DNA of 64,000 nt from Tetramitus jugosus (taxonomy: Eukaryota > Heterolobosea > Eutetramitea > Acrasida > Vahlkampfiidae): positions 186,001 to 250,000 of the forward strand of contig OW569379.1 in assembly GCA_937625935.1 (NCBI GenBank), written 5' to 3'. Of this stretch, positions 1-64,000 are shown piece after piece. The translations under genes and the position numbers were made by a program. The notes beneath the pieces are model-generated. The model was not told the origin of the DNA, made no database searches, and saw only the letters and a program-made list of their open reading frames with translations. Position 1 is the stretch's first letter. Each line of letters opens with the position of its first letter.

Positions 1-18
1 GCCTGGTAACCAATTGCT

Positions 19-400
19 CTACGTTGGGACTGTTCGATGTACCAATACATATGTAGTGGGATACAACGAGTCCCCTTGTCTCGTGCCCTTGTTGATTTTG
101 AAGGGTCTCGAGAGTTGTCCTGCCAAAACTTGTGCCTCATTGTTCGACACCATATCAGTGACTAACTTGGTGATGTTGTCTGGGTAGCCGAAGAAATCGT
201 ATACTGCATGTATTGCGTTGTGTGGGACTGAGTCAAAAGCCTTCGAGATGTCTGTTAATAAAAGGTATAGTTGTCTCTGCCTCCTATTCGCGTCATCAAC
301 AATTCCTCTAATTATTGACAACTTTTCCCTAATATCTCTCATGCGTCCACCTCCTAGCGCTCTTTGCGGTGAAAAATGCCATAGAAGGCTCTCTTCAAGA
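19..400 (-). pseudogene. Non-LTR retrotransposon (LINE) reverse transcriptase fragment
   Basis: The minus-strand frame is open from about 400 down to a stop at 19. It encodes the central RT fingers/palm of a LINE-type element: a GGR-like motif, then a DISKAFDSVPH block (RT motif A region) and a GTRQGDSLYP block (motif B). The catalytic FADD box is not reached because the frame stops shortly after motif B. There is no room for an endonuclease domain before the frame meets the tRNA-Gly gene at 401. The element is therefore truncated on its 5' side at the tRNA boundary and broken on its 3' side. RT similarity is seen directly; the LINE clade cannot be assigned. It lies opposite in orientation to the tRNA, as does the debris beside the other two tRNA genes. 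Confidence 0.85.
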
Positions 401-471
401 GCATCTGTAGTGTAGGGGTATCATGCAGCGTTGCCATCGCTGCGACCCGGGTTCGAATCCCGGCAGATGCA
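401..471 (+). tRNA. tRNA-Gly (anticodon GCC)
   Basis: The 71-nt gene folds as a cloverleaf. The acceptor stem is GCATCTG/CAGATGC with discriminator A, the anticodon loop is TTGCCAT (GCC), and the T arm contains GGTTCGAATCC. No intron and no encoded CCA. It is identical over all 71 nt to the minus-strand copy at 52173-52243. LINE debris abuts its 5' side, and the DNA polymerase eta start codon lies 75 nt downstream on the same strand. Confidence 0.97.
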
Positions 472-546
472 TTTTTGTGTTCGCTTCTCTTATTTTGTTC
501 CAGGCAGAAGTGGAAATTGGCACCAACCACAACAAAACGATCAGAC

Positions 547-2538
547 ATGGACTATGATGAAGGATTGCACGATGTAAACACACATGCAAGCAGCTCTTCA
601 AGCGCAGCCCTCACTAGTCACCAAAGAGTTATTATATGTTTCGATTTGGATTGTTTTTTCGTTCAAGTCGAACAGCACAGAAATCCATCCTTGCTGAAGA
701 GCCATTCTCTGATCGCAGTGCAGCAACATGACGATTTGATTGCTATTAGTTATGCTGCAAGAAAACGAGGTGTCCAAAAACATGACACACCACAAATTGC
801 ACTGCAAAAGTGCCCCGAATTGAAGCTCGTGCATGTTCCCATGTTTCCCTCGACATCTAAAGTGACCTATCAACACTATCGATCTCACAGTCAATCAATC
901 TTTCAGTTTATTGTGCAATATTTGAAAACAGATGCGTTGTTCAAGCGTTTTCATGCTGGTCCAATGGAAAAGGCCAGCATTGATGAAGCGTTTATCGATG
1001 TGACAAAGTTGAGTCATGGACTAGCATCGTGTGTCGATCAGGTGGACCGTATCGATGAACTTTGCGATAGATTGAATTGTGAGACAGTGCCATTGCCAGG
1101 CGAGAAAAAGATTGATTATTGTGAACTGAAAAGGGCAATCATTGCACGGAATAAGCGAAACGCGAATAAGGATCACACAAAATCAGATGAAAGTAGTAAT
1201 AGTGGAAGTGAGAATGATGATGATGGAATTGACCTGTTGCTATCCTGTCTTGAGAGTTCAAGTGAACCACTAGAGACATCTACCAGTCGTGCAGTACACG
1301 ATAACGATTATTTCGATATTGATACCATCTCAGAACATGATGTTTTACTTTTCATGGGTAATATCGTTGCATTAAAGATCAGAGAAGCTGTTAAAGAGAA
1401 GCTTGATTATGAGGCCACCTGTGGTATAGCACCTAATAAGCTACTTGCGAAGTTGGCTTCATCTCTCCAGAAACCGAATAATCAAACTGTCGTATTTATG
1501 CATCAGATAAATGCGATACTCGAAATTACACCAATAGCCAAAATTCCAAAGCTAGCATCACACTTGGGGAGTCAAGACAATATGTTTCGATTTCTGGACA
1601 AGGTCGGAGAAGGTACAAAGTCAATGGCTGATTTACAAAGGTTAAAATTGAATGAACTTGATGATATGGTTGGAGAGAAGGCCAGTAACTTTTTGTTCAA
1701 CTGTGCAAGAGGAATAGACCGAGAATTAGTTGTGCAAAAAGGACCACCCAAGCAAGTTTCCGTCTCAATGAGTTTAACGCCAATTTCAAACGAACACATG
1801 CACGCTGTGAACAAGATTATTGGATTTTTGGCTTTGGAGATTGTGGAACGATTGAAGGAGGACAGAATTGAGTACCAAAGACATCCTTGCTCTATCCACT
1901 GCAAATATAGGTTGGTAGACTGTAAAGAGATATCGACGAACAGTTCGATTCTAAATTCCAAAATATGTGGAGATAAGAACAAAATACAAGAGATGATCTA
2001 CGATTCATTCGAAAAGTCTGTGAAGAAAAACTATGTTCATGTGAGCAAGTGGGGATTACGGTGGATAAGTATTGTCACGACGTCATTTACCCCAGTGATT
2101 CGAGAAAAAGAAACAGTACTAAATTTCTTTCAAAGAGGCAATGAAAACACTACTGGGTCAAGTTCCCACATCACACAACATGCGAGTACTTCAAGTAATA
2201 TGGTTGTTGAGAATGAGCAGAATGATGAGAGCGCAGCTCACGAAAGAATGAGCAACATGGAGCAAGATCACGATACTTCGTTGTTTGCTCCAGATAAGAA
2301 CACGACTCTTTGTCCTGTTTGTAATCGTTCTATTCCAATTTCCTTGGCTACAATACATGTCAACAACCATTTCAACAATGAAGCGAGTAGTAGCAGAGCA
2401 AGTGCAAGCACCAGTTCGCCTGCAAAAAGAAGTGTGACAAGCACTAAGAAACCCAAAGGAGCTACTACCAAAAAAAAAAGAAACGCTCCTCCTTCAAATA
2501 CTCTGGACAAGTACTTCAAAAAATCAAAGAAAGATTAA
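547..2538 (+). CDS. POLH: DNA polymerase eta (Y-family translesion polymerase)
   Basis: Translesion DNA polymerase that copies past UV photoproducts at stalled forks. The 663-aa protein shows the Y-family palm motif FDLDCFFVQVE near residue 30, the IAISYAARKRGV segment, the catalytic SIDEAFIDVT motif near 143, and CGIAPNKLLAKLAS typical of the thumb entry. The C-terminus has a UBZ-type C2H2 zinc finger (CPVCN...HVNNH, near 589) that would bind ubiquitinated PCNA. There is a PIP-like VLNFFQRG about 70 residues before the finger and a second PIP-like TLDKYF at the extreme end. This motif set separates eta from kappa or iota. An open frame continues upstream into the tRNA using TTG, so the first ATG at 547 is taken as the start. 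An acidic/serine insertion lies near residues 210-260. The 240-nt gap before the next gene shows nothing else. Confidence 0.93.
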   Translation: MDYDEGLHDVNTHASSSSSAALTSHQRVIICFDLDCFFVQVEQHRNPSLLKSHSLIAVQQHDDLIAISYAARKRGVQKHDTPQIALQKCPELKLVHVPMFPSTSKVTYQHYRSHSQSIFQFIVQYLKTDALFKRFHAGPMEKASIDEAFIDVTKLSHGLASCVDQVDRIDELCDRLNCETVPLPGEKKIDYCELKRAIIARNKRNANKDHTKSDESSNSGSENDDDGIDLLLSCLESSSEPLETSTSRAVHDNDYFDIDTISEHDVLLFMGNIVALKIREAVKEKLDYEATCGIAPNKLLAKLASSLQKPNNQTVVFMHQINAILEITPIAKIPKLASHLGSQDNMFRFLDKVGEGTKSMADLQRLKLNELDDMVGEKASNFLFNCARGIDRELVVQKGPPKQVSVSMSLTPISNEHMHAVNKIIGFLALEIVERLKEDRIEYQRHPCSIHCKYRLVDCKEISTNSSILNSKICGDKNKIQEMIYDSFEKSVKKNYVHVSKWGLRWISIVTTSFTPVIREKETVLNFFQRGNENTTGSSSHITQHASTSSNMVVENEQNDESAAHERMSNMEQDHDTSLFAPDKNTTLCPVCNRSIPISLATIHVNNHFNNEASSSRASASTSSPAKRSVTSTKKPKGATTKKKRNAPPSNTLDKYFKKSKKD

Positions 2539-2781
2539 TTCCTGAGTTCAAGGTAATTGGCGAACATTGATAGCGATGCGGAATCGCACGCATTCTCTTT
2601 TTGGCAAGTGTTCAAAGAAGGTACAAAGTACTGGTCACCAGTTCTGTGCCAATTATTGATTTACAGAAGTGTTGGCGGCACATTACATAACGAATCCCCG
2701 ATTCGCGAACAAACCAGCAAGTCTGTTTCTCTTTGATATCGACCTTGGAAAACTGAACTACAGCTCTACAGTATCATCACT

Positions 2782-5289
2782 ATGGGTAATGGAAGCTCGA
2801 GAATCCGTCCTGGAGCCTCGAATGATGTTACATACGATGAAGGAACAGAAAACACTACTCCCGATTTCTACAACTATCCTCAGTTGAAAAAGAGAAGCAG
2901 CGTGTATCAAACGAAGCGGGTAAAGGTGGCTACTGAGTCTGTACAAAAGAATAATGTTTCCACACAAGCCCAGGAATCTATCGAAATAGGAATTATGACA
3001 TCTCCCAGAAAGACACCACGAGGTGAGTCTCTGATAAGACAGTTCGTTGATCAATCGATTCAAACAGACATCGATTTAAAATTATTCGAAAATATGGTCG
3101 GAAGGTACTCAGAAGAACCAGAAAAACTATTGGTTGATGACGATTTCGTGAAACTATCCACTCACTCTGAAATTCCACTGAGAAGTCGATTCAATAACAA
3201 TTCAAGTATGTCTCGCTTCTCGCGAAAGTCCTCGTTAAGAATGAGCAAAGCTGCGGTTGATCGAATGTCAAATTCGGAATCGGAGGCACCTGCTGATCAA
3301 GATCATGAGAGCAACCAAGTTTCAAAGAAGAAGATAGCATTTAATAGAATGAGTGTCATACGAACTGATTCTGGAACATTTTCAATTCGTAAGATGGATA
3401 GCGAGGATTACTATGCCAAACCAGTTGTCAATCAAAGTCTCAGAAACTCAGGAAACTTCACGAGAAGATCTTCACAGAGGGACAGATACAATAGAGAGTC
3501 AATCGACAATCGAACGTCCAAAAATCTTAAGAACTCTCCCGATTCAATAACTCTCCAAAGACAATCCATAACCATTGAGACCTCTGAAAATCTAAGCCAT
3601 GTAAGTTTAGCAATCCATTCCAACAATACGAAATCAGAAGCTGGCAAGAATAATACTCTCATTAAGCCAGACAATCATGGTCAGAGGGTTGAACCCTCAT
3701 TGGTAGATTCCGATGTTCTACCACTGAAAGAAAGAAAAGTTAGTTACTCATCCGTTGGGTCCGTTGGATCATTAGTACCGTCGGATTCCTCACAGATAAT
3801 CTCTGCTTATGATTATCCGAGCGCTTCTGATTATGAGTTCACTAGTGATAGCTCCTTCAACTCTGCCAATAATGTTTCTTGGACTTCGACTGTTCGGACC
3901 GGAGTAGATGGTGATGGTACGAAGAGCATTAATGAATATGTTCTTCTCAAGAGGTTGGGAAGAGGAACGTTTGGAAAAGTAAAATTGTGTAGAAATAAGA
4001 TATCTGGGCAACTGTATGCCATCAAAATAATTAATCGATCACTTCTCAACCGAGTAAAGAAGGACAAACAAGGAAGACCAAAAAAGGTTGACGGAATCGG
4101 TGATATTCTGAAAGAAGTAGCTATCCTTAAGAAAGCCGAGCATCCAAACGTTGTGAAGCTGTTCGAAGTTATTGACGATCCCAAGAACGAAAAGTTATTT
4201 ATTATTTTTGAATACATTGAACAGGGTCCCGTTTTGCGAATGAATGGAAGAGATAAGTTGGATTGTCCTCCATTTGACGAAGATACGGCAAGGAAATACT
4301 TTCGGGAGTTGATTACTGGATTAGAATATCTGCACGACAATAGAATCATCCACAGGGATATCAAACCTGAAAATTTGTTGATAGACAACACAGATACTCT
4401 TAAGTTGACTGATTTTGGTGTCAGTCACATGCTAGAGAATGACGATGACATTTTATATACATCAGCTGGTACTCCAGCGTTTTTACCACCGGAAGCGTGT
4501 ATGGTTGGCTCTTACAAGGGAAAGCCTTCTGATATATGGGCATGTGGTGTGACCCTCTATGCAATGCTCTTTGGTCGTGTTCCATTTACTGGATCAGGTA
4601 TTTTGGGAGTATACAACTCAATCATTCATGATACTCCCCAATATCCCAAAGATGCTAATCCTCTAGCAGTTGACCTACTTCAAAAAATTTTGGACAAGAA
4701 TCCTGATACACGTGCAACAATTGCTGATATCAAGGCACACAAATGGGTGACGAATAATGGTCAATATCGATTTGATAAGAAATGTCCACTTCAAGTGAAT
4801 GTGACCGAAGATGAAATCAAGAGAGCTATCTCGAAGGGAGAACAACTAAAAATGATCGATAGGTTTGTGATGATGTCAAAGATGAAACGGAAGCTGGCCT
4901 ACAGAGCAAAGTTGGCTCGACAAAACCTGATAAGAAAGAAGGAGAGTATGCTCGATTCAAGTGATCAAGATTCAACGCAAGAGTGCATAACTCCTCGGTC
5001 AGGACAGTCCAGAACGTTAAATCTAAATATTAATTTTGTAGATCAGAACCGAATCTTACAACTTAACATATCACAGGATGGAAGTACGCCTGAAAAGAAG
5101 AAGCAAATGTTCGCCTACGTTCCTGCTTCTGATCAATCCCTTATTCTAAACTCGAACAGAGTAAAGAACTCTCCCCAACTCAGTTACAAGCCAGTGTCTG
5201 CCCAGAAGACAAAAAAGTTCTCATACTCTCCCAACAGCAACCATAGAAATTGGTTACTTGACAAGAACAGTTCTGTCGGTCAGGAGTAA
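2782..5289 (+). CDS. CaMKK-like serine/threonine kinase with N-myristoylation signal
   Basis: Probable upstream kinase of the AMPK/CaMK group. Residues 1-385 are a disordered S/R/N-rich extension. The kinase domain spans about 386-655, with GRGTFGKV glycine loop, YAIKII (Lys about 415), HRDIKPENLL, DFGVS and SAGTPAFLPPEA. The EYIEQGPVL hinge, the GTPAF activation segment and DKNPDTRATIADIKAHKWV are hallmarks of the CaMKK/SAK1 family. An insert rich in K, R and P after the ATP lysine sits where CaMKK has its RP loop. The N-terminus MGNGSS fits the N-myristoyltransferase rule (Gly2, Ser6), so membrane tethering is inferred. The C-terminal 180 residues have no recognised domain and no clear calmodulin-binding helix. 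QSIQTDID near residue 95 resembles an LC8 dynein light-chain ligand. Converges on the gene at 5318. Confidence 0.9.
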   Translation: MGNGSSRIRPGASNDVTYDEGTENTTPDFYNYPQLKKRSSVYQTKRVKVATESVQKNNVSTQAQESIEIGIMTSPRKTPRGESLIRQFVDQSIQTDIDLKLFENMVGRYSEEPEKLLVDDDFVKLSTHSEIPLRSRFNNNSSMSRFSRKSSLRMSKAAVDRMSNSESEAPADQDHESNQVSKKKIAFNRMSVIRTDSGTFSIRKMDSEDYYAKPVVNQSLRNSGNFTRRSSQRDRYNRESIDNRTSKNLKNSPDSITLQRQSITIETSENLSHVSLAIHSNNTKSEAGKNNTLIKPDNHGQRVEPSLVDSDVLPLKERKVSYSSVGSVGSLVPSDSSQIISAYDYPSASDYEFTSDSSFNSANNVSWTSTVRTGVDGDGTKSINEYVLLKRLGRGTFGKVKLCRNKISGQLYAIKIINRSLLNRVKKDKQGRPKKVDGIGDILKEVAILKKAEHPNVVKLFEVIDDPKNEKLFIIFEYIEQGPVLRMNGRDKLDCPPFDEDTARKYFRELITGLEYLHDNRIIHRDIKPENLLIDNTDTLKLTDFGVSHMLENDDDILYTSAGTPAFLPPEACMVGSYKGKPSDIWACGVTLYAMLFGRVPFTGSGILGVYNSIIHDTPQYPKDANPLAVDLLQKILDKNPDTRATIADIKAHKWVTNNGQYRFDKKCPLQVNVTEDEIKRAISKGEQLKMIDRFVMMSKMKRKLAYRAKLARQNLIRKKESMLDSSDQDSTQECITPRSGQSRTLNLNINFVDQNRILQLNISQDGSTPEKKKQMFAYVPASDQSLILNSNRVKNSPQLSYKPVSAQKTKKFSYSPNSNHRNWLLDKNSSVGQE

Positions 5290-5317
5290 CAAGCAACTAA
5301 CTAGATATTAAAACTTC

Positions 5318-5770
5318 TTATTTATTGTTTTTTGATCCATCGATCTCTAACTCCATATTTACAATTGACATTTGACTACTCGGATCTCCTCTCAATCCTT
5401 TAATGTACCGTAACTTTTTGATAGGATTCTGGCCGTTATCCCTTGTGGTTTGAGTTCCTTGAACCTTAGGCAAATACATTTGGGTTTCACTCTCCCTTCT
5501 GAAATGACTCTTCTCAGTTTGAGAAGAATGTGTCGCTTTATTCCTCAAGTCAGCAATGTTTAATGCTCTCTGTCTCAATTTCCACTCAGAGAACTCATAC
5601 TTGTGGTCAATGAAACTGCCCGAGGGGTTACTCTCTGTTTGAATCTCTGAGTCAGCCTGATTCCTTTTATGGGCTGGTATCTTCCTATACATCGCTGATG
5701 AACCACTATTCAGGTCTCGTCTCTGAGAATCATTGTCACTCATAAAAGAATGTTCTTCAATCATCTCCAT
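5318..5770 (-). CDS. Small QT-motif protein, unknown function
   Basis: A 150-aa hydrophilic protein with no recognised fold. It contains four spaced QT/QM anchors: SEIQTES, HSSQTEK, SETQMYL and GTQTTRD. These resemble the T-Q-T core of LC8 (DYNLL) dynein light-chain ligands, which often occur as arrays in disordered scaffolds. The start at 5770 is the first ATG (a second Met follows at residue 10). It faces CFAP52 head to head across 145 bp, so a shared bidirectional promoter is likely, and it converges with the CaMKK gene with 28 bp between stops. A flagellar or dynein-linked role is inferred from motif and neighbour only. It could be lineage specific. Confidence 0.6.
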   Translation of the reverse strand: MEMIEEHSFMSDNDSQRRDLNSGSSAMYRKIPAHKRNQADSEIQTESNPSGSFIDHKYEFSEWKLRQRALNIADLRNKATHSSQTEKSHFRRESETQMYLPKVQGTQTTRDNGQNPIKKLRYIKGLRGDPSSQMSIVNMELEIDGSKNNK

Positions 5771-5915
5771 CGAGAGTTGTTGTTGTGGGATTCCTGGTAA
5801 TCATATGATCAAAACTCTGTAAAAGGCGGCCGAGTATTGTCCGTCCTCGTTTCCCGCCCTTTCTGTTCTTACAGCTGAAAAGTGAAACAGCAGAAAACAC
5901 GAAAGCTTTAAGGAA

Positions 5916-7847
5916 ATGCAGAGCTCCTCTTTAGAATTAGAGCATGCTATTGGTTTCACAGGAAGGAACACCCACACCCTACTATTTCATCCCCAGAACA
6001 AGAACTTTATGATTTATCCTATTGGTGCTGTTCTGGTTATAGGTGATATGGCCGATCCACATAACCAATCTTTTCTCAAGGCTCACGATGAAGAGATCAC
6101 ATTCCTTTGTGTTTCTCCATCAGGTAGGTTCGCAGCCACTGCGCAACTGGCTACCTCGAAACGAAAGGGCAAGATAGCAACAGTGGTTGTGTGGAACTTA
6201 AAGTCCAAAAAGGCCGACTTCGAACTGGAAGGTCATGTCAACATAGTTTATTCGCTTTGTTTTACTCACGATGATCGATTCTTGCTGACTACGGGAGAGT
6301 CAGGATTGTGCGTATGGGATATGGAGAATGGAAAGTTATCTGGAGGATTACGGTTCGAGAAACCAGTTCAGTTTGTGAAGAGTGCTCCTCCGAGCTCAGA
6401 CTTTAACCCGAGACGTCCTGAGTACACACTTGTTGCCGCCACAGAAAATCAAGCAAGGGTGTGCAAATGGAAATTTGATATTAAGACAATGCAATTTACC
6501 TTGACTAGCGAAATTTGTGCTCTCCCAGGGAGAATTGCTGGATTTAATAGAACATATCTGGAAGGTGCCATTGACGAACGTGGAGATTTCTGTTTTGCAG
6601 GAACAAAAACAGGAGAGATCATTGTATTCAGTATCAAGAATGCCATTTTCCGAACATTGGAACAAGTATCATCAAATGGAGTACAGGCAATATGTCCGCA
6701 TGGATCTGATCTCTTTGTTGGGTCTGGGGATGGAACTATCAAAAAGCTAAGAGGGAGCGACACGAAGTGGGATTTAGTGCAAGAAACTCGGGTACCAGGA
6801 GCAGTTACTTCCCTCTCACTCTCAAACGATTGTACACTCCTGTTAGCAGGAACTGATAATGGAGCGATCTATCTTGTCAATGTAAACGACTTTAGAGCAT
6901 CATTGCTCGAGGAGAGCCACACCAGAGCCGTAGTCGCAGCGTGTTTCGATGGAGAGAACTCGGAATATTTCTGTAGTGCATCAGAAGATGGTACAATGCG
7001 CGTCTGGGACCTGTCAGATTACTCAACGAAAACGAATTTATCCTTTTGTGGAAGAGTTTCATGTTGCATCTTCTTAGGAACTCATATCGTTTCGGGATGG
7101 GAAGACGGTTTCGTCAGGTGCCACAATGTAAAAACGAAACAACTTAAGTGGGAGATAAGTGCTCACCGAGGAAAGGTGACCACCGTAGATTGCAATGAGA
7201 AATACGTTTGTTCCGGTGGATCAGATGGAGCCATTAGAGTCTGGAGCACTACTACCCAAGAAATGTTGGGACAATTTTCAGATCATCACAAGGCTGTATC
7301 GCAAGTCCTCATTGACCTAGACTCACCACATCTTCTCCACTCTTGTAGCATGGACAAAACTGTACTAACCATAGACCTGAAAACGAACAGAAGAATTGCA
7401 TTCCATGCTCTGCCGGTATGTTGGTTAGCTTTTGAATTTTGTGCTTTTAATATATTACAAGTAACCAACAAGCTTGTTTAGGGAAGTTCATCATTAGGTT
7501 TCGCAGGCATGTCTCAAAGATACGACAGCGAAAATGAGCTCGTTACTTGCGGACTCGATGGTAAAATAATGTTCTGGGATATTGACTATCCAGATCCCGT
7601 GCAAGTTTTGAACGATCCTGACAAGGCACAGCTATTGTGCATTGCAGTATCACCTAGTGGAAAGTATTTAGCCGTGGGTTGTGACGACGAAATAGTTAAG
7701 ATTTGGAATCTAAAAGCAGGTACTATAATTGCTCAAGGTTCCTGTCACTCCTCGTCTGTATTATCTGTGGCTTGGAGTCCCGATGAAAAGCAGATAATAT
7801 CAACGAGCAAGGACTGTTCAATAGCTATTTGGAACTTCTATCCATGA
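5916..7847 (+). CDS. CFAP52: CFAP52 / WDR16, axonemal WD40 protein (2 exons)
   Basis: Microtubule inner protein of the ciliary doublet made of two WD40 beta-propellers. Exon 1 is 5916-7415 and exon 2 is 7482-7847. The 66-bp intron has donor GTATGT and acceptor TTTAG, both in phase 0, and restores a continuous frame through GSSSLGFAGMSQRYDSE. The spliced product is 621 aa, matching the usual ~620 aa for this family. Many WD repeats end in VWNL, VWDM, VWDL, VWST, FWDID, IWNL and IWNFY. The N-terminus GFTGRNTHTLLFHP is characteristic. The gene would be used when the amoeba converts to the flagellate. Divergent from the QT-motif gene. Confidence 0.93.
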
Positions 7848-7884
7848 GATAATGGAGTTATCAATGAATAGAAGCTAATAAATA

Positions 7885-10800
7885 CTACGTATCATCATCA
7901 TCACAAGAGATTTTACGCACAAATAGCTCCTGAGGATAATAGCGCATATCAACAGTAAGTTCAACCTTAATGACCGAAAATGGTTTCAATTCAACAGAAA
8001 CATCCTCATTTCTTCCAAATCCAAGGGCGTCACACCCTAGTTCCTCGTCGCTACTCGTATCAGCAAAATAGTTAAGTTTTGTTGTTCGTTCATGTTCATC
8101 GAGCTCAATAGAGCTTGGGCATGGTTGCAATCGAGTAAGGTGACACTTGACCTCAATACCATATCGAGGAAGGAACAGCGCCAATTCCATCATAGGAGAC
8201 ACAACCCCATCAATCACTACTGCGTTCACTGTTCTGTGCTCCAACTTTGAGTGATGCAGCAAAAATGAACTAAGATTATGGTAGTATGCCTGTTGCTCTA
8301 TTCTGAGTGTCTCAGGCAGCCATTGATTCAACTCATCCAACTTGCTATCGATGTCTCCTCGCTCAACCGTCCACTCTTTCTCAGGACCATTTAGACAAAA
8401 GGACTCGAGTAATTTATGCGCATATAGATGAGGGAATGATAAAGATGGATTGGTGAACTCGAATTGCAATGATTGAGCAACGTTTGAGAACCTCCACTGC
8501 ATTTGAGATGAGAAACCTTGATTAGCCCGGTACTCTGCGCATTGTTTTCGAGGCCCATCTTCCAATGAACCTATTTGGGATAACAGTCGATGGTGGATAG
8601 GCAGATTGGGATACACGCAGGACAAATGCTTCAGTTGCGAAGATATCAACTCTAGTTGCTCGTTGTTGGAATTGAAGTTTGCACCAGAACCGAAGTATTT
8701 CTTCTTGGAAAACCCATCTAAGCAACCAAGCAGAACTCGGCTCGTAGCCAGTTCGTACATGCGAACCATTTCTTGAGCATCTCTGCAATTCTCAATATCT
8801 AGTGGAATGCCAGTGAAGGAGCTGAAAACAAAGCGGAACTGGCTCAAAGGTTGAGTCAATGAAATATAAGAGCGGACAACTTGGCGCATCGTATGGATCA
8901 TTCCTTCGAAATGAGCATGTTCGGCACATGATTGTCCATTTAAAATCTTTTGTAATTGGCCCATTCGGAGACTACATGATGATCTAATGTAAGTGAAAAA
9001 CACTTGACTATTAGACACATTCAACGTATTCTTGTCAATTTGCCATGAGACACAAATCGCATTTCTCTCCTGTCCAGTTTCAAAGTTGCACAGTGAAGCT
9101 AACTTTGGATCCACAATCGATAGCACAGAATGACCAAGATTCACTGCAAAAAGCCTGTTGGGATCGATATTGCTGCAATACGAATAAATATCAGGCAAAT
9201 AAACATAGATATGAATACTTTCTGCGCGATCCTCAGCAGAAAATGCAATGGTGCTACTATCACTGCTGCAAATAGAGAAAATAGGCCTGTGTGTGCTGTT
9301 AATAGACTTAGGTCTCCTCTGCTCAGTGTACTGCTCTCGTGACATCTTTGCACTCTGTGTGATCGATTTATCTGAGGACATGTACTGGGATTCATTGAAT
9401 ACCATGAACCGATTTGCAGTTAGTGGATCTAATGCACAACCCAACACCTCTAAGGAATGGATTTGTGGATATCGTTCATTGTCTTTCCAAGAATCCATCT
9501 GGCAAGCAAAAACAAATCCATTATACTTCAATGCCTGCTTGTGCTTACAGTTGATGGTCTTTGCAAAAAATAGAGTTGTGGTGATCATCTTTGGAAATCG
9601 GGAATCAATTGGTTTCATCCACACATAATCAGGATGCACCTCAGCAACACATGCAAACACCTTTGGAGAATTCTTTTTCAGAATCGTTACGATTTGTCCA
9701 TGAGTGGCAGTATTCTTTTTGATGAAGACATAATCAGTGTGCAACGCTCGGTTCAATGCTCCAATCGTACTAATGGCTATCACATCACCAGTTGTATCCA
9801 ACTTGACAAAGGCTCTCACAGGATCCAGACTCTCAATACTCAGCACGCCAGCAGCAAAGTTTTTGTTATTTTTTAACTTTTCAAGCACTTGTGGCGAGGG
9901 ATATCTCCTAAATGTCCCACTCTTATCCAACTGCTTTGCTGCAAAGGCAAACTGTCTTGCAATACTAGCTTCAATCACATCTTGCATAATACCACCTGAA
10001 GATAGTATGTTGGCTGCCTCGGATATTTCACCGATTATATTTTCTGCTTTCCTTCGAGAAGCGATGACACAACCTAAATCCCTCTGATACTCAAACGGAT
10101 CAATGATTGAAATTAGAATATCTTTGGACCATGTTTTCTTCTCAATAGGAGTTCCACTTTTCAAGCAGATTGTATGTTTGTTAAAGTCAAACTGCTTGTA
10201 AAAGGAGAAAAATCCGATCACGAGATCGGTTCCTGTTGAGTTGTTACGAACCATCTCACTATTCATAATTCTTTTCACAGTCGCAACATTTGAAACATAT
10301 CTGCAATCATTACCCAGAACTAACTCTTGATTTGCAATATCCGAGCCAACAACATATGGGTGATCGAGCAATTTATGCAAGGATGGAAGTCTACCAATAT
10401 TCTGAAAGTAAAATATAACCATCAATACATAGGAGTAGGAACTGAGGGTTCCATACGCCGATTCGTTGATCCCTACGTTCTTTGCCCAATACTTGATCAT
10501 ATGCACAACCTCTTTCAACATCTTATCCAATTTTGAGAAAGTGAGCAGAAATTGCGTATTGACAACAGCAAAATAATTATTGACACAAATGTCGCACTCC
10601 ACATTGAAGTGATGAATCTTCAGGATTGGAAGTCTTTGACCAATCACCTTTGCACCATGAATCCCATCGGACAACAACTTCTTTTTCAATTTGGACAGTA
10701 CAGTAGATGCGTCACCAACTTGGGATGACTCATCAAAGTTCAAAGCCAAATCAATATCACTGCCTCTCATACTAAAACCATTCGCAGATGATCCATATGG

Positions 10801-12693
10801 ACTAATCTTGTGATAGATGCCAGAAAACACTTGACCACATGCCTTTTCAATCGTTTTAATAAAGTTTTGATTATGGTACTTCTCCTGTTTGGTCGGTAAA
10901 ATATCCTTCATCAAATTCTCAAGCTCGTACTTTAAGCAGTATTGACTCGTATTCAAAAATCTAGCATAGGAGGTCTGTGATCGAGTAATGAGTGAAATCT
11001 TCTGGGGACTGCTAATCGTGGGCAGTTTACATGTTTGCTCAATCTGCGACTTTAGTCTCTCGCACTCTTGCAGTATCACATAGGTCAACTCGGGATTCGA
11101 CATTACATTCATGAACAAAAGAAAATTAAAGATTGTAAACTCCTCGTATAACACACTATGGTTCGCCTCTCCAATCTTGTTTGATAACATGTGAATCGAT
11201 GATTCACTGTCGCTCACTTCCATCTCCGCTTCTCCTCCATATAAAATCTGCGATAAATCATAAGCCATTTTTTCGTGTTGATCTGGATGATATGAAAACG
11301 CAAAGGACAATATCGTTCTTCTGTGTTTTGAAATATTGATCATTACACTCTTCCATGTGCTCGTATCTCGACTACTCTTCTTTGTCTTTTTTCTCTTCTT
11401 CTTCTTAATGTCAATTGGATCACCAGCAGTTACTGGCTCACAACTCGTATTTGATACAATGGAGCTACAATCATCCACAATTGAACTTGTCTCTTCGGAA
11501 CAAATTACACCTTCACTAATGTAATGATCAATGACACTGTCGTCACCAGTTTGCATCATATTCAAGAGAAGAGGTACACCCGTACCATCGACACGCTCCT
11601 GATTCTCCACATGCACTTGCGAATGATGATAATGTTGAACCACAATCTCTCCTTCCTCTCCTCTTTCTTGAAGCTGTAGTAGCTGTTGTTGTAGAGACTG
11701 TAATGGTTGTTGGATTGTCTCCTTGTCACACAACGCATCAATCGATGACAATGTGGGTTGCGCATGACTCTTATTAGTCTTTCTTCTCTTCTTCTTCTTG
11801 GTTTGTGCCTTCTTGACAATCTTTGTGTGCTTAATCTTGTGAAAGATTGGATTCTTCTCCAATGGAGCAAAACAAATCTCTTTTGAGTCGACCAATGATT
11901 GTGCCACACTTGCATCTTCAAATCGAATCACAACAGATGCCTTTGTGCTGTCTTCCATGTACAGATTGGCTTTGATCACACGACCAAAGTTTTTCATGAA
12001 ATATTTTTGAAGAAATTTTCGATTGTACTTTGCTGCATTCACATGCAGAATACAAATCTCGTTCAATCGAACATCGCCATAATTGTCACCTGCATTCGAT
12101 GATTGACAACTCTTTGTGTCATCTTCATCTTCATCGTCACTATCATCAAGTTGGTCCACTTCTTGCTCATGTGCTTCATTGTCATGCATGTGCATTTCAT
12201 GTGCTTCTTCTTCAGAAGATGCTTGTGGTTTTTCATGAATCATGGTATTTTGATCATGATTCTCACCATTATGAGTCTGAGTATTATTATTGTTATTATT
12301 AATGTGATGAATATTGTGTATATTTGAATCATCGTGATTTTTGGATGATGAGGCAGATTCATGCGTATTCGAATCAATTTCAATTGATTTTGAAGCAGAG
12401 TGATTCTTTTTCTTGGCTCCTCTTCTTCTTCTTTTTTGTTTGTGCTGTTGAGATTGTTGATTTTCCTCCATTTCGACTTCTCCTCCGTTCTTTGCTTGGA
12501 CGTGTTGTTGTTGATCTTGATGATGATGGTCGTCATGATTATTGGTAGTAGTGGTCGATGGATGATCACAGATACCATTGTTCACCATCACAGCATGATG
12601 ATGCTTGTGATGAGAAATCACCGAATGACTGTTTTGCGCAGTGTAATTCGGTGTGATACTATAGTCACCTTGTCCCTCATTTCCAATAATCAT
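7885..12693 (-). CDS. Cid1/TUTase-type nucleotidyltransferase fused to a catalytically degenerate DIS3L2-like module
   Basis: A single 1602-aa intronless frame. Residues 1-200 are low complexity, with poly-H/N and K/R-rich stretches. About 210-285 looks RRM-like. A pol-beta nucleotidyltransferase core follows: GSSANGFSMRGSDIDLAL with Asp646 and Asp648, the third carboxylate in ECDICV (Asp701), LSSYSYVLMV, and a PAP-associated IIDPFEYQRDLG near 865. From about 905 the order matches DIS3L2/RNase II: cold-shock-like GVLSIESLDPVRAFVK with LNRALHTDYV, a second OB-like region near 1020-1090, an RNB-like region from about 1137 (RPIFSICSS, IYVYLPDIYSY, LASLCNFETGQERN, FFTYIRSS, TNPSLSFPHLYAHKLL) and an S1-like tail to 1600. 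In active RNB enzymes the first block reads IDP then DxDD; here it is SICSS with no aspartate cluster, and RRYAD has become LSFPH. Tailing activity looks intact and exonuclease activity lost. UTP versus ATP choice cannot be told. Confidence 0.88.
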   Translation of the reverse strand: MIIGNEGQGDYSITPNYTAQNSHSVISHHKHHHAVMVNNGICDHPSTTTTNNHDDHHHQDQQQHVQAKNGGEVEMEENQQSQQHKQKRRRRGAKKKNHSASKSIEIDSNTHESASSSKNHDDSNIHNIHHINNNNNNTQTHNGENHDQNTMIHEKPQASSEEEAHEMHMHDNEAHEQEVDQLDDSDDEDEDDTKSCQSSNAGDNYGDVRLNEICILHVNAAKYNRKFLQKYFMKNFGRVIKANLYMEDSTKASVVIRFEDASVAQSLVDSKEICFAPLEKNPIFHKIKHTKIVKKAQTKKKKRRKTNKSHAQPTLSSIDALCDKETIQQPLQSLQQQLLQLQERGEEGEIVVQHYHHSQVHVENQERVDGTGVPLLLNMMQTGDDSVIDHYISEGVICSEETSSIVDDCSSIVSNTSCEPVTAGDPIDIKKKKRKKTKKSSRDTSTWKSVMINISKHRRTILSFAFSYHPDQHEKMAYDLSQILYGGEAEMEVSDSESSIHMLSNKIGEANHSVLYEEFTIFNFLLFMNVMSNPELTYVILQECERLKSQIEQTCKLPTISSPQKISLITRSQTSYARFLNTSQYCLKYELENLMKDILPTKQEKYHNQNFIKTIEKACGQVFSGIYHKISPYGSSANGFSMRGSDIDLALNFDESSQVGDASTVLSKLKKKLLSDGIHGAKVIGQRLPILKIHHFNVECDICVNNYFAVVNTQFLLTFSKLDKMLKEVVHMIKYWAKNVGINESAYGTLSSYSYVLMVIFYFQNIGRLPSLHKLLDHPYVVGSDIANQELVLGNDCRYVSNVATVKRIMNSEMVRNNSTGTDLVIGFFSFYKQFDFNKHTICLKSGTPIEKKTWSKDILISIIDPFEYQRDLGCVIASRRKAENIIGEISEAANILSSGGIMQDVIEASIARQFAFAAKQLDKSGTFRRYPSPQVLEKLKNNKNFAAGVLSIESLDPVRAFVKLDTTGDVIAISTIGALNRALHTDYVFIKKNTATHGQIVTILKKNSPKVFACVAEVHPDYVWMKPIDSRFPKMITTTLFFAKTINCKHKQALKYNGFVFACQMDSWKDNERYPQIHSLEVLGCALDPLTANRFMVFNESQYMSSDKSITQSAKMSREQYTEQRRPKSINSTHRPIFSICSSDSSTIAFSAEDRAESIHIYVYLPDIYSYCSNIDPNRLFAVNLGHSVLSIVDPKLASLCNFETGQERNAICVSWQIDKNTLNVSNSQVFFTYIRSSCSLRMGQLQKILNGQSCAEHAHFEGMIHTMRQVVRSYISLTQPLSQFRFVFSSFTGIPLDIENCRDAQEMVRMYELATSRVLLGCLDGFSKKKYFGSGANFNSNNEQLELISSQLKHLSCVYPNLPIHHRLLSQIGSLEDGPRKQCAEYRANQGFSSQMQWRFSNVAQSLQFEFTNPSLSFPHLYAHKLLESFCLNGPEKEWTVERGDIDSKLDELNQWLPETLRIEQQAYYHNLSSFLLHHSKLEHRTVNAVVIDGVVSPMMELALFLPRYGIEVKCHLTRLQPCPSSIELDEHERTTKLNYFADTSSDEELGCDALGFGRNEDVSVELKPFSVIKVELTVDMRYYPQELFVRKISCDDDDT

Positions 12694-13850
12694 TATATGT
12701 TTTTTATTGTTGGTATTGTTATTATTATAAGAGTATAATTATTGATGTTGCTGTTGTTGCAATGATGAATTATTTTTTTAGTTGTTTTTTTGAGTAATTT
12801 TTTTTTTGTTGTGTAATGAGAGCACCAAGCTTAGTGGGGGGAGGTGGCGTATGTACAAAGTATGGTTGGTTTTGTGTGTGTGGGTGGTAGTGGTGGTGCT
12901 AGAGCGATTGGTGGGCTAATAATATGGACATAGAGTTGGTACGATGTTGATTGTGACAGGCAGCTGCTTAAAGGAGTGAAACTAAAACTTTAGCTTTTTG
13001 TTTTGGTGATTGTTGGTTGATGTTGTTTGTTTGATTGGTGTGGTGGTGGTCAATGTGGACTGTGTGTGCGGTTGTCGGATAGGCAGAGTCGTTTTTTGTT
13101 GTGTGATTCGTCGGTGTGCGTGTGAGCGAGTTGGTGGTCCAAGAAAAAAAGTAGTTCGATTGTGATTTTGATTGTTCAAAGAGGCTGCTTTTTCCAAGAA
13201 GAAAAGGATGAAGGCGCTGTTTTTGTTGCAGGATCGGAGTTTGTTAGAAAAAATCAGGTTAATTTTGGTATTGACTGCGGATACAACCCATCGGAAAGAG
13301 AATTTCGTGAGATAAATCGTAGAAGCAGCTCGCGGGTGTTGGAGGAGTAACCTGGACAACCCACACACCCGAAAAGCAGAAAATTTCCAAACACCAATTA
13401 AAAAAACAAGACTCTCACTCTCATTTGCCTTCTGGTCATAGATGACTCGATTGAATAAAGGGCCGTGATGCCTTCCATTCAGAAAACTGTGTAGTGCTTT
13501 GGACACCACAATTGTCTCGCTTTTTTTTTGCCCAAACAGGTAAGTCTTTCACTGTTTTTGGTGTAATTCATTTTTTTATTATTTACAAGATGTCAGACAG
13601 TGTGCTAACAACTCTTGTCATACTTTTTTTCAACAAGTGAACGATCCAAGATCTTGGTTCTCATTGGCTAGCCCATCATCCATGTCAGTTTCTCTACCAC
13701 CCAAAAACAAGGTGATTACTCGCTTCCCAAGGATGTCCCTCCATCTGGAGAGAGAGAGCACAAAGAGACACCATTCTCTCGTGGTTTATCTCAATCAAAT
13801 TGAGGAGATTGTTGATGATTTTTTTCCCATATCAGTCGTAGTCAGGCAAT
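12694..13850. other. Intergenic 1.16 kb, probable long leader of the TUTase fusion
   Basis: A T/G-rich stretch between the 5' end of the minus-strand TUTase fusion and the 3' end of FZR1. Short open frames on both strands (12982-13509 minus, 13162-13350 plus, 13637-13900 plus) lack domains and have simple-sequence composition, so none is called. A good plus-strand donor string (AACAGGTAAGTC, about 13536) is followed by a pyrimidine-rich AACAAG acceptor-like site near 13640. That would fit a spliced noncoding or leader transcript on the plus strand, but no coding sequence supports it. Confidence 0.4.
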
Positions 13851-16301
13851 CTATCGAATGTCCATGGTCAGTGGTGATGATCTCGTTCTGTTCCGAGTAG
13901 GTGGAAAAATGTTCCATAGCTGCAATGTCTCATCTCCTGCTCCAGTGACAATATTTTGTCCATCTGGTGAAGCAGCCAAGTAGAGCACTCTTGTTGAGTG
14001 ACCAGTCAGTGTTGCAATAGGAGTCATTGTTGGATACTTCCACACGTAGATTTGATTGAGAGAGAAACCGTGTGTTGATACAATCTCATTCACGTTCTCA
14101 CTCCACATCAAGTTGCACACTTGCGATCCAGTATTTACAAAGGAGAGTGGAGTTTGAGACACGGTGTTCCAGAACCGTATGCACTTGTCATTGGTTCCTC
14201 CACCACTCACAAGCAAACCATGCTGATGAGGTGACCACGCAATCGCTTTGACTGCAGCCATGTGCTGAGTGAATTGAATCACAGGAGCTGAGCTGGAGTG
14301 TGTTGGCTGCCATACATTGAGCAAATTGTCGTTGCCTCCACTTGCTAGTTCCTTTCCATCTGGGGACCACTTGAGACCGCACACCTCTTGTGTGTGGGAC
14401 AGCAGTTTGGCAATGTGTGAATCATTGGCTCGGACATCATGGTGGATAATGTGCTTGTCTCTGCTACCACTACTCAGTGTGGCAGTGCCGTTCCAGCTAA
14501 TGCATGCAACGCGTTGTGAGTGACCAGTGAGACTTCGAATCTTCGTTGCAGTGTTCACGTCCCAGATGTGCACTAGGCCCCGGTCATCACCAACTGCAAG
14601 CTGATTACCAGTTCCTATCCATGAGACGGATGTGATGGAGTCACCACCATTTAGATTGTTGGTGTCGTTGCAGAGCTTGGTGACTGCACCAGTGGACGCA
14701 TTCCACAAGTATACGATATTTTGCAGTCCGACAGCGACCATGTTCGTTGTTCCCCAGTCCACAAGGTTCAGGTAATAGTCATCAGATAGGCCAGGTGCAT
14801 CCAATATCTTGTATGGCTTTGTGGCAATCTTGCGTTGTGGTTGAGGCCGAGGGAACAAGGTATTCGACCTTAGAGAAATCATGGGACTAGCATGTATCGC
14901 ATCACTAAAAGTATGTCTGTGCGAGGAACCATTGGGAGAGGATTCATAACGAAAAATTCCGCTCTTTTCTGACTGCGTGGGCAACAATTCTCGTCTCAAT
15001 AACTCTTCATACAAATTTGAGTCTCCTCCGATTCCAACAGTAAACGATTCATGATCTTCATCAGTTTCTTGATCTTCTCTTGTTTCTTCATCACCTTCTG
15101 ATTCGCTACCTTCATCATAACCATCTTCATCTTCTTCTGCCTCACGACCGAACTGTTCCTCATGATTACCATCTTCACTCACAGAGAAAGAGTGATTGGT
15201 AGTAGATAGAGATGCATTCCCATCCTCTGGTGGGCCTTCTCTGTTGGGGAGAAAAATGGGCGACATGTACTCGTTCATGAAAATGGAACTGTTTGAGGAG
15301 GATGAGAAGGATATCGAGGAGTTGGATGAGGAAGAGGAGGAGGAGGAGGATGAAGATAGCATGGATGTGGAGAGAGAAGTAGAATAACGACTAATGTCAG
15401 CTGTTCTATCATTATTCACAGATGACACATCGGGCAGAGTGGATTCAGAGACATCATCGTACGAACGGCTTGCATCTCTATATTGATTGTACTGTCTAAA
15501 TCTCCTGATTCTTCGACTGCGAGGTCTTGACGTCCGTCGAATTCCATTCCTAATCCATGAGGTATCAAAGCTCATTGACGATGAGGATGGATATGTAATC
15601 ATGGGAGAGATTCGTTTTCCGGTTTGGTGAAGAGAGTTGTACGATTGGAGGAATACGCTGTTGGTTGATCTCTTGGAGGGCATTGGAGAATGGAAACCAT
15701 GTTCCAAGTCGGATGACTCGCGATTGGGTATGTATCTACAGGATATCTCGGAAGAGCTTGAGCGTGCGTGCTTCTTTGATGATGATGGTGGAGTTTTTGG
15801 AGGTCTCAAATGCGATGACGGATGAACCAGGAGAGAGGAGGGAGAAGTGGAAGTAGTGCCATGGCTACTGTTGTTGCTGTTGTCAACATTTGAGGTGCCA
15901 CCAATACTCGTTGTTGTTGTTGCTGTTGTTGAAAAATCTGATAGTGATGACTTTGTGGGCAGTAATCGCTGGGAGGAGAGATCAAAGTGAGACTGCTGCT
16001 CTCCTCCTCCTCCTCCACTACTACTACTACTACTACCATCACCATTATTACTTGAACCTACATTGAAATGCAGATGATGATTTTGTTCCTTGTGAGTGAG
16101 ATGATCCAATGATTGGAACTCCAAGTGGGGAGAATGTAGAAACATGTTGAACAAATTGTCTGAAGAGATGTCATTGTTTTGTATCGTGTGTTGTGATTGT
16201 TGTTGTGGTTGTTGCTTGTTTCGGTTTTGAGGTGATCGCTTATAGAGCCTCAGTGGAGATTTGGGAGACTTTCGTAGTTTTTCAGCATATTGTGAGTCCA
16301 T
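13851..16301 (-). CDS. FZR1: CDH1/Fizzy-related APC/C activator
   Basis: WD40 co-activator and substrate receptor of the anaphase-promoting complex. The 816-aa protein is longer than usual (~500 aa) because of N-terminal serine, glycine and acidic low-complexity tracts. The C-box appears as CRYIPNR near residue 185. The KSPKSPLR-type N-terminus suggests CDK control sites. The C-terminal propeller starts near 490 with KILDAPGLSDDYYLNLVDW, the signature of CDC20/CDH1 proteins. It runs through seven blades and ends in TLQLWNIF. The final two residues are Ile-Arg, the conserved IR tail that docks onto APC3. LSDDYYLN with the long extension favours CDH1/FZR1 over CDC20, but the paralogue call is an inference. 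A weak E2F-like TTGGCGC lies about 100 bp upstream. Confidence 0.92.
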   Translation of the reverse strand: MDSQYAEKLRKSPKSPLRLYKRSPQNRNKQQPQQQSQHTIQNNDISSDNLFNMFLHSPHLEFQSLDHLTHKEQNHHLHFNVGSSNNGDGSSSSSSGGGGGEQQSHFDLSSQRLLPTKSSLSDFSTTATTTTSIGGTSNVDNSNNSSHGTTSTSPSSLLVHPSSHLRPPKTPPSSSKKHARSSSSEISCRYIPNRESSDLEHGFHSPMPSKRSTNSVFLQSYNSLHQTGKRISPMITYPSSSSMSFDTSWIRNGIRRTSRPRSRRIRRFRQYNQYRDASRSYDDVSESTLPDVSSVNNDRTADISRYSTSLSTSMLSSSSSSSSSSSNSSISFSSSSNSSIFMNEYMSPIFLPNREGPPEDGNASLSTTNHSFSVSEDGNHEEQFGREAEEDEDGYDEGSESEGDEETREDQETDEDHESFTVGIGGDSNLYEELLRRELLPTQSEKSGIFRYESSPNGSSHRHTFSDAIHASPMISLRSNTLFPRPQPQRKIATKPYKILDAPGLSDDYYLNLVDWGTTNMVAVGLQNIVYLWNASTGAVTKLCNDTNNLNGGDSITSVSWIGTGNQLAVGDDRGLVHIWDVNTATKIRSLTGHSQRVACISWNGTATLSSGSRDKHIIHHDVRANDSHIAKLLSHTQEVCGLKWSPDGKELASGGNDNLLNVWQPTHSSSAPVIQFTQHMAAVKAIAWSPHQHGLLVSGGGTNDKCIRFWNTVSQTPLSFVNTGSQVCNLMWSENVNEIVSTHGFSLNQIYVWKYPTMTPIATLTGHSTRVLYLAASPDGQNIVTGAGDETLQLWNIFPPTRNRTRSSPLTMDIR

Positions 16302-17105
16302 TTTGGGTGATCAATAGAAAGTAGTTGAATGAGTGAATTTGACAATATGTTTGTTTGTTTGGAGGTAGGTGGTTAAAAGGTAGAAAGGTGGAAGGTGTTG
16401 GCGCTTCTTCTCTCAGTAAAGTGCTTAAAAATGGAATAAACTAGTAGTAGTAAGTGCGCACAAAATCGGATGAATCACACTAGCGGTTTGTAGCAAATAT
16501 TTTCAGTTTAAACTTCAAAAGAGAGAAAAATATTGGATACAAATTTTGTGTTCGATCTCAGCACTCTTGTTTTTCAAGCTTGAGATTGTGGATAGTAGTA
16601 ATGTGGAATTGTTGCACGTGAGGGAAAGTATCAAGGAGAAGTGGAGCTCTTCAATAGTTGGTAATAAGATTCACTTCCAATAAAATGTTCAAAATTGTTG
16701 AGATTGGGTGAGCTTTGAAGAGTTGTGTGGTGGCGGTTATGGATGATCAAAAGTGTAGTGAGAGGAAAGAGAGAAAAATGGGAGTTGAATCGAGTGGTTG
16801 TTGTAGAGTGATGTTGTGTTTTTAAATGCGGTTGTGACGTTGTTGCTGTGATGTGAGATTTGTGGGTTCTTCAAGAACAAGAACGCTTTGCACTTTTTGT
16901 TGCTAAAAAAAATATACATGGGTCGTGCAAACCGATAGTGGTCTCCGCGATGGTGAAATGGCCCAAGATGATATCGTCGACACCAAAAACGTTCCATGCG
17001 GCAGAAAAGGGCCATAGAAAATCAACCATCATGGGAGGTAGGTATTACAATTTTTTGGCGGACAAAATAATTTTCTGTAATTCAGTAAGGCAGCAAACAG
17101 GTTGA
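16302..17105. other. Intergenic 0.8 kb between divergent FZR1 and the PH-like gene
   Basis: Shared upstream region of two divergent genes. A possible 48-bp leader intron (donor GTAGGT at 17038, acceptor TTCAG at 17085) would lie just before the plus-strand gene. It encloses TTTTTTGGCGGA (17051-17062), an E2F-like string. Open frames here (16737-17015 minus, 16860-17105 plus) show no domain and end at ordinary stops, so they are not called. Confidence 0.4.
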
Positions 17106-18407
17106 ATGAGGTTGTTCAGGAAGATTGCACACAAGGAGTCCAGCAGTGGAGGTAGCTCTCCCACTAATAGTACTCAAACCCCTACAGTTTCAATATTTCA
17201 GGAGAGCTCTCCTGTGGAGGTAGGGACACACTCCCCAAGGATGAGAAAGTTTGATACTCCCTCCGTTGCTCTGCAAGATGTAGAAGCAATAGATGATAGA
17301 GATCCTTCATTCGATCAGTTGATTCATAACAAGGAACCGAGGTTGAACTACTCGAGAGAAGGTCAACCCCTTGACCCGACACTTGATCTTTTGGAGGGTC
17401 GTGATACGTATGTGACCAGCGGACAATTTATAAAAGTGAAAGATGAGATGAGAGAAGGAGTTCAATCTTGTGAAGCCGTACTCTTGTTTTGCAAAGAGTG
17501 TATTATCAATGTCAAAATGCCCAACAATTTAAGGAAGATCAAACATGAGAATGATCATCCTACAAAACTGAACAACCAAACTGTGGTTATGGATGATTAT
17601 GGAGCTGGTAATGGTTCATTTGGAGACACCTTTGCTGCCAGGAGAAGAACTCTATCAATGGCAACTCCTCATGTGCAACCAGTGATGAGAGGCAGTGGGA
17701 ATCTGAGAATCAATGCAAGTGTCATGCAAGGATATAGCGGAATAACAGCCAGAAAGAGATGTTCTGTTGGTTGGAGGCTTTCATACATGTCTATTCATAG
17801 TATAGAAGCCTCTCTGCGCTTCAACAATATGTTTACTCTGTGGTTTTATGATGAGAAGAAGAATAGAAATGGTTCAAATCAGGACAGTAATTTATTCTCT
17901 CGTACATATGAATGTGAGGATAGAGAAGACAGGGACGAATGGGTTTCGTTGATTGATAGGTTGATGCAGGAGTACTACCAGAGATTCTTAGAGAAACAAA
18001 TCATTCCTGCACCAGAGGTTTATCAATTCCACTGTTGGGTCCAAAAATCGAAGAAGAAGCTCAAGAATCCCTTTCGCTTGTTAATTTTCTCCAATGAGAA
18101 GATGTACATGATCAAAATGGTCATGGGAGAAGAGAATTTGAAGAATTCAAAGATTGATCTCGTGTATCCTCTGGAGTGTCTCGTATTGAAGAGGATGAGC
18201 AAAACTCCCCACGCAGTTTCACTACAGTTTGACAAAGCTGTTCTAACCAAACGCAAGTTGAAAATGACAATAGACCGGGTGGACTTCAAGTGCAAGGATG
18301 TTGTGGATATGACAAATTTCTTCAAGCAGATTGCGCTACTTTACTATAGGAAGACGAAGAGACTTCCCGAAGTCCAAAGGATAGACGAGGAATTGAAAAG
18401 CAAATAA
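17106..18407 (+). CDS. PH-like domain protein, function unknown
   Basis: A 433-aa protein with an S/T-P-rich N-terminus (about 1-90). Two segments follow that look like pleckstrin-homology folds. The first is near 105-300 and is interrupted by a low-complexity insert; it ends in a helix with DREDRDEWVSLIDRLMQEYYQRF. The second is near 305-425 and carries FRLLIFSNEKMYMIKM and a terminal helix VVDMTNFFKQIALLYY. The W in the closing helix and the alternating strand pattern are the evidence, and no signature motif fixes the family. The start is the ATG at 17106. An upstream leader intron is possible. Membrane or signalling-adaptor work is inferred only. It converges with the LRR/zinc-finger gene across the palindrome at 18484-18598. 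Confidence 0.7.
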   Translation: MRLFRKIAHKESSSGGSSPTNSTQTPTVSIFQESSPVEVGTHSPRMRKFDTPSVALQDVEAIDDRDPSFDQLIHNKEPRLNYSREGQPLDPTLDLLEGRDTYVTSGQFIKVKDEMREGVQSCEAVLLFCKECIINVKMPNNLRKIKHENDHPTKLNNQTVVMDDYGAGNGSFGDTFAARRRTLSMATPHVQPVMRGSGNLRINASVMQGYSGITARKRCSVGWRLSYMSIHSIEASLRFNNMFTLWFYDEKKNRNGSNQDSNLFSRTYECEDREDRDEWVSLIDRLMQEYYQRFLEKQIIPAPEVYQFHCWVQKSKKKLKNPFRLLIFSNEKMYMIKMVMGEENLKNSKIDLVYPLECLVLKRMSKTPHAVSLQFDKAVLTKRKLKMTIDRVDFKCKDVVDMTNFFKQIALLYYRKTKRLPEVQRIDEELKSK

Positions 18408-18483
18408 ATGTAAATGTAGTCCGATTCAAACATTCCCACCACATTATTAAGTTCTTACAAACAAATGTATAAGTCATGTATTC

Positions 18484-18598
18484 AACCCGCTTGTACTCAG
18501 TTTACCTGATGGTTCATTTAAGATGATTGTCAGTCGTATGACAGAATTCATGCCACTGACAATCATCTTAAATAGGATAAACTGAGTACAAGCGGGTT
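18484..18598. repeat. 115-bp long interrupted palindrome (hairpin/MITE-like)
   Basis: The outer arms 18484-18504 and 18578-18598 are perfect 21-nt reverse complements (AACCCGCTTGTACTCAGTTTA on the left). The inner arms 18516-18534 and 18555-18573 are perfect 19-nt reverse complements (ATTTAAGATGATTGTCAGT on the left). The loop is 20 nt, and asymmetric spacers of 11 and 4 nt form an internal bulge. It sits alone between two convergent 3' ends. It could be a small foldback/MITE element, or a hairpin shared by two 3' UTRs. No clear target-site duplication is visible. Confidence 0.9.
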
Positions 18599-18634
18599 AA
18601 TTACAACAAACAATATACGTCCGTTTGTACGTTC

Positions 18635-21600
18635 TTACCCACCGTTCTGTTTGGTAAATAATAATCTGGCGGGAACAATCGAATAGATTCTATTTCCTTT
18701 CATATACTCTTCAATAACTCGCTTTGAAGCTTCTCTTCGGGCATCCAATTTTGTAGCACCAGTGCCAGAAAATATCATGCGTGTATCTGGGATTTCAATA
18801 CGTGATGTAAAGATGGGACGATGTGGAGGTCCACTCGCAGAGTCCAAAAAGTTTGGTTTTGATTGAAACATCTTCTCGTACATGTGCTCAACGATTTGAA
18901 TACATCGTGACCAATCAAAATCGTTAATGTCCCCTGTTGGACGAGTAATTTGAATAAGATCCTTAGGGTTAGTATGCGTAGAGTGAGCAAGTAACTTTGC
19001 ATTCCTGTCTGCGACTTTTCTTTCGTGCTTTTTTCCTTGTATGTGCTGGTCATAGGCGTCTTTGCCTGTACAATGTAACTGACAGATTTCACAATAAAAT
19101 GGTCCAAGATAATGATCTGAGGTACCCGAATCAGAGAACGAGTGATCAGGAAGAAGATCATCCATACTGAGATCTTCTTTGAAAATTCCGATACCTTTGG
19201 CAGGTGTTTGATTCGATGGGGGCACTGCTGATTCAGGTTTTACAGTTTTGCCAAGCCAGTTAAAGTCAGGAGTGGAAAACATGCTAAATTGTGACTGAGC
19301 GTTCTGTCTTCGATTCTCCTCAAATTGCTTACGGTCAAGCATCCTCTGGTGCTTCTTTCCTTCGTTGTGTTTTGCGAGCGCTTCAGGACCAGAGCAGTCA
19401 ACACTACAAAGATCGCAATAATAGATATTTGTAGTATTGGGTTGGCCACTGCTGTTTGCTTGTTCTTCTAATTTTTTTCGACACTCTTTTTGAAGGTGAA
19501 TCTTACCAGATATGTGCTCTAGATAATTCTCACGACCGGTGCACTTAACATCACATATAGAACAATAGTAGTCATTCGAACTCCCTAGATCATGAGTAGA
19601 TTTGGCTCCTTCAACTTCATAAACTTTCTTTAGATGGTTTCTACCGAGTTTATGCGTCTCAAATGTTGTCATGCTATTCATGGTCATATCACAATACTCA
19701 CAGTAGTAGGGATCGGATGATTTTTTGATTGGTTGGGATGCAGGCCGATAGGAAGAAGCGGTATCGAACAGAGTAGTGGGTTTCACGTCCGGTGGTGACT
19801 GACTCTTGTTTGATTTGGGTGTTTCAGTACTCTGAGAGCTTAGGGGAGTACTAGGTGATCGGACAGCTTGCGCAGCCATCTGGACATTATACATTCTCTT
19901 TGGTCGGAGATCAATATGATCGTCTTCCTCGTCATCTTCATCATGATCGCTGTCATGGTCAGATTCATTATCATTCTTACTATAAGTGTCTTCACTCACA
20001 TACTGCTTTACACACTGTTGGCAACAGAAAACGAGACCTACAGGTATGTCAGGAAATTGTTTTCGAGTATCAGATTTTAGATCTACTAATACATGAGGAG
20101 TAATTGGCGGTCGTAACTTGTTTCCACAATTGACGCACTCACACAGTCCTTCTGAGTTCAGCTCTATTGAACTTGCATTGACAGCGAGATACCTATCACT
20201 ATAATCTGGTTCAGTCTTCATAATTCGTAAAAATTTCTTGTTGTTGCGAGACAGGAGCTTCTTGCTTGGATTCTTTGCAAAGTATTCGACAATGGATATG
20301 TGAAGCCATTCGAGATCATTTTCTGACACATTCAAGCTTTGCAATTTTAACTTCTTCTTCGTACTCATGAAATTGATAGGGATATACTTGAGCTGATTAG
20401 ATTGCAGATTCACTTCCTTGAGTGACGACATATTGTAGATCGAAAAGGAGAGTGGAAGTTCTCTCAACTTGTTGTCTGATAAGTCTATTACTTCGAGTGA
20501 TGACAAACATTTGCCCAGGTTTTCAGGAACGAATGTTATATCATTCATAGCCAAACGCAACGTATGCAAATCTGGTACCTCGTCAAACTCTAGCTCTAAA
20601 GCCCGGAGTCTATTCTCACTAGCTTCCAATATTTCTAAACTCTGGAGTCCTTTCAGTGATATTGACACCAATTTGTTGTCCGAAACATTTAATAGGAACA
20701 ACTCTTTGAACTGGTCCATGACTGGTAATTTTCGTATTGAATTTCCGGACAAGTCCAGCTGTGCAAGCGACCGTATCTGAAATAAACTACTTGGAAAATC
20801 TGTTAGTACGTTGCTAGATAAGCAGAGGGCCAGAGGAGTAGCTCTATCCGTTCTTTTCATATCCAAATCAACACTTAATAGTTGGTTCTTGGACATGTTG
20901 AGCGTTTTTAATTTCTTAAGCCTTGTCAACCGAGGAGTGCTCGTGAATCGGTTGTGTGACAGATCCAATGATGTTAAATTGACGAGAGCTGACAAATCTG
21001 GTAGTTGCGTTAGATTATTGTGAGATAGATCTAACTTTCGCAAACAGTAACAGAGTACAACATGTTTCACATCGGTTAAATGACAAGACTGCATTTTTAA
21101 CGATTTCATGGTATCGTACACCAGCGTTTCATAATGAATCCTCAGTTGTTTCAGTTGTAGTTCCATATCGTCATTATTTGTCACTGCAATTTTCTTTTGT
21201 CGGGAAGGTCTCGTATTTCTCCTCTTTGCCCCAAATGATACATCTTCATCGCTCTCGTCTTCATCCGATCGCTCTTCATCGTCATTACTCTCGTTATCAT
21301 CGCTTTGAATTTTGATGTGTTTCAATTTGTCCGATAGAGGTTCACTTCCCAATAACAAAGAAGGCAACAACGGAAAGCTTTCAAAAGAAATATGACTCAG
21401 ATCAACTTCCTCTGCTTTCGTTATTAATAAATCACACAATAGCTTATTCACCCAATCTCTTTCCGTTTTCTCTCCTTCCAGTTCATCCTCTCCCGTTGCT
21501 CTCTTGTCGTTGTTTCTTTTTTTCCGCCGTTCTTTTGGTGATCTTTTTTTCCGCCGCCGCCGCACACTACCAAACGCACCAGTTTCTTGTTCGTCACTGT

Positions 21601-21862
21601 CATTGTCATCATCATCATCATCACTCTCTTCATCGCTATCCCTTCTCTTCTTCTTTGTGTGGTGAATGTGCACTCGATATTGTTCTTGATCTTCAGGATC
21701 AATGTCATCAAAATCACTACTAATATCATCATTCTCTTCTTCATCGTCACTATTTTGCATATTTGAGCGATTGTGCCTTTTCGATGATTCAGAGAGGGCT
21801 TGTTGAACGAGTTGTTGCAAATTGAATTTCTTGTTGTTGTTATCATCATTGTTATCACTCAT
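18635..21862 (-). CDS. LRR protein with four U1/JAZ-type zinc fingers and a C-terminal dsRBD
   Basis: A 1075-aa protein. Residues 1-135 are highly charged (acidic runs and RRRRKKRSPKERRKKR, NLS-like). About 265-520 is a leucine-rich repeat array (LRKLDLSHNNLTQLPDLSAL, LTSLDLSHNRFTS, LEVIDLSDNKLRELP and others). Next is a zinc-binding module with CVNCG and FCCQQC near 570-625. Four U1/matrin-type C2H2 fingers follow, each of form YYC-x2-C...H-x5-H: near 715 (TTFETHKLGRNH), 762 (HISGKIH), 812 (HNEGKKH) and 920 (HIQGKKH). A dsRBM-like end has RPIFTSRIEIPDTRMIFSGTGATKLDARREASKRV near 1010-1055, carrying the basic helix. JAZ/ZNF346 and ZFR fingers of this type bind dsRNA. A nuclear dsRNA-binding scaffold is inferred. 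The combination with LRRs is unusual. Confidence 0.88.
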   Translation of the reverse strand: MSDNNDDNNNKKFNLQQLVQQALSESSKRHNRSNMQNSDDEEENDDISSDFDDIDPEDQEQYRVHIHHTKKKRRDSDEESDDDDDDNDSDEQETGAFGSVRRRRKKRSPKERRKKRNNDKRATGEDELEGEKTERDWVNKLLCDLLITKAEEVDLSHISFESFPLLPSLLLGSEPLSDKLKHIKIQSDDNESNDDEERSDEDESDEDVSFGAKRRNTRPSRQKKIAVTNNDDMELQLKQLRIHYETLVYDTMKSLKMQSCHLTDVKHVVLCYCLRKLDLSHNNLTQLPDLSALVNLTSLDLSHNRFTSTPRLTRLKKLKTLNMSKNQLLSVDLDMKRTDRATPLALCLSSNVLTDFPSSLFQIRSLAQLDLSGNSIRKLPVMDQFKELFLLNVSDNKLVSISLKGLQSLEILEASENRLRALELEFDEVPDLHTLRLAMNDITFVPENLGKCLSSLEVIDLSDNKLRELPLSFSIYNMSSLKEVNLQSNQLKYIPINFMSTKKKLKLQSLNVSENDLEWLHISIVEYFAKNPSKKLLSRNNKKFLRIMKTEPDYSDRYLAVNASSIELNSEGLCECVNCGNKLRPPITPHVLVDLKSDTRKQFPDIPVGLVFCCQQCVKQYVSEDTYSKNDNESDHDSDHDEDDEEDDHIDLRPKRMYNVQMAAQAVRSPSTPLSSQSTETPKSNKSQSPPDVKPTTLFDTASSYRPASQPIKKSSDPYYCEYCDMTMNSMTTFETHKLGRNHLKKVYEVEGAKSTHDLGSSNDYYCSICDVKCTGRENYLEHISGKIHLQKECRKKLEEQANSSGQPNTTNIYYCDLCSVDCSGPEALAKHNEGKKHQRMLDRKQFEENRRQNAQSQFSMFSTPDFNWLGKTVKPESAVPPSNQTPAKGIGIFKEDLSMDDLLPDHSFSDSGTSDHYLGPFYCEICQLHCTGKDAYDQHIQGKKHERKVADRNAKLLAHSTHTNPKDLIQITRPTGDINDFDWSRCIQIVEHMYEKMFQSKPNFLDSASGPPHRPIFTSRIEIPDTRMIFSGTGATKLDARREASKRVIEEYMKGNRIYSIVPARLLFTKQNGG

Positions 21863-22249
21863 TTTTGTTGTTGTTGTTGGATTTCAGAATAGTAGCATTA
21901 TGGGATTGTTTTTTAGGTGTTGTTCGGTTGGCGGCTGTAGTTGATTTAGTTGATTGTTCAATTGTTTTTTGATCCTGAAGCTTTGCATTCGAAATGTAGG
22001 TCCGCCATCCTGCAAAAAAAGAAAATATTCCCCGCAATTGAGGAAGATATTTCTTGGGCTACAAAAACTAGACAACTTTTTTAATACAACCAACTGCTTT
22101 CATTTTCCATGAACACCCTTTTCCCCAAGTGTTCTAGTGTGTACCATGGGTACTGGAGGAAACTGAAGTCCGTTTCACTATAATTGCGACTGTTTGAACA
22201 GTGCAGTGGAAGAGTGAACGCTGGTGGACACACAAAAGACCTAATTATC
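21863..22249. other. Upstream region of the LRR/zinc-finger gene
   Basis: About 390 bp before the retroposon scar. TTGTTGTTG-type runs sit just before the minus-strand start. Short minus-strand frames (21855-22093, 22081-22266) have no domain. Nothing else recognised. Confidence 0.4.
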
Positions 22250-22330
22250 AAATCAATGTCCGCCAAATCAGTTTTTTTTTTTTTTAGTACAACAAATGGT
22301 GCTCACGTAAATCAATGTCCGCCAAATCAG
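22250..22330 (-). mobile_element. Minimal retroposon scar: 22-bp target-site duplication around an oligo(A) insert
   Basis: Two exact 22-nt direct copies (from AAATCAATGTCCGCC to its end CAG) lie at 22250-22271 and 22309-22330. Between them is T14 (22272-22285) and a 23-nt unique piece (22286-22308). Read on the minus strand this is a short 3' RNA end followed by an A14 tail, flanked by long target-site duplications. That is the product expected of target-primed reverse transcription by a non-LTR enzyme, with extreme 5' truncation. The scar ends 33 bp before the tRNA-Leu gene and is oriented opposite to it. The second duplication copy runs directly into GCGCCAAA (22331-22338), an E2F-like site. 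Confidence 0.8.
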
Positions 22331-22363
22331 GCGCCAAAAACGTGAAAATAGAATTGATATCTA

Positions 22364-22445
22364 GCATGCGTGGCCGAGTGGTCTAAGGCGTCCGACTCAA
22401 GTTCGGATATCTCCGGATGCGTGAGTTCAAATCTCACCGCATGCA
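22364..22445 (+). tRNA. tRNA-Leu (anticodon CAA)
   Basis: An 82-nt class II tRNA. The acceptor is GCATGCG/CGCATGC with discriminator A. The A box is TGGCCGAGTGG, the anticodon stem CCGA/TCGG encloses CTCAAGT (CAA), there is a long variable arm (ATCTCCGGAT region), and the T arm contains GAGTTCAAATCTC. No intron, although many eukaryotic tRNA-Leu(CAA) genes have one. It sits 64 nt upstream of the co-oriented PPAT start. Confidence 0.96.
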
Positions 22446-22509
22446 AAGTTGTGCTTTTGGGAGCTCGGGCAAACAAACAAGCGAACAAACAAAACAAAGC
22501 ATCAGATCA

Positions 22510-23745
22510 ATGTTTTTCTTTAGTCGTCTGGCCATACCCACTTCCAAGCATCTCCATGCTCAAAACTTTGATCGTATCGTTACCACATTGAAACACGTGG
22601 TCAACCATCGTGATCTCCTTACAAAAAACAATCCTTCAAAAATTTATTTTTACTTTAACAAGGACGACTGCGGTAGCAGTAGCGGATATGCATTGTATTC
22701 GCACTTGTCCATCGAATACATTGCACAATACTATTCTGAGATTTTGTCCAATGTTTCGACCTTTCAATCGACTGTCACCACCACTGCCGCTCATGATCCT
22801 CATTCGATTACGGATATGATCATGAGCAGTGTGATTGTATTGCCTCCACCCTCCACGGTTCCTCCTCTGCCATGGCTGACAAACAAGATGTCCAACGAAC
22901 AGAAATCGTTGCAAGAGTTTTATTGGTCCCAGTACATTGAGTGCCAGAGAAGTATTGCGAAGCAGAAGAAGATGACAACTTCTGACGCTGATGATGAATT
23001 ATCAAAAGTTGTTTTTCTGCAATTTGATACCAATGAGAAGCAAGTTGTGTCTCAAGAGCAAGAAGGAACAAGTGAATGGCTCAATCACGTGTGTCAACAG
23101 GTAGACAATTGCACAGTGGAAACAGTGTCTATTGACAATGATGCAACTCAACAGCTGCACAAAGATTCTGAGGACGAAGAAAGCTTTTGGTCAAAGTGGT
23201 ACCCCTATCCAGTGTCGAACTCTGAAACAAAGGATAGTTATGCTCAGTTCCGAGTTGTTTGTCTGGGAGGTACATTTGATCGCTTGCACATTGGACACCA
23301 GCTCATGCTGACATGCTTAGCTATGATTTTGAATTTGAGTGATGCCAATGCAAAGTTTGTTGTTGGTTTATCGGGTGATGCACTACTAAAGAACAAGACA
23401 CATCGTGAATTGATCCAGTCATACGAACTGAGAAAAACCAATCTGATCAATATGCTCAAAACTGTCCACATGGGTGTGTCAGTTTACCCTAATGATGATC
23501 CCATATTTAAAATCAAGGAACTTAATAATCCCTATGGTCCCTCAACGACTGAGCCAATCATAGATGCACTTGTTATCTCCGAGGAGACGAGAAAGGGAGG
23601 TGATTCAGTGAACAAGGTACGAACACAGGAGGGAATGCCACCTGCAAGACTCATTTGCATCCCGGTCGTCCAGGCAAGGAATAACACTGAAAAGCTCAGC
23701 TCAACTCACCTCAGACAACGAGATGCTCAACGAATGAAAGAGTAA
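22510..23745 (+). CDS. Phosphopantetheine adenylyltransferase (PPAT), CoA synthesis
   Basis: Transfers AMP from ATP to 4'-phosphopantetheine, giving dephospho-CoA, the fourth step of CoA synthesis. The 411-aa protein has a eukaryote-type N-terminal half (about 1-245). The nucleotidyltransferase domain is near 250-405, with GGTFDRLHIGH (the T/HxGH motif of the superfamily), FVVGLSGDALLKNK, and the closing signature KLSSTHLRQRD. There is no dephospho-CoA kinase domain, so this resembles the yeast Cab4 layout rather than the bifunctional animal COASY. The frame is open upstream through the tRNA-Leu gene (ATG at 22417 lies inside the tRNA). Met at 22510 is chosen because it is the first one clear of the tRNA and begins a plausible N-terminus, MFFFSRLAIPTSKH. 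Confidence 0.9.
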   Translation: MFFFSRLAIPTSKHLHAQNFDRIVTTLKHVVNHRDLLTKNNPSKIYFYFNKDDCGSSSGYALYSHLSIEYIAQYYSEILSNVSTFQSTVTTTAAHDPHSITDMIMSSVIVLPPPSTVPPLPWLTNKMSNEQKSLQEFYWSQYIECQRSIAKQKKMTTSDADDELSKVVFLQFDTNEKQVVSQEQEGTSEWLNHVCQQVDNCTVETVSIDNDATQQLHKDSEDEESFWSKWYPYPVSNSETKDSYAQFRVVCLGGTFDRLHIGHQLMLTCLAMILNLSDANAKFVVGLSGDALLKNKTHRELIQSYELRKTNLINMLKTVHMGVSVYPNDDPIFKIKELNNPYGPSTTEPIIDALVISEETRKGGDSVNKVRTQEGMPPARLICIPVVQARNNTEKLSSTHLRQRDAQRMKE

Positions 23746-23917
23746 AGATACAATGTGCACACGATGGGTCATCCATCAGAAGCAAACATTGATTGAAACT
23801 AGTTTTACTTTGAGTGAATAAATACGGTTATTATATTTTGTACTATGAATATACATGTGCCCACAGACACGAAAGCAGAAACTGAAATGGCTTTTTCACA
23901 TTTTCAGTTGCTGCAGT

Positions 23918-25372
23918 TTAGATGGACGGTCTCTTTTGCCGAAGAGTCTTCGCCCGATAAGATAGTGTATCCTCCTCTCCATCGCTGCTTGGAACTATAA
24001 ACCTGAGAGCTGGTTCACTGATTCTTCTAATGGAACCGTTGGAACCAGTGCTGCTCGTACTGCTGTTACTATTGTACAGAGCGTCATTAATCCAGAGAGA
24101 AGAGAAGGAGTCAACCTTCTGCTTCTTCTTTCCGGTACTGTCTTGTTCTGCAGTCACAGGAATCGTGCTTACTACATGATTATCAGCAGTAGTGACTAAA
24201 GTAGTATTGTCCTTGTTGTTGACAAGGCCATTGTTACTGCTCCGCCTCTCATTGTTCATCGTGTGAGCAACATGTTGTTGCTGCTGCTGTAAATTGGCAA
24301 GATCAGCTCCAGGCAAACTCATTGCTTGCACATTGAAAATGGCTTGTTGCATCTGGGGTTGATGCTGCTGTTGTAGTAGAGATGGCGCCATGGGAGGAAT
24401 TTCTTGTAAAACAAATTTCTGGCGCGAAGGGATGGCGGCAACTGATTGCCTGCGCTTGGGCACTTTTTGAGACTTGGTCTTATCAAATGTTTTCGCGTGC
24501 TGGTAGGTGGGCGGTATGTCAGCAACCTGAGCTTCTGGTTGACTTGTCAACCTTGGGGTACCTAGCGTTTGATAGTGGGAGAATGAGTGAGCATATGGAT
24601 CATGGCTCACTTGTGGTTGTGGTTGCTGATGCACTTGTGATAGCACAAACTGTTGTTGCGCCACCATTGGCAACTGAACTTGTTGTGGTAATACTTGATG
24701 AACTACCACTGGTGTTGGTGCTACTGCCGTCTGAGAAAATGGTGGAGTCTCAGGTGTAACAATAATGGGATAATTGTTGACTTGAATGTGATGACTTGAG
24801 CTCTTCCGCCGTAATGGCTGTTGTAATTGTTGTTGTTGTTTGATGGCAGGTTGCTGCAGCGGTTGAGAATAAAACTCTCCTCCTGGCAAATCAGCCAATG
24901 ACTTGATTGATTGAGTTGAGTGAATGGAAGCAGGATTGACGATGGAAATTGAAGGAGCAGTAGTCACCGTCGTTGTAGAAGTGGTTGTTGGCTTAGGTTT
25001 CGTAGGATCAAACAACCAATCCGATAAAATTTTGGTGGTGAGCAATGGCTGGTTCAAATAACGTTGACATGATGACCTATAAAATTGCTGATGTGGTTGC
25101 TGCGTTGTTGGTGCTGCCTCCATCGAAGATACACTCGCACGCTTGGTTGTCCGTAGCGGCATTGTAATGTTTGTCGTGTCGGGCAATGGAGGAGTTTGAA
25201 CAGATGGAGGTGGAGAGGAATAAAAACCTGGGAAATGTTCTGACAAACTCTCGTGAAGTTGTTTCTGATACTGATCTGACACATAGCGGCTATTGTTGCT
25301 ATGGTGGTGGTTTTTGTTGTGGTGATCCATAAAGGGAACACCATCGAATGACACTCGTCTGGTCATCTTCAT
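23918..25372 (-). CDS. Q-rich low-complexity protein with PP1-docking RVxF motif
   Basis: A 484-aa protein, nearly all disordered, with P/Q/S/T/H tracts. The N-terminus MKMTRRVSFDGVPF contains a textbook RVSF motif preceded by a basic residue, the main docking code for protein phosphatase 1. A second conserved-looking basic-serine stretch is KVPKRRQSVAAIPSR (near 300), and the C-terminus has RRISEPALRFIVPSS and QKRPSI, which look like basophilic-kinase sites. A role as a PP1-targeting or kinase-regulated scaffold is inferred from motif only; such motifs also occur by chance. Met1 and Met3 are both possible starts. Confidence 0.6.
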   Translation of the reverse strand: MKMTRRVSFDGVPFMDHHNKNHHHSNNSRYVSDQYQKQLHESLSEHFPGFYSSPPPSVQTPPLPDTTNITMPLRTTKRASVSSMEAAPTTQQPHQQFYRSSCQRYLNQPLLTTKILSDWLFDPTKPKPTTTSTTTVTTAPSISIVNPASIHSTQSIKSLADLPGGEFYSQPLQQPAIKQQQQLQQPLRRKSSSHHIQVNNYPIIVTPETPPFSQTAVAPTPVVVHQVLPQQVQLPMVAQQQFVLSQVHQQPQPQVSHDPYAHSFSHYQTLGTPRLTSQPEAQVADIPPTYQHAKTFDKTKSQKVPKRRQSVAAIPSRQKFVLQEIPPMAPSLLQQQHQPQMQQAIFNVQAMSLPGADLANLQQQQQHVAHTMNNERRSSNNGLVNNKDNTTLVTTADNHVVSTIPVTAEQDSTGKKKQKVDSFSSLWINDALYNSNSSTSSTGSNGSIRRISEPALRFIVPSSDGEEDTLSYRAKTLRQKRPSI

Positions 25373-26172
25373 TGTTCTGCTAGTAGGTCGGTCAAGTAGA
25401 GAGTTGTGGTTGTGGTGGATCGGATCACTTTAGAGAAGGAGAGAAGAAGCAGAACACAACTTGTTTTAGTTGTTTTGGGTAGTTCTTTCGTGTTGCAATT
25501 GTTTTGTGGGACTGAACCACACCACCACCATTGAGCGTGCGAGAGTTGGGGAGCACTGGTTGTTGTGAATATAGGCGGTGGATTCATCAGTGTTACAACA
25601 CCTGATAGAGAGAAATGGATTCTCTTGGCTGCAGAATATTTTTTTTCTGTCCCGCTGCATGGTGTATTTGCCTAAAATTGGAGGAATGCTTGACGGAGAA
25701 TGAACCTTTTTTGTTTTGTGACTGGAGCTCGTTTGTGAGATCGCTCTGATTTTTACTTGGTGGATAACCTTTGATACCCGTTTCTCCACTCCAGGAGAAG
25801 AGAAGTTGCATTATTGGGGGTGAGGCATTTAAAACACTCCTTTGTGGGTCTCTCCACGAAAACATCAACTGTTATGCTGTGAATGTCAATTGATCCAACA
25901 TGGAAAACAAACTGGGTCGAATCTCGTCACGAAACCAACTTTGTGTGAAGAAGAAAAATAGATCATTCTCTCTCTTTGTTTCGTCAAACATGCGATTTAC
26001 CCGTGAATTCTCCGATGGTGAATTCCCAGTAAATCGTAAAAGACAAGCGGAGAAATGAATATGACACGCGACTCTTCGAGAATCTAACCGTCCCTCAACA
26101 TTGGCATCCGGAAGACGTTATGCTTTCGTGGTAAAAATGTGTTTATTTAGTGTCCATCAAGTTGTAGGGAAC
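25373..26172. other. Intergenic 0.8 kb
   Basis: Upstream of the minus-strand Q-rich gene and downstream of the PLAC8 gene. Small minus-strand frames (25369-25587, 25466-25789, 25593-25868) have no domains and are not called. It contains the hairpin at 25993-26036; otherwise nothing is recognised. Confidence 0.4.
25993..26036. repeat. 44-nt imperfect hairpin
   Basis: The outer stem is CGATTTAC (25993-26000) with GTAAATCG (26029-26036). The inner stem is GAATTC (26005-26010) with GAATTC (26020-26025). A 9-nt loop and short unpaired spacers separate them. No function is known. Confidence 0.6.
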
Positions 26173-26484
26173 CTAACTCATTTGCTTGTGAATTGGACCT
26201 GATGCCTTCATAGTTCTCATGACTTGAATCATGGAGCAGCAACCGCAGAAGTATCCAACCAAAACATCAGCAACACAGTTGCCTTCAATGCCATGAACAG
26301 TTCTGACCTGATGTCTCCATGAAATAGGATTGAAGCACAAGCAGTTCATGAGGCAATGCGTTCCGTCCCACTCAGACTTTTGCAAAGAGAAGAAGATTGG
26401 CGCACAGAACCACACCTTGATGCAGGTCTCAAAATCTTCAAAGCATCCGAATAATCCGCTAGCCCAGCTTGACATGTTGTTCAC
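26173..26484 (-). CDS. PLAC8-family cysteine-rich protein
   Basis: A 103-aa protein that begins like the PLAC8/cornifelin/FCR family: WASGLFGCFEDFETCIKVWFCAP. It ends with the family's second half, VHGIEGNCVADVLVGYFCGCCSMIQVMRT. The central CCC-rich loop seen in many members is shortened and partly replaced (FFSLQKSEWDGTHCLMNCLCFNPISWR). Family members are small membrane-associated proteins linked to metal handling or cell-size control; the role here is unassigned. The gap of 289 bp to the ATG101 stop shows no other gene. Confidence 0.82.
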   Translation of the reverse strand: MNNMSSWASGLFGCFEDFETCIKVWFCAPIFFSLQKSEWDGTHCLMNCLCFNPISWRHQVRTVHGIEGNCVADVLVGYFCGCCSMIQVMRTMKASGPIHKQMS

Positions 26485-26773
26485 GAGTAAATAGAGTTGT
26501 TAAGAAAGTTGTAACTTTGTTTGTTGTTTGTTGTTAAGGTAACAAAACTTGTGAAAAAAAAGTGGGTCACTTTTGAGGCAATCAGTTAGTTGGAATCCAG
26601 GATGGGATTGGAATCGACAGTTGCCGAAAAAAATCCGTCAATCTGAAATGCATGACAGCCGTCAAATTCTCGGGAATGGGGATATTAGCAGTACACAGAG
26701 TTCTTTATATACAAATATGGAGTGTCGCACGAGTCGCACAAGACCAACCTGTTACGTGATTCGGTTATCACAA

Positions 26774-27889
26774 CTACGACCAATTCACTAGGTCCATGAG
26801 TGATCCTGTCCACAAACCACCACCCTTGGTCAAAGATGGCAACGAAATTTTGAAAGGGAAACATTTCTGTGGGTCATCCACTCTGACTGATGGCAAATGC
26901 TCAATTCTCTCATGTGCAACCTTCAATATATATTTCATTCTTTGTTCGACAGATTCTGTGAGCTTGGTGACACTCTGTTTATGGAAACTGCTGGCTCTAT
27001 TCCTAGAAAACCGATGAGTTGCACCACCGCCACCACCAGTACTCGATGCATGGTCCAATGATGATGACGACGAAGCAGCAACAGCAGCAGAAGATGAATT
27101 GTTTGTGCTGGGCGATGATGACAACACATTGGGCACACCACTCGAGTTCACATTTGAAACAACACCAGTGCTTCCACTGCTCACTGCAACACCAGATGTC
27201 GCACCCGACGTTGAAGCATTCGTATCAAAATAAAACACAACTTTGAGCGGTATACTCCACTTTTCCCAGTCTGTTCGCTCCTCTGTCGTTCTAAAGTAAC
27301 CCACCGTTTTCTTGATTGAATAGAAACTGAGGTCAATCGTGTACTGTTGATGAGCAGAGAAAATTTTGGTTCGATTTGCACCACCACCAGCACCACCTCC
27401 ACTACTTGCTCCTCCACTCAATCTACCTTGTTGCGCCGTGGATGACAAATGTTCGTCCTGCGTCACCTTTTGTTTCATTTGTTTTGCGACATCACTCAAA
27501 TTCTGTACAAATTGTTTCACTGATTGATCAATCTCCTTATTTACACTGTCAATCTCGGCTGTTGGCTATCATAGTTTTTCATTATCATCATTATAGTCAA
27601 TATCATTGATCATCATTTTATATCAACACACCAACAACAACAACAAAAAACGAGAATATCAAATAGAATGGATTTGGTTTTGGTTAGCTATTACAAATAT
27701 CGAAAAAGAAGATATTGGTATGCGTACATAGTGCAACTCTGTCAAGCTTTCGCACTCACACTCCGACGGAGTAATTTCTCCGAGGCATCTCTGAAAAACA
27801 ATGGTGTGCAGTAAGCTTTTGAGCACGTCGGTAACATATAGTTCATCAACTTCCAATTCTTCTAGTGTAACTTTGGCCAAGTTACTCAT
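26774..27889 (-). CDS. ATG101: ATG101, autophagy-initiation HORMA protein (2 exons)
   Basis: Partner of ATG13 in the ULK1/ATG1 complex. Exon 1 (27889-27728) begins MSNLAKVTLEELEVDELYV and carries DVLKSLLHTIVFQRCLG, matching the ATG101 N-terminus (an alpha helix followed by LLHTI.FHR). Exon 2 is about 27565-26774 and contains AEIDSVNKEIDQSVKQF, IDLSFYSIKKTVGYFRTTE, WEKWSIPLKVVFYF (the WF-finger region), RMKYILKVAHERIEHLP and PFKISLPS. The phase-0 join (donor GTACGC, acceptor GATAG) keeps the frame but the donor is weak, so the junction is approximate. The product is about 317 aa against about 218 in animals. The excess is a G-rich loop near residue 105 and an S/T/A-rich loop near 185, both in predicted surface loops. 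Start chosen by homology; an upstream in-frame ATG exists at 28072. Confidence 0.82.
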
Positions 27890-27936
27890 TTTTGCTTTTA
27901 TTGGGTGGTGTTTGGGTTTGTTATTGGGTGATAAAA

Positions 27937-28251
27937 ATGATGATTGGTTGTTGCTTGTTGTTCTTTTTTGAAGTTTATGTGGTGGAACATGCGAGATTTT
28001 GGCGCTCAACAACAGAAAATGACTTCCAGTTATTTTTAGAGGGGATATTCCCGGAAGAGACATGGAACCCACAAATATTCAAGATATCTCTGTTTGAATG
28101 GACCGATACCAATGATGTGATGTCTTTCCATGTTTTATTGAAGGATTATTCAAGCAACAAAGAGTTGTTGTATCACTGCACCCTTAGCAAACCTGATTTT
28201 GAACATTCAAACAAAAAAGAGTATATTTTGCCGCCATTCAAATTTCCTTGA
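27937..28251 (+). CDS. Possible small protein, unknown
   Basis: An open frame of 104 aa from ATG 27937, with a hydrophobic N-terminus (MMIGCCLLFFFEVYVV) and a mixed hydrophilic body (FKISLFEWTDTNDVMSFHVLLKD) that does not look like simple sequence. It is head to head with ATG101 (47 bp between start codons). An E2F-like TTTGGCGC (27998-28005) falls inside it, and the ATG101 leader must overlap it. No family recognised; it may be spurious. Confidence 0.3.
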   Translation: MMIGCCLLFFFEVYVVEHARFWRSTTENDFQLFLEGIFPEETWNPQIFKISLFEWTDTNDVMSFHVLLKDYSSNKELLYHCTLSKPDFEHSNKKEYILPPFKFP

Positions 28252-28302
28252 CAAAAATTACTTGCACAACAAACAAAGTTTAACACAAGCAGTAGTAACA
28301 TC

Positions 28303-31300
28303 ATGATCAAGAAGGGATCGCTCTCTCACAAAATTGTGTCGTCTGTTGGTACTCAACACCACTTGACAACAACAAGAGTAGTCTCTCCATGCAAGTTGTC
28401 CAGTGCAATCCATGCAAAAAGCTATCATCATCATCATCATTATTCTCATGATGGTCGATTATCAGCACTCTCAAAACCATCCTTGCTTCACATTCATCGA
28501 AATGATCATTTCAAGTCAACATCAATAACAACTTCAAAAATCATTTCGCGAAGCAAGTACATTGAAGTGAAGCCACAAAATTTTATCACGTCGAATCCAG
28601 CACATCAAATCCCTCAGATTATTCAAGAGGCAAAGAAGAGTGATTCGTTTGTGGATACCAATGGTGACACGATTCAAAAATTGTCTCATTTTTCATTCGT
28701 TGATCCCAATTACAGTCATTCGAGCAGTGTCAATACCGGTGGTGATGATTCAGTGAAGACTGTTGAGCCAGTTACGAGTCCAAGTGGTTCGTTGTTGAGA
28801 GTAGAGCTCAGAGACAGAGCTATTGAGCTATTGACTCAAAAGGTGATAGATCAGGAGGCAAATGTGAGTCATCATGAAGGAACAGAAAAGTATGGCGTGT
28901 ATTTGAGTGGTCCAATAGGCAGTGGGAAAACTCAGTTGATGCAACAAGTGGCTGATCGACTATTTGAAGAGGGATGGGCTGTTGTGAGATTGCCTGATAT
29001 GAGAACTTGGACCATGAAGCAGTTTAGTTCACCCAGTGATGCGTGTAAATACTTTATTTGGTACATGAAGCAACAGTTTGGTTCTGGTGGATCCTTTTTT
29101 GGAGGCAAGAGTGTCGCCAAGTTTCACAAGACTGATCCGTTGCCAGAGTGGTGGCATCGAATTTTGGACAATCCAAGCGGTGTCAATGAGTCATCAGTTG
29201 TGAAACAATTGTTTAACGAGTTGGAGCAATATACTGCACATCGATTGTTGGTCATTTGTGATGATCATCATTTGTTGCACACGAAGCATCGTATCCCAGT
29301 CAACTCTGGTGTCATTGACAATTGTTTCTTCGCATTGTATCCATTCATGGAGCTAATGTTCCCTGGATCGCGATTCAAGAGAGGAGCTATGTTAATCTCA
29401 GGAGAACAAACTACTGATTCGTTCAAGAATGCCGTCGTAGGTGTCAAACAAAAGTTTTCGTATGTTTATGTCAATCGATTGAATGATATCGAGTGGAATA
29501 ACTTGCTCTCTACGAATGAAACCGCTAGAAAATTATTGTGTTTGGACAGTGAGAAAAACAGACAATTGAATCGCGATATTGAGCTTGAATTGAAGGAACT
29601 GACCAATGGATATGTGGGTAGTGTTGAAGTGATTTGTAACGAGATTGCAAAGCGATTGGAAGAGCAGAACAAGTTCCCAAAGATGTTCAAGACCATGTTA
29701 TCAAAGGTTGTGAAGCAAACTCCAGAGTCTAATCCAGAATTGGTTCGCTCTGTGTTGAGCGACTACAGAAGAGAGAAGCAGAGTAAATATACTGAGAGGT
29801 TGAACTCTGAAATATTGGCTCTGTTCCCTCATCCAGCCAAGAACACTGTCAAGTCATTCTGGGCCATCAGAAACGAATATTTGAGAGATATGACAAAGTT
29901 TTATGAGCAATTGTTCTATTATTTGGTGCCATTGTACAATCCTGATCCTCTATTGAAGGAGGTCAGACGTAACGAGATGTTAGACTCCAAGTCAGACTTT
30001 AAATTATTTAGAAACACCAATATGGAGAAGGTTCTGTTGCGCAAAGGTCTTATTTATGTGGACGCAAATGGAAATTATTTGCCGACCAACTCTATCGCTT
30101 ATCAGGCTGTTTTCGAAGTGATGGTCAACTCTCTCTATCGTCTGAAATTCAACTATAATGCTCAGAGAACAAGGGACTTGCAATTCATTGATTCTCCAAA
30201 GGAAATGTACTCGCGAAAGAAGGGAGCCATCATTAGGGAGCTTTCAAGAAGAGTCCTCGAGTTCAACACTCGCCCCTCAGTTTATGAACATGTCGACTTG
30301 ATGAAACAGCTGTTCCTTGAATGCAAAGCATCATCTAAAATGGATGAAACAATTACAATGACTCACATTCCAAAGTCAGGAAAAGAAGAGTTTGCGCTGC
30401 TGACCGATGAGGAAATGGAGAGACGAGAGAGAGACATTGCCACCTTTTTGATGGGAGAGCAAATGTTTGCAGATGGACGAAATGCAGCACAAATGGATGA
30501 AGCATATGAAAAGAGACGAGAGATGTTTGTTTCCAAGTTTGGATCTCTGCCAAAGGAAATATTTGAGGACACACTCAACATTCCAGTCATGTTGAATGAA
30601 CCAAATCCTCTCACTACTCTTCATGTTATCTCTCTGAACAGAGACAAGAGAGCAAGAATCAATCTATTGAAGGCGCACAAGGATGAATATGACCCAGCAC
30701 AGAAGATGACAACTCCAGTCACTGTGCACAAGTTGACTGCAGATCAGACAGTTGAACAATACTTGCAAACAATTCCACAAAGTAGTGATAACAACTTGGA
30801 CATTCAACTAATTGTTCCTTATTCAACAAGAATCAAGGGTGACATTGATCTTATTATTGCAACACGCAAGAACAGTTCTGATCAAAAGTGGAACGCCATA
30901 TTCGTGAAGGTGATCAATCTGGAAGAATTTTCAGAAATGACAACAAAGGATGTACATATAAGCAAGAGATATCACACCGATTTAGCACAGAGCACAAACA
31001 AGCAAGGAATATTTGAGAATGGCTACTTGGTTCTGCTGTCATTTGATGAGAAGCCTCCTGCAGACAAGGAGTACGCTGTTAAGGTTGATGTTGAATCCCC
31101 TGGCATCAATTTGTCCAATGTTTGGTTGTCATACAAGGAAGATTACATGCGAGATGACTTGGTCAATATTAAGAACTACTTCCCTGAAATCTCTCGTCGC
31201 AGAAAGGTTATCATCACACAGAATACGATCGTGGGTGATGACCCGAACGAAGACTTTATCGAGAATGCAATGTTGCAAATGGGAAGCAAGAAGAAGTTTG

Positions 31301-31326
31301 GAGCTGATTGGGAGCTCAGACTATAA
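28303..31326 (+). CDS. Large P-loop ATPase with presequence-like N-terminus and nuclease-fold-like C-terminus
   Basis: A 1007-aa protein. The first ~85 residues are rich in S, K, R and H with almost no acidic residues, as in a mitochondrial presequence; targeting is inferred. Walker A is GPIGSGKT (203-210). Walker B is LLVICDD (315-321). Sensor-like LISGEQ follows near 365. GWAVVRLPDMRTW after the first strand recalls the mitoribosomal GTPase DAP3/mS29 and archaeal/STAND-type ATPases, but no family is certain. A winged-helix-like stretch (LLRKGLIYVDANGNYLPTN) lies near 580. Near 847-870 the pattern DIDLII...IFVKV has the spacing of a PD-(D/E)XK nuclease core but lacks the acidic residue before Lys. 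The domain order, ATPase, winged helix, degenerate nuclease-like fold, is known from mobile and effector ATPases in general. Function unknown. Confidence 0.75.
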   Translation: MIKKGSLSHKIVSSVGTQHHLTTTRVVSPCKLSSAIHAKSYHHHHHYSHDGRLSALSKPSLLHIHRNDHFKSTSITTSKIISRSKYIEVKPQNFITSNPAHQIPQIIQEAKKSDSFVDTNGDTIQKLSHFSFVDPNYSHSSSVNTGGDDSVKTVEPVTSPSGSLLRVELRDRAIELLTQKVIDQEANVSHHEGTEKYGVYLSGPIGSGKTQLMQQVADRLFEEGWAVVRLPDMRTWTMKQFSSPSDACKYFIWYMKQQFGSGGSFFGGKSVAKFHKTDPLPEWWHRILDNPSGVNESSVVKQLFNELEQYTAHRLLVICDDHHLLHTKHRIPVNSGVIDNCFFALYPFMELMFPGSRFKRGAMLISGEQTTDSFKNAVVGVKQKFSYVYVNRLNDIEWNNLLSTNETARKLLCLDSEKNRQLNRDIELELKELTNGYVGSVEVICNEIAKRLEEQNKFPKMFKTMLSKVVKQTPESNPELVRSVLSDYRREKQSKYTERLNSEILALFPHPAKNTVKSFWAIRNEYLRDMTKFYEQLFYYLVPLYNPDPLLKEVRRNEMLDSKSDFKLFRNTNMEKVLLRKGLIYVDANGNYLPTNSIAYQAVFEVMVNSLYRLKFNYNAQRTRDLQFIDSPKEMYSRKKGAIIRELSRRVLEFNTRPSVYEHVDLMKQLFLECKASSKMDETITMTHIPKSGKEEFALLTDEEMERRERDIATFLMGEQMFADGRNAAQMDEAYEKRREMFVSKFGSLPKEIFEDTLNIPVMLNEPNPLTTLHVISLNRDKRARINLLKAHKDEYDPAQKMTTPVTVHKLTADQTVEQYLQTIPQSSDNNLDIQLIVPYSTRIKGDIDLIIATRKNSSDQKWNAIFVKVINLEEFSEMTTKDVHISKRYHTDLAQSTNKQGIFENGYLVLLSFDEKPPADKEYAVKVDVESPGINLSNVWLSYKEDYMRDDLVNIKNYFPEISRRRKVIITQNTIVGDDPNEDFIENAMLQMGSKKKFGADWELRL

Positions 31327-31469
31327 GTCCTGTCACAATAATAATCAAAATCTCTCAAGGTTTGGTAAAAATTATTTCTTATTCTCTAAATTGTTCTACG
31401 TTACACACAAATACACTGAAAAAGTCACAATACAATGAAAATATTAGGATCTCCTCCTTGCTTAGCATC

Positions 31470-34065
31470 CTAAAACTTTCTTCCTTTTTTTGTAGAGACG
31501 GGAGATGTTGGAACGGAAGCTTCAACATCATTAGCTCTCTTACTTAATCTAGATTCAATCTTCTTTCCATATGGAGTATTCCTAATGAGATGGAGCATTG
31601 GTTTCAACACTTCAGCAAACTCATTAAATTGCTTCAGCTCGGCCACAGACAATGCAGTCTGAACAACATAATTGCCGAACGAATCCTGAAGAATAGCAGG
31701 GAGCATTTGACATTCGAGCAACTCTCCTACCAATGCAGCCTTCAATTGAGTAGATCCTATTCTCAAACACTTTTCAATCACGTTTGAGCTAAACTTGTTG
31801 ATCGACAGTGAACCAACACTTCCCAAGAATTTGCTGATGACCATATCATTAATGGTCTCGTCTCCAATATTCAACACATACTGCACAACATAATTACCAA
31901 ATGGATTTTGTACAAGTGTAAGTGCATTGGAGGCAATCTCTCTCACGAGCATCATCTTTTGTTCATGTGAAGCAAAGTCAATGCATCTCTGCAGGACGCA
32001 GCAACCGTGTTTGTGTGTTGCAACATCGACACACTTTCCACCTGCGACAGCGTCATAAATAAAGTGCTTGTCCTGAGCGCTCAACTTTTGCAAACATCTC
32101 TGAATCACGTGATTTCCGTTCAGATCCTTAATCAATGGAACAACAGAATTGCGCAGAGCAATTGTAATGGCCTTGATTTGTTGAGGTGTTGACAAGCATT
32201 CAATCAACTTTTGAACCGCTCTTGTTCCGTGCATGTTCATTGAAATCTTGATCAAATCATTGGAGACAGCCTTGATAATGATACTCTTTTGAGCGTCATT
32301 GCAATGCTCGACCAATTTTTGGCACAAGTAATTTCCAAACGGATCAGTCATCAATTCAACAATATGTTCAGACACTTCGGTAAAGATCATCTTCATATCG
32401 TCTCCAACGTCTTCTTCCAACTTCTTTTGAAGGAATCGACAGCCATATTGATCCTTTGCCAGCCTATAAATCTTTCCTTGAGCTTCCTTGACAGTGTTCA
32501 ACTTGGCCACATTGAGCTTTGAGTTCTTGTCATCAGATTCAGCCAATGATGATGATGACGATGATGATGATGAAGACTTCTTGTTGTTATCCTTTTGATT
32601 CTTGCCATTGTTATTGTTTGTGGAAGTCTTGGAACGTGCCTTGGCAACAACAGTAGAGTAGGACATTGTTTTCTGAGGAGAGGATCTCTCATTGGATCCT
32701 TCTTCTTCCTCGCCATCGTTGTCATCTTCCTCTTCAGAGTTCTCTTCTTCTTCTGCGTCGTCAGAGCCTTCTTCAGAGTCAGATTCTTCCTCATCGCCTT
32801 CAGTCTCTTCTTCTTCTTCTTCATCATCATCATCAGCAGCAGACAGTCCTTGTTGTTGCTGTTGGACCATGTTTGGAGCTACACCATGATAACCATTGGC
32901 GGCAGCAAGCTGTTGTTGCTGTTGCTTCAATTTTTGCATTTGTTGAAGCTGTTGCATGTGCTGCAAATGTTGTTGCTGCAATTGCATGTTGTTGGATTGA
33001 TTGCCATTGTTGTTTGGAGCAACCATGCGCTGAGCCTGTGGTTGACGCAACACAGTTTGCTGCTGTTGCTGCTGCTTTTGTTGTTGTTGCGCATACAGTG
33101 AGCTAAACAAGCCTTGGGACTGCTCTTCCAATTGATGAGCCTGCATCGGTGAAGGTTGTCTCATTGGAGTCGGTTGAATCAATCCAGTAGAGTGCTGCTG
33201 CTGCTGCTGTTGTTGTTGTTGATAGTGCTGCATCATATTTGCATTGCCCCATTGCTGTTGTTGCTGTTGTGCATCTGACAAGTTCATTCCTGCAAATTTA
33301 GCCATCATACCAGTTGGACTCATCACCTACACATCATATCACATATCACACACACGTGTCAATACTTTCATACAACTCTACACATTTCAAAAAACAAACA
33401 AACACCAAGGAAACACAAAAAACAATGTAAATATAGATAAATAGACATCATACCTGCTGTTGTTGTTGTTGTTGATAGTAATAATGCTGCTGTTGTTGTT
33501 GTTGTTGATGCTGAGGTGATTGAGGAGGATATTCATCATTGCCCCAACTGTAAAACATGCTGTCTCTTTCGAGTGGTGGTGGAAGCTTGGATGGATTGTG
33601 ATGAGAATGATAAAACAATTCATAATTCTGTTCACATCGAATATCACCAAACAAGTGACTATATCTACTCTGTGAAGCAAACAATGTGTTGGATGAGAAT
33701 TCGAGTTGAGGAGGAGCGGAAGTAGCTCTTGGAATGTTCATTGCCATCAAATAATCAGCATCACTATTGTTGCTATTGATACCATTATTGTTGTTACTAT
33801 TGTTGGAAGGAGAGATCATGACAGATGGTGGAGGTGCATTGTCATATTGTTGTTGTTGTTGTTGTTGATAGTAACCCATTCCACTGTTTGTTCTCTGTGG
33901 TGGTGGTGTCACATTAAAATTGTAACTATTGTTGTTCATGTGAGGTACATGATGATGATTGGTTGGAGGGGCACCACTGCTACCAGCAGAGTTCATAATG
34001 TTGTGTAAAGCAGAAACAGCTTGTTGCTGTTGCTGTTGTTGTTGTTGCTGAAGATGATTGAACAT
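31470..34065 (-). CDS. Pumilio/PUF RNA-binding protein (2 exons)
   Basis: Sequence-specific 3'-UTR binder that represses or localises mRNAs. Exon 1 is 34065-33454 and exon 2 is 33326-31470. The 127-bp intron (donor GTATGA, acceptor TGTAG) is in phase 0 and joins two Q-rich frames into 822 aa. Residues 1-480 are Q/N-rich plus an acidic run (EEEEETEGDEEESDSEEGSD). Eight PUF repeats fill the C-terminus. Their base-reading helices are CRFLQ, NYLCQ, TRAVQ, NHVIQ, CCVLQ, NYVVQ, SNVIE and NYVVQ for repeats 1 to 8. By the PUF code this predicts 5'-UGU-N-UAUA-3', the classical PUF element. Repeat 5 (C-C-Q) lacks the usual Arg/Tyr/His stacking residue. The GTG opening exon 2 is not a start but the first spliced codon. 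Confidence 0.93.
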
Positions 34066-34612
34066 TTCAACAAAACAAAATGCTTTTTTTTACAATTTGT
34101 TGTTGTTTTTTTTTTGTTTTGTTTTTGTGTGTGAGTTTTTTTGACGAGTTTGTTGCGCGGAAGAAGAAATGGTGAACAAAAGGTGTTTCACAATGAGTAC
34201 GACGGAATTCCTTTCTTTTGTTGTGAGAAAACTTGTTGTTGTTGGAGGATGGGTTTCTCTAGTTGTGTTTGTGTCGTTTTTGAGTTTGTTGTTTGCGGAA
34301 AAGTGAAGCGGTGCGCGATGAAATGAAAACTTGTTGACTTGAAGACAGCGGGAAGAATGGAACGGAGATTTCAAGGGTCCCCTACTCGGATAGCATCTAC
34401 AATTCACTCCCATGAACCTGGACACTGAAGTGGAGGTGATATGACCTAACTGGCAAAACAGCGATAGGTATTTGAGCTTCACAAGAAATGAAGAGGATGG
34501 GAGAAAAAATGAGGATGACAGAAAGCTCGAGAAAGATTTTCCGCTTCAAAATCTCGACAAAAAAATTCCGCAAAGTACTTCACACACGATTTTTGTTTGT
34601 CTATTGCACAGA

Positions 34613-35635
34613 ATGATGATCCTCGCCTCAGTTGCCAACAAGAGAGCAGCTTCAACACGCAAGCTACTGCTCCAGCAATGCACAACCACCACTCGTTCAT
34701 TCACCACAACGAGAATAAGAACGGGCACTCCATTGCTCGAAAACAATAATAACTTGATCCAACAACGACATCAACCATCCTTGACATTGATAAGCACATA
34801 TCAACAAGAACAACGCTCTCAATATTCATCATCATCATCATCATCAGCTACAACACCATCACTCAGCAACACAACTATTGCAAGAGTCGTTGGTGAGAGC
34901 ACAGGAGGCAGAACATTTGCACAATACGCAGTTTCGTTTGTCGTTCTTCACATTGCGTTCGCATTCGGTATCACCAGTTTTTTATTGTTTAGTGAACCAT
35001 CAGAGTCACAAGTCGAATCTGAAAAGAGTGCATTCAGAGCTGTATTTCTTGCTCGTCAGAGACAAGCAGAGATTGAGAAGCTTCAAGGTGATGAATTGAA
35101 GAGATTTGAAGAGACGGGTGCTCTGCCAGAAGAAGTTGAAAAGTCATTGACTGAAAGGGTGGAACAGTTGGTCACAGATCAAATGGCTACTCTTGAGCAA
35201 GCAAAGGTGGTTGGTTCTGTTGGTATGATTCTCACAGCGTGCATCTCCACTGGTCTCACATTCTACTTTATGAGAAAGTTCGTCTCCAAGATTGTGTTCC
35301 ATTCCAAGATTAATTCATTGCCTAATCAAGCAGAATCCATGGACGTGTACCTCCAATCATGGAATCCGTTCATGAGGCCAAAATCCATCAATGTTCAAAC
35401 GTTTCATCGTTTGACACTTGTGCAACCAAAGTCAAAGAAGCCTCAAGTGGCATTTACACCACTTGTAGTGGACCATGCCTCTGGAGAAACAAAGTCCACT
35501 TCTGCTCTGTTTTATTTCTCAAAGGACAGCGAGGACGCTTTGCGGGTCTATGAAGCTTTGAGCAAGAGCGGTCTCCACCAGAAATCTCTCTCCTCACCTC
35601 CACAAGCTGACAGTGAAAAACCAACCAACAATTAA
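34613..35635 (+). CDS. Mitochondrial two-pass membrane protein, unknown
   Basis: 340 aa from ATG 34613; the frame is open upstream but has no earlier ATG. The N-terminus MMILASVANKRAASTRKLLLQQ, followed by R/T/S-rich sequence to about 45, fits a matrix presequence. Two membrane segments: AQYAVSFVVLHIAFAFGITSFLLF (near 105-128) and VVGSVGMILTACISTGLTFYFM (near 200-222). A charged helical loop with ERVEQLVTDQM lies between them. The layout loosely recalls DUF1279/FAM210-type inner-membrane proteins, but no signature is firm. The C-terminal third is soluble, with mixed strands. Confidence 0.65.
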   Translation: MMILASVANKRAASTRKLLLQQCTTTTRSFTTTRIRTGTPLLENNNNLIQQRHQPSLTLISTYQQEQRSQYSSSSSSSATTPSLSNTTIARVVGESTGGRTFAQYAVSFVVLHIAFAFGITSFLLFSEPSESQVESEKSAFRAVFLARQRQAEIEKLQGDELKRFEETGALPEEVEKSLTERVEQLVTDQMATLEQAKVVGSVGMILTACISTGLTFYFMRKFVSKIVFHSKINSLPNQAESMDVYLQSWNPFMRPKSINVQTFHRLTLVQPKSKKPQVAFTPLVVDHASGETKSTSALFYFSKDSEDALRVYEALSKSGLHQKSLSSPPQADSEKPTNN

Positions 35636-36169
35636 AGCTTTCTCACATACGTTGTGCTATTGTTGTATCACCAGTGATAGATAGCCACAAAGCTTTTTTA
35701 CACAAACGTGGGTCCACTTTCCCCTTATGAGCATGACACTCTCAGAACTCATGTTAATACTCCGGCTTGAAAAAAAAGAGTTTTCTGATAGGCAGAGGAG
35801 AAAAGCTCATCACACCACAACAGGACGAAAAGCAACAACGTGAGTTTTTTTTCTGTGCGCGTTGAACTCTTGCCTCAGAAAATTCAACAAACAATACTCG
35901 ATATCACCCAACACAAACAAGTTATTTTGACAGAAACGAAAACTGCCCAACCAAGGTGAATGAACGTCTAAAGGCAAGAGAAACAACATCCAACAACAAA
36001 CGTGCCAACAAATACGACGAAAATCAACAACAAAACGACAACACAACCACCACCAACGAACAACGAACAACCAACGACAATACAACAACAATCGATTGTG
36101 TTAGGCCGAAAACATTTTTGTGTTCACCGAGAGAGAAAATAATTGCACCAACAAACAAAAAAAAACAAA
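35636..36169. other. Intergenic 0.53 kb
   Basis: Between two plus-strand genes. It contains a small TATCAC-CA-GTGATA hairpin near 35669-35682 and an A/C-rich CAACAA leader before 36170. No open frame here is convincing. Confidence 0.4.
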
Positions 36170-39100
36170 ATGGAAGCTTTAGATCAAATCTTAACGTCTC
36201 GTAAGTGTCATTCACACATTCTTCTCTCACTCATTCTTATTCAATAGCATACATGCTCATTAACCAATTTTTGCGTTTTCTTCATATATGTGGATCATAA
36301 AAACAACATGAACGACTATCATTGTCATCTTCACCAACGAAATATGCAGTGGAAAAAAGCGCTTCAACACAGTTCGCTTCAACAACACTCACGTACTTTA
36401 AATTATCAACTCAAAACAACAACAATAATAATAATAATTATAATAACAACAACAACAACAATGGAACAGCAATAGATCGAAACACTGAACAATGGGTCAT
36501 GTTTCAAACAATGAGATCTTGTCAATTAGAGATGGACATTGCAACTGTATGTGTATTATCATATTTATGTGTGTGTGGAGTTTGAGTCTCACATTTGTTG
36601 TTGTTCTCACCATGTTCGTGTGGCTAACCACCATCTCTCAATTAAAAATCAAAAAATACACACACAACAGGAATTAAATGATATGAAGGAGCAAATTGCA
36701 CAGACAATACGGCTGGCAGAAGTGTACAGTGAGAACAAGTACTGCGGAGAAGCATATGAAATGCTGATTCGCGCCAAAAAAAATATGGAACAACGATTGA
36801 CGATTTCATCAATGGATCCACATGGTATGATGTCACTACATAATGATATGATTGTTGTTTTTGTTATTGATGCAGGATAGAGAGACTAACCACCAACCAC
36901 CATCACCATTGATATGAATTTTGATTAGCTGAATATTTATTGATAAAGATTATGTTTCTGTTGGGTGTTGTCATCATAACGCATATGAAGAGACATGACG
37001 ATGGAATGGAGTTTATTGACTCTGCGTACAACAGAGGAGATGAACTCGTTAGGTGCATATGCCCTGCCAACATTGATGTCAGAACGCAAAGCTCACTTAT
37101 TTATGATGTATGTACAGTCTCTCTACTATCTATATACAATGTCTATATATGGTAAAGAAGATGGAAAGCTTACACGACAGTTTTTTTGTCATTTTCAATG
37201 AAAAACGAATGGAACGAACTGAACGAACGAATGATGAATGAACACTACAATATTTTTTAGAGCAAACTACTATTGTCTGAGATATTGCTATACAAGGCTT
37301 CGACGGCCATTCAAAGAAATCGGAGTAATGACAGCATGGTTGCATCGAAAATCATTTCAACAACTCTGATAGAGACACTGAGAACAATTGTGGGAAACAG
37401 TGGCGACTCATGCTTGATTGTAAATGCGAATATTTTACGATTAACGTTGCTTGATGTTACATCCTGTTTGATATGTATGAAAGAATATGTGACTGCCCAA
37501 CGGTGTCTAAACTATGTAAATACAATGATGAATACGGACAGTGAGGTGAGCGAGGAGTCGCAAGTGAAGCGGTTGGCTCAAATGATGGAAACTGTGGAGA
37601 AGGTGATGGAGCAGGAACGATTGGCTGCAGAAGCAGCAAATGTTGCCAAAAAGGAACCAGCACCAGCACCAACTACAACTCCAGCAAAGAGCATAATGGG
37701 AACAGAGAGTGATGATGATGACTCTGATGGATGGCCCAGCTCTGATGAAGATGAACGACCATCAACCGGACTATCATTATCATTGGGACGGAACGCTAAG
37801 GTTACATTTGATGATGACGATGATGATGATGAAAGTGATGATTGGCCAAGCAGTGATGAAGGAAGCGATCGAAAGGCTCCTTTTGCTGGTCTCATTGATA
37901 ATTCTGATGACGAACTAGAGGAGAGTACGGATGACGTTGCTCATGAAGAACTCTTTCCTAATCGGTATCGGTTTTTCAAGTCTCGAGAGTTTGAAACGCT
38001 GGACAATTCTCCCAGCACTGAGCCATCTTGTTTATTAACACTAAAAACAGAGGATGGAGGTGAATCGTTCAAGGACGCTGGAGAGTTGAAGAGATGGCTT
38101 CAATCAATTGTGTCTAAACATACAAAATCTTTGGATCAAAGCAAAGTGGATGAAGAGAATGAGGTTCATAATGAGGTATCTTTGGTGGAATCATTTCAAA
38201 CAAATCTGAAATATATGGACATAGTATGTAATTATTTTTTGTTGCATGCATTTCAAGGTGATTATTGATTGACTCACCACTATCTATTAGTTTTCCAAGA
38301 GATGGGCTCGGGAATATTTCACCACATGCTGGACGTTATATTACATGAATAATCGGGAGGCTCATATACAGTGTTGGAAGTTGCTGGTCGATTATTTTAA
38401 CCAACTCCCAAATGCTAAGATAACCAAGAATCTCGACCAATCAGATGTTCAGAGATTAGCAACAATTTTTAACATTAGCATACAGTTGCTCCATATCGCA
38501 GCCTTGTTATGGTCTCCAGATTTAGTAAATGCGTTCCGGAGCATGATGGATTCTGTAAACCAGTTCTATCCAAGACAATCGGATGCAGTCACTTTAGTCG
38601 AAATGAAAGCACTATGTCATCATATACGGACAGTTGCCTTGAGTACAAGACGACAGGAGATGAGTCGTATTGTGCCAACACTCATCCAAATTTTTGAAAA
38701 GCATAACAAGAAGGCAAATACGGTTCCAACACCTACAACGCCGATCGTTGGAAATTCAAAAACACATTTGAAGAAGTTGGCCTCTAGTGTTGAATTGGCA
38801 TGTGAGGCGTTGCTTATTTTCCATTATTACATGTGCAATATGTCTCCAATAACCTTAAGTCCTCTTCTATCCGATGATGATAACATTATTTTGACGATAT
38901 GTGATGAGGAAATGCAAAATCACGAGTTATTTAATTTATGGAATCGGTTTGCGCAATTGGAGAATCTCTATTGTAAATTGAATTACTACTCCATGTTGAA
39001 AGCATTGACAATACTTGCATTAGGACAATGCTGCAAACATTTTAATGAGGATGGTAAGGCTGAGATGGCATTTTTTGAAGCGCTATTGATCATAGACAAA

Positions 39101-42100
39101 ACATCTCCTTTTGCTCTAGGCGTACCATCAATTAAATGTGATTATGGTACACGAGCTCTGATCGAGTATGCCTCCTCAGTATTGGCAAACAACAAGTATC
39201 CATTTGCCTCACTAGCCTTCTATGCTGCTGTGAAGAACTATAAAAGCATGAATAAGGATTATGATTATATGTTGATTAGTGAGCTTGCAGAAATCAGCTC
39301 AAAGAATGACGATTGGAAACGATCGTGTTACTATCTAAGGAAATTGTTGAAATACAACATGAGGCTTGGAGGAGAGTTCAATATCCCAAAAGTCGTCTAC
39401 CTTGGAGAAAAGTTATGCGAGGAGTATATGGAGAGAGGCGATTTTAGAAATGCCGAACACTATATCATCTCTGCGGTGTCGTTCGTAAAGAGTGCAGGTA
39501 GGGATAAGGGAATTTCCTCATCTATCAACTCAGACTTTAGTACGAGAACAGGAGAAACTGAACTGAATCTTCAACTTAAACTCGCTCACTTGTTCTTGCA
39601 AGGCTATTATTTCGAGAGAGGAATCGATTTGTTAGCGCGGATCATCGAGGAAAAGCTAACGCAAATGCAACGATGCCTAGTGCTAACGAATTTAGCTGAG
39701 GCTTACTTAAAGAAACGATGGTTGAAGGAGTGCGAATTTGTTTTGAACAAGTTAGCACCTTTGTTGGAGCCACACATTCTAGGAGATGTTGTCAATGAAG
39801 TCAAGATTCTAGAGATAGCAGCACGTTGCTATTTTAGGAAAGCCAAGTATGAATTGGCTTTGTTCTGTGTGAACGCTGCACTTCAGAGATGCTCAATACC
39901 TGGCCGTTTGGCTACTCTCTTCTTTTTGAAGGCCAAGATATTCCAACAGATGTGCCACTCCAAAACTCCACTTTCCTTCCCTGTTAATGTGACAGTTGAT
40001 CGTGCAACACTAGAAAAGGATGAAGGTAATCTATTTCATCAATTCTATAAGGATGAGGACGCACAAATCACTCACTACGGTGCTTCACTAAGGAGGAATG
40101 CGCTTCTCTTTGCCCAGAGAGAGATCTATCAGGAGGCGTCCCAATTGTTGCAAGATAGTATTTACTGTTTCGGTAAGGCCATTTACTATTACACTGCTGT
40201 TTCTGATGAGATAAGCATAGCAAAGGTCAAATTAGAAATTGCAAAGGTACAGCTTGAATATCTGTTCTCGGATATAGCATTCTTGGATGCTGATCCAGCT
40301 ACATCCTCTCAGCTACCTTCTACTGCAAATACCGAGTCTCGCATGGAATCTCATAGCTTTACTCATGATTTTATTGGTTTGGCAAATATTGAAAGTGAAT
40401 ACATATGCCCAGCGCTAGATACTGCAGTCAGAACAACTCATGTGATGCTGAGTTTAGATTCATACATTACAATGTCTGAGTGCAGATATTTGCAGGGAAG
40501 ATATCTTGCATCCCAATCGTTCTGGACAGAGTGTAGAGATGTACTATTTACTCTATTCATGGATGAGAGCGAGGTAGTAGTTTCTAAGGGATCTCCTCCT
40601 GGATTTTTGGAGCGTTTGATGGCTATTGTGACACGACTGGTTCGCCTTTTGTTCTGTTATGAGCCTGATTTCATTAATAGGAATCTCGCTGTGGTCGATG
40701 CGCTTTTGTTGTTGGAGATTGAATTAGAACAAGTGCTGAAACGATCTGGCGAGAGTAGTACTGAGGCCACATTTGTTAGTACTGACTCTGGTAATGATTC
40801 TCCATCAGACAATGAGAGTGGTGACGAGAATTCGCTAATTGCTCAGAACAAGATTTATCAGTCCTTGCCATGCAATTCTTCAGTTTCCCGAGGAAAATCT
40901 TTGCCATTCCTCCGAAGGTCCAGCAAAAAGAGATCTGCAAAAATGACAGCTTTTCGTGCACGAAAACCAACGACTGGTAGCTCTTTACGAGGCTCTCAAT
41001 CATCAAGCAGCAGTAAGCTGGATGGTTATATGGATGCTGTGTACATGACTGAGCGAGTAACGGAGCGTGTTTGGAGTTGTTTCTATCGCATGAAGCAACA
41101 CTCTCGAAAGTATTCTGCACAGACCATGTCTGAGCCTGATTTGTGTTTCAAAAATCAACAGAGTATGCGACGGTTGTACAACTTGATGCTGGCAATTAGA
41201 GGAAAGAAGCTGACCACAAGATCACCAACAAACTCCAACAACGGACACAACTCGACGAATGAGTTCAAGCGAGCTTCGAAAGCAAGTAGGAATAGCGAAC
41301 GGACCGAGAACAACAATAGTCAGTCTTCAACAACGCCTTTGGAGGAAACAGTTGTGGACCAAATTGACAAGAAGATTGGACACATGTCACTGACATCAGG
41401 TGATCTTATGCTAGTCAATTGCTTCTTGCGCACTCTAGGCACAGAGGAAGATCGAAAAAGATTCCAAAGTCTCTCCGCCTCTCCAGTTGATACAGAAGAC
41501 AATCTCAAGTTTGAGAACAATCATGCAAGACAGGAATCGTTACCAGCTGACGTGTCTATGATAGAGAGTTCAGATCGTGTCAATCCAAAACTCTTGTCTC
41601 GATTGGTGTACATTCTCTCCGTGGATCAAGTCATTATTCACTATATACCAAGTACTGGTCTAAAGAACTTCCTCCAATTTGGTGGTCGAAAAGATGGCAA
41701 GTGTGTTGTGCCTGATCGATACTTTGATTCAACTCTGGCATCGGGCACATCCATGCTCAAGATGTCTGGAACGCTCATTAACGAAACATCAAAGACATTT
41801 TCAGGAACAAAAAAGGCCACCAACGCAACTAGTTCAGTCTCAGTCAAAGAACAAGCGAACAAGTATCTATTCGATCAGTTGGACCAATACATCAATGCCC
41901 TGCTAACACAGGCTAAGAAAGAGAAGAGGCCAACAGGAGTTGATCAAACAGATGCCATTGTTGATCTTGTCCAGACAGGACTCTTTTCAAAGCTTCCATT
42001 TGGTTACTCCCCAAGACAGAATGCTCCACCAAATCTTACTTCGAAGAAGATTGATTATAAGAATCTGTTCGGAAAGAAGAAGTTCAAGTTCATTGCCAGC

Positions 42101-42874
42101 ACGAAGAACATTACGGGTATGATTCCGAAACTTGATGAGTTGACCATTACTGATCAACCTCTGCTACTCCTATGCAGTCACTCCCTTCATATCATTCCAT
42201 GGGAGCTAATGTTCGCTGAGCTTATGACCAGAGCCTTCTCGCTTCAGAATGTCACAAAGCAGAAACAGAACAGAGATCGCTACGTGCCTGCCTACTTTAG
42301 TTTCTATTCTGAAGATGAATCCAAGTACATTGCACCAATTGAAAAGAAGCGAAAGGATTGGCTGTATTTCTATCTGAGAAAGAAACTTGGATTTGGTCAA
42401 AACGATCCAGGCATCTTCCACGATTCCCTACCAAACCTACCACTCCACTCACCATTGATTCACTATGGCAAGAGACCTTCCAAATCGAAACGCTTCAAGG
42501 AGATTAACTTTGTGAAACTATCAGCCATATCCGAGAATCCAACACAAATCATCACCCACATTGAATCATTCCTCAACACACCGCAATATCCAGTGTTCCT
42601 ATTCACATTGGCCGATCTGATCGATCTAAGCGAGGCAATATTGTGCATTTTGAGTTATAGACCTGATTGCACACTATTGTTTGTGGCAGAGGGAATGATT
42701 GGCCAAGCTGCAGAACTGTTGCTCGAAATGCAAAACATGTACACAAAGACTGGTCAGCTGACAAACTCAAAGAATCCAACAATGACCACGTACAAGTTCT
42801 TTGCTCACTGCATCAATATCTTGCACAAGGAACTGAAAATCCCTGCTGTTGTCATCAATCCTCCACTCCCATAA
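36170..42874 (+). CDS. TPR-rich protein with C-terminal CHAT-like domain, possibly CFAP46-like (6 exons)
   Basis: Proposed exons: 36170-36200, 36350-36546, 36671-36824, about 36929-37107, 37261-38223 and 38291-42874. All have GT-AG borders (GTAAGT, GTATGT, GTATGA, GTATGT, GTATGT) and phases that add up to an open 2035-aa product. Exon 4 is least sure: a second reading frame starting at 36993 also fits the phases. The body is helical and TPR-like (AEVYSENKYCGEAYEML, YVTAQRCLNYV, KYELALFCVNAAL, LFLQGYYFERGIDLL), with acidic D/E-S tracts near residue 330. The last 250 residues hold a CHAT/separase-type core (LLLLCSHSLHIIPWELMF, RAFSLQ, PVFLFTLAD, LLFVAEGMIGQAAELLLEM). The His-Gly catalytic pair of CHAT proteases is not seen, so this is a pseudo-protease fold. 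The TPR plus CHAT-like end, and a flagellated host, suggest CFAP46; this is inference. Confidence 0.68.
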
Positions 42875-43087
42875 GACATCCAACAACAATTCATAATAAT
42901 AATCATATTGATCAAAAGACTCTTTTTTTCAATCTTGACAAAAATACAACCACAGATCTGGTCTTTCCAAAATAACCTTGTACCAAGACAATTACGAGAT
43001 AGAGTTTGTTCCGTGATCTAAAGGTTTTATCTTTTTGCAACCAAGTATCACATAAAACCGATAATCACAAACAACTAACCCACAAAA

Positions 43088-43624
43088 ATGTATGATGTAG
43101 CCGAGTACGTGTCAAGCCCTAGAGGTTTTGACAAGTACGAACTAGCCAAGATGAATTTTATTCAATTGGAAGAATCCTCCATTCACCAACTGGAAAACGA
43201 AACAATTCAAAAGCTTCAGGACCGATACTTTGTCTATTTTGTCAATCCACAACTAGAACAGTTCACAACAGATGATAAGTGCTCGTTTGGTTATGAAATT
43301 GTCGGACAGGATGACCGAGGACGATTGTTCGTCAGTGGGGACTACTCAACCCTGCTGAAGGGCGAACCGAATATACCTGGACACAATTATTTCTTTTCTT
43401 TTGCTCTGAAGAGAGACGACTATGGTAAATGGGACTTGGATATGGGACACATCTTAGAGATGAGTTTCCTCAGATCACTCTACCTGAACCGAAGTGACAA
43501 ACACAGGGATAACTTCAAGGTAACAATCGAAACAGAAGCAGGCAAGAGAGAAATGGAGATTGAGAGTTCCAAAATCAAGAATCACGACTGGGTTCAAGAG
43601 TTCAACGCTTTCTCGAGTGCTTAA
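43088..43624 (+). CDS. 178-aa protein, unknown
   Basis: A compact soluble protein with balanced composition and no low complexity, unlike most neighbours. It has a helical N-terminus (FIQLEESSIHQLENETIQKLQDRYFVYFV). A strand-rich middle (CSFGYEIVGQDDRGRLFVSGDYS, NYFFSFALKRDDYGKWDLDMG) follows, then a charged C-terminus ending WVQEFNAFSSA. The leader before the ATG is the A/C-rich CACAAAA type seen before other genes here. No family recognised. Confidence 0.7.
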   Translation: MYDVAEYVSSPRGFDKYELAKMNFIQLEESSIHQLENETIQKLQDRYFVYFVNPQLEQFTTDDKCSFGYEIVGQDDRGRLFVSGDYSTLLKGEPNIPGHNYFFSFALKRDDYGKWDLDMGHILEMSFLRSLYLNRSDKHRDNFKVTIETEAGKREMEIESSKIKNHDWVQEFNAFSSA

Positions 43625-43819
43625 ACTCAAAGAGTGGTTGTATTATGGGTTGGTGTGAAGTTCCTGACAGTTGAGTGACTCCCCTAAAAAACTTTACCCT
43701 AAAGCACAGAGAGGCCAATCGTCACCACAACTTTCGAGATTTCACAACAATCAAAAACAAATATCTGTAACAACAAACAATAAACAAGCCCCATAGAAAT
43801 CGATAAACCAACCACAAAG

Positions 43820-45535
43820 ATGCCACGAAACGACAACAACAAAACTCCATATCAAAAGAACAAGCACGATGACTCAAACCAAAACGGTCATCGTCACTAC
43901 AGAAAACACAAGGACCAACACTCCACACAGGCAACAACAATTTCTCCGCAAACACCTCCGACACCCCTACAGCAGGGAAATTATCAGGATAACGCTTCGC
44001 TTTACAGCGCAATTGCCGCATCTGCCGCTCCTCCATCCAAGCTGGTCCAACAATCCCATGCGAATACACAAAAAGCTTCCACTGCTCAAGCTGCTTCAGA
44101 GTCAACTGAGACCAAACAGAAGGCACACCGCCATCGCCGTCACTCCGCTGTAGTCAACCAACAGCAACAACCAACAGCTCAAACTCAAGCTCAAGCGACT
44201 TCTGTTGTCTCCAAGTCTCCAAAACAATCTCCCACTGGTCTCTCAAGTGCCAACAGTCTCCCAACGGCAACCAAATCCACCATCAAGAAAGCTCTCAACA
44301 ATGTAGCTCAAATTGCAACTGCCATCACCACAGTTGGTGGTGCACCAAGCAAGACAAGCTCTCCTTCTGTTGACAACACCACAATGGGTGCAATTTCAAG
44401 CTCTACTACAAGCTCTCCTCGCCAACAACCAATTAACAACAACAACGTCAAGGCAGCTGCAGCAAAGCTCGCTGGAGCTAATCTCAATCAATTTGTGAAC
44501 ACTCACATGGACAAGTATGAGCTCCGTGTTGGTCAATTCAACGCACTCAATCTCGTCAAGGAAAATGAAAAATTCTACGGTTCTGAACACTACTCTGCTG
44601 AAAAGGTGGACAAGAAGGTGGATTGGATCTCTGATCAACTAAAGAAGATGAATTGTGGAATTGTGGGATTTGAAGAAGTGTGGCACAGAGAAACATTGTT
44701 GAGATGCACGAGAGCGAGTGGGCTCTACAAGGATGAACACGTGTACACGATCAATGCCAATGGAAGTGGTCCAACTGTTGCTCTGGCAACCATTTATCCT
44801 GTTGTTGAAGTGGAAGCCATCTCTGATTTTCCTCAATCGAGTCTGTTGGACTTTAATGGTGTTTATCCTGTGACAAAGTTCTCTCGACCAGTGTTGAGAG
44901 CAGTGTTGGAACTGCCATTCAATAGAACAGTGACAGTGTTTGTTGTGCATGCGAAATCAAAGAGACCTCTGGTGGAGGATCGATTGAGACACGATCAGAA
45001 GGCAAAGGCAACTGGTCACGCATTGTCTCTGGTGATTCGTGCGGCTGAGGCTGCTGCGTTGAGACATTTGCTTGTCTCTGAGATGGAAACAAAGAAGATG
45101 CCAGTGATTCTCGTAGGTGATCTCAATGACAACAACCACTCTGTCACCACAGAAATCATCACTGGTACAATCCCTTGGAAGAGAATGACCTATGATGAGA
45201 AGCAAAAGATTTGGGATGTTCTGTTGTGGAGCACAAATGAAGTTCAAGTGAGAAAGAGCGACAGAGATGTTACCTACTCTCACATTCACAATGGAAGATA
45301 CGAAGTTTTGGATCACATTATGGTATCACAACAATTTGTCAGAACATACCAGAAGCACATTGGCTATATTATGTACCAACAGATATTTAACGATCACTTG
45401 GTTGACGAAACCTTGAAGGATGAAAAGAGATCAAACATTGAAAGCGATCACGCACAGGTCGTAGCAGTTATCAAGCTAGAAAGTGACTTAAAGATTCAAA
45501 AGAAGAAGATGAGATTTGTAGCAGAGGAATTATAA
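43820..45535 (+). CDS. Endonuclease/exonuclease/phosphatase (EEP) family protein
   Basis: 571 aa. Residues 1-230 are N/Q/S/T/A-rich and disordered. The EEP fold runs from about 233 to 560: VGQFNALNL (catalytic Asn), IVGFEEVW (Glu, near 285), FVVHAKSKRP (His, near 376), ILVGDLNDN (Asp/Asn, near 432), YEVLDHIMVS (Asp, near 497) and IESDHAQVVAV (the SDH motif, near 542). All metal and catalytic motifs are present, so it should be active. The substrate is unknown: this superfamily includes DNase I, AP endonucleases, CCR4 deadenylases, inositol phosphatases and sphingomyelinases. No CCR4 LRR or inositol-phosphatase signature is present. The body resembles stand-alone bacterial EEP proteins more than these named families. 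Confidence 0.85.
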   Translation: MPRNDNNKTPYQKNKHDDSNQNGHRHYRKHKDQHSTQATTISPQTPPTPLQQGNYQDNASLYSAIAASAAPPSKLVQQSHANTQKASTAQAASESTETKQKAHRHRRHSAVVNQQQQPTAQTQAQATSVVSKSPKQSPTGLSSANSLPTATKSTIKKALNNVAQIATAITTVGGAPSKTSSPSVDNTTMGAISSSTTSSPRQQPINNNNVKAAAAKLAGANLNQFVNTHMDKYELRVGQFNALNLVKENEKFYGSEHYSAEKVDKKVDWISDQLKKMNCGIVGFEEVWHRETLLRCTRASGLYKDEHVYTINANGSGPTVALATIYPVVEVEAISDFPQSSLLDFNGVYPVTKFSRPVLRAVLELPFNRTVTVFVVHAKSKRPLVEDRLRHDQKAKATGHALSLVIRAAEAAALRHLLVSEMETKKMPVILVGDLNDNNHSVTTEIITGTIPWKRMTYDEKQKIWDVLLWSTNEVQVRKSDRDVTYSHIHNGRYEVLDHIMVSQQFVRTYQKHIGYIMYQQIFNDHLVDETLKDEKRSNIESDHAQVVAVIKLESDLKIQKKKMRFVAEEL

Positions 45536-45555
45536 TCCTTCTATTAAAATAACCT

Positions 45556-47943
45556 CTACTTGTCTGCCCTATCACTCGTTTCTTCAATCGTATTTCGATC
45601 ACTCAACTTTTCGAAGGGTGTTGTTAACTTCAGTAGCTTACTCTTCTTCTCCAGTCTGACATAGACGTAAATTGCTGGATCAATCAACCTTGGAAGTCTT
45701 TCTCCACCACCAGCTGCTGATGCTTGCACCTCATCATCCGAGTCAGAATCACTCGAATCACTATCGAAGTTGGTCATCCTCTTTTTCTTACGTGAAGACA
45801 ACTTTAGCACAGTGCATTTCTTGACACATTGAGCAGTATCCTTTAGTTTGAGATAAACTCTCTCAACAACATCTCGATAGACACTTCGGGTTGAACCCTT
45901 TGACTTCACTCTCAACACCATTTGTATCTCATCCACTCGATTAGAAGAGAGCAATGCCTGAGTCTTCTTCTGCAAGTACTCCTCAGCAATCTTCTCTGCT
46001 GAGACAAGCAGTTTGAGAGCATAGTTAACATACTGACTCGTTATCGTAAACTCTGTCTCGTAATCTCGGACTTTCATTGCAACATATTCATCTGGCTGGC
46101 TGTATAGGTAAGTCAGCGGTTCTTCGTCACAATCAACATTTTCCTTCGAACGACGATTTGCATATTCATTGACCACATGCTCAAACTTGGCAAAGTTGCT
46201 ATTTGACATAAACTCGTGCAACGTCAGAGGTGATTGAGTAGTTAAAAACTGATCATATATCTCCTTTGTCAAGCTGAAGATCTTATCTGAGAGCGTATCA
46301 ATTTTTTGTAGTGTCTGAGCGCTTAGTACATCTGCATTTAACTTTGGCATCGTAGCCAATTGCAAAAACTTCTTGACGAATATCGAGTGGTTATGTCGAT
46401 AATCTTTCAACCTTTGAACATCATACCAAAAGTATAAAATATCCTCACAAGAGAGAGACGACTTGTTGTAGTGTATGACTGGATTGTGGTTGGACAGTTG
46501 TGTGTACTCTCCTCTGTTGGAAGTACTGATCATGTGAGATACTGCTGAAATTATTTCTTTGCTCTTGTTTCTTTGACGACCTCTGTACTCTACGTGCCAA
46601 TGCTTCGTACAATAATCCTTCAGAATTGGAACAACAAGACTATTACTCACCAGATCCTCGAAATTGTTTGGTGTCGCAGTGTTCTCAGCCAGTCCATAAA
46701 CGACAGATAACAAGATACAATCAATTCTTGGACCAGAGCACTCCAAAATGATAAAAATTACCTTGAGAATATTGTAGGACACATAAGAGTCGATGGAACA
46801 ATCTGCAAACTGCCAGAGGAGCCTAGCAGCGATCCATACTACCCAATTCACACCGAGACACACAATATAATAGGATGCAGTTCTGGCCTGTAGCTGCAAA
46901 AACCGCATATATTGATCATAGTCAGTGAGAGCCAGAGGCGCATGAATAGGCCCGACGTCCACCGTCACAGTCTCATTTGTTTCAGATCTGTTAACCACTG
47001 GTTGTGCATCTTCATTAATTTCAGAGGAAAGCTCCTTGTCTAAAATCCTTTGATTATAGAGATCGCCTGTCTGCTTTGCCAATTGCGTAGCTCTACTTTT
47101 CAATTGCCTCGAATTCACGCGAATCTTGTACACAATAACAACATACATGACCATGCTCGTAAGAAGCATGAGAACATTGGGTACATAGAAGAAACCAATC
47201 TCCCAGAACACTGCCCACCTGGTCTCAATTGGTGCCTGACTCGTTGATACATTCCCACTTGTTCTCCTGTCAGGCATGTTGGCAAAGTCACACCAATGCT
47301 TTTCCTGTGGCTTTCCGTACAATAGAACCCATCTATCTGTCCCTGCCAATGGCAACTTGAATATCATGATGATAAAGGGTATGGGAATGAGAACAAAGGT
47401 CAAAACGATGAAGAAGCGTTCAAATCTCCTGTAAAGTGTACGAAGTGAAGCAAATGACCAACCACCAGTCAACTGAAAGAATAAATGCAGTGTGCAACAC
47501 ACGTTCCACGCATTCAACGAAAGACTGCTCCAATTCCCGATCGCTGCCTGTATTTGACAATATGGGTACTTGTAAAACCACCAAGTTCTTGTATAAATCT
47601 CCGACCCCGCTGTAGACACCAAAACAGACTGAACAAAGAGAAGAGTGCTGTAAATGAGACCAAACACGTTCATGTAAATGAGTGTTCTCATTCTCAGATT
47701 GGTATTCTTGAATTTCTTGACATAACGTCGAGCCTCTCTTCGATAAATGATAAAAGCACTGAAAACGAACAGTGTACTAAGAATACTGACCAAGCAAACA
47801 GCGAGAGTGTAGAATTGAATTCCTATTGTTTGAGATATTTGTTTTTTGCATTGTGAACCGAGGTAACTTGTCATTTGATGCCAAAAATCAACGATCAATG
47901 CATTAACTGTGTGGCAGCTGTTGTTTGCTGTTTTTGTGTGCAA
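45556..47943 (-). CDS. Seven-transmembrane receptor fused to an RGS domain
   Basis: A 795-aa protein. Seven hydrophobic segments lie in the first ~385 residues (examples: FYTLAVCLVSILSTLFVFSAFII, LIYMNVFGLIYSTLLFVQSVL, FFIVLTFVLIPIPFIIMIF, IGFFYVPNVLMLLTSMVMYVVIV). Extracellular Cys and glycosylation sites (N-N-S, N-V-S) precede and separate them. After TM7, near 520-610, is an RGS-like domain: SCEDILYFWYDVQRLKDY, ALSAQTLQKI-type helices, and EIYDQFL. RGS domains speed GTP hydrolysis on G-alpha; 7TM-RGS proteins are known from plants (AtRGS1) and from many amoeboid protists. The tail holds a serine/aspartate cluster (FDSDSSDSDSDDE) and KLSSRKKKR. Confidence 0.85.
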   Translation of the reverse strand: MHTKTANNSCHTVNALIVDFWHQMTSYLGSQCKKQISQTIGIQFYTLAVCLVSILSTLFVFSAFIIYRREARRYVKKFKNTNLRMRTLIYMNVFGLIYSTLLFVQSVLVSTAGSEIYTRTWWFYKYPYCQIQAAIGNWSSLSLNAWNVCCTLHLFFQLTGGWSFASLRTLYRRFERFFIVLTFVLIPIPFIIMIFKLPLAGTDRWVLLYGKPQEKHWCDFANMPDRRTSGNVSTSQAPIETRWAVFWEIGFFYVPNVLMLLTSMVMYVVIVYKIRVNSRQLKSRATQLAKQTGDLYNQRILDKELSSEINEDAQPVVNRSETNETVTVDVGPIHAPLALTDYDQYMRFLQLQARTASYYIVCLGVNWVVWIAARLLWQFADCSIDSYVSYNILKVIFIILECSGPRIDCILLSVVYGLAENTATPNNFEDLVSNSLVVPILKDYCTKHWHVEYRGRQRNKSKEIISAVSHMISTSNRGEYTQLSNHNPVIHYNKSSLSCEDILYFWYDVQRLKDYRHNHSIFVKKFLQLATMPKLNADVLSAQTLQKIDTLSDKIFSLTKEIYDQFLTTQSPLTLHEFMSNSNFAKFEHVVNEYANRRSKENVDCDEEPLTYLYSQPDEYVAMKVRDYETEFTITSQYVNYALKLLVSAEKIAEEYLQKKTQALLSSNRVDEIQMVLRVKSKGSTRSVYRDVVERVYLKLKDTAQCVKKCTVLKLSSRKKKRMTNFDSDSSDSDSDDEVQASAAGGGERLPRLIDPAIYVYVRLEKKSKLLKLTTPFEKLSDRNTIEETSDRADK

Positions 47944-48050
47944 GCTTTTATGAGCCCTTGAAGAATTCCGCCGAAAATTGTGAGGCGTTGTGGTGGATAC
48001 ACAAAATCAGCTTTCACTTATCAAAGCTAAACAATAGTTTAATGTTTTTA

Positions 48051-48790
48051 TTACAAGTCATTGTTGGCCAAAAACTCACGCCTTGTTCCTTGGGCACACT
48101 CCACAAACTCAGAAACAAAAGGTCTGCACTTTAGCAAGTCCAATTGGATCACATGGTCCTCTGGCAGCTTGGCAGTCTTTTGAGCGTTCAAATGAGTCTG
48201 ATAACATTGCTTCAGAGCATCATTGTGGGATTGACACTTGTAAACCATGGAGGCTGAGCGTTGTGGGATAACGGCCATCAGAGCTTCCACTTCCCTTTCA
48301 ATGTGTACTTGTCTACCATCTTGCAAATGATTCAAAACTTGTCCATTTTGATACTTGAGCTCCAAATTTTGCTTCTTCAACGCAACGAGCTCTTCTTCAT
48401 CTGTGTGTACGATCGTGTGAGTAGGTTGTAAATTGTTGGGCGCCAAAACATAATGTCCCGATCGGAAAATCGGATAATTTACATACATTTCTCTTGCAGT
48501 CCTTGGCCGATGGAAGCAGCAAGTTGATCAATCAATTGTTCGTGTGATATAAATTTCTGAGATGATTGTTCGATATGATGTTCCAATTGTGCTGCAGGTT
48601 GATGTTCGATTGCTGTGTGAGTAGTGTTGTGATTTTCAATTGTTGTTGCGTGTTGATCGACGTTATTTTCTGCAGTTTCAGCTTGTTGTTGTTGTTGACG
48701 GTGGGAAGTTACTCCTTGTTGTTGATATTGATAAATATGTGGTGCATATCTGTGCACGAATGATTCAGAGAGAGCGATCCTGTAGAACAT
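48051..48790 (-). CDS. Twin-CX9C (CHCH) protein, MIC19/CHCHD3-like (2 exons)
   Basis: Exon 1 is 48790-48487 and exon 2 is 48400-48051. The 86-bp intron (donor GTATGT, acceptor CACAG, phase 1) joins QGLQEK to YEEELVALKKQ, giving 217 aa. The C-terminus has two CX9C pairs, CQSHNDALKQC and CRPFVSEFVEC, the CHCH helical hairpin oxidised by MIA40 in the mitochondrial intermembrane space. A central coiled-coil (ELVALKKQNLELKYQNGQVL) and a Q/H-rich N-terminus precede it. Coiled-coil plus terminal CHCH is the layout of MICOS subunit MIC19; the 25-residue spacer between pairs is longer than usual. The first Met is at 48790 (the frame is open upstream only via TTG). The intron carries an E2F-like GCGCCAAA. 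Confidence 0.8.
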
Positions 48791-48949
48791 TTTTTTCCTT
48801 CCGTGCAATTGTTTTCTTGTGTTGTTGTGCTTTTTTTTGTGTGGATGATGGTTGAAGGCTCAAGAAATCATCCGTTTGTGTTCTCTTACGACAAGAATGT
48901 GAGTTTCCAAAGGTAAAGCAGGAAAAGGTTAGAACATTGTTTTTGAGGT

Positions 48950-49662
48950 TTACTCGGATGTCTTTTCACCATCTATCAATCCCAATTGAGGAATATGCTT
49001 GTGGATCACACCCTTCAAGTTCTCAAAGGCCACTGGCAAGCTATCATTCACAATAAACTCGTCAAAGAGCTTATCTTCATTTTTCGTGGCATAGTCTTCT
49101 TCTCTCTTTGCAGTTTCCAATCGAACACGAATGGACTCTTCCGATTCTGTTCCTCTTCCTCTGAGACGTCTCTCTAGTTCTTCAAATGAAGGACAGTGGA
49201 CAAAAACAATCAAAGGATCCAGAACTTTTGAGGCCTTGACCTGCTTAGCACCTTGAATATCAATGTCCAAAATACACTACAAGCATCATCCATGGAATTT
49301 AGATGAAATTTGCAATTAGTTTACAGTTCACAGGATAATCATGAGAAGAAAAGGCGCGAAAAAAAATTGCTACATACGGCTCTCTGTGTTTTCAACACAT
49401 CTTTCACCGCTTGGAAGCTCGTACCGTACAAGTTTGTGTGAACATGTGCATGTTCAATAAAATGTCCTTGTTCAATTTCCTTGAGCATCGAATCTTTGGC
49501 GACAAAGTGATAGTGCACTCCATCAACTTCACCAACTCTTGGTTGTCTAGTGGTGTGAGAGACAGAGAAACCAAACTTGGTTGGAAATTCCTTCATGAGG
49601 TTGGAGATGAGAGTTCCTTTGCCTACACCTGAAGCACCACAAATAATGATTGGTCTGACCAT
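48950..49662 (-). CDS. GUK1: Guanylate kinase (2 exons)
   Basis: Phosphorylates GMP to GDP with ATP. Exon 1 is 49662-49378 and exon 2 is 49276-48950. The 101-bp intron (donor GTATGT, acceptor TTGTAG, phase 0) joins QRA to [13 protein letters not shown], restoring the invariant DIDIQGA motif. The 203-aa product is the standard size. P-loop GASGVGKG (9-16), GMP-binding [19 protein letters not shown], lid [13 protein letters not shown] and the C-terminal [15 protein letters not shown] are all present. An E2F-like GCGCGAAA sits in the intron (49354-49361). Confidence 0.95.
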
Positions 49663-49707
49663 GTTGTTCTTGCTTGTTTTAAATTATGATTGAGAGAGAC
49701 GATAAAA

Positions 49708-50057
49708 ATGTTGATAACCTTAGCTTTAGGTGATATCAGTGTTAGTTGTGATGATCTCATTCAAAAATATGGATTGTTTCTGTCAATTCAACTACTCACT
49801 CTATCTTAGAAGAATATTACCAGGAGGAAGAGGTGTGCACGCAATTTTTTGAAACCTTTCCACCCAACCATCTCAAAAAAAAGTTGATGTGTCATTTCTT
49901 TTTGAAGTGCATCTTGGTCAACGCGAACATTCTCCAACGGTTCAAGAAAAAAATCGACCCGTTGCTGACTACGGAATTGTATACAACAAGAGTCTTTATC
50001 CAGCGACAATGTTTGGAACAAATGAAAAGAGGAATTATGATTTCATTTACAAAATAA
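49708..50057 (+). CDS. Possible short spliced protein, unknown
   Basis: A plus-strand frame from about 49755 to a stop at 50057 encodes non-repetitive sequence (EEYYQEEEVCTQFFETFPPNH, NANILQRFKKKIDPLL) but has no early ATG. An exon 49708-49729 (starting MLITLAL) could be spliced to 49810 in phase 1 (acceptor TCTTAG), though its donor GTGATA is poor. It would give about 90 aa and overlap the PARP stop by 11 nt on the other strand. No family recognised; low confidence. Confidence 0.25.
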
Positions 50058-52059
50058 TGTGATTAGGAAATGAATCCTTCTCTTCCTTCTCCTTGTCGTT
50101 CTCGCTGCCCTTTTTGTTGCTTGATTCTTGGGTGTTTGGTCTTCTTCTACTCTTGCTAATTTGTCTGTGAGCACCATCGTTTCTAAGAGTAGATCTCTTG
50201 GTTTGGTTCTGTCTTGATGCTTCCTCTAACCTTTGCTTCTTGCTTTGTTCTAGTTTTCTCATGTATCGTTCTTTCACTGTCCATCTTTCATTTCCGAATT
50301 GCTTGTTTTTGAATCCTAATGCTGAGACTGGGCCGCTGATACAATAAGGAGTAGATTGGAAGTGGATCACATAGAGAGGCAGCACTTGTGCAGAGTCAAA
50401 AAGGACAATTTCATCACCGTATGGAGACAAATGTGAGTGATATCCTACCTTACATCCTTTGCCGGTCAGTTCTTTACAACGATACGATCTTCCTGGAATA
50501 GTGGCACAAACCAACAGCTTACCACCTCCTCTACAATAGTGAATTGATGTGGCAGCATCTGGACTCAAATAAATACCTCGACCGTACCAACCCGAGTCCG
50601 TCTCGTGCTTGAATCCCTTAGTTCCAGGAGTCATAAGACCAACACGAACAATGTTAGATATGTTGTCTTCTTTGGAGCCATGGAATGCAAACTGGACACA
50701 TGTGTCTGGATAGACACGTTTGAGCTGAATCAACATTTGTTCAAACTTTTGAGCAAGTTCATCAGAGAAAACTGATTGTACATAAATGTTTCTACGAGTT
50801 GACAATTGGGTAATCATAGAAGAAATCTTGTTCAGGTATTTGAAGCCTCTGGAGTCATAGTTTCTTTCCATTATATCCTTGAAATTCTCTTCAATACCAT
50901 CGTTGTTTTTGTAATCCCAGTATTGGCTTGAGATCGCGAGTGACTTTTGATAATGGGCTTTGGTTTCCTTTCTGATAAAGTTCTCTTCGATGACTTTTTG
51001 ATGAAACTCTTCATCTTTCTGTTGTTTCTTCTGTTGTATCTCGTCCATCATGTCCTTTTCATTCAGTTCATTTTGCAAGATTCTGAGCAACTCCATTTCC
51101 ATTTTCTCTTGATCCTGCACCAGCTTTTCGAGTCTCAAAAGATCTATTTTGTGTTTTTCATGTTCCATAGTGGTACTAAATGCCTCTTCAACGACATGGT
51201 CATCTGACACTACATCAAATTCAGTCTGATGGGAATCGAGAACACTATGATCCTGTGGGTTATCGTCATTGTCGTCATCGTTATCATCGCTACCATAATT
51301 GTCATCATCGACAGTATCATCCTCGTCTCCGCTCTCATCATTGTTGTCATGTTCATCCTCTTCATCTGACAAGTAATGCTCGCACAATTGATTCAAAATG
51401 GTTGAGAATTGAGACATTTGCTCTTCTCTACTCTCAGTCATATCCATTTGATCCATTTCTTGCGTGTCTTGTTGCAGTTGTAGCTCTTCTTCCTCCTCTT
51501 GCAACAATTGCTTCTCCTGTTCAGCCAATCGCTCATTTCTCTCTACTTCTAAGCGTTCACGTCTCAATTTCTCCTTTCTTTCATCAGACATATCCATCAG
51601 AATCATCATACAAATATTGACATCTCCCTCACACTGTGTCAACACATTGTAAATCTCTTGATCTGAGAAGGTGTTTCTCGGGAAGAGAGAAGACAAAAGG
51701 ACGATTCGACGGTCCGACCTCAAGATTGAATTGGCTGTGACTAACACAGGCGATTTGGTTTGAGCTGGTAGTTTCTCAAGCACAGCACCATCATTGTCAC
51801 TATTGGCCTTGCTCTCTGTGACTGATTGTTCTTGAACTGGCTTTGATTTTTCAGTGGTACCATTCAGAGACAATAACAAGGCAATTGTGCGATCCAAATT
51901 CTTGTTGGCCTGGAGATAAAACGCGGCCAGAGTAGACAGGTCATAAGTTGGAAACATCTCGTGCAAAGTGTACACATTCTCCTTGTTTTGCTTCTGTTCG
52001 AGTTTCTTCTTGCTTGCTTTGATATCTTGCTCCATGGCAAGTAATTCATTGACGTTCAT
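50047..52059 (-). CDS. PARP-type ADP-ribosyltransferase with two CUE domains
   Basis: A 670-aa protein. Two ubiquitin-binding CUE-like helices at the N-terminus: LHEMFPTYDLSTLAAFY (near 30) and LLSSLFPRNTFSDQEIYNVL (near 125). Then an acidic, coiled-coil-rich linker (ERLEVERNERLAEQEKQLL, many D/N). The catalytic domain spans about 455-580 with the H-Y-E triad readable: FAFHGSKEDN (His460), GRGIYLSPDA (Tyr497) and GDEIVLFDSAQ (Glu550). The Glu would allow chain growth, though mono-ADP-ribosylation cannot be excluded. The tail is basic. The long frame continues upstream through the tRNA-Gly gene; Met at 52059 is the first outside it and begins MNVNELLAMEQDI. Ubiquitin-guided ADP-ribosylation is inferred from domains. 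Confidence 0.88.
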   Translation of the reverse strand: MNVNELLAMEQDIKASKKKLEQKQNKENVYTLHEMFPTYDLSTLAAFYLQANKNLDRTIALLLSLNGTTEKSKPVQEQSVTESKANSDNDGAVLEKLPAQTKSPVLVTANSILRSDRRIVLLSSLFPRNTFSDQEIYNVLTQCEGDVNICMMILMDMSDERKEKLRRERLEVERNERLAEQEKQLLQEEEEELQLQQDTQEMDQMDMTESREEQMSQFSTILNQLCEHYLSDEEDEHDNNDESGDEDDTVDDDNYGSDDNDDDNDDNPQDHSVLDSHQTEFDVVSDDHVVEEAFSTTMEHEKHKIDLLRLEKLVQDQEKMEMELLRILQNELNEKDMMDEIQQKKQQKDEEFHQKVIEENFIRKETKAHYQKSLAISSQYWDYKNNDGIEENFKDIMERNYDSRGFKYLNKISSMITQLSTRRNIYVQSVFSDELAQKFEQMLIQLKRVYPDTCVQFAFHGSKEDNISNIVRVGLMTPGTKGFKHETDSGWYGRGIYLSPDAATSIHYCRGGGKLLVCATIPGRSYRCKELTGKGCKVGYHSHLSPYGDEIVLFDSAQVLPLYVIHFQSTPYCISGPVSALGFKNKQFGNERWTVKERYMRKLEQSKKQRLEEASRQNQTKRSTLRNDGAHRQISKSRRRPNTQESSNKKGSENDKEKEEKDSFPNHIIL

Positions 52060-52172
52060 TGTTTGCAGTTTGTTTTGTTGGTTTGATTGGGCAGGACGAT
52101 GATATCCGGCCAAATGGTGGAACTTAACCAGAGAGCAAAACAGAAAAAGAACTGAAGAGTAAGTTGCCAAAA

Positions 52173-52243
52173 TGCATCTGCCGGGATTCGAACCCGGGTC
52201 GCAGCGATGGCAACGCTGCATGATACCCCTACACTACAGATGC
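52173..52243 (-). tRNA. tRNA-Gly (anticodon GCC), second copy
   Basis: The reverse complement is identical over all 71 nt to the tRNA-Gly at 401-471, with the same GCC anticodon and no intron. It lies 113 nt upstream of the PARP start on the same strand, with LINE debris on its 5' side. Confidence 0.97.
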
Positions 52244-52589
52244 TTCTTGCTCTCCTTTCGAATTTGTCAAAATCACGCGACGGAGCCAAAACTCAGAAAA
52301 TAAACAAAATAGGGAAGTTCTCAGTGGAGAGAACAAGGTAAAGGCCACAGTCACTCGAAACGTGGAGAGACCACAAAGCTGTCAACAAGATGTTGACCAA
52401 GATGTATGAGGAGCTGCTGACGGTGGTTGCCGGAATGCGTCGACAGGTCACATAAATCACCAAGAACCTGGGAAAACAAAGGGTCAAGGGGCAACAAACT
52501 GGTACCAATACCGGGACAGTAAGTTGACCAATCCACTGCTAGTGTAGAGACTACTCCTGAGCTAGTGGAGGTATAAGAACAGAGGGTTG

Positions 52590-52949
52590 TACCAACGCCA
52601 CTACCGATGCCTGTTGTACCGCTCAGTGCTAAGAACCCGCAAATCCGTAAATGAGCAATCGTATGCTTGTGCACACATGGTTGTATGGAAAATCAAACGG
52701 CAGGGGCCTGTCAGGAAAATTTCTTGGTAAGCCACGTGAGGAGAGATGGAAGGAGCCGACCACCGAATGATACTCTGGAAGTGTTGGTCGGTGACAAAGC
52801 TCTCAAATATTAGAGAAGGTCTAGTGGAACACTTACTGGTGGAATGTGATGAAGCCAAAAGAGTAAGAAAGGAACTGGTAGATGAATTTAAAGCAAAATT
52901 GGATAAGCTGGAGTATGAGACCAGCCAAACTAAAGATATGGTTCGATGA
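52590..52949 (+). pseudogene. Decayed LINE ORF2 C-terminal tail
   Basis: One frame of about 120 codons, broken by stops at 52728 and 52737. It reads RSVLRTRKSVNEQSYACAH, then KCWSVTKLSNIR and GLVEHLLVECDEAKRVRKEL, then stops after DMVR. The C...EHLL.EC pattern followed by an Arg-rich helix is typical of the cysteine-histidine tail of non-LTR ORF2 proteins. DNA from 52244 to 52589 holds scattered open pieces (for example DHKAVNKMLTKMYEELL near 52361-52440) that may be more of the same element, but these cannot be assigned. No poly(A) or target-site duplication is visible. Family identity is inferred. Confidence 0.6.
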
Positions 52950-53199
52950 CTGAAAGAGATTATGTCTTTCCATACAGTACTCTCATCTCGAGCGTGCAAA
53001 GTACCACTCCGTACGTGTGTATACAACCTCGGTGTTGGCCACCTTTTTTACCAGTTACTCTGGTCGTTCTATTCTCATATATCATAATTCATTGTGTTGT
53101 ATTAACTTTAGTTTCACTCGGCTATTTTTGTTTGTCAACATTCTAGTTGAACATCAAAAAACAAAAACCAAAACCCGCATAACATCAACCACACAGAAA
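52950..53199. other. Short region between LINE debris and the next gene
   Basis: Contains no convincing frame. The last 60 bp are an A/C-rich leader (AAAACAAAAACC type). Confidence 0.4.
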
Positions 53200-53790
53200 A
53201 TGGTCTCATCCAGTAAGTGCACTATCATTTATAATCCCTATTCATGACGGTCGCATCACATGCAGTGCGTTCCGATCCGTTGATTTCTCAAGAATTCATT
53301 CATGCTCACATTCTCAACAACAACAACTCTCATTTTTCTCACAGAGAAGAAGATTATCAAAAAGACGCAAGACAAGCAAAAGAAGAAGCAGAGTAGCAGC
53401 AGCAGCAGCAGTGGTAGTAGCGCACTGCCCAAGGCACAAACTGCCCAAGAATTCAAGAATCAACTGCAAAAAATTGAAGATGAATTGGCCAGTTTCGGCG
53501 TCTCAAGCGACACAAAATTTTCTCTTGGTTCCAGTAGTATGAACGACAATGACGAAGACAATGAAGATGAACTTCAAGTTGTGAAACCTGGTCAAAAGTC
53601 AGGCAGAGAAGCTGGAGATGCCTATCACAAGGGCGTTAGAGGCGGTGGTGTGCGTAAGACGCATCGTAAAGTTACGGGAAAAGTCAACAGGAGAAAGCAA
53701 GCAAAGGTGAGTCGTGCGTTGGACTATCAAGACAGAAGGGGTGAACAAGTTGTGAAAAAGTTGGTCAAGAGAGTGCATCAATTCGCTTAA
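53200..53790 (+). CDS. Small basic protein, possibly ribosome-biogenesis type (2 exons)
   Basis: Exon 1 is only 13 nt (53200-53212, ATG GTC TCA TCC A). Exon 2 is 53345-53790. The intron has donor GTAAGT and acceptor TCACAG and rebuilds MVSSKKKIIKKTQDKQ. The 152-aa product has a lysine-rich start, a poly-Ser tract, an acidic DNDEDNEDEL patch and a very basic end (VRKTHRKVTGKVNRRKQAK, ALDYQDRRGEQVVKKLVKRV). Such layouts are common in small nucleolar ribosome-assembly factors; no specific family is claimed. A stem-loop follows directly after the stop. Confidence 0.75.
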
Positions 53791-53818
53791 AAGCTTCACA
53801 GTTCTTTCTGTGAGCTTG
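53791..53818 (+). repeat. 3'-UTR stem-loop immediately after the stop codon
   Basis: AAGC-T-TCACAG pairs with CTGTGA-GCTT (10 bp with one bulged T) around a 7-nt loop (TTCTTT-type), starting at the first base after TAA. A terminator-like or mRNA-stability role is possible but untested. Confidence 0.55.
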
Positions 53819-53981
53819 GAAATTGTCAATGATCACGAACACACCCAAACACTCCTGCTAGCATGTCAGAGAGAAAGTTTGGAAACAGAGAACAAGAATC
53901 AGCACTGCACGAACGCACCTGATTATTTATTCATAAAACAAATGCCACCACCCTACTTCGTAAAGCGGACATTCACAGCTG

Positions 53982-54003
53982 GCGCCAAAAACATCGCGCC
54001 AAA
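53982..54003. promoter_or_regulatory. Two E2F-like sites upstream of CDT1
   Basis: GCGCCAAA occurs at 53982-53989 and again at 53996-54003. Each is the exact complement of the E2F consensus TTTSSCGC. They end 46 and 32 nt before the CDT1 ATG. E2F-DP control of replication-licensing genes is established in animals and plants; its use here is inferred. Confidence 0.6.
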
Positions 54004-54035
54004 AATTGCTAAAAACAAAAAACGAACAACAAAAT

Positions 54036-55307
54036 ATGAGACAACAAACAGACATTGTCCCACAGACACCTGTCGTGTCACGAAAAGGCAGAAAAAGAAG
54101 TCAGCGTCCCACGGCTGCCTCTACCACCACCACAAATATTGCCATACATGCCGATGATGAGCAACAAAACAAGAAACCAAAAATTTCAAATGATGCAACC
54201 ACTGCAGTTGCCAATGAAGGCGATGATCACACCAATAACAACACCAATATCGATAGTAATAACAATAACGACAACAGTAATGATGAAGAGTACTTTCAAC
54301 CCAGTCATTGCATATCCATTCCTTCTCTCATTCAAAAATTCAATTTTCTCGTTGTTCACATCAACACACACAAGAGAAAAAGACTGGGCGATCTCACAGT
54401 AGAATCACTGAAACAAAATATTAAGGACTTGGAGTTGCAAGAGCTACGGATGATTGTTAGTATGCTACCCCATGCTTTTCGCTTCTATTATCCAAAGGAA
54501 ATTATTCACAGTGTGAGTGCAAATTATCAATCCAATCGAATGAATCTCTGTCTTGATGTCATGCTCGATGGCATGCAATTGTTTGCTATTGTGAGTCAAT
54601 TTCATGCACTGTGCAAGCAACAAGATGCAAAATTTAAGATGATTGCTTTGCCACCCATTCCAACGATTCCGCAACCACAACCTGCAAAGCCAAAGATTCA
54701 ATCTCCAGTGAAACCAATTCGATCATCATCGACTAGTGATGACAAGAGTGACACGAAAGCTACCATTGTAACAAGTAGTAGTAGTTCATCGTCAGCAACT
54801 AACAGGGATGAAATCTTATCAGAGACGACACTGAAACAGCTTGCAGAGAATGAAAAGAAGCGTGAATTGAAATCGCTGATGGACCGGGATTTGAAACGAC
54901 GTATGAAACTGGCCAAAATATTAGAAGTTGCCACCCTGACACAAAATATTATGAAAATGGAGGGACGATGTCGAATGAAACTCAATCAACTCAAGAATCA
55001 GATTGTGAGTCGATCATTGAACACAATTACGAGATCGGATGTCTCTATCACCATCAATCACTTGTTGGCCATACCCGAACAAAAGTGGTGTCATTTGGAA
55101 TCACTTAATATGCAAGATGAAAAGGTATTTGTCATTGAGAGTATACCGGATTCGCTACTTGATGTCACAGAGCCATTAGATACTTCCAATGAGGTTGGCT
55201 TAGACAACAAGTGCGACTCATTCGCAGCACTGAAGGCATACCTGGAAGAGCAGTTGAAGAGTCATGTTGTTGTTTCAACTGAACAAGCAAATAATCCTTC
55301 CAATTAA
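54036..55307 (+). CDS. CDT1: CDT1, replication licensing factor
   Basis: Loads MCM2-7 at origins with ORC/CDC6. 423 aa from ATG 54036 (the upstream frame only has TTG). The N-terminus is basic and disordered (PVVSRKGRKRSQRP, then N/D tracts). About 95-215 matches the central winged-helix/geminin-binding fold: SLIQKFNFLVVHINTHKRKRL, ELRMIVSMLPHAFRFYYP, LDVMLDGMQLFAIVSQFHALC. About 260-400 matches the C-terminal winged helix that contacts MCM: LDRDLKRRMKLAKI-like helix, CRMKLNQLKNQIVSRSLNTITRSDVSITINHLLAIPEQKW. No clear N-terminal PIP degron (QxxhTDFF) is seen; QQTDIV near residue 3 is too degenerate. Overall similarity is distant but the two-domain order and length fit. Confidence 0.75.
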   Translation: MRQQTDIVPQTPVVSRKGRKRSQRPTAASTTTTNIAIHADDEQQNKKPKISNDATTAVANEGDDHTNNNTNIDSNNNNDNSNDEEYFQPSHCISIPSLIQKFNFLVVHINTHKRKRLGDLTVESLKQNIKDLELQELRMIVSMLPHAFRFYYPKEIIHSVSANYQSNRMNLCLDVMLDGMQLFAIVSQFHALCKQQDAKFKMIALPPIPTIPQPQPAKPKIQSPVKPIRSSSTSDDKSDTKATIVTSSSSSSSATNRDEILSETTLKQLAENEKKRELKSLMDRDLKRRMKLAKILEVATLTQNIMKMEGRCRMKLNQLKNQIVSRSLNTITRSDVSITINHLLAIPEQKWCHLESLNMQDEKVFVIESIPDSLLDVTEPLDTSNEVGLDNKCDSFAALKAYLEEQLKSHVVVSTEQANNPSN

Positions 55308-55631
55308 AGTTTTGAACAGAGTTTGTATTTGTAGCGCGAGTCAACCCCTTTACTGTTGATCTTCATGCTTATTGGGTGTGAATATCATTCACTGCTCATC
55401 TGTCAGAGCTAAAACGGGCAGTCCGCCAAAAAATTTTGCATAGGCACCGCCCAAGAAACTCCATTTTGCCAGGCGGGGACACAACACAAGAATCCGTTCG
55501 ATGAATTTTCTTTGATATTTGCGTGTGGTTTTTAAAGCACATTCAACAACCTCTTTCTTCTTCTTCAACTGATCACCACACTTGCACAACAAATTGCTTC
55601 TACTGATCAATCAGTCATTTAGCGCGTCTGA
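55308..55631. other. Intergenic 0.32 kb upstream of the DENN gene
   Basis: Contains CCGCCAAA (55423-55430), a complement of the E2F-like TTTGGCGG. The 73-aa minus-strand frame at 55389-55610 has no domain and is not called. Confidence 0.4.
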
Positions 55632-58600
55632 ATGTCCACTCAATTAGTTGATTATTTTGCGGTTATTGGTGCATCGAGCTCCAAAAAGCTCTCACTTCTC
55701 TCGCATTCACAAATGCAAACGAGTCATGAGAATTATTGTGGTGGTAATGATTCGAATAGTTGTTGTCAACAACCACCACTGTTGAAAACAGATCGACAAC
55801 AACAGCAGTTTGTTTCTCATGTGCTTTCGCGAATCCATTTTCAAGCAAGTTTATTGGACAGGTATCCATTGATTGATAATACGGATTCGCCACTGTCTAA
55901 TGAAATCTCTCTCGTATGTCAATTCGATCACCTGATGCACTTGCACTTATTGTTGTTGTCATTTTGATGGTTGTTGTTGTTGTTGTTTGTTCTAACTTTT
56001 TGTTATGTCAATCATGGGTCATAGTTTGCGTTGCCAAGTGGCATCACAGTGTCTCAAGAGTGCGCTCTGCCAACTTTTTTTACCTTTGTGTTGACTGGTG
56101 GAGATGGTGCAAGGGTCTATGGTTGCTCACTTGTGTTTTTTGAAGCTGTCGAAGACTCGTATCAATTAAACACAATTTATGATATGATTGAAGATGAATT
56201 TGGAGCTCAGAAATCGAATGATGATGAAGATGCTGATCACAGCAAGAAAAAGAAGAGAAAGAATCCAACTCTTAATCTCACTCGTCAGACAAAAGAGAGT
56301 CAAAACAATTGTCATGCAACAGATAGAACTGATGCTGATTTGGATGATGTTGATGATGAGATTGAAGAAGAAGAGGCACATTTGATGGATAATACTCTGG
56401 AAGAAGAGAATCACGAGAATGAGGATGCGTTGTTCAGTGGTGATACTATGTCTACGACTGGCACTCCTGTCGTTGCCTTTTCCTCCTCTGATATTGTCGT
56501 TCATTTCGAGATGGAGATGGACAATGATGCAAATGATGAGGAGCAATCCCATGTGAATAACAATGTTGCTTCTAGTGAGAAAAATGCCAATTTATCGCTC
56601 CTACGCAAGGAGAGTAAGGACGTTATTGAAATTGTCGATAATGTTACAAATAGTACCCCTCACAAAGCCAATTCCTTCTCCAGACATAATAAGCTACTGA
56701 GGCGAAAACCAATCTATTTCAGCAAGAGCTTTTGTATTTTATCGCATTATCCACTATACTCTACGTTTAAATTATTTTTGACAGAGTTGTATAGAACATC
56801 GATCACGCCATCCAAGTTACCAATCGAACGATACGTCTGCAACTTTGTTGGTGAAGTACCATTACCACCACAGGGTCGCATTCAAGTACAGTACTCGATC
56901 GGAGAGAAGATATCCATGATTAGTCGACCTCCAGAGAATGAGTTGCCACTATCCGATGTTAATTATGAACAATTGTTCCAATTATTTGGCATCGACAATA
57001 TATTATTTCTCTTGGAGTGTATTCTAAGTGAGAAGCAGATTTTAATTCATAGTAATCGGCTCTCATTGCTTGGAACAATAGCCGATGGATTAACTTCGCT
57101 CATCTATCCATTTCAATGGCATCATGTATATATTCCTCTATTGCCACGGTCATGTTTAGAATTTTTATCTGCTCCTGTGCCATTCATCATGGGCACACAC
57201 ACTTCATTTTTGAAAGATTTAGAAATGCCTAGAGAAGTAGTGCGAGTCAACATTGACAACAACGAAATTATACGATCCATTGATGTTCCACGGCTTCCAG
57301 AAAGGCAAGTGCATAAATTGAAGTCAATGCTATCTCAATACTTAATACCTGATCGTCAATATGACACCACCGAGGACAAGACTGATCTTGATGTTGCCTT
57401 CAATATGGCCCCGATGCCTGATGATATGATCGACAATGTCAAACTTCAGCAATTCCCAACCCAAAAAGTGAGATTGGCATTCTTTAGGATATTTATCTCT
57501 CTATTTCAAAAGTATAAGCATTATTTGAAACTAGATGTCAAGGTCGACAACATTTTAAACTTTGAACCAGATAACCACTTCAAAAAGAGTAGTTTCATAC
57601 GAGATCAAAGAGAGTCTGCGAAGCCATTCCTAAGAATGTTTTTAGAAACACAAGCTTTTCAACGATTCTTGCTCGATAGAGTTATGAACAGTGATCTCCC
57701 AGTCATTCGCTATTTTGAAGAATCCATTCAAGCAAAACTTAACAGGTCCAAATTTAAGCTCTATAAGATACCAACACCATTTTTAAGCGACAAGTCAATG
57801 CAAATACTCAATACTGTGATCGCAATGACACCTGATTCATCTGGATTAGATACTGATGCTATCTTCGTATATCCTACTATTCCTCGACTGAATACGCACC
57901 TGTTCAATGAACCAAGAGATTACAAGCACCTTGTCTCAATGAGCGATTGTGCATCAAGATATGGAGAAACAATTATGGCTTCATGGAAAACTATTCTATC
58001 TACTCTTGCATCTCTGTCCAACCAAGTTGTGCTCACTGAGGATCAACGACACAAACTGTTGAAAACACAGTACAGGAAGAGCATGAAATTGAAATCACTA
58101 CAACAATCAGCGCATCATGGAAGGACTGTATCCGAGGAATTGGATGGAGATTTGGCTTCGAATCTCGCAACATCCGTGAACTTTGCTGGAGCTCCTTTGT
58201 ATGTTGACATATCAACTGCTGTCAATCATGCACATCCACTCTCTGTATTCTCCAAATTCCACTTTGATACGCAGGATGTGTGTCCAGATTGTAATTTTGA
58301 ATTGTCAGATGCTGATGTCAAGATGGGATGGTCTGCTAGCGCTCAAGAATACAGAACGACCTGTCCTAATTGTTTAGGAAAATTTGTTCCTCGATTCTCT
58401 GTGCTGTTCGACAATGGACATGATGAGCGGTCAGACTTGTCGAGTATTGCATCCGCAGGTGTAAATCCATCACCTGGAACTTCACCAGCAATACAAACAA
58501 CTCTTAGACCGACACCAAGAAGAAAGACACATACCAGAATCAACTCAACATTCATGATGATGAGCTCCTATGCCTCTTCCTTGCATAAGATTCGCTACGA

Positions 58601-58901
58601 ATACTTGAGTCCAGTCGTTCTGAAGAAGGAAGTAGAGAACTTGCTGAAGAAGGACGTGAGTGCTGATGAAAGACTGTTTTCCAACCATCCTCTCATCTTC
58701 TGGAACCTCATTCTTCATTTTAGAGAACTGAGTATCCCACTCAACATTCTAATTCCGCAGGTTGACTGGAAATCCGTACTGCGCACACTGGCTGAGATGA
58801 GGATGCAACTGGAGCAAGAACAAGAATTGGAGAACTACTCACTTGCAGATTGTGACCTAGAAGCTGCACCTAAGAACAAAAACATGTCTGAGCATCCTTA
58901 G
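55632..58901 (+). CDS. DENN-domain Rab GEF, DENND4-like (2 exons)
   Basis: Predicted guanine-nucleotide exchange factor for Rab GTPases. Exon 1 is 55632-55913 and exon 2 is 56025-58901. The 111-bp intron (donor GTATGT, acceptor CATAG, phase 0) joins NEISL to FALPSGITVSQE, giving 1052 aa. uDENN: LVDYFAVIGA, LPTFFTFVLTGGDGARVYGCSLVFFE. An acidic insert lies near 165-265. cDENN: SFCILSHYPLYSTFKLFL, LFQLFGIDNILFLLECILSEKQILIHS, SLIYPFQWHHVYIPLLP, FLSAPVPFIMGTH. dDENN follows near 540-640. Near 845-900 is a zinc-ribbon-like block (CPDCNFELSDADVKMGW...CPNCLGKFVPRF). Near 985 is YLSPVVLKKEVENLL...FWNLILHF. These last two blocks are characteristic of the DENND4/Crag group (Rab10 GEF in animals). Confidence 0.92.
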
Positions 58902-59518
58902 AAATACAACAAACTCTTCATTGGAGAACAATTCCCCCTTTCCGGCACTCCGCCAGTCAAACATCATCTTCAATGCGGTAATCGTCACCCTGTAGGAATA
59001 ACGTTCTTGTCAGGTGTCTCGAACTTGATCATCCGCTGAGCCAAACGACAAAAAAACCCCACGAGCAAGAAGAATTTTTCGCTTGGAAAGTAAGTGCCCT
59101 CAAACACAAACCTTGAATTCGAAAGCCTGAGTCATCACTCTTGACTCCACACAACGAATCGTATCCCCTTTGGTCAGGCTTTTGGACCCAATTTGTCCCC
59201 CAACTCTCATACCACACAAAAGAGCTCATTCACAACAACACAACAACAATCGCTCTGTTACAACCAGTTGAAGCAAAACACACAAGCCACATCACACAGC
59301 AAAGGCATTCCACTTTCTTGCGGAAACGAACAGCCCATTCCACCCACGTCACCTGACAACAAACAACAAAAATTATCAAGAGCTAAAAAAAGCAGCACCA
59401 ATAACCACGAGCGACATTCCACACACGATAACAAGAACCACAGGACATATACCCAACCTTGGCGTGACAAACAACAAACATCCAACAACAACAAGACCAA
59501 CATAAGAAGAAGAACATT
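58902..59518. other. Intergenic 0.62 kb
   Basis: Ends in an A/C-rich leader (CAACAAC, AAACAAC runs) before the PH protein. Frames on both strands (59029-59229 minus, 59193-59666 plus, 59258-59761 minus) are simple-sequence or overlap the PH gene in another frame. Nothing else seen. Confidence 0.4.
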
Positions 59519-59869
59519 ATGCCACCCACACAAAACATACACGCAGGATACCTCTTCAAAAAGGGAGGCTTCGTCAAATCCATCAAAAAACGCTGGTTCA
59601 TCCTCACGTCGGACTGCCTCACCTATTACAAGAATTTGGAGAGTATTACGGATAAGCCATGTATAGACAAGGTACCCACACGGCTCATGACAGGTTGTAA
59701 TGCCGGTAAGCTCACACCCACTGTGTTCGATGGCAAAAAGTGTTATGAATTTTTGGTGCACACCAAATCGAGAATTTATTACTTGTATGCGTCATCAGAG
59801 GACGAACGGGACATGTGGTTGCAGTATATGACGGAAGCGATACGGGCATGTGGCACTAGCTCTGAATAA
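59519..59869 (+). CDS. Single PH-domain protein
   Basis: The 116-aa protein is almost entirely one pleckstrin-homology domain: AGYLFKKGGFVKSIKKRWFILTSDCLTYYKN forms strands 1-4 with the basic K-x-KRWF phosphoinositide pocket, and EDERDMWLQYMTEAI is the closing helix with its invariant Trp. The start is the only ATG in a good A-rich context. KxnKRW plus Tyr in the first strands resembles PIP3-binding PH domains of the GRP1/cytohesin type. Phosphoinositide binding is inferred. Two hairpins follow in the 3' flank. Confidence 0.9.
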   Translation: MPPTQNIHAGYLFKKGGFVKSIKKRWFILTSDCLTYYKNLESITDKPCIDKVPTRLMTGCNAGKLTPTVFDGKKCYEFLVHTKSRIYYLYASSEDERDMWLQYMTEAIRACGTSSE

Positions 59870-59871
59870 TC

Positions 59872-59898
59872 TCTCTCATACGATCAACGAATGAGAGA
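59872..59898 (+). repeat. 3'-flank hairpin of the PH gene
   Basis: TCTCTCAT (59872-59879) pairs perfectly with ATGAGAGA (59891-59898) around an 11-nt loop, starting 2 nt after the stop codon. A second 8-bp hairpin, GATCTCTC with GAGAGATC (60001-60008 and 60021-60028), lies 100 bp on and shares the CTCTC/GAGAG core. Confidence 0.5.
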
Positions 59899-60500
59899 TC
59901 ATCACACTGACACACAAAATCAGAAGAATAAGTGTATGTGACTATATGTGTGTGTGTGTAGTTAGTTGATTGATCGTAGCTTCATTACGAAATGAAGTTG
60001 GATCTCTCTCTATTGGATTGGAGAGATCTACGATTGAAACGTGCGCACACATACGGAAGAAGAAGAAGACAACAGTGAATGACAATGACGACGATTTTCC
60101 ACCCAAACACAACAACAGAATCCTCGTAACAGTCACACACACAGAGAGAGAGAGACGTTGAGAGATTTTTTTGCACACGAACATAGTAATCGTGCGGCAG
60201 GAGGCACACACAAAAACACACCCCTTGTATTTTACATGATAAGACAAAGCTAGCGAAACGGAAGACATATATTTTTCACACAGAGAAAAACAGGGTTGGG
60301 GATGACGTCCTCACCCCCCAACGGGAAGACGACGATTGAAATAAAAACAAATCACTCGACACTCAAGTCATTCGAATTATTATCCCGATCACTGATAACT
60401 CCGCCTTCAAGCAAAATATAGAGCTTCCTATCCGCCCGCAACATTGGCATCCCAGAAATAACAACCATCCAACAAGAGAAGAACGAACCATTTGCACAAA
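59899..60500. other. Intergenic 0.6 kb
   Basis: Contains TG, AG and CA simple repeats (TGTGTGTGTG near 59946, AGAGAGAGAG near 60143), the second hairpin at 60001-60028, and an A/C-rich leader before the cullin ATG. No coding signal. Confidence 0.4.
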
Positions 60501-63187
60501 ATGCATCCATCATCTTCATCAAAACCTCCTCATCACCATGACACCAATGGTGGTGATGACCAATCCCCGAAAACACGCACTCACCATAAAAGAAGACTGA
60601 GCGATCAAGTTGTGGAACCTGCTCAAAAGAGATCCAAAGTAGTAGTCGCAGCAGTGGAAGAAGAAGCGGAACAAGATCAGTCAATGAGCGAATCCTCTCC
60701 CTATGCAATGACCATTGAACAACTACAACAAAAATGTGCACAGGATCAAGCTGTTTATTTTCCACATTCTATTCATCACGCGTCTCAACTACAGAACTTC
60801 TTGATGAATGGATACACGATATTGAATGAGATTTGGAAGCTCACATCGCGTTTATTGAGAAAATTGGAAGATGAATTTGAAGAGGAAGATGATCGAGGCT
60901 ATCAGGTGTCTCCTCATCGATCGACAAGGACAGAAAAGAAGAGGGTGAGTCGATCGACATCATCTTCGACACACATGGCAGAATGTGTCGAGATGCACAA
61001 GTATGTTTGAACATGTTGTCATTTTTGGCGCCAAAAATATTTGTTTCTAACGGTGGTTGTATTCGCGCTATTTTTTGGGATAGAATGATCTACGATTTGT
61101 GTATTTTGCCCGAGTCTGCATTTTTTGAGGCACAGCTGTATGAGCTGTACTCTTCCTACCTCAAAACTTTTTTATTGCAACAGGTTTTACCTCTTTTGAA
61201 GAGTAGACATGATAATGCACGGTTAACAGCTTTTGTGCATATTTGGAGTCGATATAAGCAAGTGCTAGTTTCTTTCTGTGCCAAAATTTTCTCTTATTTG
61301 GAACGATTTTATGTGAGCACATCTGGAAAGCGAAGCTTACGCGACGAAGGATCATATCAATTCAAGGAACACATCTTTTTGGCGCTAAAAGATGGCTTAC
61401 GACTCATCATTCTCGAGAATATCAAGAATGATCGAATGGGTCACTCAGTTGATCGATATCTTTTGAGGGATGCCTTAAATGTATTCGTGGATATGGGACT
61501 CGGTGGAATGAGCACGTTTGAGACAGAATTTGAGTGTTATGCGATCCAAGAAACTAAAGAATTTTATCATCAGGTGTCCGCAGTGTGGGTATCTGAGTAC
61601 TCACTCACTGAATACATGATAAAGATTGAATACGTGTTGCAAGAGGAGACAAAACGGTTGAATCAAATCTTTTTGCCTTCGGTGAGTGCAAATCTGCAAA
61701 GGATTTGTTACTTTGAGCTGTTGAAGGATAAGATTGGAATATTTATGGATATGAACGGTGCAAACATTGAGGCTTTGATCAACAATGAGAAGACGGATGA
61801 TATATCTCGATTATATAGGCTGATGAGTCATATTGACGGCGAGTTGGAACCTTTGAGTGATCTATTGACGCGTTATGTGATCAGAATTGGAGGAGAGATA
61901 TTTACAAAGTGTCAGGATCAGGTTGCTCGATTAGATTGCACAGCCAAAGCAATCAAAGCTCTCATGGATTCCTATGTCATTGAAATTTTAGATTTTTATT
62001 ACAAGGTGGATTCTTTGGTTGTTGGTCCTTTTAAAGCCGATCCCATATTTCTGAAGGCTCTCTCTCAAGGATTTAAAGAATTTGTGGACAAGTCATTCTC
62101 CACTATTTCTACATCCAAAGTCAAAGTTGCTCAGTTATTATCTTTTTATTGCGATGATTTGTTACGGAAGAAGGAGGAGCGTTTGGAGGATCGCATTGAA
62201 CGGGTTGTCAAGTTTGTTCAGTTCTCTAATGACCAGGATTTGTTCTTCGAGGAGTACCGCAAACAGTTTGCCCAGCGGTTGTTATCTTCTAGCTCGTTTA
62301 GTGGAACAGAAGAGAGGGGTGTTATCTCCAAACTCAAGGCACAGTTCCGTGGCGTTGGAGATGTTTACAAGCTCGAGAAGATGTTGTCTGACAAGGAGCT
62401 TGCTTCAGAGATGAAACTTAGCTTCGAGCAATACGTAGAAGGAAAGGAACTTACGGTTCCGTATGACTTATCAGTATCCGTTCTTACCACGGGTTCATGG
62501 CCTATAACTGTTCAACCACCGATTCGTCTCCCCAAAGATCTATTAGACGCTCAGAACGTATTCGTTGAGTTTTACAATTCAAAATTTAGTAAGCGCTCCT
62601 TGAAATGGGCATATAGCAAGGGATTCATACAATTAGAGGGATTATATTCATCGGGCAAGAAACTTTTTGAGTTATCAACTCATCAAACTTGTGTATTGCT
62701 CATGTATAATCGTGCTAATGAGTTTTCAGTGGCTGAGATGATGGAGGAGACTGGTATTCCTTTGGACGAGATTCAGAACACTGTTGTTTCACTATCCACC
62801 AAGAGTTGCAAGGTGCTCTCATTGACAAAAGGAGACAAATCGAAATCAAAGCCCACACCTGATACAACCTTCTCCCTGAATGAAGATTTTGAACACAAGC
62901 TCCATAAAATCAAGATTCCCACTGTGAGGATAACAGATGAAGAAGTCCAAACTTCTCAAATAACTGTCAGCCAGGATCGAGTGTGCGTTTTAGATGCCGC
63001 AATTGTTCGAACAATGAAGACAAGAAAGGTCATTACCATGAATCAGCTTATCACTGAGATCATCTCTCAGGTCAAAGCGAGGTTCAATGCTGAAACAAAG
63101 CAAATCAAGAAACGTATCGAAAGTTTAATGGAGAGGGAATACATGCAACGAAGTAGTGATGGTCAAACTCTGGAATACATGGCATAA
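60501..63187 (+). CDS. Cullin (CUL1/3-like), ubiquitin-ligase scaffold (2 exons)
   Basis: Scaffold of a cullin-RING E3 ligase. Exon 1 is 60501-61000 and exon 2 is 61084-63187. The 83-bp intron (donor GTATGT, acceptor GGATAG, phase 2) joins AECVEMHK to MIYDLCILPES, giving 867 aa. Residues 1-80 are a low-complexity, basic/acidic extension not usual in cullins. Cullin repeats follow (FLLQQVLPLLKS, FVHIWSRYKQVLVSFCAKIFSYLERFYV). The cullin-homology domain includes DLFFEEYRKQFAQRLLSSSS, RGVISKLKAQF and TTGSWPI. The C-terminal winged helix holds DAAIVRTMKTRKVI, with the expected NEDD8 acceptor Lys812, and KRIESLMEREYMQR. The GxEyTxKL-type segment is divergent (FRGVGDVYKLEKML). Assignment to CUL1 or CUL3 is not safe from sequence alone. 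Confidence 0.92.
61022..61037. promoter_or_regulatory. Palindromic E2F-like site in cullin intron 1
   Basis: TTTTTGGCGCCAAAAA is a 16-bp perfect palindrome inside the 83-bp intron. It contains TTTGGCGC on both strands, two overlapping E2F-consensus sites. Regulatory use is inferred. Confidence 0.45.
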
Positions 63188-63377
63188 ATTTTATTTATAA
63201 ACTCGCGTCACTAGTCTGAGGTTAATCTTTAATTCACGCCATAGACTTATTTATTGTACAACAAATGATTCTTCCATCCCTTGAAGAACAATTGTCTCGG
63301 CTCGATAGTGCCAATGTACCGTCAAGCTTGATTCAAGGATGAGAATCAACAACTTGCAGCAAGTTGGATACCCGACC

Positions 63378-64000
63378 TTAATTTGTCGCAAAAGCTTGTC
63401 TTCTCAATGTTGATCCGCTAGGACTACGCTGCAAAAGTGGAACGAGCCATGGAGCACGGGCAGCAATGAATAACTTGAGTTTGAGTGAGAAATAATCTTT
63501 CATGCACATTAATCGGGTCCACAACCCTGGATTCTTCTCTAATCGATCCATATTGATACCTCTCATGGCATACTCAGCAAATGTTACAAAATAGTTCACT
63601 GGAATTCCAAGATCCATTTGTATAGCTCTCAGCAACTCATTGTTCTTCAACAACAGCAACAGTTTTCTGTCCACTCCGGACAAGATTTGTGTCATGGCAA
63701 AGAAATTATCTTGGCCATACTGTTTGAGTCGCCTAATTTCTTCTGAGGATACATCTCCGCTCATTGCAAAATCGCTCTTGTCATAACTTCTCGATGTAAC
63801 CATAACAATGAACAGCTCAAAGTTGGAGATGCCAAGACTAGTTCCTATCTTCTTCATTGTTTCATCATCTCTTTCGATAATTGCCTTCCACAGATGGGCA
63901 TAATCAGAGCGGAGAGCGGGATCCAACTCTTGGTACAATCCATGATCCAGAATAACTAATTGCAGTTCATTTGAATTGGCGTCACGTCTCACACGAACAT
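63378..64000 (-). CDS. ADCK/UbiB-family atypical kinase, C-terminal part
   Basis: A partial gene running off the window at 64000. The visible part, about 207 codons, starts just after the expected HPGN motif: VRVRRDANSNELQLVILDHGLYQEL contains the LDHGLYQ metal-binding loop (DFG equivalent) specific to ADCK1/ADCK5-type UbiB proteins. YAHLWKAIIERDDETMKKIG follows. The C-terminal helices (LLLLLKNNELLRAIQMDLGIPVNYFVTFAEYAMRG) are typical of the family, which acts in mitochondrial coenzyme Q or lipid homeostasis. The true start lies outside the window. No frameshift seen. Confidence 0.9.
   Translation of the reverse strand, partial: VRVRRDANSNELQLVILDHGLYQELDPALRSDYAHLWKAIIERDDETMKKIGTSLGISNFELFIVMVTSRSYDKSDFAMSGDVSSEEIRRLKQYGQDNFFAMTQILSGVDRKLLLLLKNNELLRAIQMDLGIPVNYFVTFAEYAMRGINMDRLEKNPGLWTRLMCMKDYFSLKLKLFIAARAPWLVPLLQRSPSGSTLRRQAFATN

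Follow-up and report, generated by a model that had tools for sequence, protein, structure and literature searches.

A predicted RNA-tailing enzyme joined in-frame to a DIS3L2-derived region with a lost nuclease site in Tetramitus jugosus

The 64,000-nucleotide stretch of Tetramitus jugosus DNA analysed here (the window) encodes a protein whose domains and motifs support its reading as a nucleotidyltransferase (NTase)-type tailing enzyme joined in-frame to a DIS3L2-derived region that has lost its nuclease site. Comparison with its relatives showed that this protein is an old duplicate of a predicted tail-and-degrade fusion, in which the tailing triad was kept and the nuclease site was lost. 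By parsimony, fusion would have come first, followed by duplication and then by loss of the nuclease in one copy, because the relatives keep the active site. Tailing by TUT enzymes and degradation by DIS3L2 are otherwise known from separate proteins, the coupling of which is a matter of deduction; in a natural fusion it becomes physical.

Layout of the window gene

The gene is one frame of 1602 amino acids running from ATG to TAG on the minus strand, with zero internal stops and no intron or frameshift required to read it (Table 1). The longest stop-free run found in the six frames of 30 Markov-simulated 64-kb windows was 265 codons. A sequence-only reading of this DNA had proposed the uninterrupted 1602-codon frame, without its strand, and had placed Asp646, Asp648 and Asp701, as well as SICSS and LSFPH, at the positions where we find them. 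Its domain order (NTase, cold-shock, RNB-like, S1-like) also stands, except that two cold-shock domains (CSDs) are present instead of one, and it had missed a predicted RRM-like fold near residues 205–290.

Table 1. Features of the window gene, with positions in the window
Feature	Position	Strand	Basis or remark
Whole gene	7885..12693	-	1602 codons + stop; P0066 and P0067 align along full length
RRM-like domain (predicted), ~residues 205–290, beta-alpha-beta-beta-alpha-beta	11824..12081	-	AlphaFold2, Foldseek, identity
N-terminal region, putative helical, residues 451–584	10942..11343	-	57%/36% identity to P0066/P0067
Terminal nucleotidyltransferase, NTase palm + PAP-associated, residues 585–885	10039..10941	-	triad Asp646/Asp648/Asp701; Arg871
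CSD1, residues 925–1003, NRALHxD retained	9685..9921	-	model, profiles; 73%/68% identity to P0066/P0067
CSD2 (Pfam OB_Dis3), residues 1004–1092	9418..9684	-	E 1.2e-7; 77.5%/72% to P0066/P0067
Dead RNB-like domain, residues 1135–1470	8284..9291	-	PF00773 43.3 bits, profiles + shuffles, model
Lost catalytic Asp cluster: SICSSDSST (1140–1148) replaces DPxxSRDLDD	9250..9276	-	alignment
Lost RRYAD: LSFPH (1418–1422) in its place	8428..8442	-	alignment
S1-like beta-barrel + C-terminus, residues 1471–1602	7888..8283	-	model + profiles

The RRM-like region was modelled by AlphaFold2 from an alignment of 3 rows only, with a pLDDT of 72 overall and of 84–90 in the core blocks. In Foldseek it matched RRMs, with a single match at E < 0.001 (5.2e-4), and its identity is 71% to P0066 and 52% to P0067, the two closest homologues described below. 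No alignable counterpart of this region was found by sequence in the four live fusions compared (7–15% identity). The putative helical region that follows shares 18% identity over 89 columns with the live fusions, so that its homology to them is insecure.

In the NTase half, Pfam placed MTPAP-like_central at residues 588–720 (E 1.2e-21) and PAP_assoc (PF03828) at residues 823–868 (E 6.9e-8), bearing out the PAP-associated domain proposed earlier. The top solved-structure match to the window protein was TUT4 (E 2.1e-34), with weaker matches to DIS3L1 (E 1.1e-4) and DIS3L2 (E 0.01). NCBIfam gave no family for the protein (P0001).

The second half was traced by profiles and by structure prediction. 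Pfam reported OB_Dis3 (CSD2) at residues 1023–1085. The RNB family PF00773 was not reported in the protein by hmmscan at E≤1; a six-frame genome search detected it at window positions 8881–9294 (43.3 bits against a cut-off of 29.3), covering positions 5–152 of the 326 in the profile. Profiles built from non-fusion relatives scored 23.0 bits for the RNB, 46.5 for the CSDs and 9.5 for the S1, and those from live fusions scored 20.8, 74.8 and 14.8 bits, respectively; the dead rows were excluded from these profiles but present during alignment. The best of 200 shuffles reached 5.2 bits across all six profiles, and the best S1 shuffles reached 4.3 bits (live-fusion profile) and 3.9 bits (non-fusion profile). 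In the window protein the non-fusion RNB profile matched residues 1190–1279 only, against 948–1285 in P0067. The non-fusion S1 profile gave P0067 just 5.1 bits and left P0066 unlisted; the S1 call therefore rests mainly on the model and the live-fusion profile.

The AlphaFold2 model of residues 915–1602 has a pLDDT of 73 and a pTM of 0.62, with middling confidence in the RNB body; its S1-like blocks lie mostly at pLDDT 76–89 and a loop and the end at 48–58. The top Foldseek match to this model was mouse Dis3L2 with oligoU (E 2.1e-30), and Ssd1 was also matched, in agreement with the earlier assignment of the C-terminal region as CSD-RNB-S1; since the model alignment included live relatives, the predicted fold is partly borrowed from them. 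Overall, the window protein is predicted to share the CSD1-CSD2-RNB-S1 fold of DIS3L2 (4pmw, 8e29), the S1 being the weakest part by sequence.

The catalytic residues, on the other hand, are gone from this predicted fold. DPxxxxDLDD is given as the active-nuclease signature of DIS3L2 in excerpts of PMC8097288, and both it and RRYAD are absent from the window protein. The replacement of the IDP and DxDD aspartates and of RRYAD, as read earlier from the sequence, was borne out: SICSSDSST and LSFPH stand in their places, and no intact Asp cluster was aligned. An alternative active site within the RNB was considered and rejected, as the aligned segment holds scattered shared acidic residues and no substitute cluster.

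Live fusions and the ancestry of both halves

A search with the window protein returned the homologues P0066 (1673 aa) and P0067 (1412 aa), matching at 65% and 48%, respectively, over residues 570–1602. In Pfam, no RNB match at E≤0.01 was obtained for either of them, and all three dead proteins (window, P0066 and P0067) lack the Asp cluster of the active site as well as the RR of RRYAD. Dead homologues thus number at least two, in a search that returned neither the live fusions nor a paralogue on contig C38 of the same genome (G000 contig C38, L008:2765-5840). This paralogue, C38, has a 61-bp GT-AG intron and an intact NTase triad; its C-terminal half holds a weak CSD2-like stretch (5.6 bits, and 9.4 bits for the whole-region profile), and RNB and S1 were undetected there in the profile tests.

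The window's genome (26.3 Mb, 56 contigs) also encodes a live sister, P0002, found as a 1887-codon stop-to-stop frame (G000 contig C8:160605-166265; L007:3106-8766). It has NTase, PAP_assoc, CSD2 and RNB domains (RNB E 1.3e-84) and the active-site motifs DPPSSRDLDDA and SPIRRYAD; in NCBIfam it met RNase R/II models, every score lying under the cut-off. It is arguably more striking than the window protein.

A protein search with P0002 gave 12 database fusions, including P0003, a near-identical copy of P0002 itself, and a profile search added P0069 from Naegleria fowleri and P0070 from N. lovaniensis. With P0002/P0003 counted once, at least 14 distinct live fusions were found (P0002, P0004–P0014, P0069 and P0070), 13 of them besides P0002, and DLDD and SPIRRYAD are retained in every one. 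The named organisms are all Heterolobosea (Percolomonas cosmopolitus, Willaertia magna and Naegleria). The sequence-only reading had stated that no such natural fusion was known to it and had suggested a search of other Heterolobosea. The fusion does not stand alone, as live TUT-DIS3L2 fusions occur in the same genome and in other Heterolobosea; the suggested search recovered the same domain order in Percolomonas, Willaertia and Naegleria, with the nuclease site intact there.

In the profile search 8000 candidates were scored and the best 120 of 587 passing were examined. Among the matches listed, the fusions scored at least 1273 bits and the next match, an echinoid TUT7, scored 311 bits; no further row with both NTase and RNB domains stood among the best 120 of 587. 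Because P0009, P0014 and P0067, which had been found earlier, are absent from these 120, fusions elsewhere may be missed too. Restriction to Heterolobosea is not implied, and members may exist elsewhere. We know of no published name for this family. No TUT-DIS3L2 fusion was described in the open-access titles and abstracts among the matches listed, a scope outside which most subscription papers and preprints fall; a Naegleria pangenome paper concerns, in its excerpts, a sugar enzyme (PMC9928731).

Some single live fusions deserve mention. P0014 and P0070 are both labelled Naegleria lovaniensis and are both of the live type, and therefore duplication seems to have occurred there too. P0009 (2494 aa) is extended at its C-terminus by hydrophobic stretches and a RING-type PF13920 match; this extension may be a gene-model join. 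The header of P0012 (eukaryote protein set) carries an MMETSP label, that of a transcriptome project.

Trees were built for both halves (47 rows for CSD-RNB-S1 and 45 rows for the NTase). In the CSD-RNB-S1 tree, live and dead fusions were grouped at 100/100, and this group adjoins DIS3L2 (80/90, branch not starred), apart from DIS3/DIS3L1. The grouping of live with dead was retained at 100/98 when the RNB columns, which change quickly in the dead copies, were removed. Two SSD1 rows grouped with fungal DIS3L2 (100/100), away from the fusions. In the NTase tree, a branch supported at 94/87 (not starred) sets the 18 members (14 live, 3 dead and C38) apart, with a long-branched Saprolegnia row joining just outside them. 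The dead three were recovered at 100/99 and the dead three with C38 at 96/91; the Percolomonas pair, the dead clade with C38 and the remaining 12 live rows branch in no firm order. The window protein thus shares the ancestry of the fusion family in both of its halves, which lie within a single frame (NTase branch 94/87), and lacks a live nuclease half. The earlier proposal of a reader tethered to a writer with decay lost was right about the nuclease site; the fusion is no one-off, being a duplicate within a live family. It should be noted that a stand-alone CSD-RNB protein on contig C9 (G000 C9:312176-313237, L012) also fell beside DIS3L2 at 80/90 and was placed elsewhere (59/54) without the RNB columns, so its proximity to DIS3L2 is weakly supported.

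Domain conservation and the nucleotide pocket

The domains of the dead proteins are not equally conserved. Identities of the window protein to P0066/P0067 are 78/62% in the NTase, 73/68% in CSD1 and 77.5/72% in CSD2, compared with 53–59/28–33% in the RNB parts and 57/56% in the S1-like part. Region 1–204 stands at 25/37% and the linkers 291–450 and 1093–1134 at 26–39/29–38%; the linker joining NTase and CSD, at 74/54%, is likewise well conserved against P0066. As a live control we used the 66 pairs of 12 live fusions, P0069 and P0070 lying outside the alignment. The RNB/NTase identity ratio is 0.48–0.72 in the three dead pairs versus 0.94–1.21 in the live pairs, with no overlap, whereas the CSD/NTase ratio is 0.96–1.13 versus 0.90–1.24. 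The dead side of this contrast comprises three sequences (window, P0066 and P0067).

By these ratios, RNB and NTase are conserved in step in the live fusions and the dead RNB falls behind, while the constraint on the CSDs is unchanged and not raised. Since the RNB/NTase ratio fell and the CSD/NTase ratio stayed the same, the dead clade has relaxed the RNB and kept the CSD constraint. The CSDs are not more strongly conserved here than in the live fusions, which points to a kept constraint, not to a new role. The pair P0002/P0004 had suggested the RNB as the best-conserved live domain; this was rejected, as the RNB is the lowest in P0002/P0006 (46%) and, among NTase, CSD and RNB, the highest in just 25 and the lowest in 9 of the 66 pairs.

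The sequence-only reading had named the DIS3L2-like half as a reader of tails. Conservation favours the CSDs for this part and speaks against the RNB body (28–33% to P0067). Given the kept CSD constraint and the published Ssd1 parallel, the reader, if one exists, is likely formed by the CSDs rather than by the RNB body; the kept constraint does not specify which RNA is bound.

The triad (GS...DxD and the third Asp) is retained in all 18 family members, whereas the pocket residue differs from that of known uridylyltransferases. Excerpts of PMC7498324 assign UTP selection in Cid1 to His336 and its equivalent in CutA to Arg557, and describe CutA as preferring cytosine and polymerising A processively. 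Arg871 of the window protein aligns with the His of TUT4/7 and URT1 at the Cid1 His336 place, and the residue is Arg in 18/18 family members. Among non-members, the same column holds His in Lytechinus TUT7, both URT1 and Knufia Cid1, among others, and Arg also in the Lepeophtheirus, Perkinsus and Saprolegnia rows; in some it is Tyr or unaligned. Cid1, TUT4, TUT7, URT1 and CutA thus resemble the window protein in NTase, PAP-associated domain and triad, but the former four have the UTP-selecting His where the window protein, like CutA (Arg557), has Arg.

The earlier naming of a TUTase that writes U tails therefore holds for an NTase-type tailing enzyme and is not borne out for U specificity: because Arg replaces the UTP-selecting His in 18/18 members, the TUTase label and the U-tail link are unproven, and the window protein lacks this mark of a terminal uridylyl transferase. 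The pocket Arg speaks against U specificity of the simple Cid1 kind and is compatible with tails of C, of A or of mixed composition; given the Arg/Tyr variation in other rows, nucleotide preference is unreadable from one Arg. Moreover, the IED motif, which lies close to the base, has Ile or Val in place of its Glu in 4/4 dead and C38 rows, and this Glu is kept in 13/14 live rows (Gln in one); its loss could impair tailing.

Among the closest known systems are the live fusions themselves, which have the domain order of the window protein and its Arg at the Cid1 His336 place, but keep the DLDD and RRYAD (14/14) that it lacks. Like the window protein, Ssd1 and the fungal Dis3L2 pseudonucleases are DIS3L2-derived, with the RNB site lost and CSDs conserved above the RNB (Ballou et al., PMC8097288, in excerpts); Ssd1, however, has no tailing domain. 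Hallmarks of the Ssd1 type also include insertions that block the funnel and a likely RNA site on the outer CSD face. As Ssd1 lies on a separate tree branch, the loss of the window nuclease is independent of that in Ssd1, and descent from the fungal Ssd1 branch was not found. DIS3L2 itself is an active nuclease separate from TUTs, and degrades 3'-uridylated RNA made by them (PMC10023572 and PMC6053540, in part), whereas the window protein is fused and has lost the site. A comparable pairing is described, in excerpts of PMC6329795, for the mitochondrial processome of trypanosomes, where the TUTase RET1 and the RNase II-type DSS1 act together in one complex; unlike the fusion, these are separate subunits, mitochondrial, with DSS1 instead of DIS3L2.

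Proposed function, rival explanations and neighbouring loci

On balance we lean, if only slightly, towards an enzyme that tails RNA 3' ends without a template, originated as a duplicate of an older fusion, lost its nuclease and works with a CSD-based clamp; tailing with such a clamp is the mechanism that we infer from the sequences. An older covalent fusion of a tailing enzyme with a DIS3L2-type 3'-5' exonuclease would have been duplicated, and one duplicate would have lost the nuclease active site while its CSDs and barrel fold were retained. The CSD pair, with the S1 and the N-terminal RRM-like domain, would hold RNA 3' ends and feed them to the NTase, or select them for it. Tails would then be added with no trimming by the same molecule, making the window protein a write-only counterpart of the write-and-erase fusion P0002. 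A broader scenario, which we offer tentatively and would not yet lean on, is an ancestral tail-and-shred enzyme of Heterolobosea, one duplicate of which became write-only with a clamp and a CutA-like (C/A/U) pocket, so that write-erase and write-only enzymes compete for the same 3' ends.

The DIS3L2-derived half might instead be a decaying relic on an ordinary tailing enzyme, merely aiding solubility. The RNB at 28–33% against 62% for the NTase (to P0067), an RNB/NTase ratio far below all 66 live pairs and the state of C38, where only a weak CSD2-like stretch was detectable and no RNB or S1, fit this explanation, and against P0067 the RNB about equals the linkers (28–33% against 29–38%). To P0066, however, it reaches 53–59%, above linkers 291–450 and 1093–1134 (26–39%), the CSD/NTase ratios equal those of live fusions, and the frame of 1602 codons (1673 in P0066) is maintained to its end; we consider a relic unlikely. 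Slightly less likely still is a decoy or tail protector, whose CSDs bind tailed RNA and shield it from the live fusion and stand-alone RNB proteins, tailing being secondary. Such a role would suit a genome that also encodes a live counterpart with the same domain order, and Ssd1 offers a dead DIS3L2 relative whose RNA site is likely on its CSDs (PMC8934651, in excerpts), but a pure decoy would have no need of the NTase, the triad of which is kept and which is as conserved as the CSDs.

Two further explanations carry very little weight. That the RNB still cuts RNA through other residues seems highly improbable to us: the Asp cluster is gone in 3/3 dead proteins, as is the RR of RRYAD, and nothing like DPxxxRDLDD substitutes, even though the predicted fold is retained and the three dead rows have isolated acidic residues in common (among them the Asp that belongs to IADV in the live proteins, and a Glu lying between the two). 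An artefact, in which misassembly or a faulty gene model had merged two genes, would be conceivable for a gene known from genomic sequence alone, and we rate its probability as equally minimal, since the single frame, the same order in two homologues and 14 live fusions, one of them (P0012) MMETSP-labelled, are grounds to reject the two-gene reading.

Whichever function applies to the write-only candidate, an active/inactive pair in one genome provides a built-in control, and comparing both proteins could show whether a 3' tail marks the RNA for decay or for protection, or aids processivity. Outside the fungi, the window protein further represents a separate instance in which DIS3L2 became a pseudonuclease and retained its cold-shock domains.

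Trypanosomes, in which the RET1-DSS1 complex is found, also belong to Discoba. On contig C42 of the window's genome (G000, L016; C42:377333-377716), an 898-codon frame has a partly degenerate RNB (ILDDAI, SSPLRRFSD), and its product is perhaps mitochondrial DSS1-like. Around the window gene, two WD40-like frames (5916–7481 and 7509–7847, plus strand; Pfam on the first only) run convergently towards it and end 37 bases from its stop (7885, minus strand); the genome is compact. On its other side, 13851–16301 (minus strand) encodes a CDC20/Fizzy-type WD40 protein (PF24807, E 5.1e-123).
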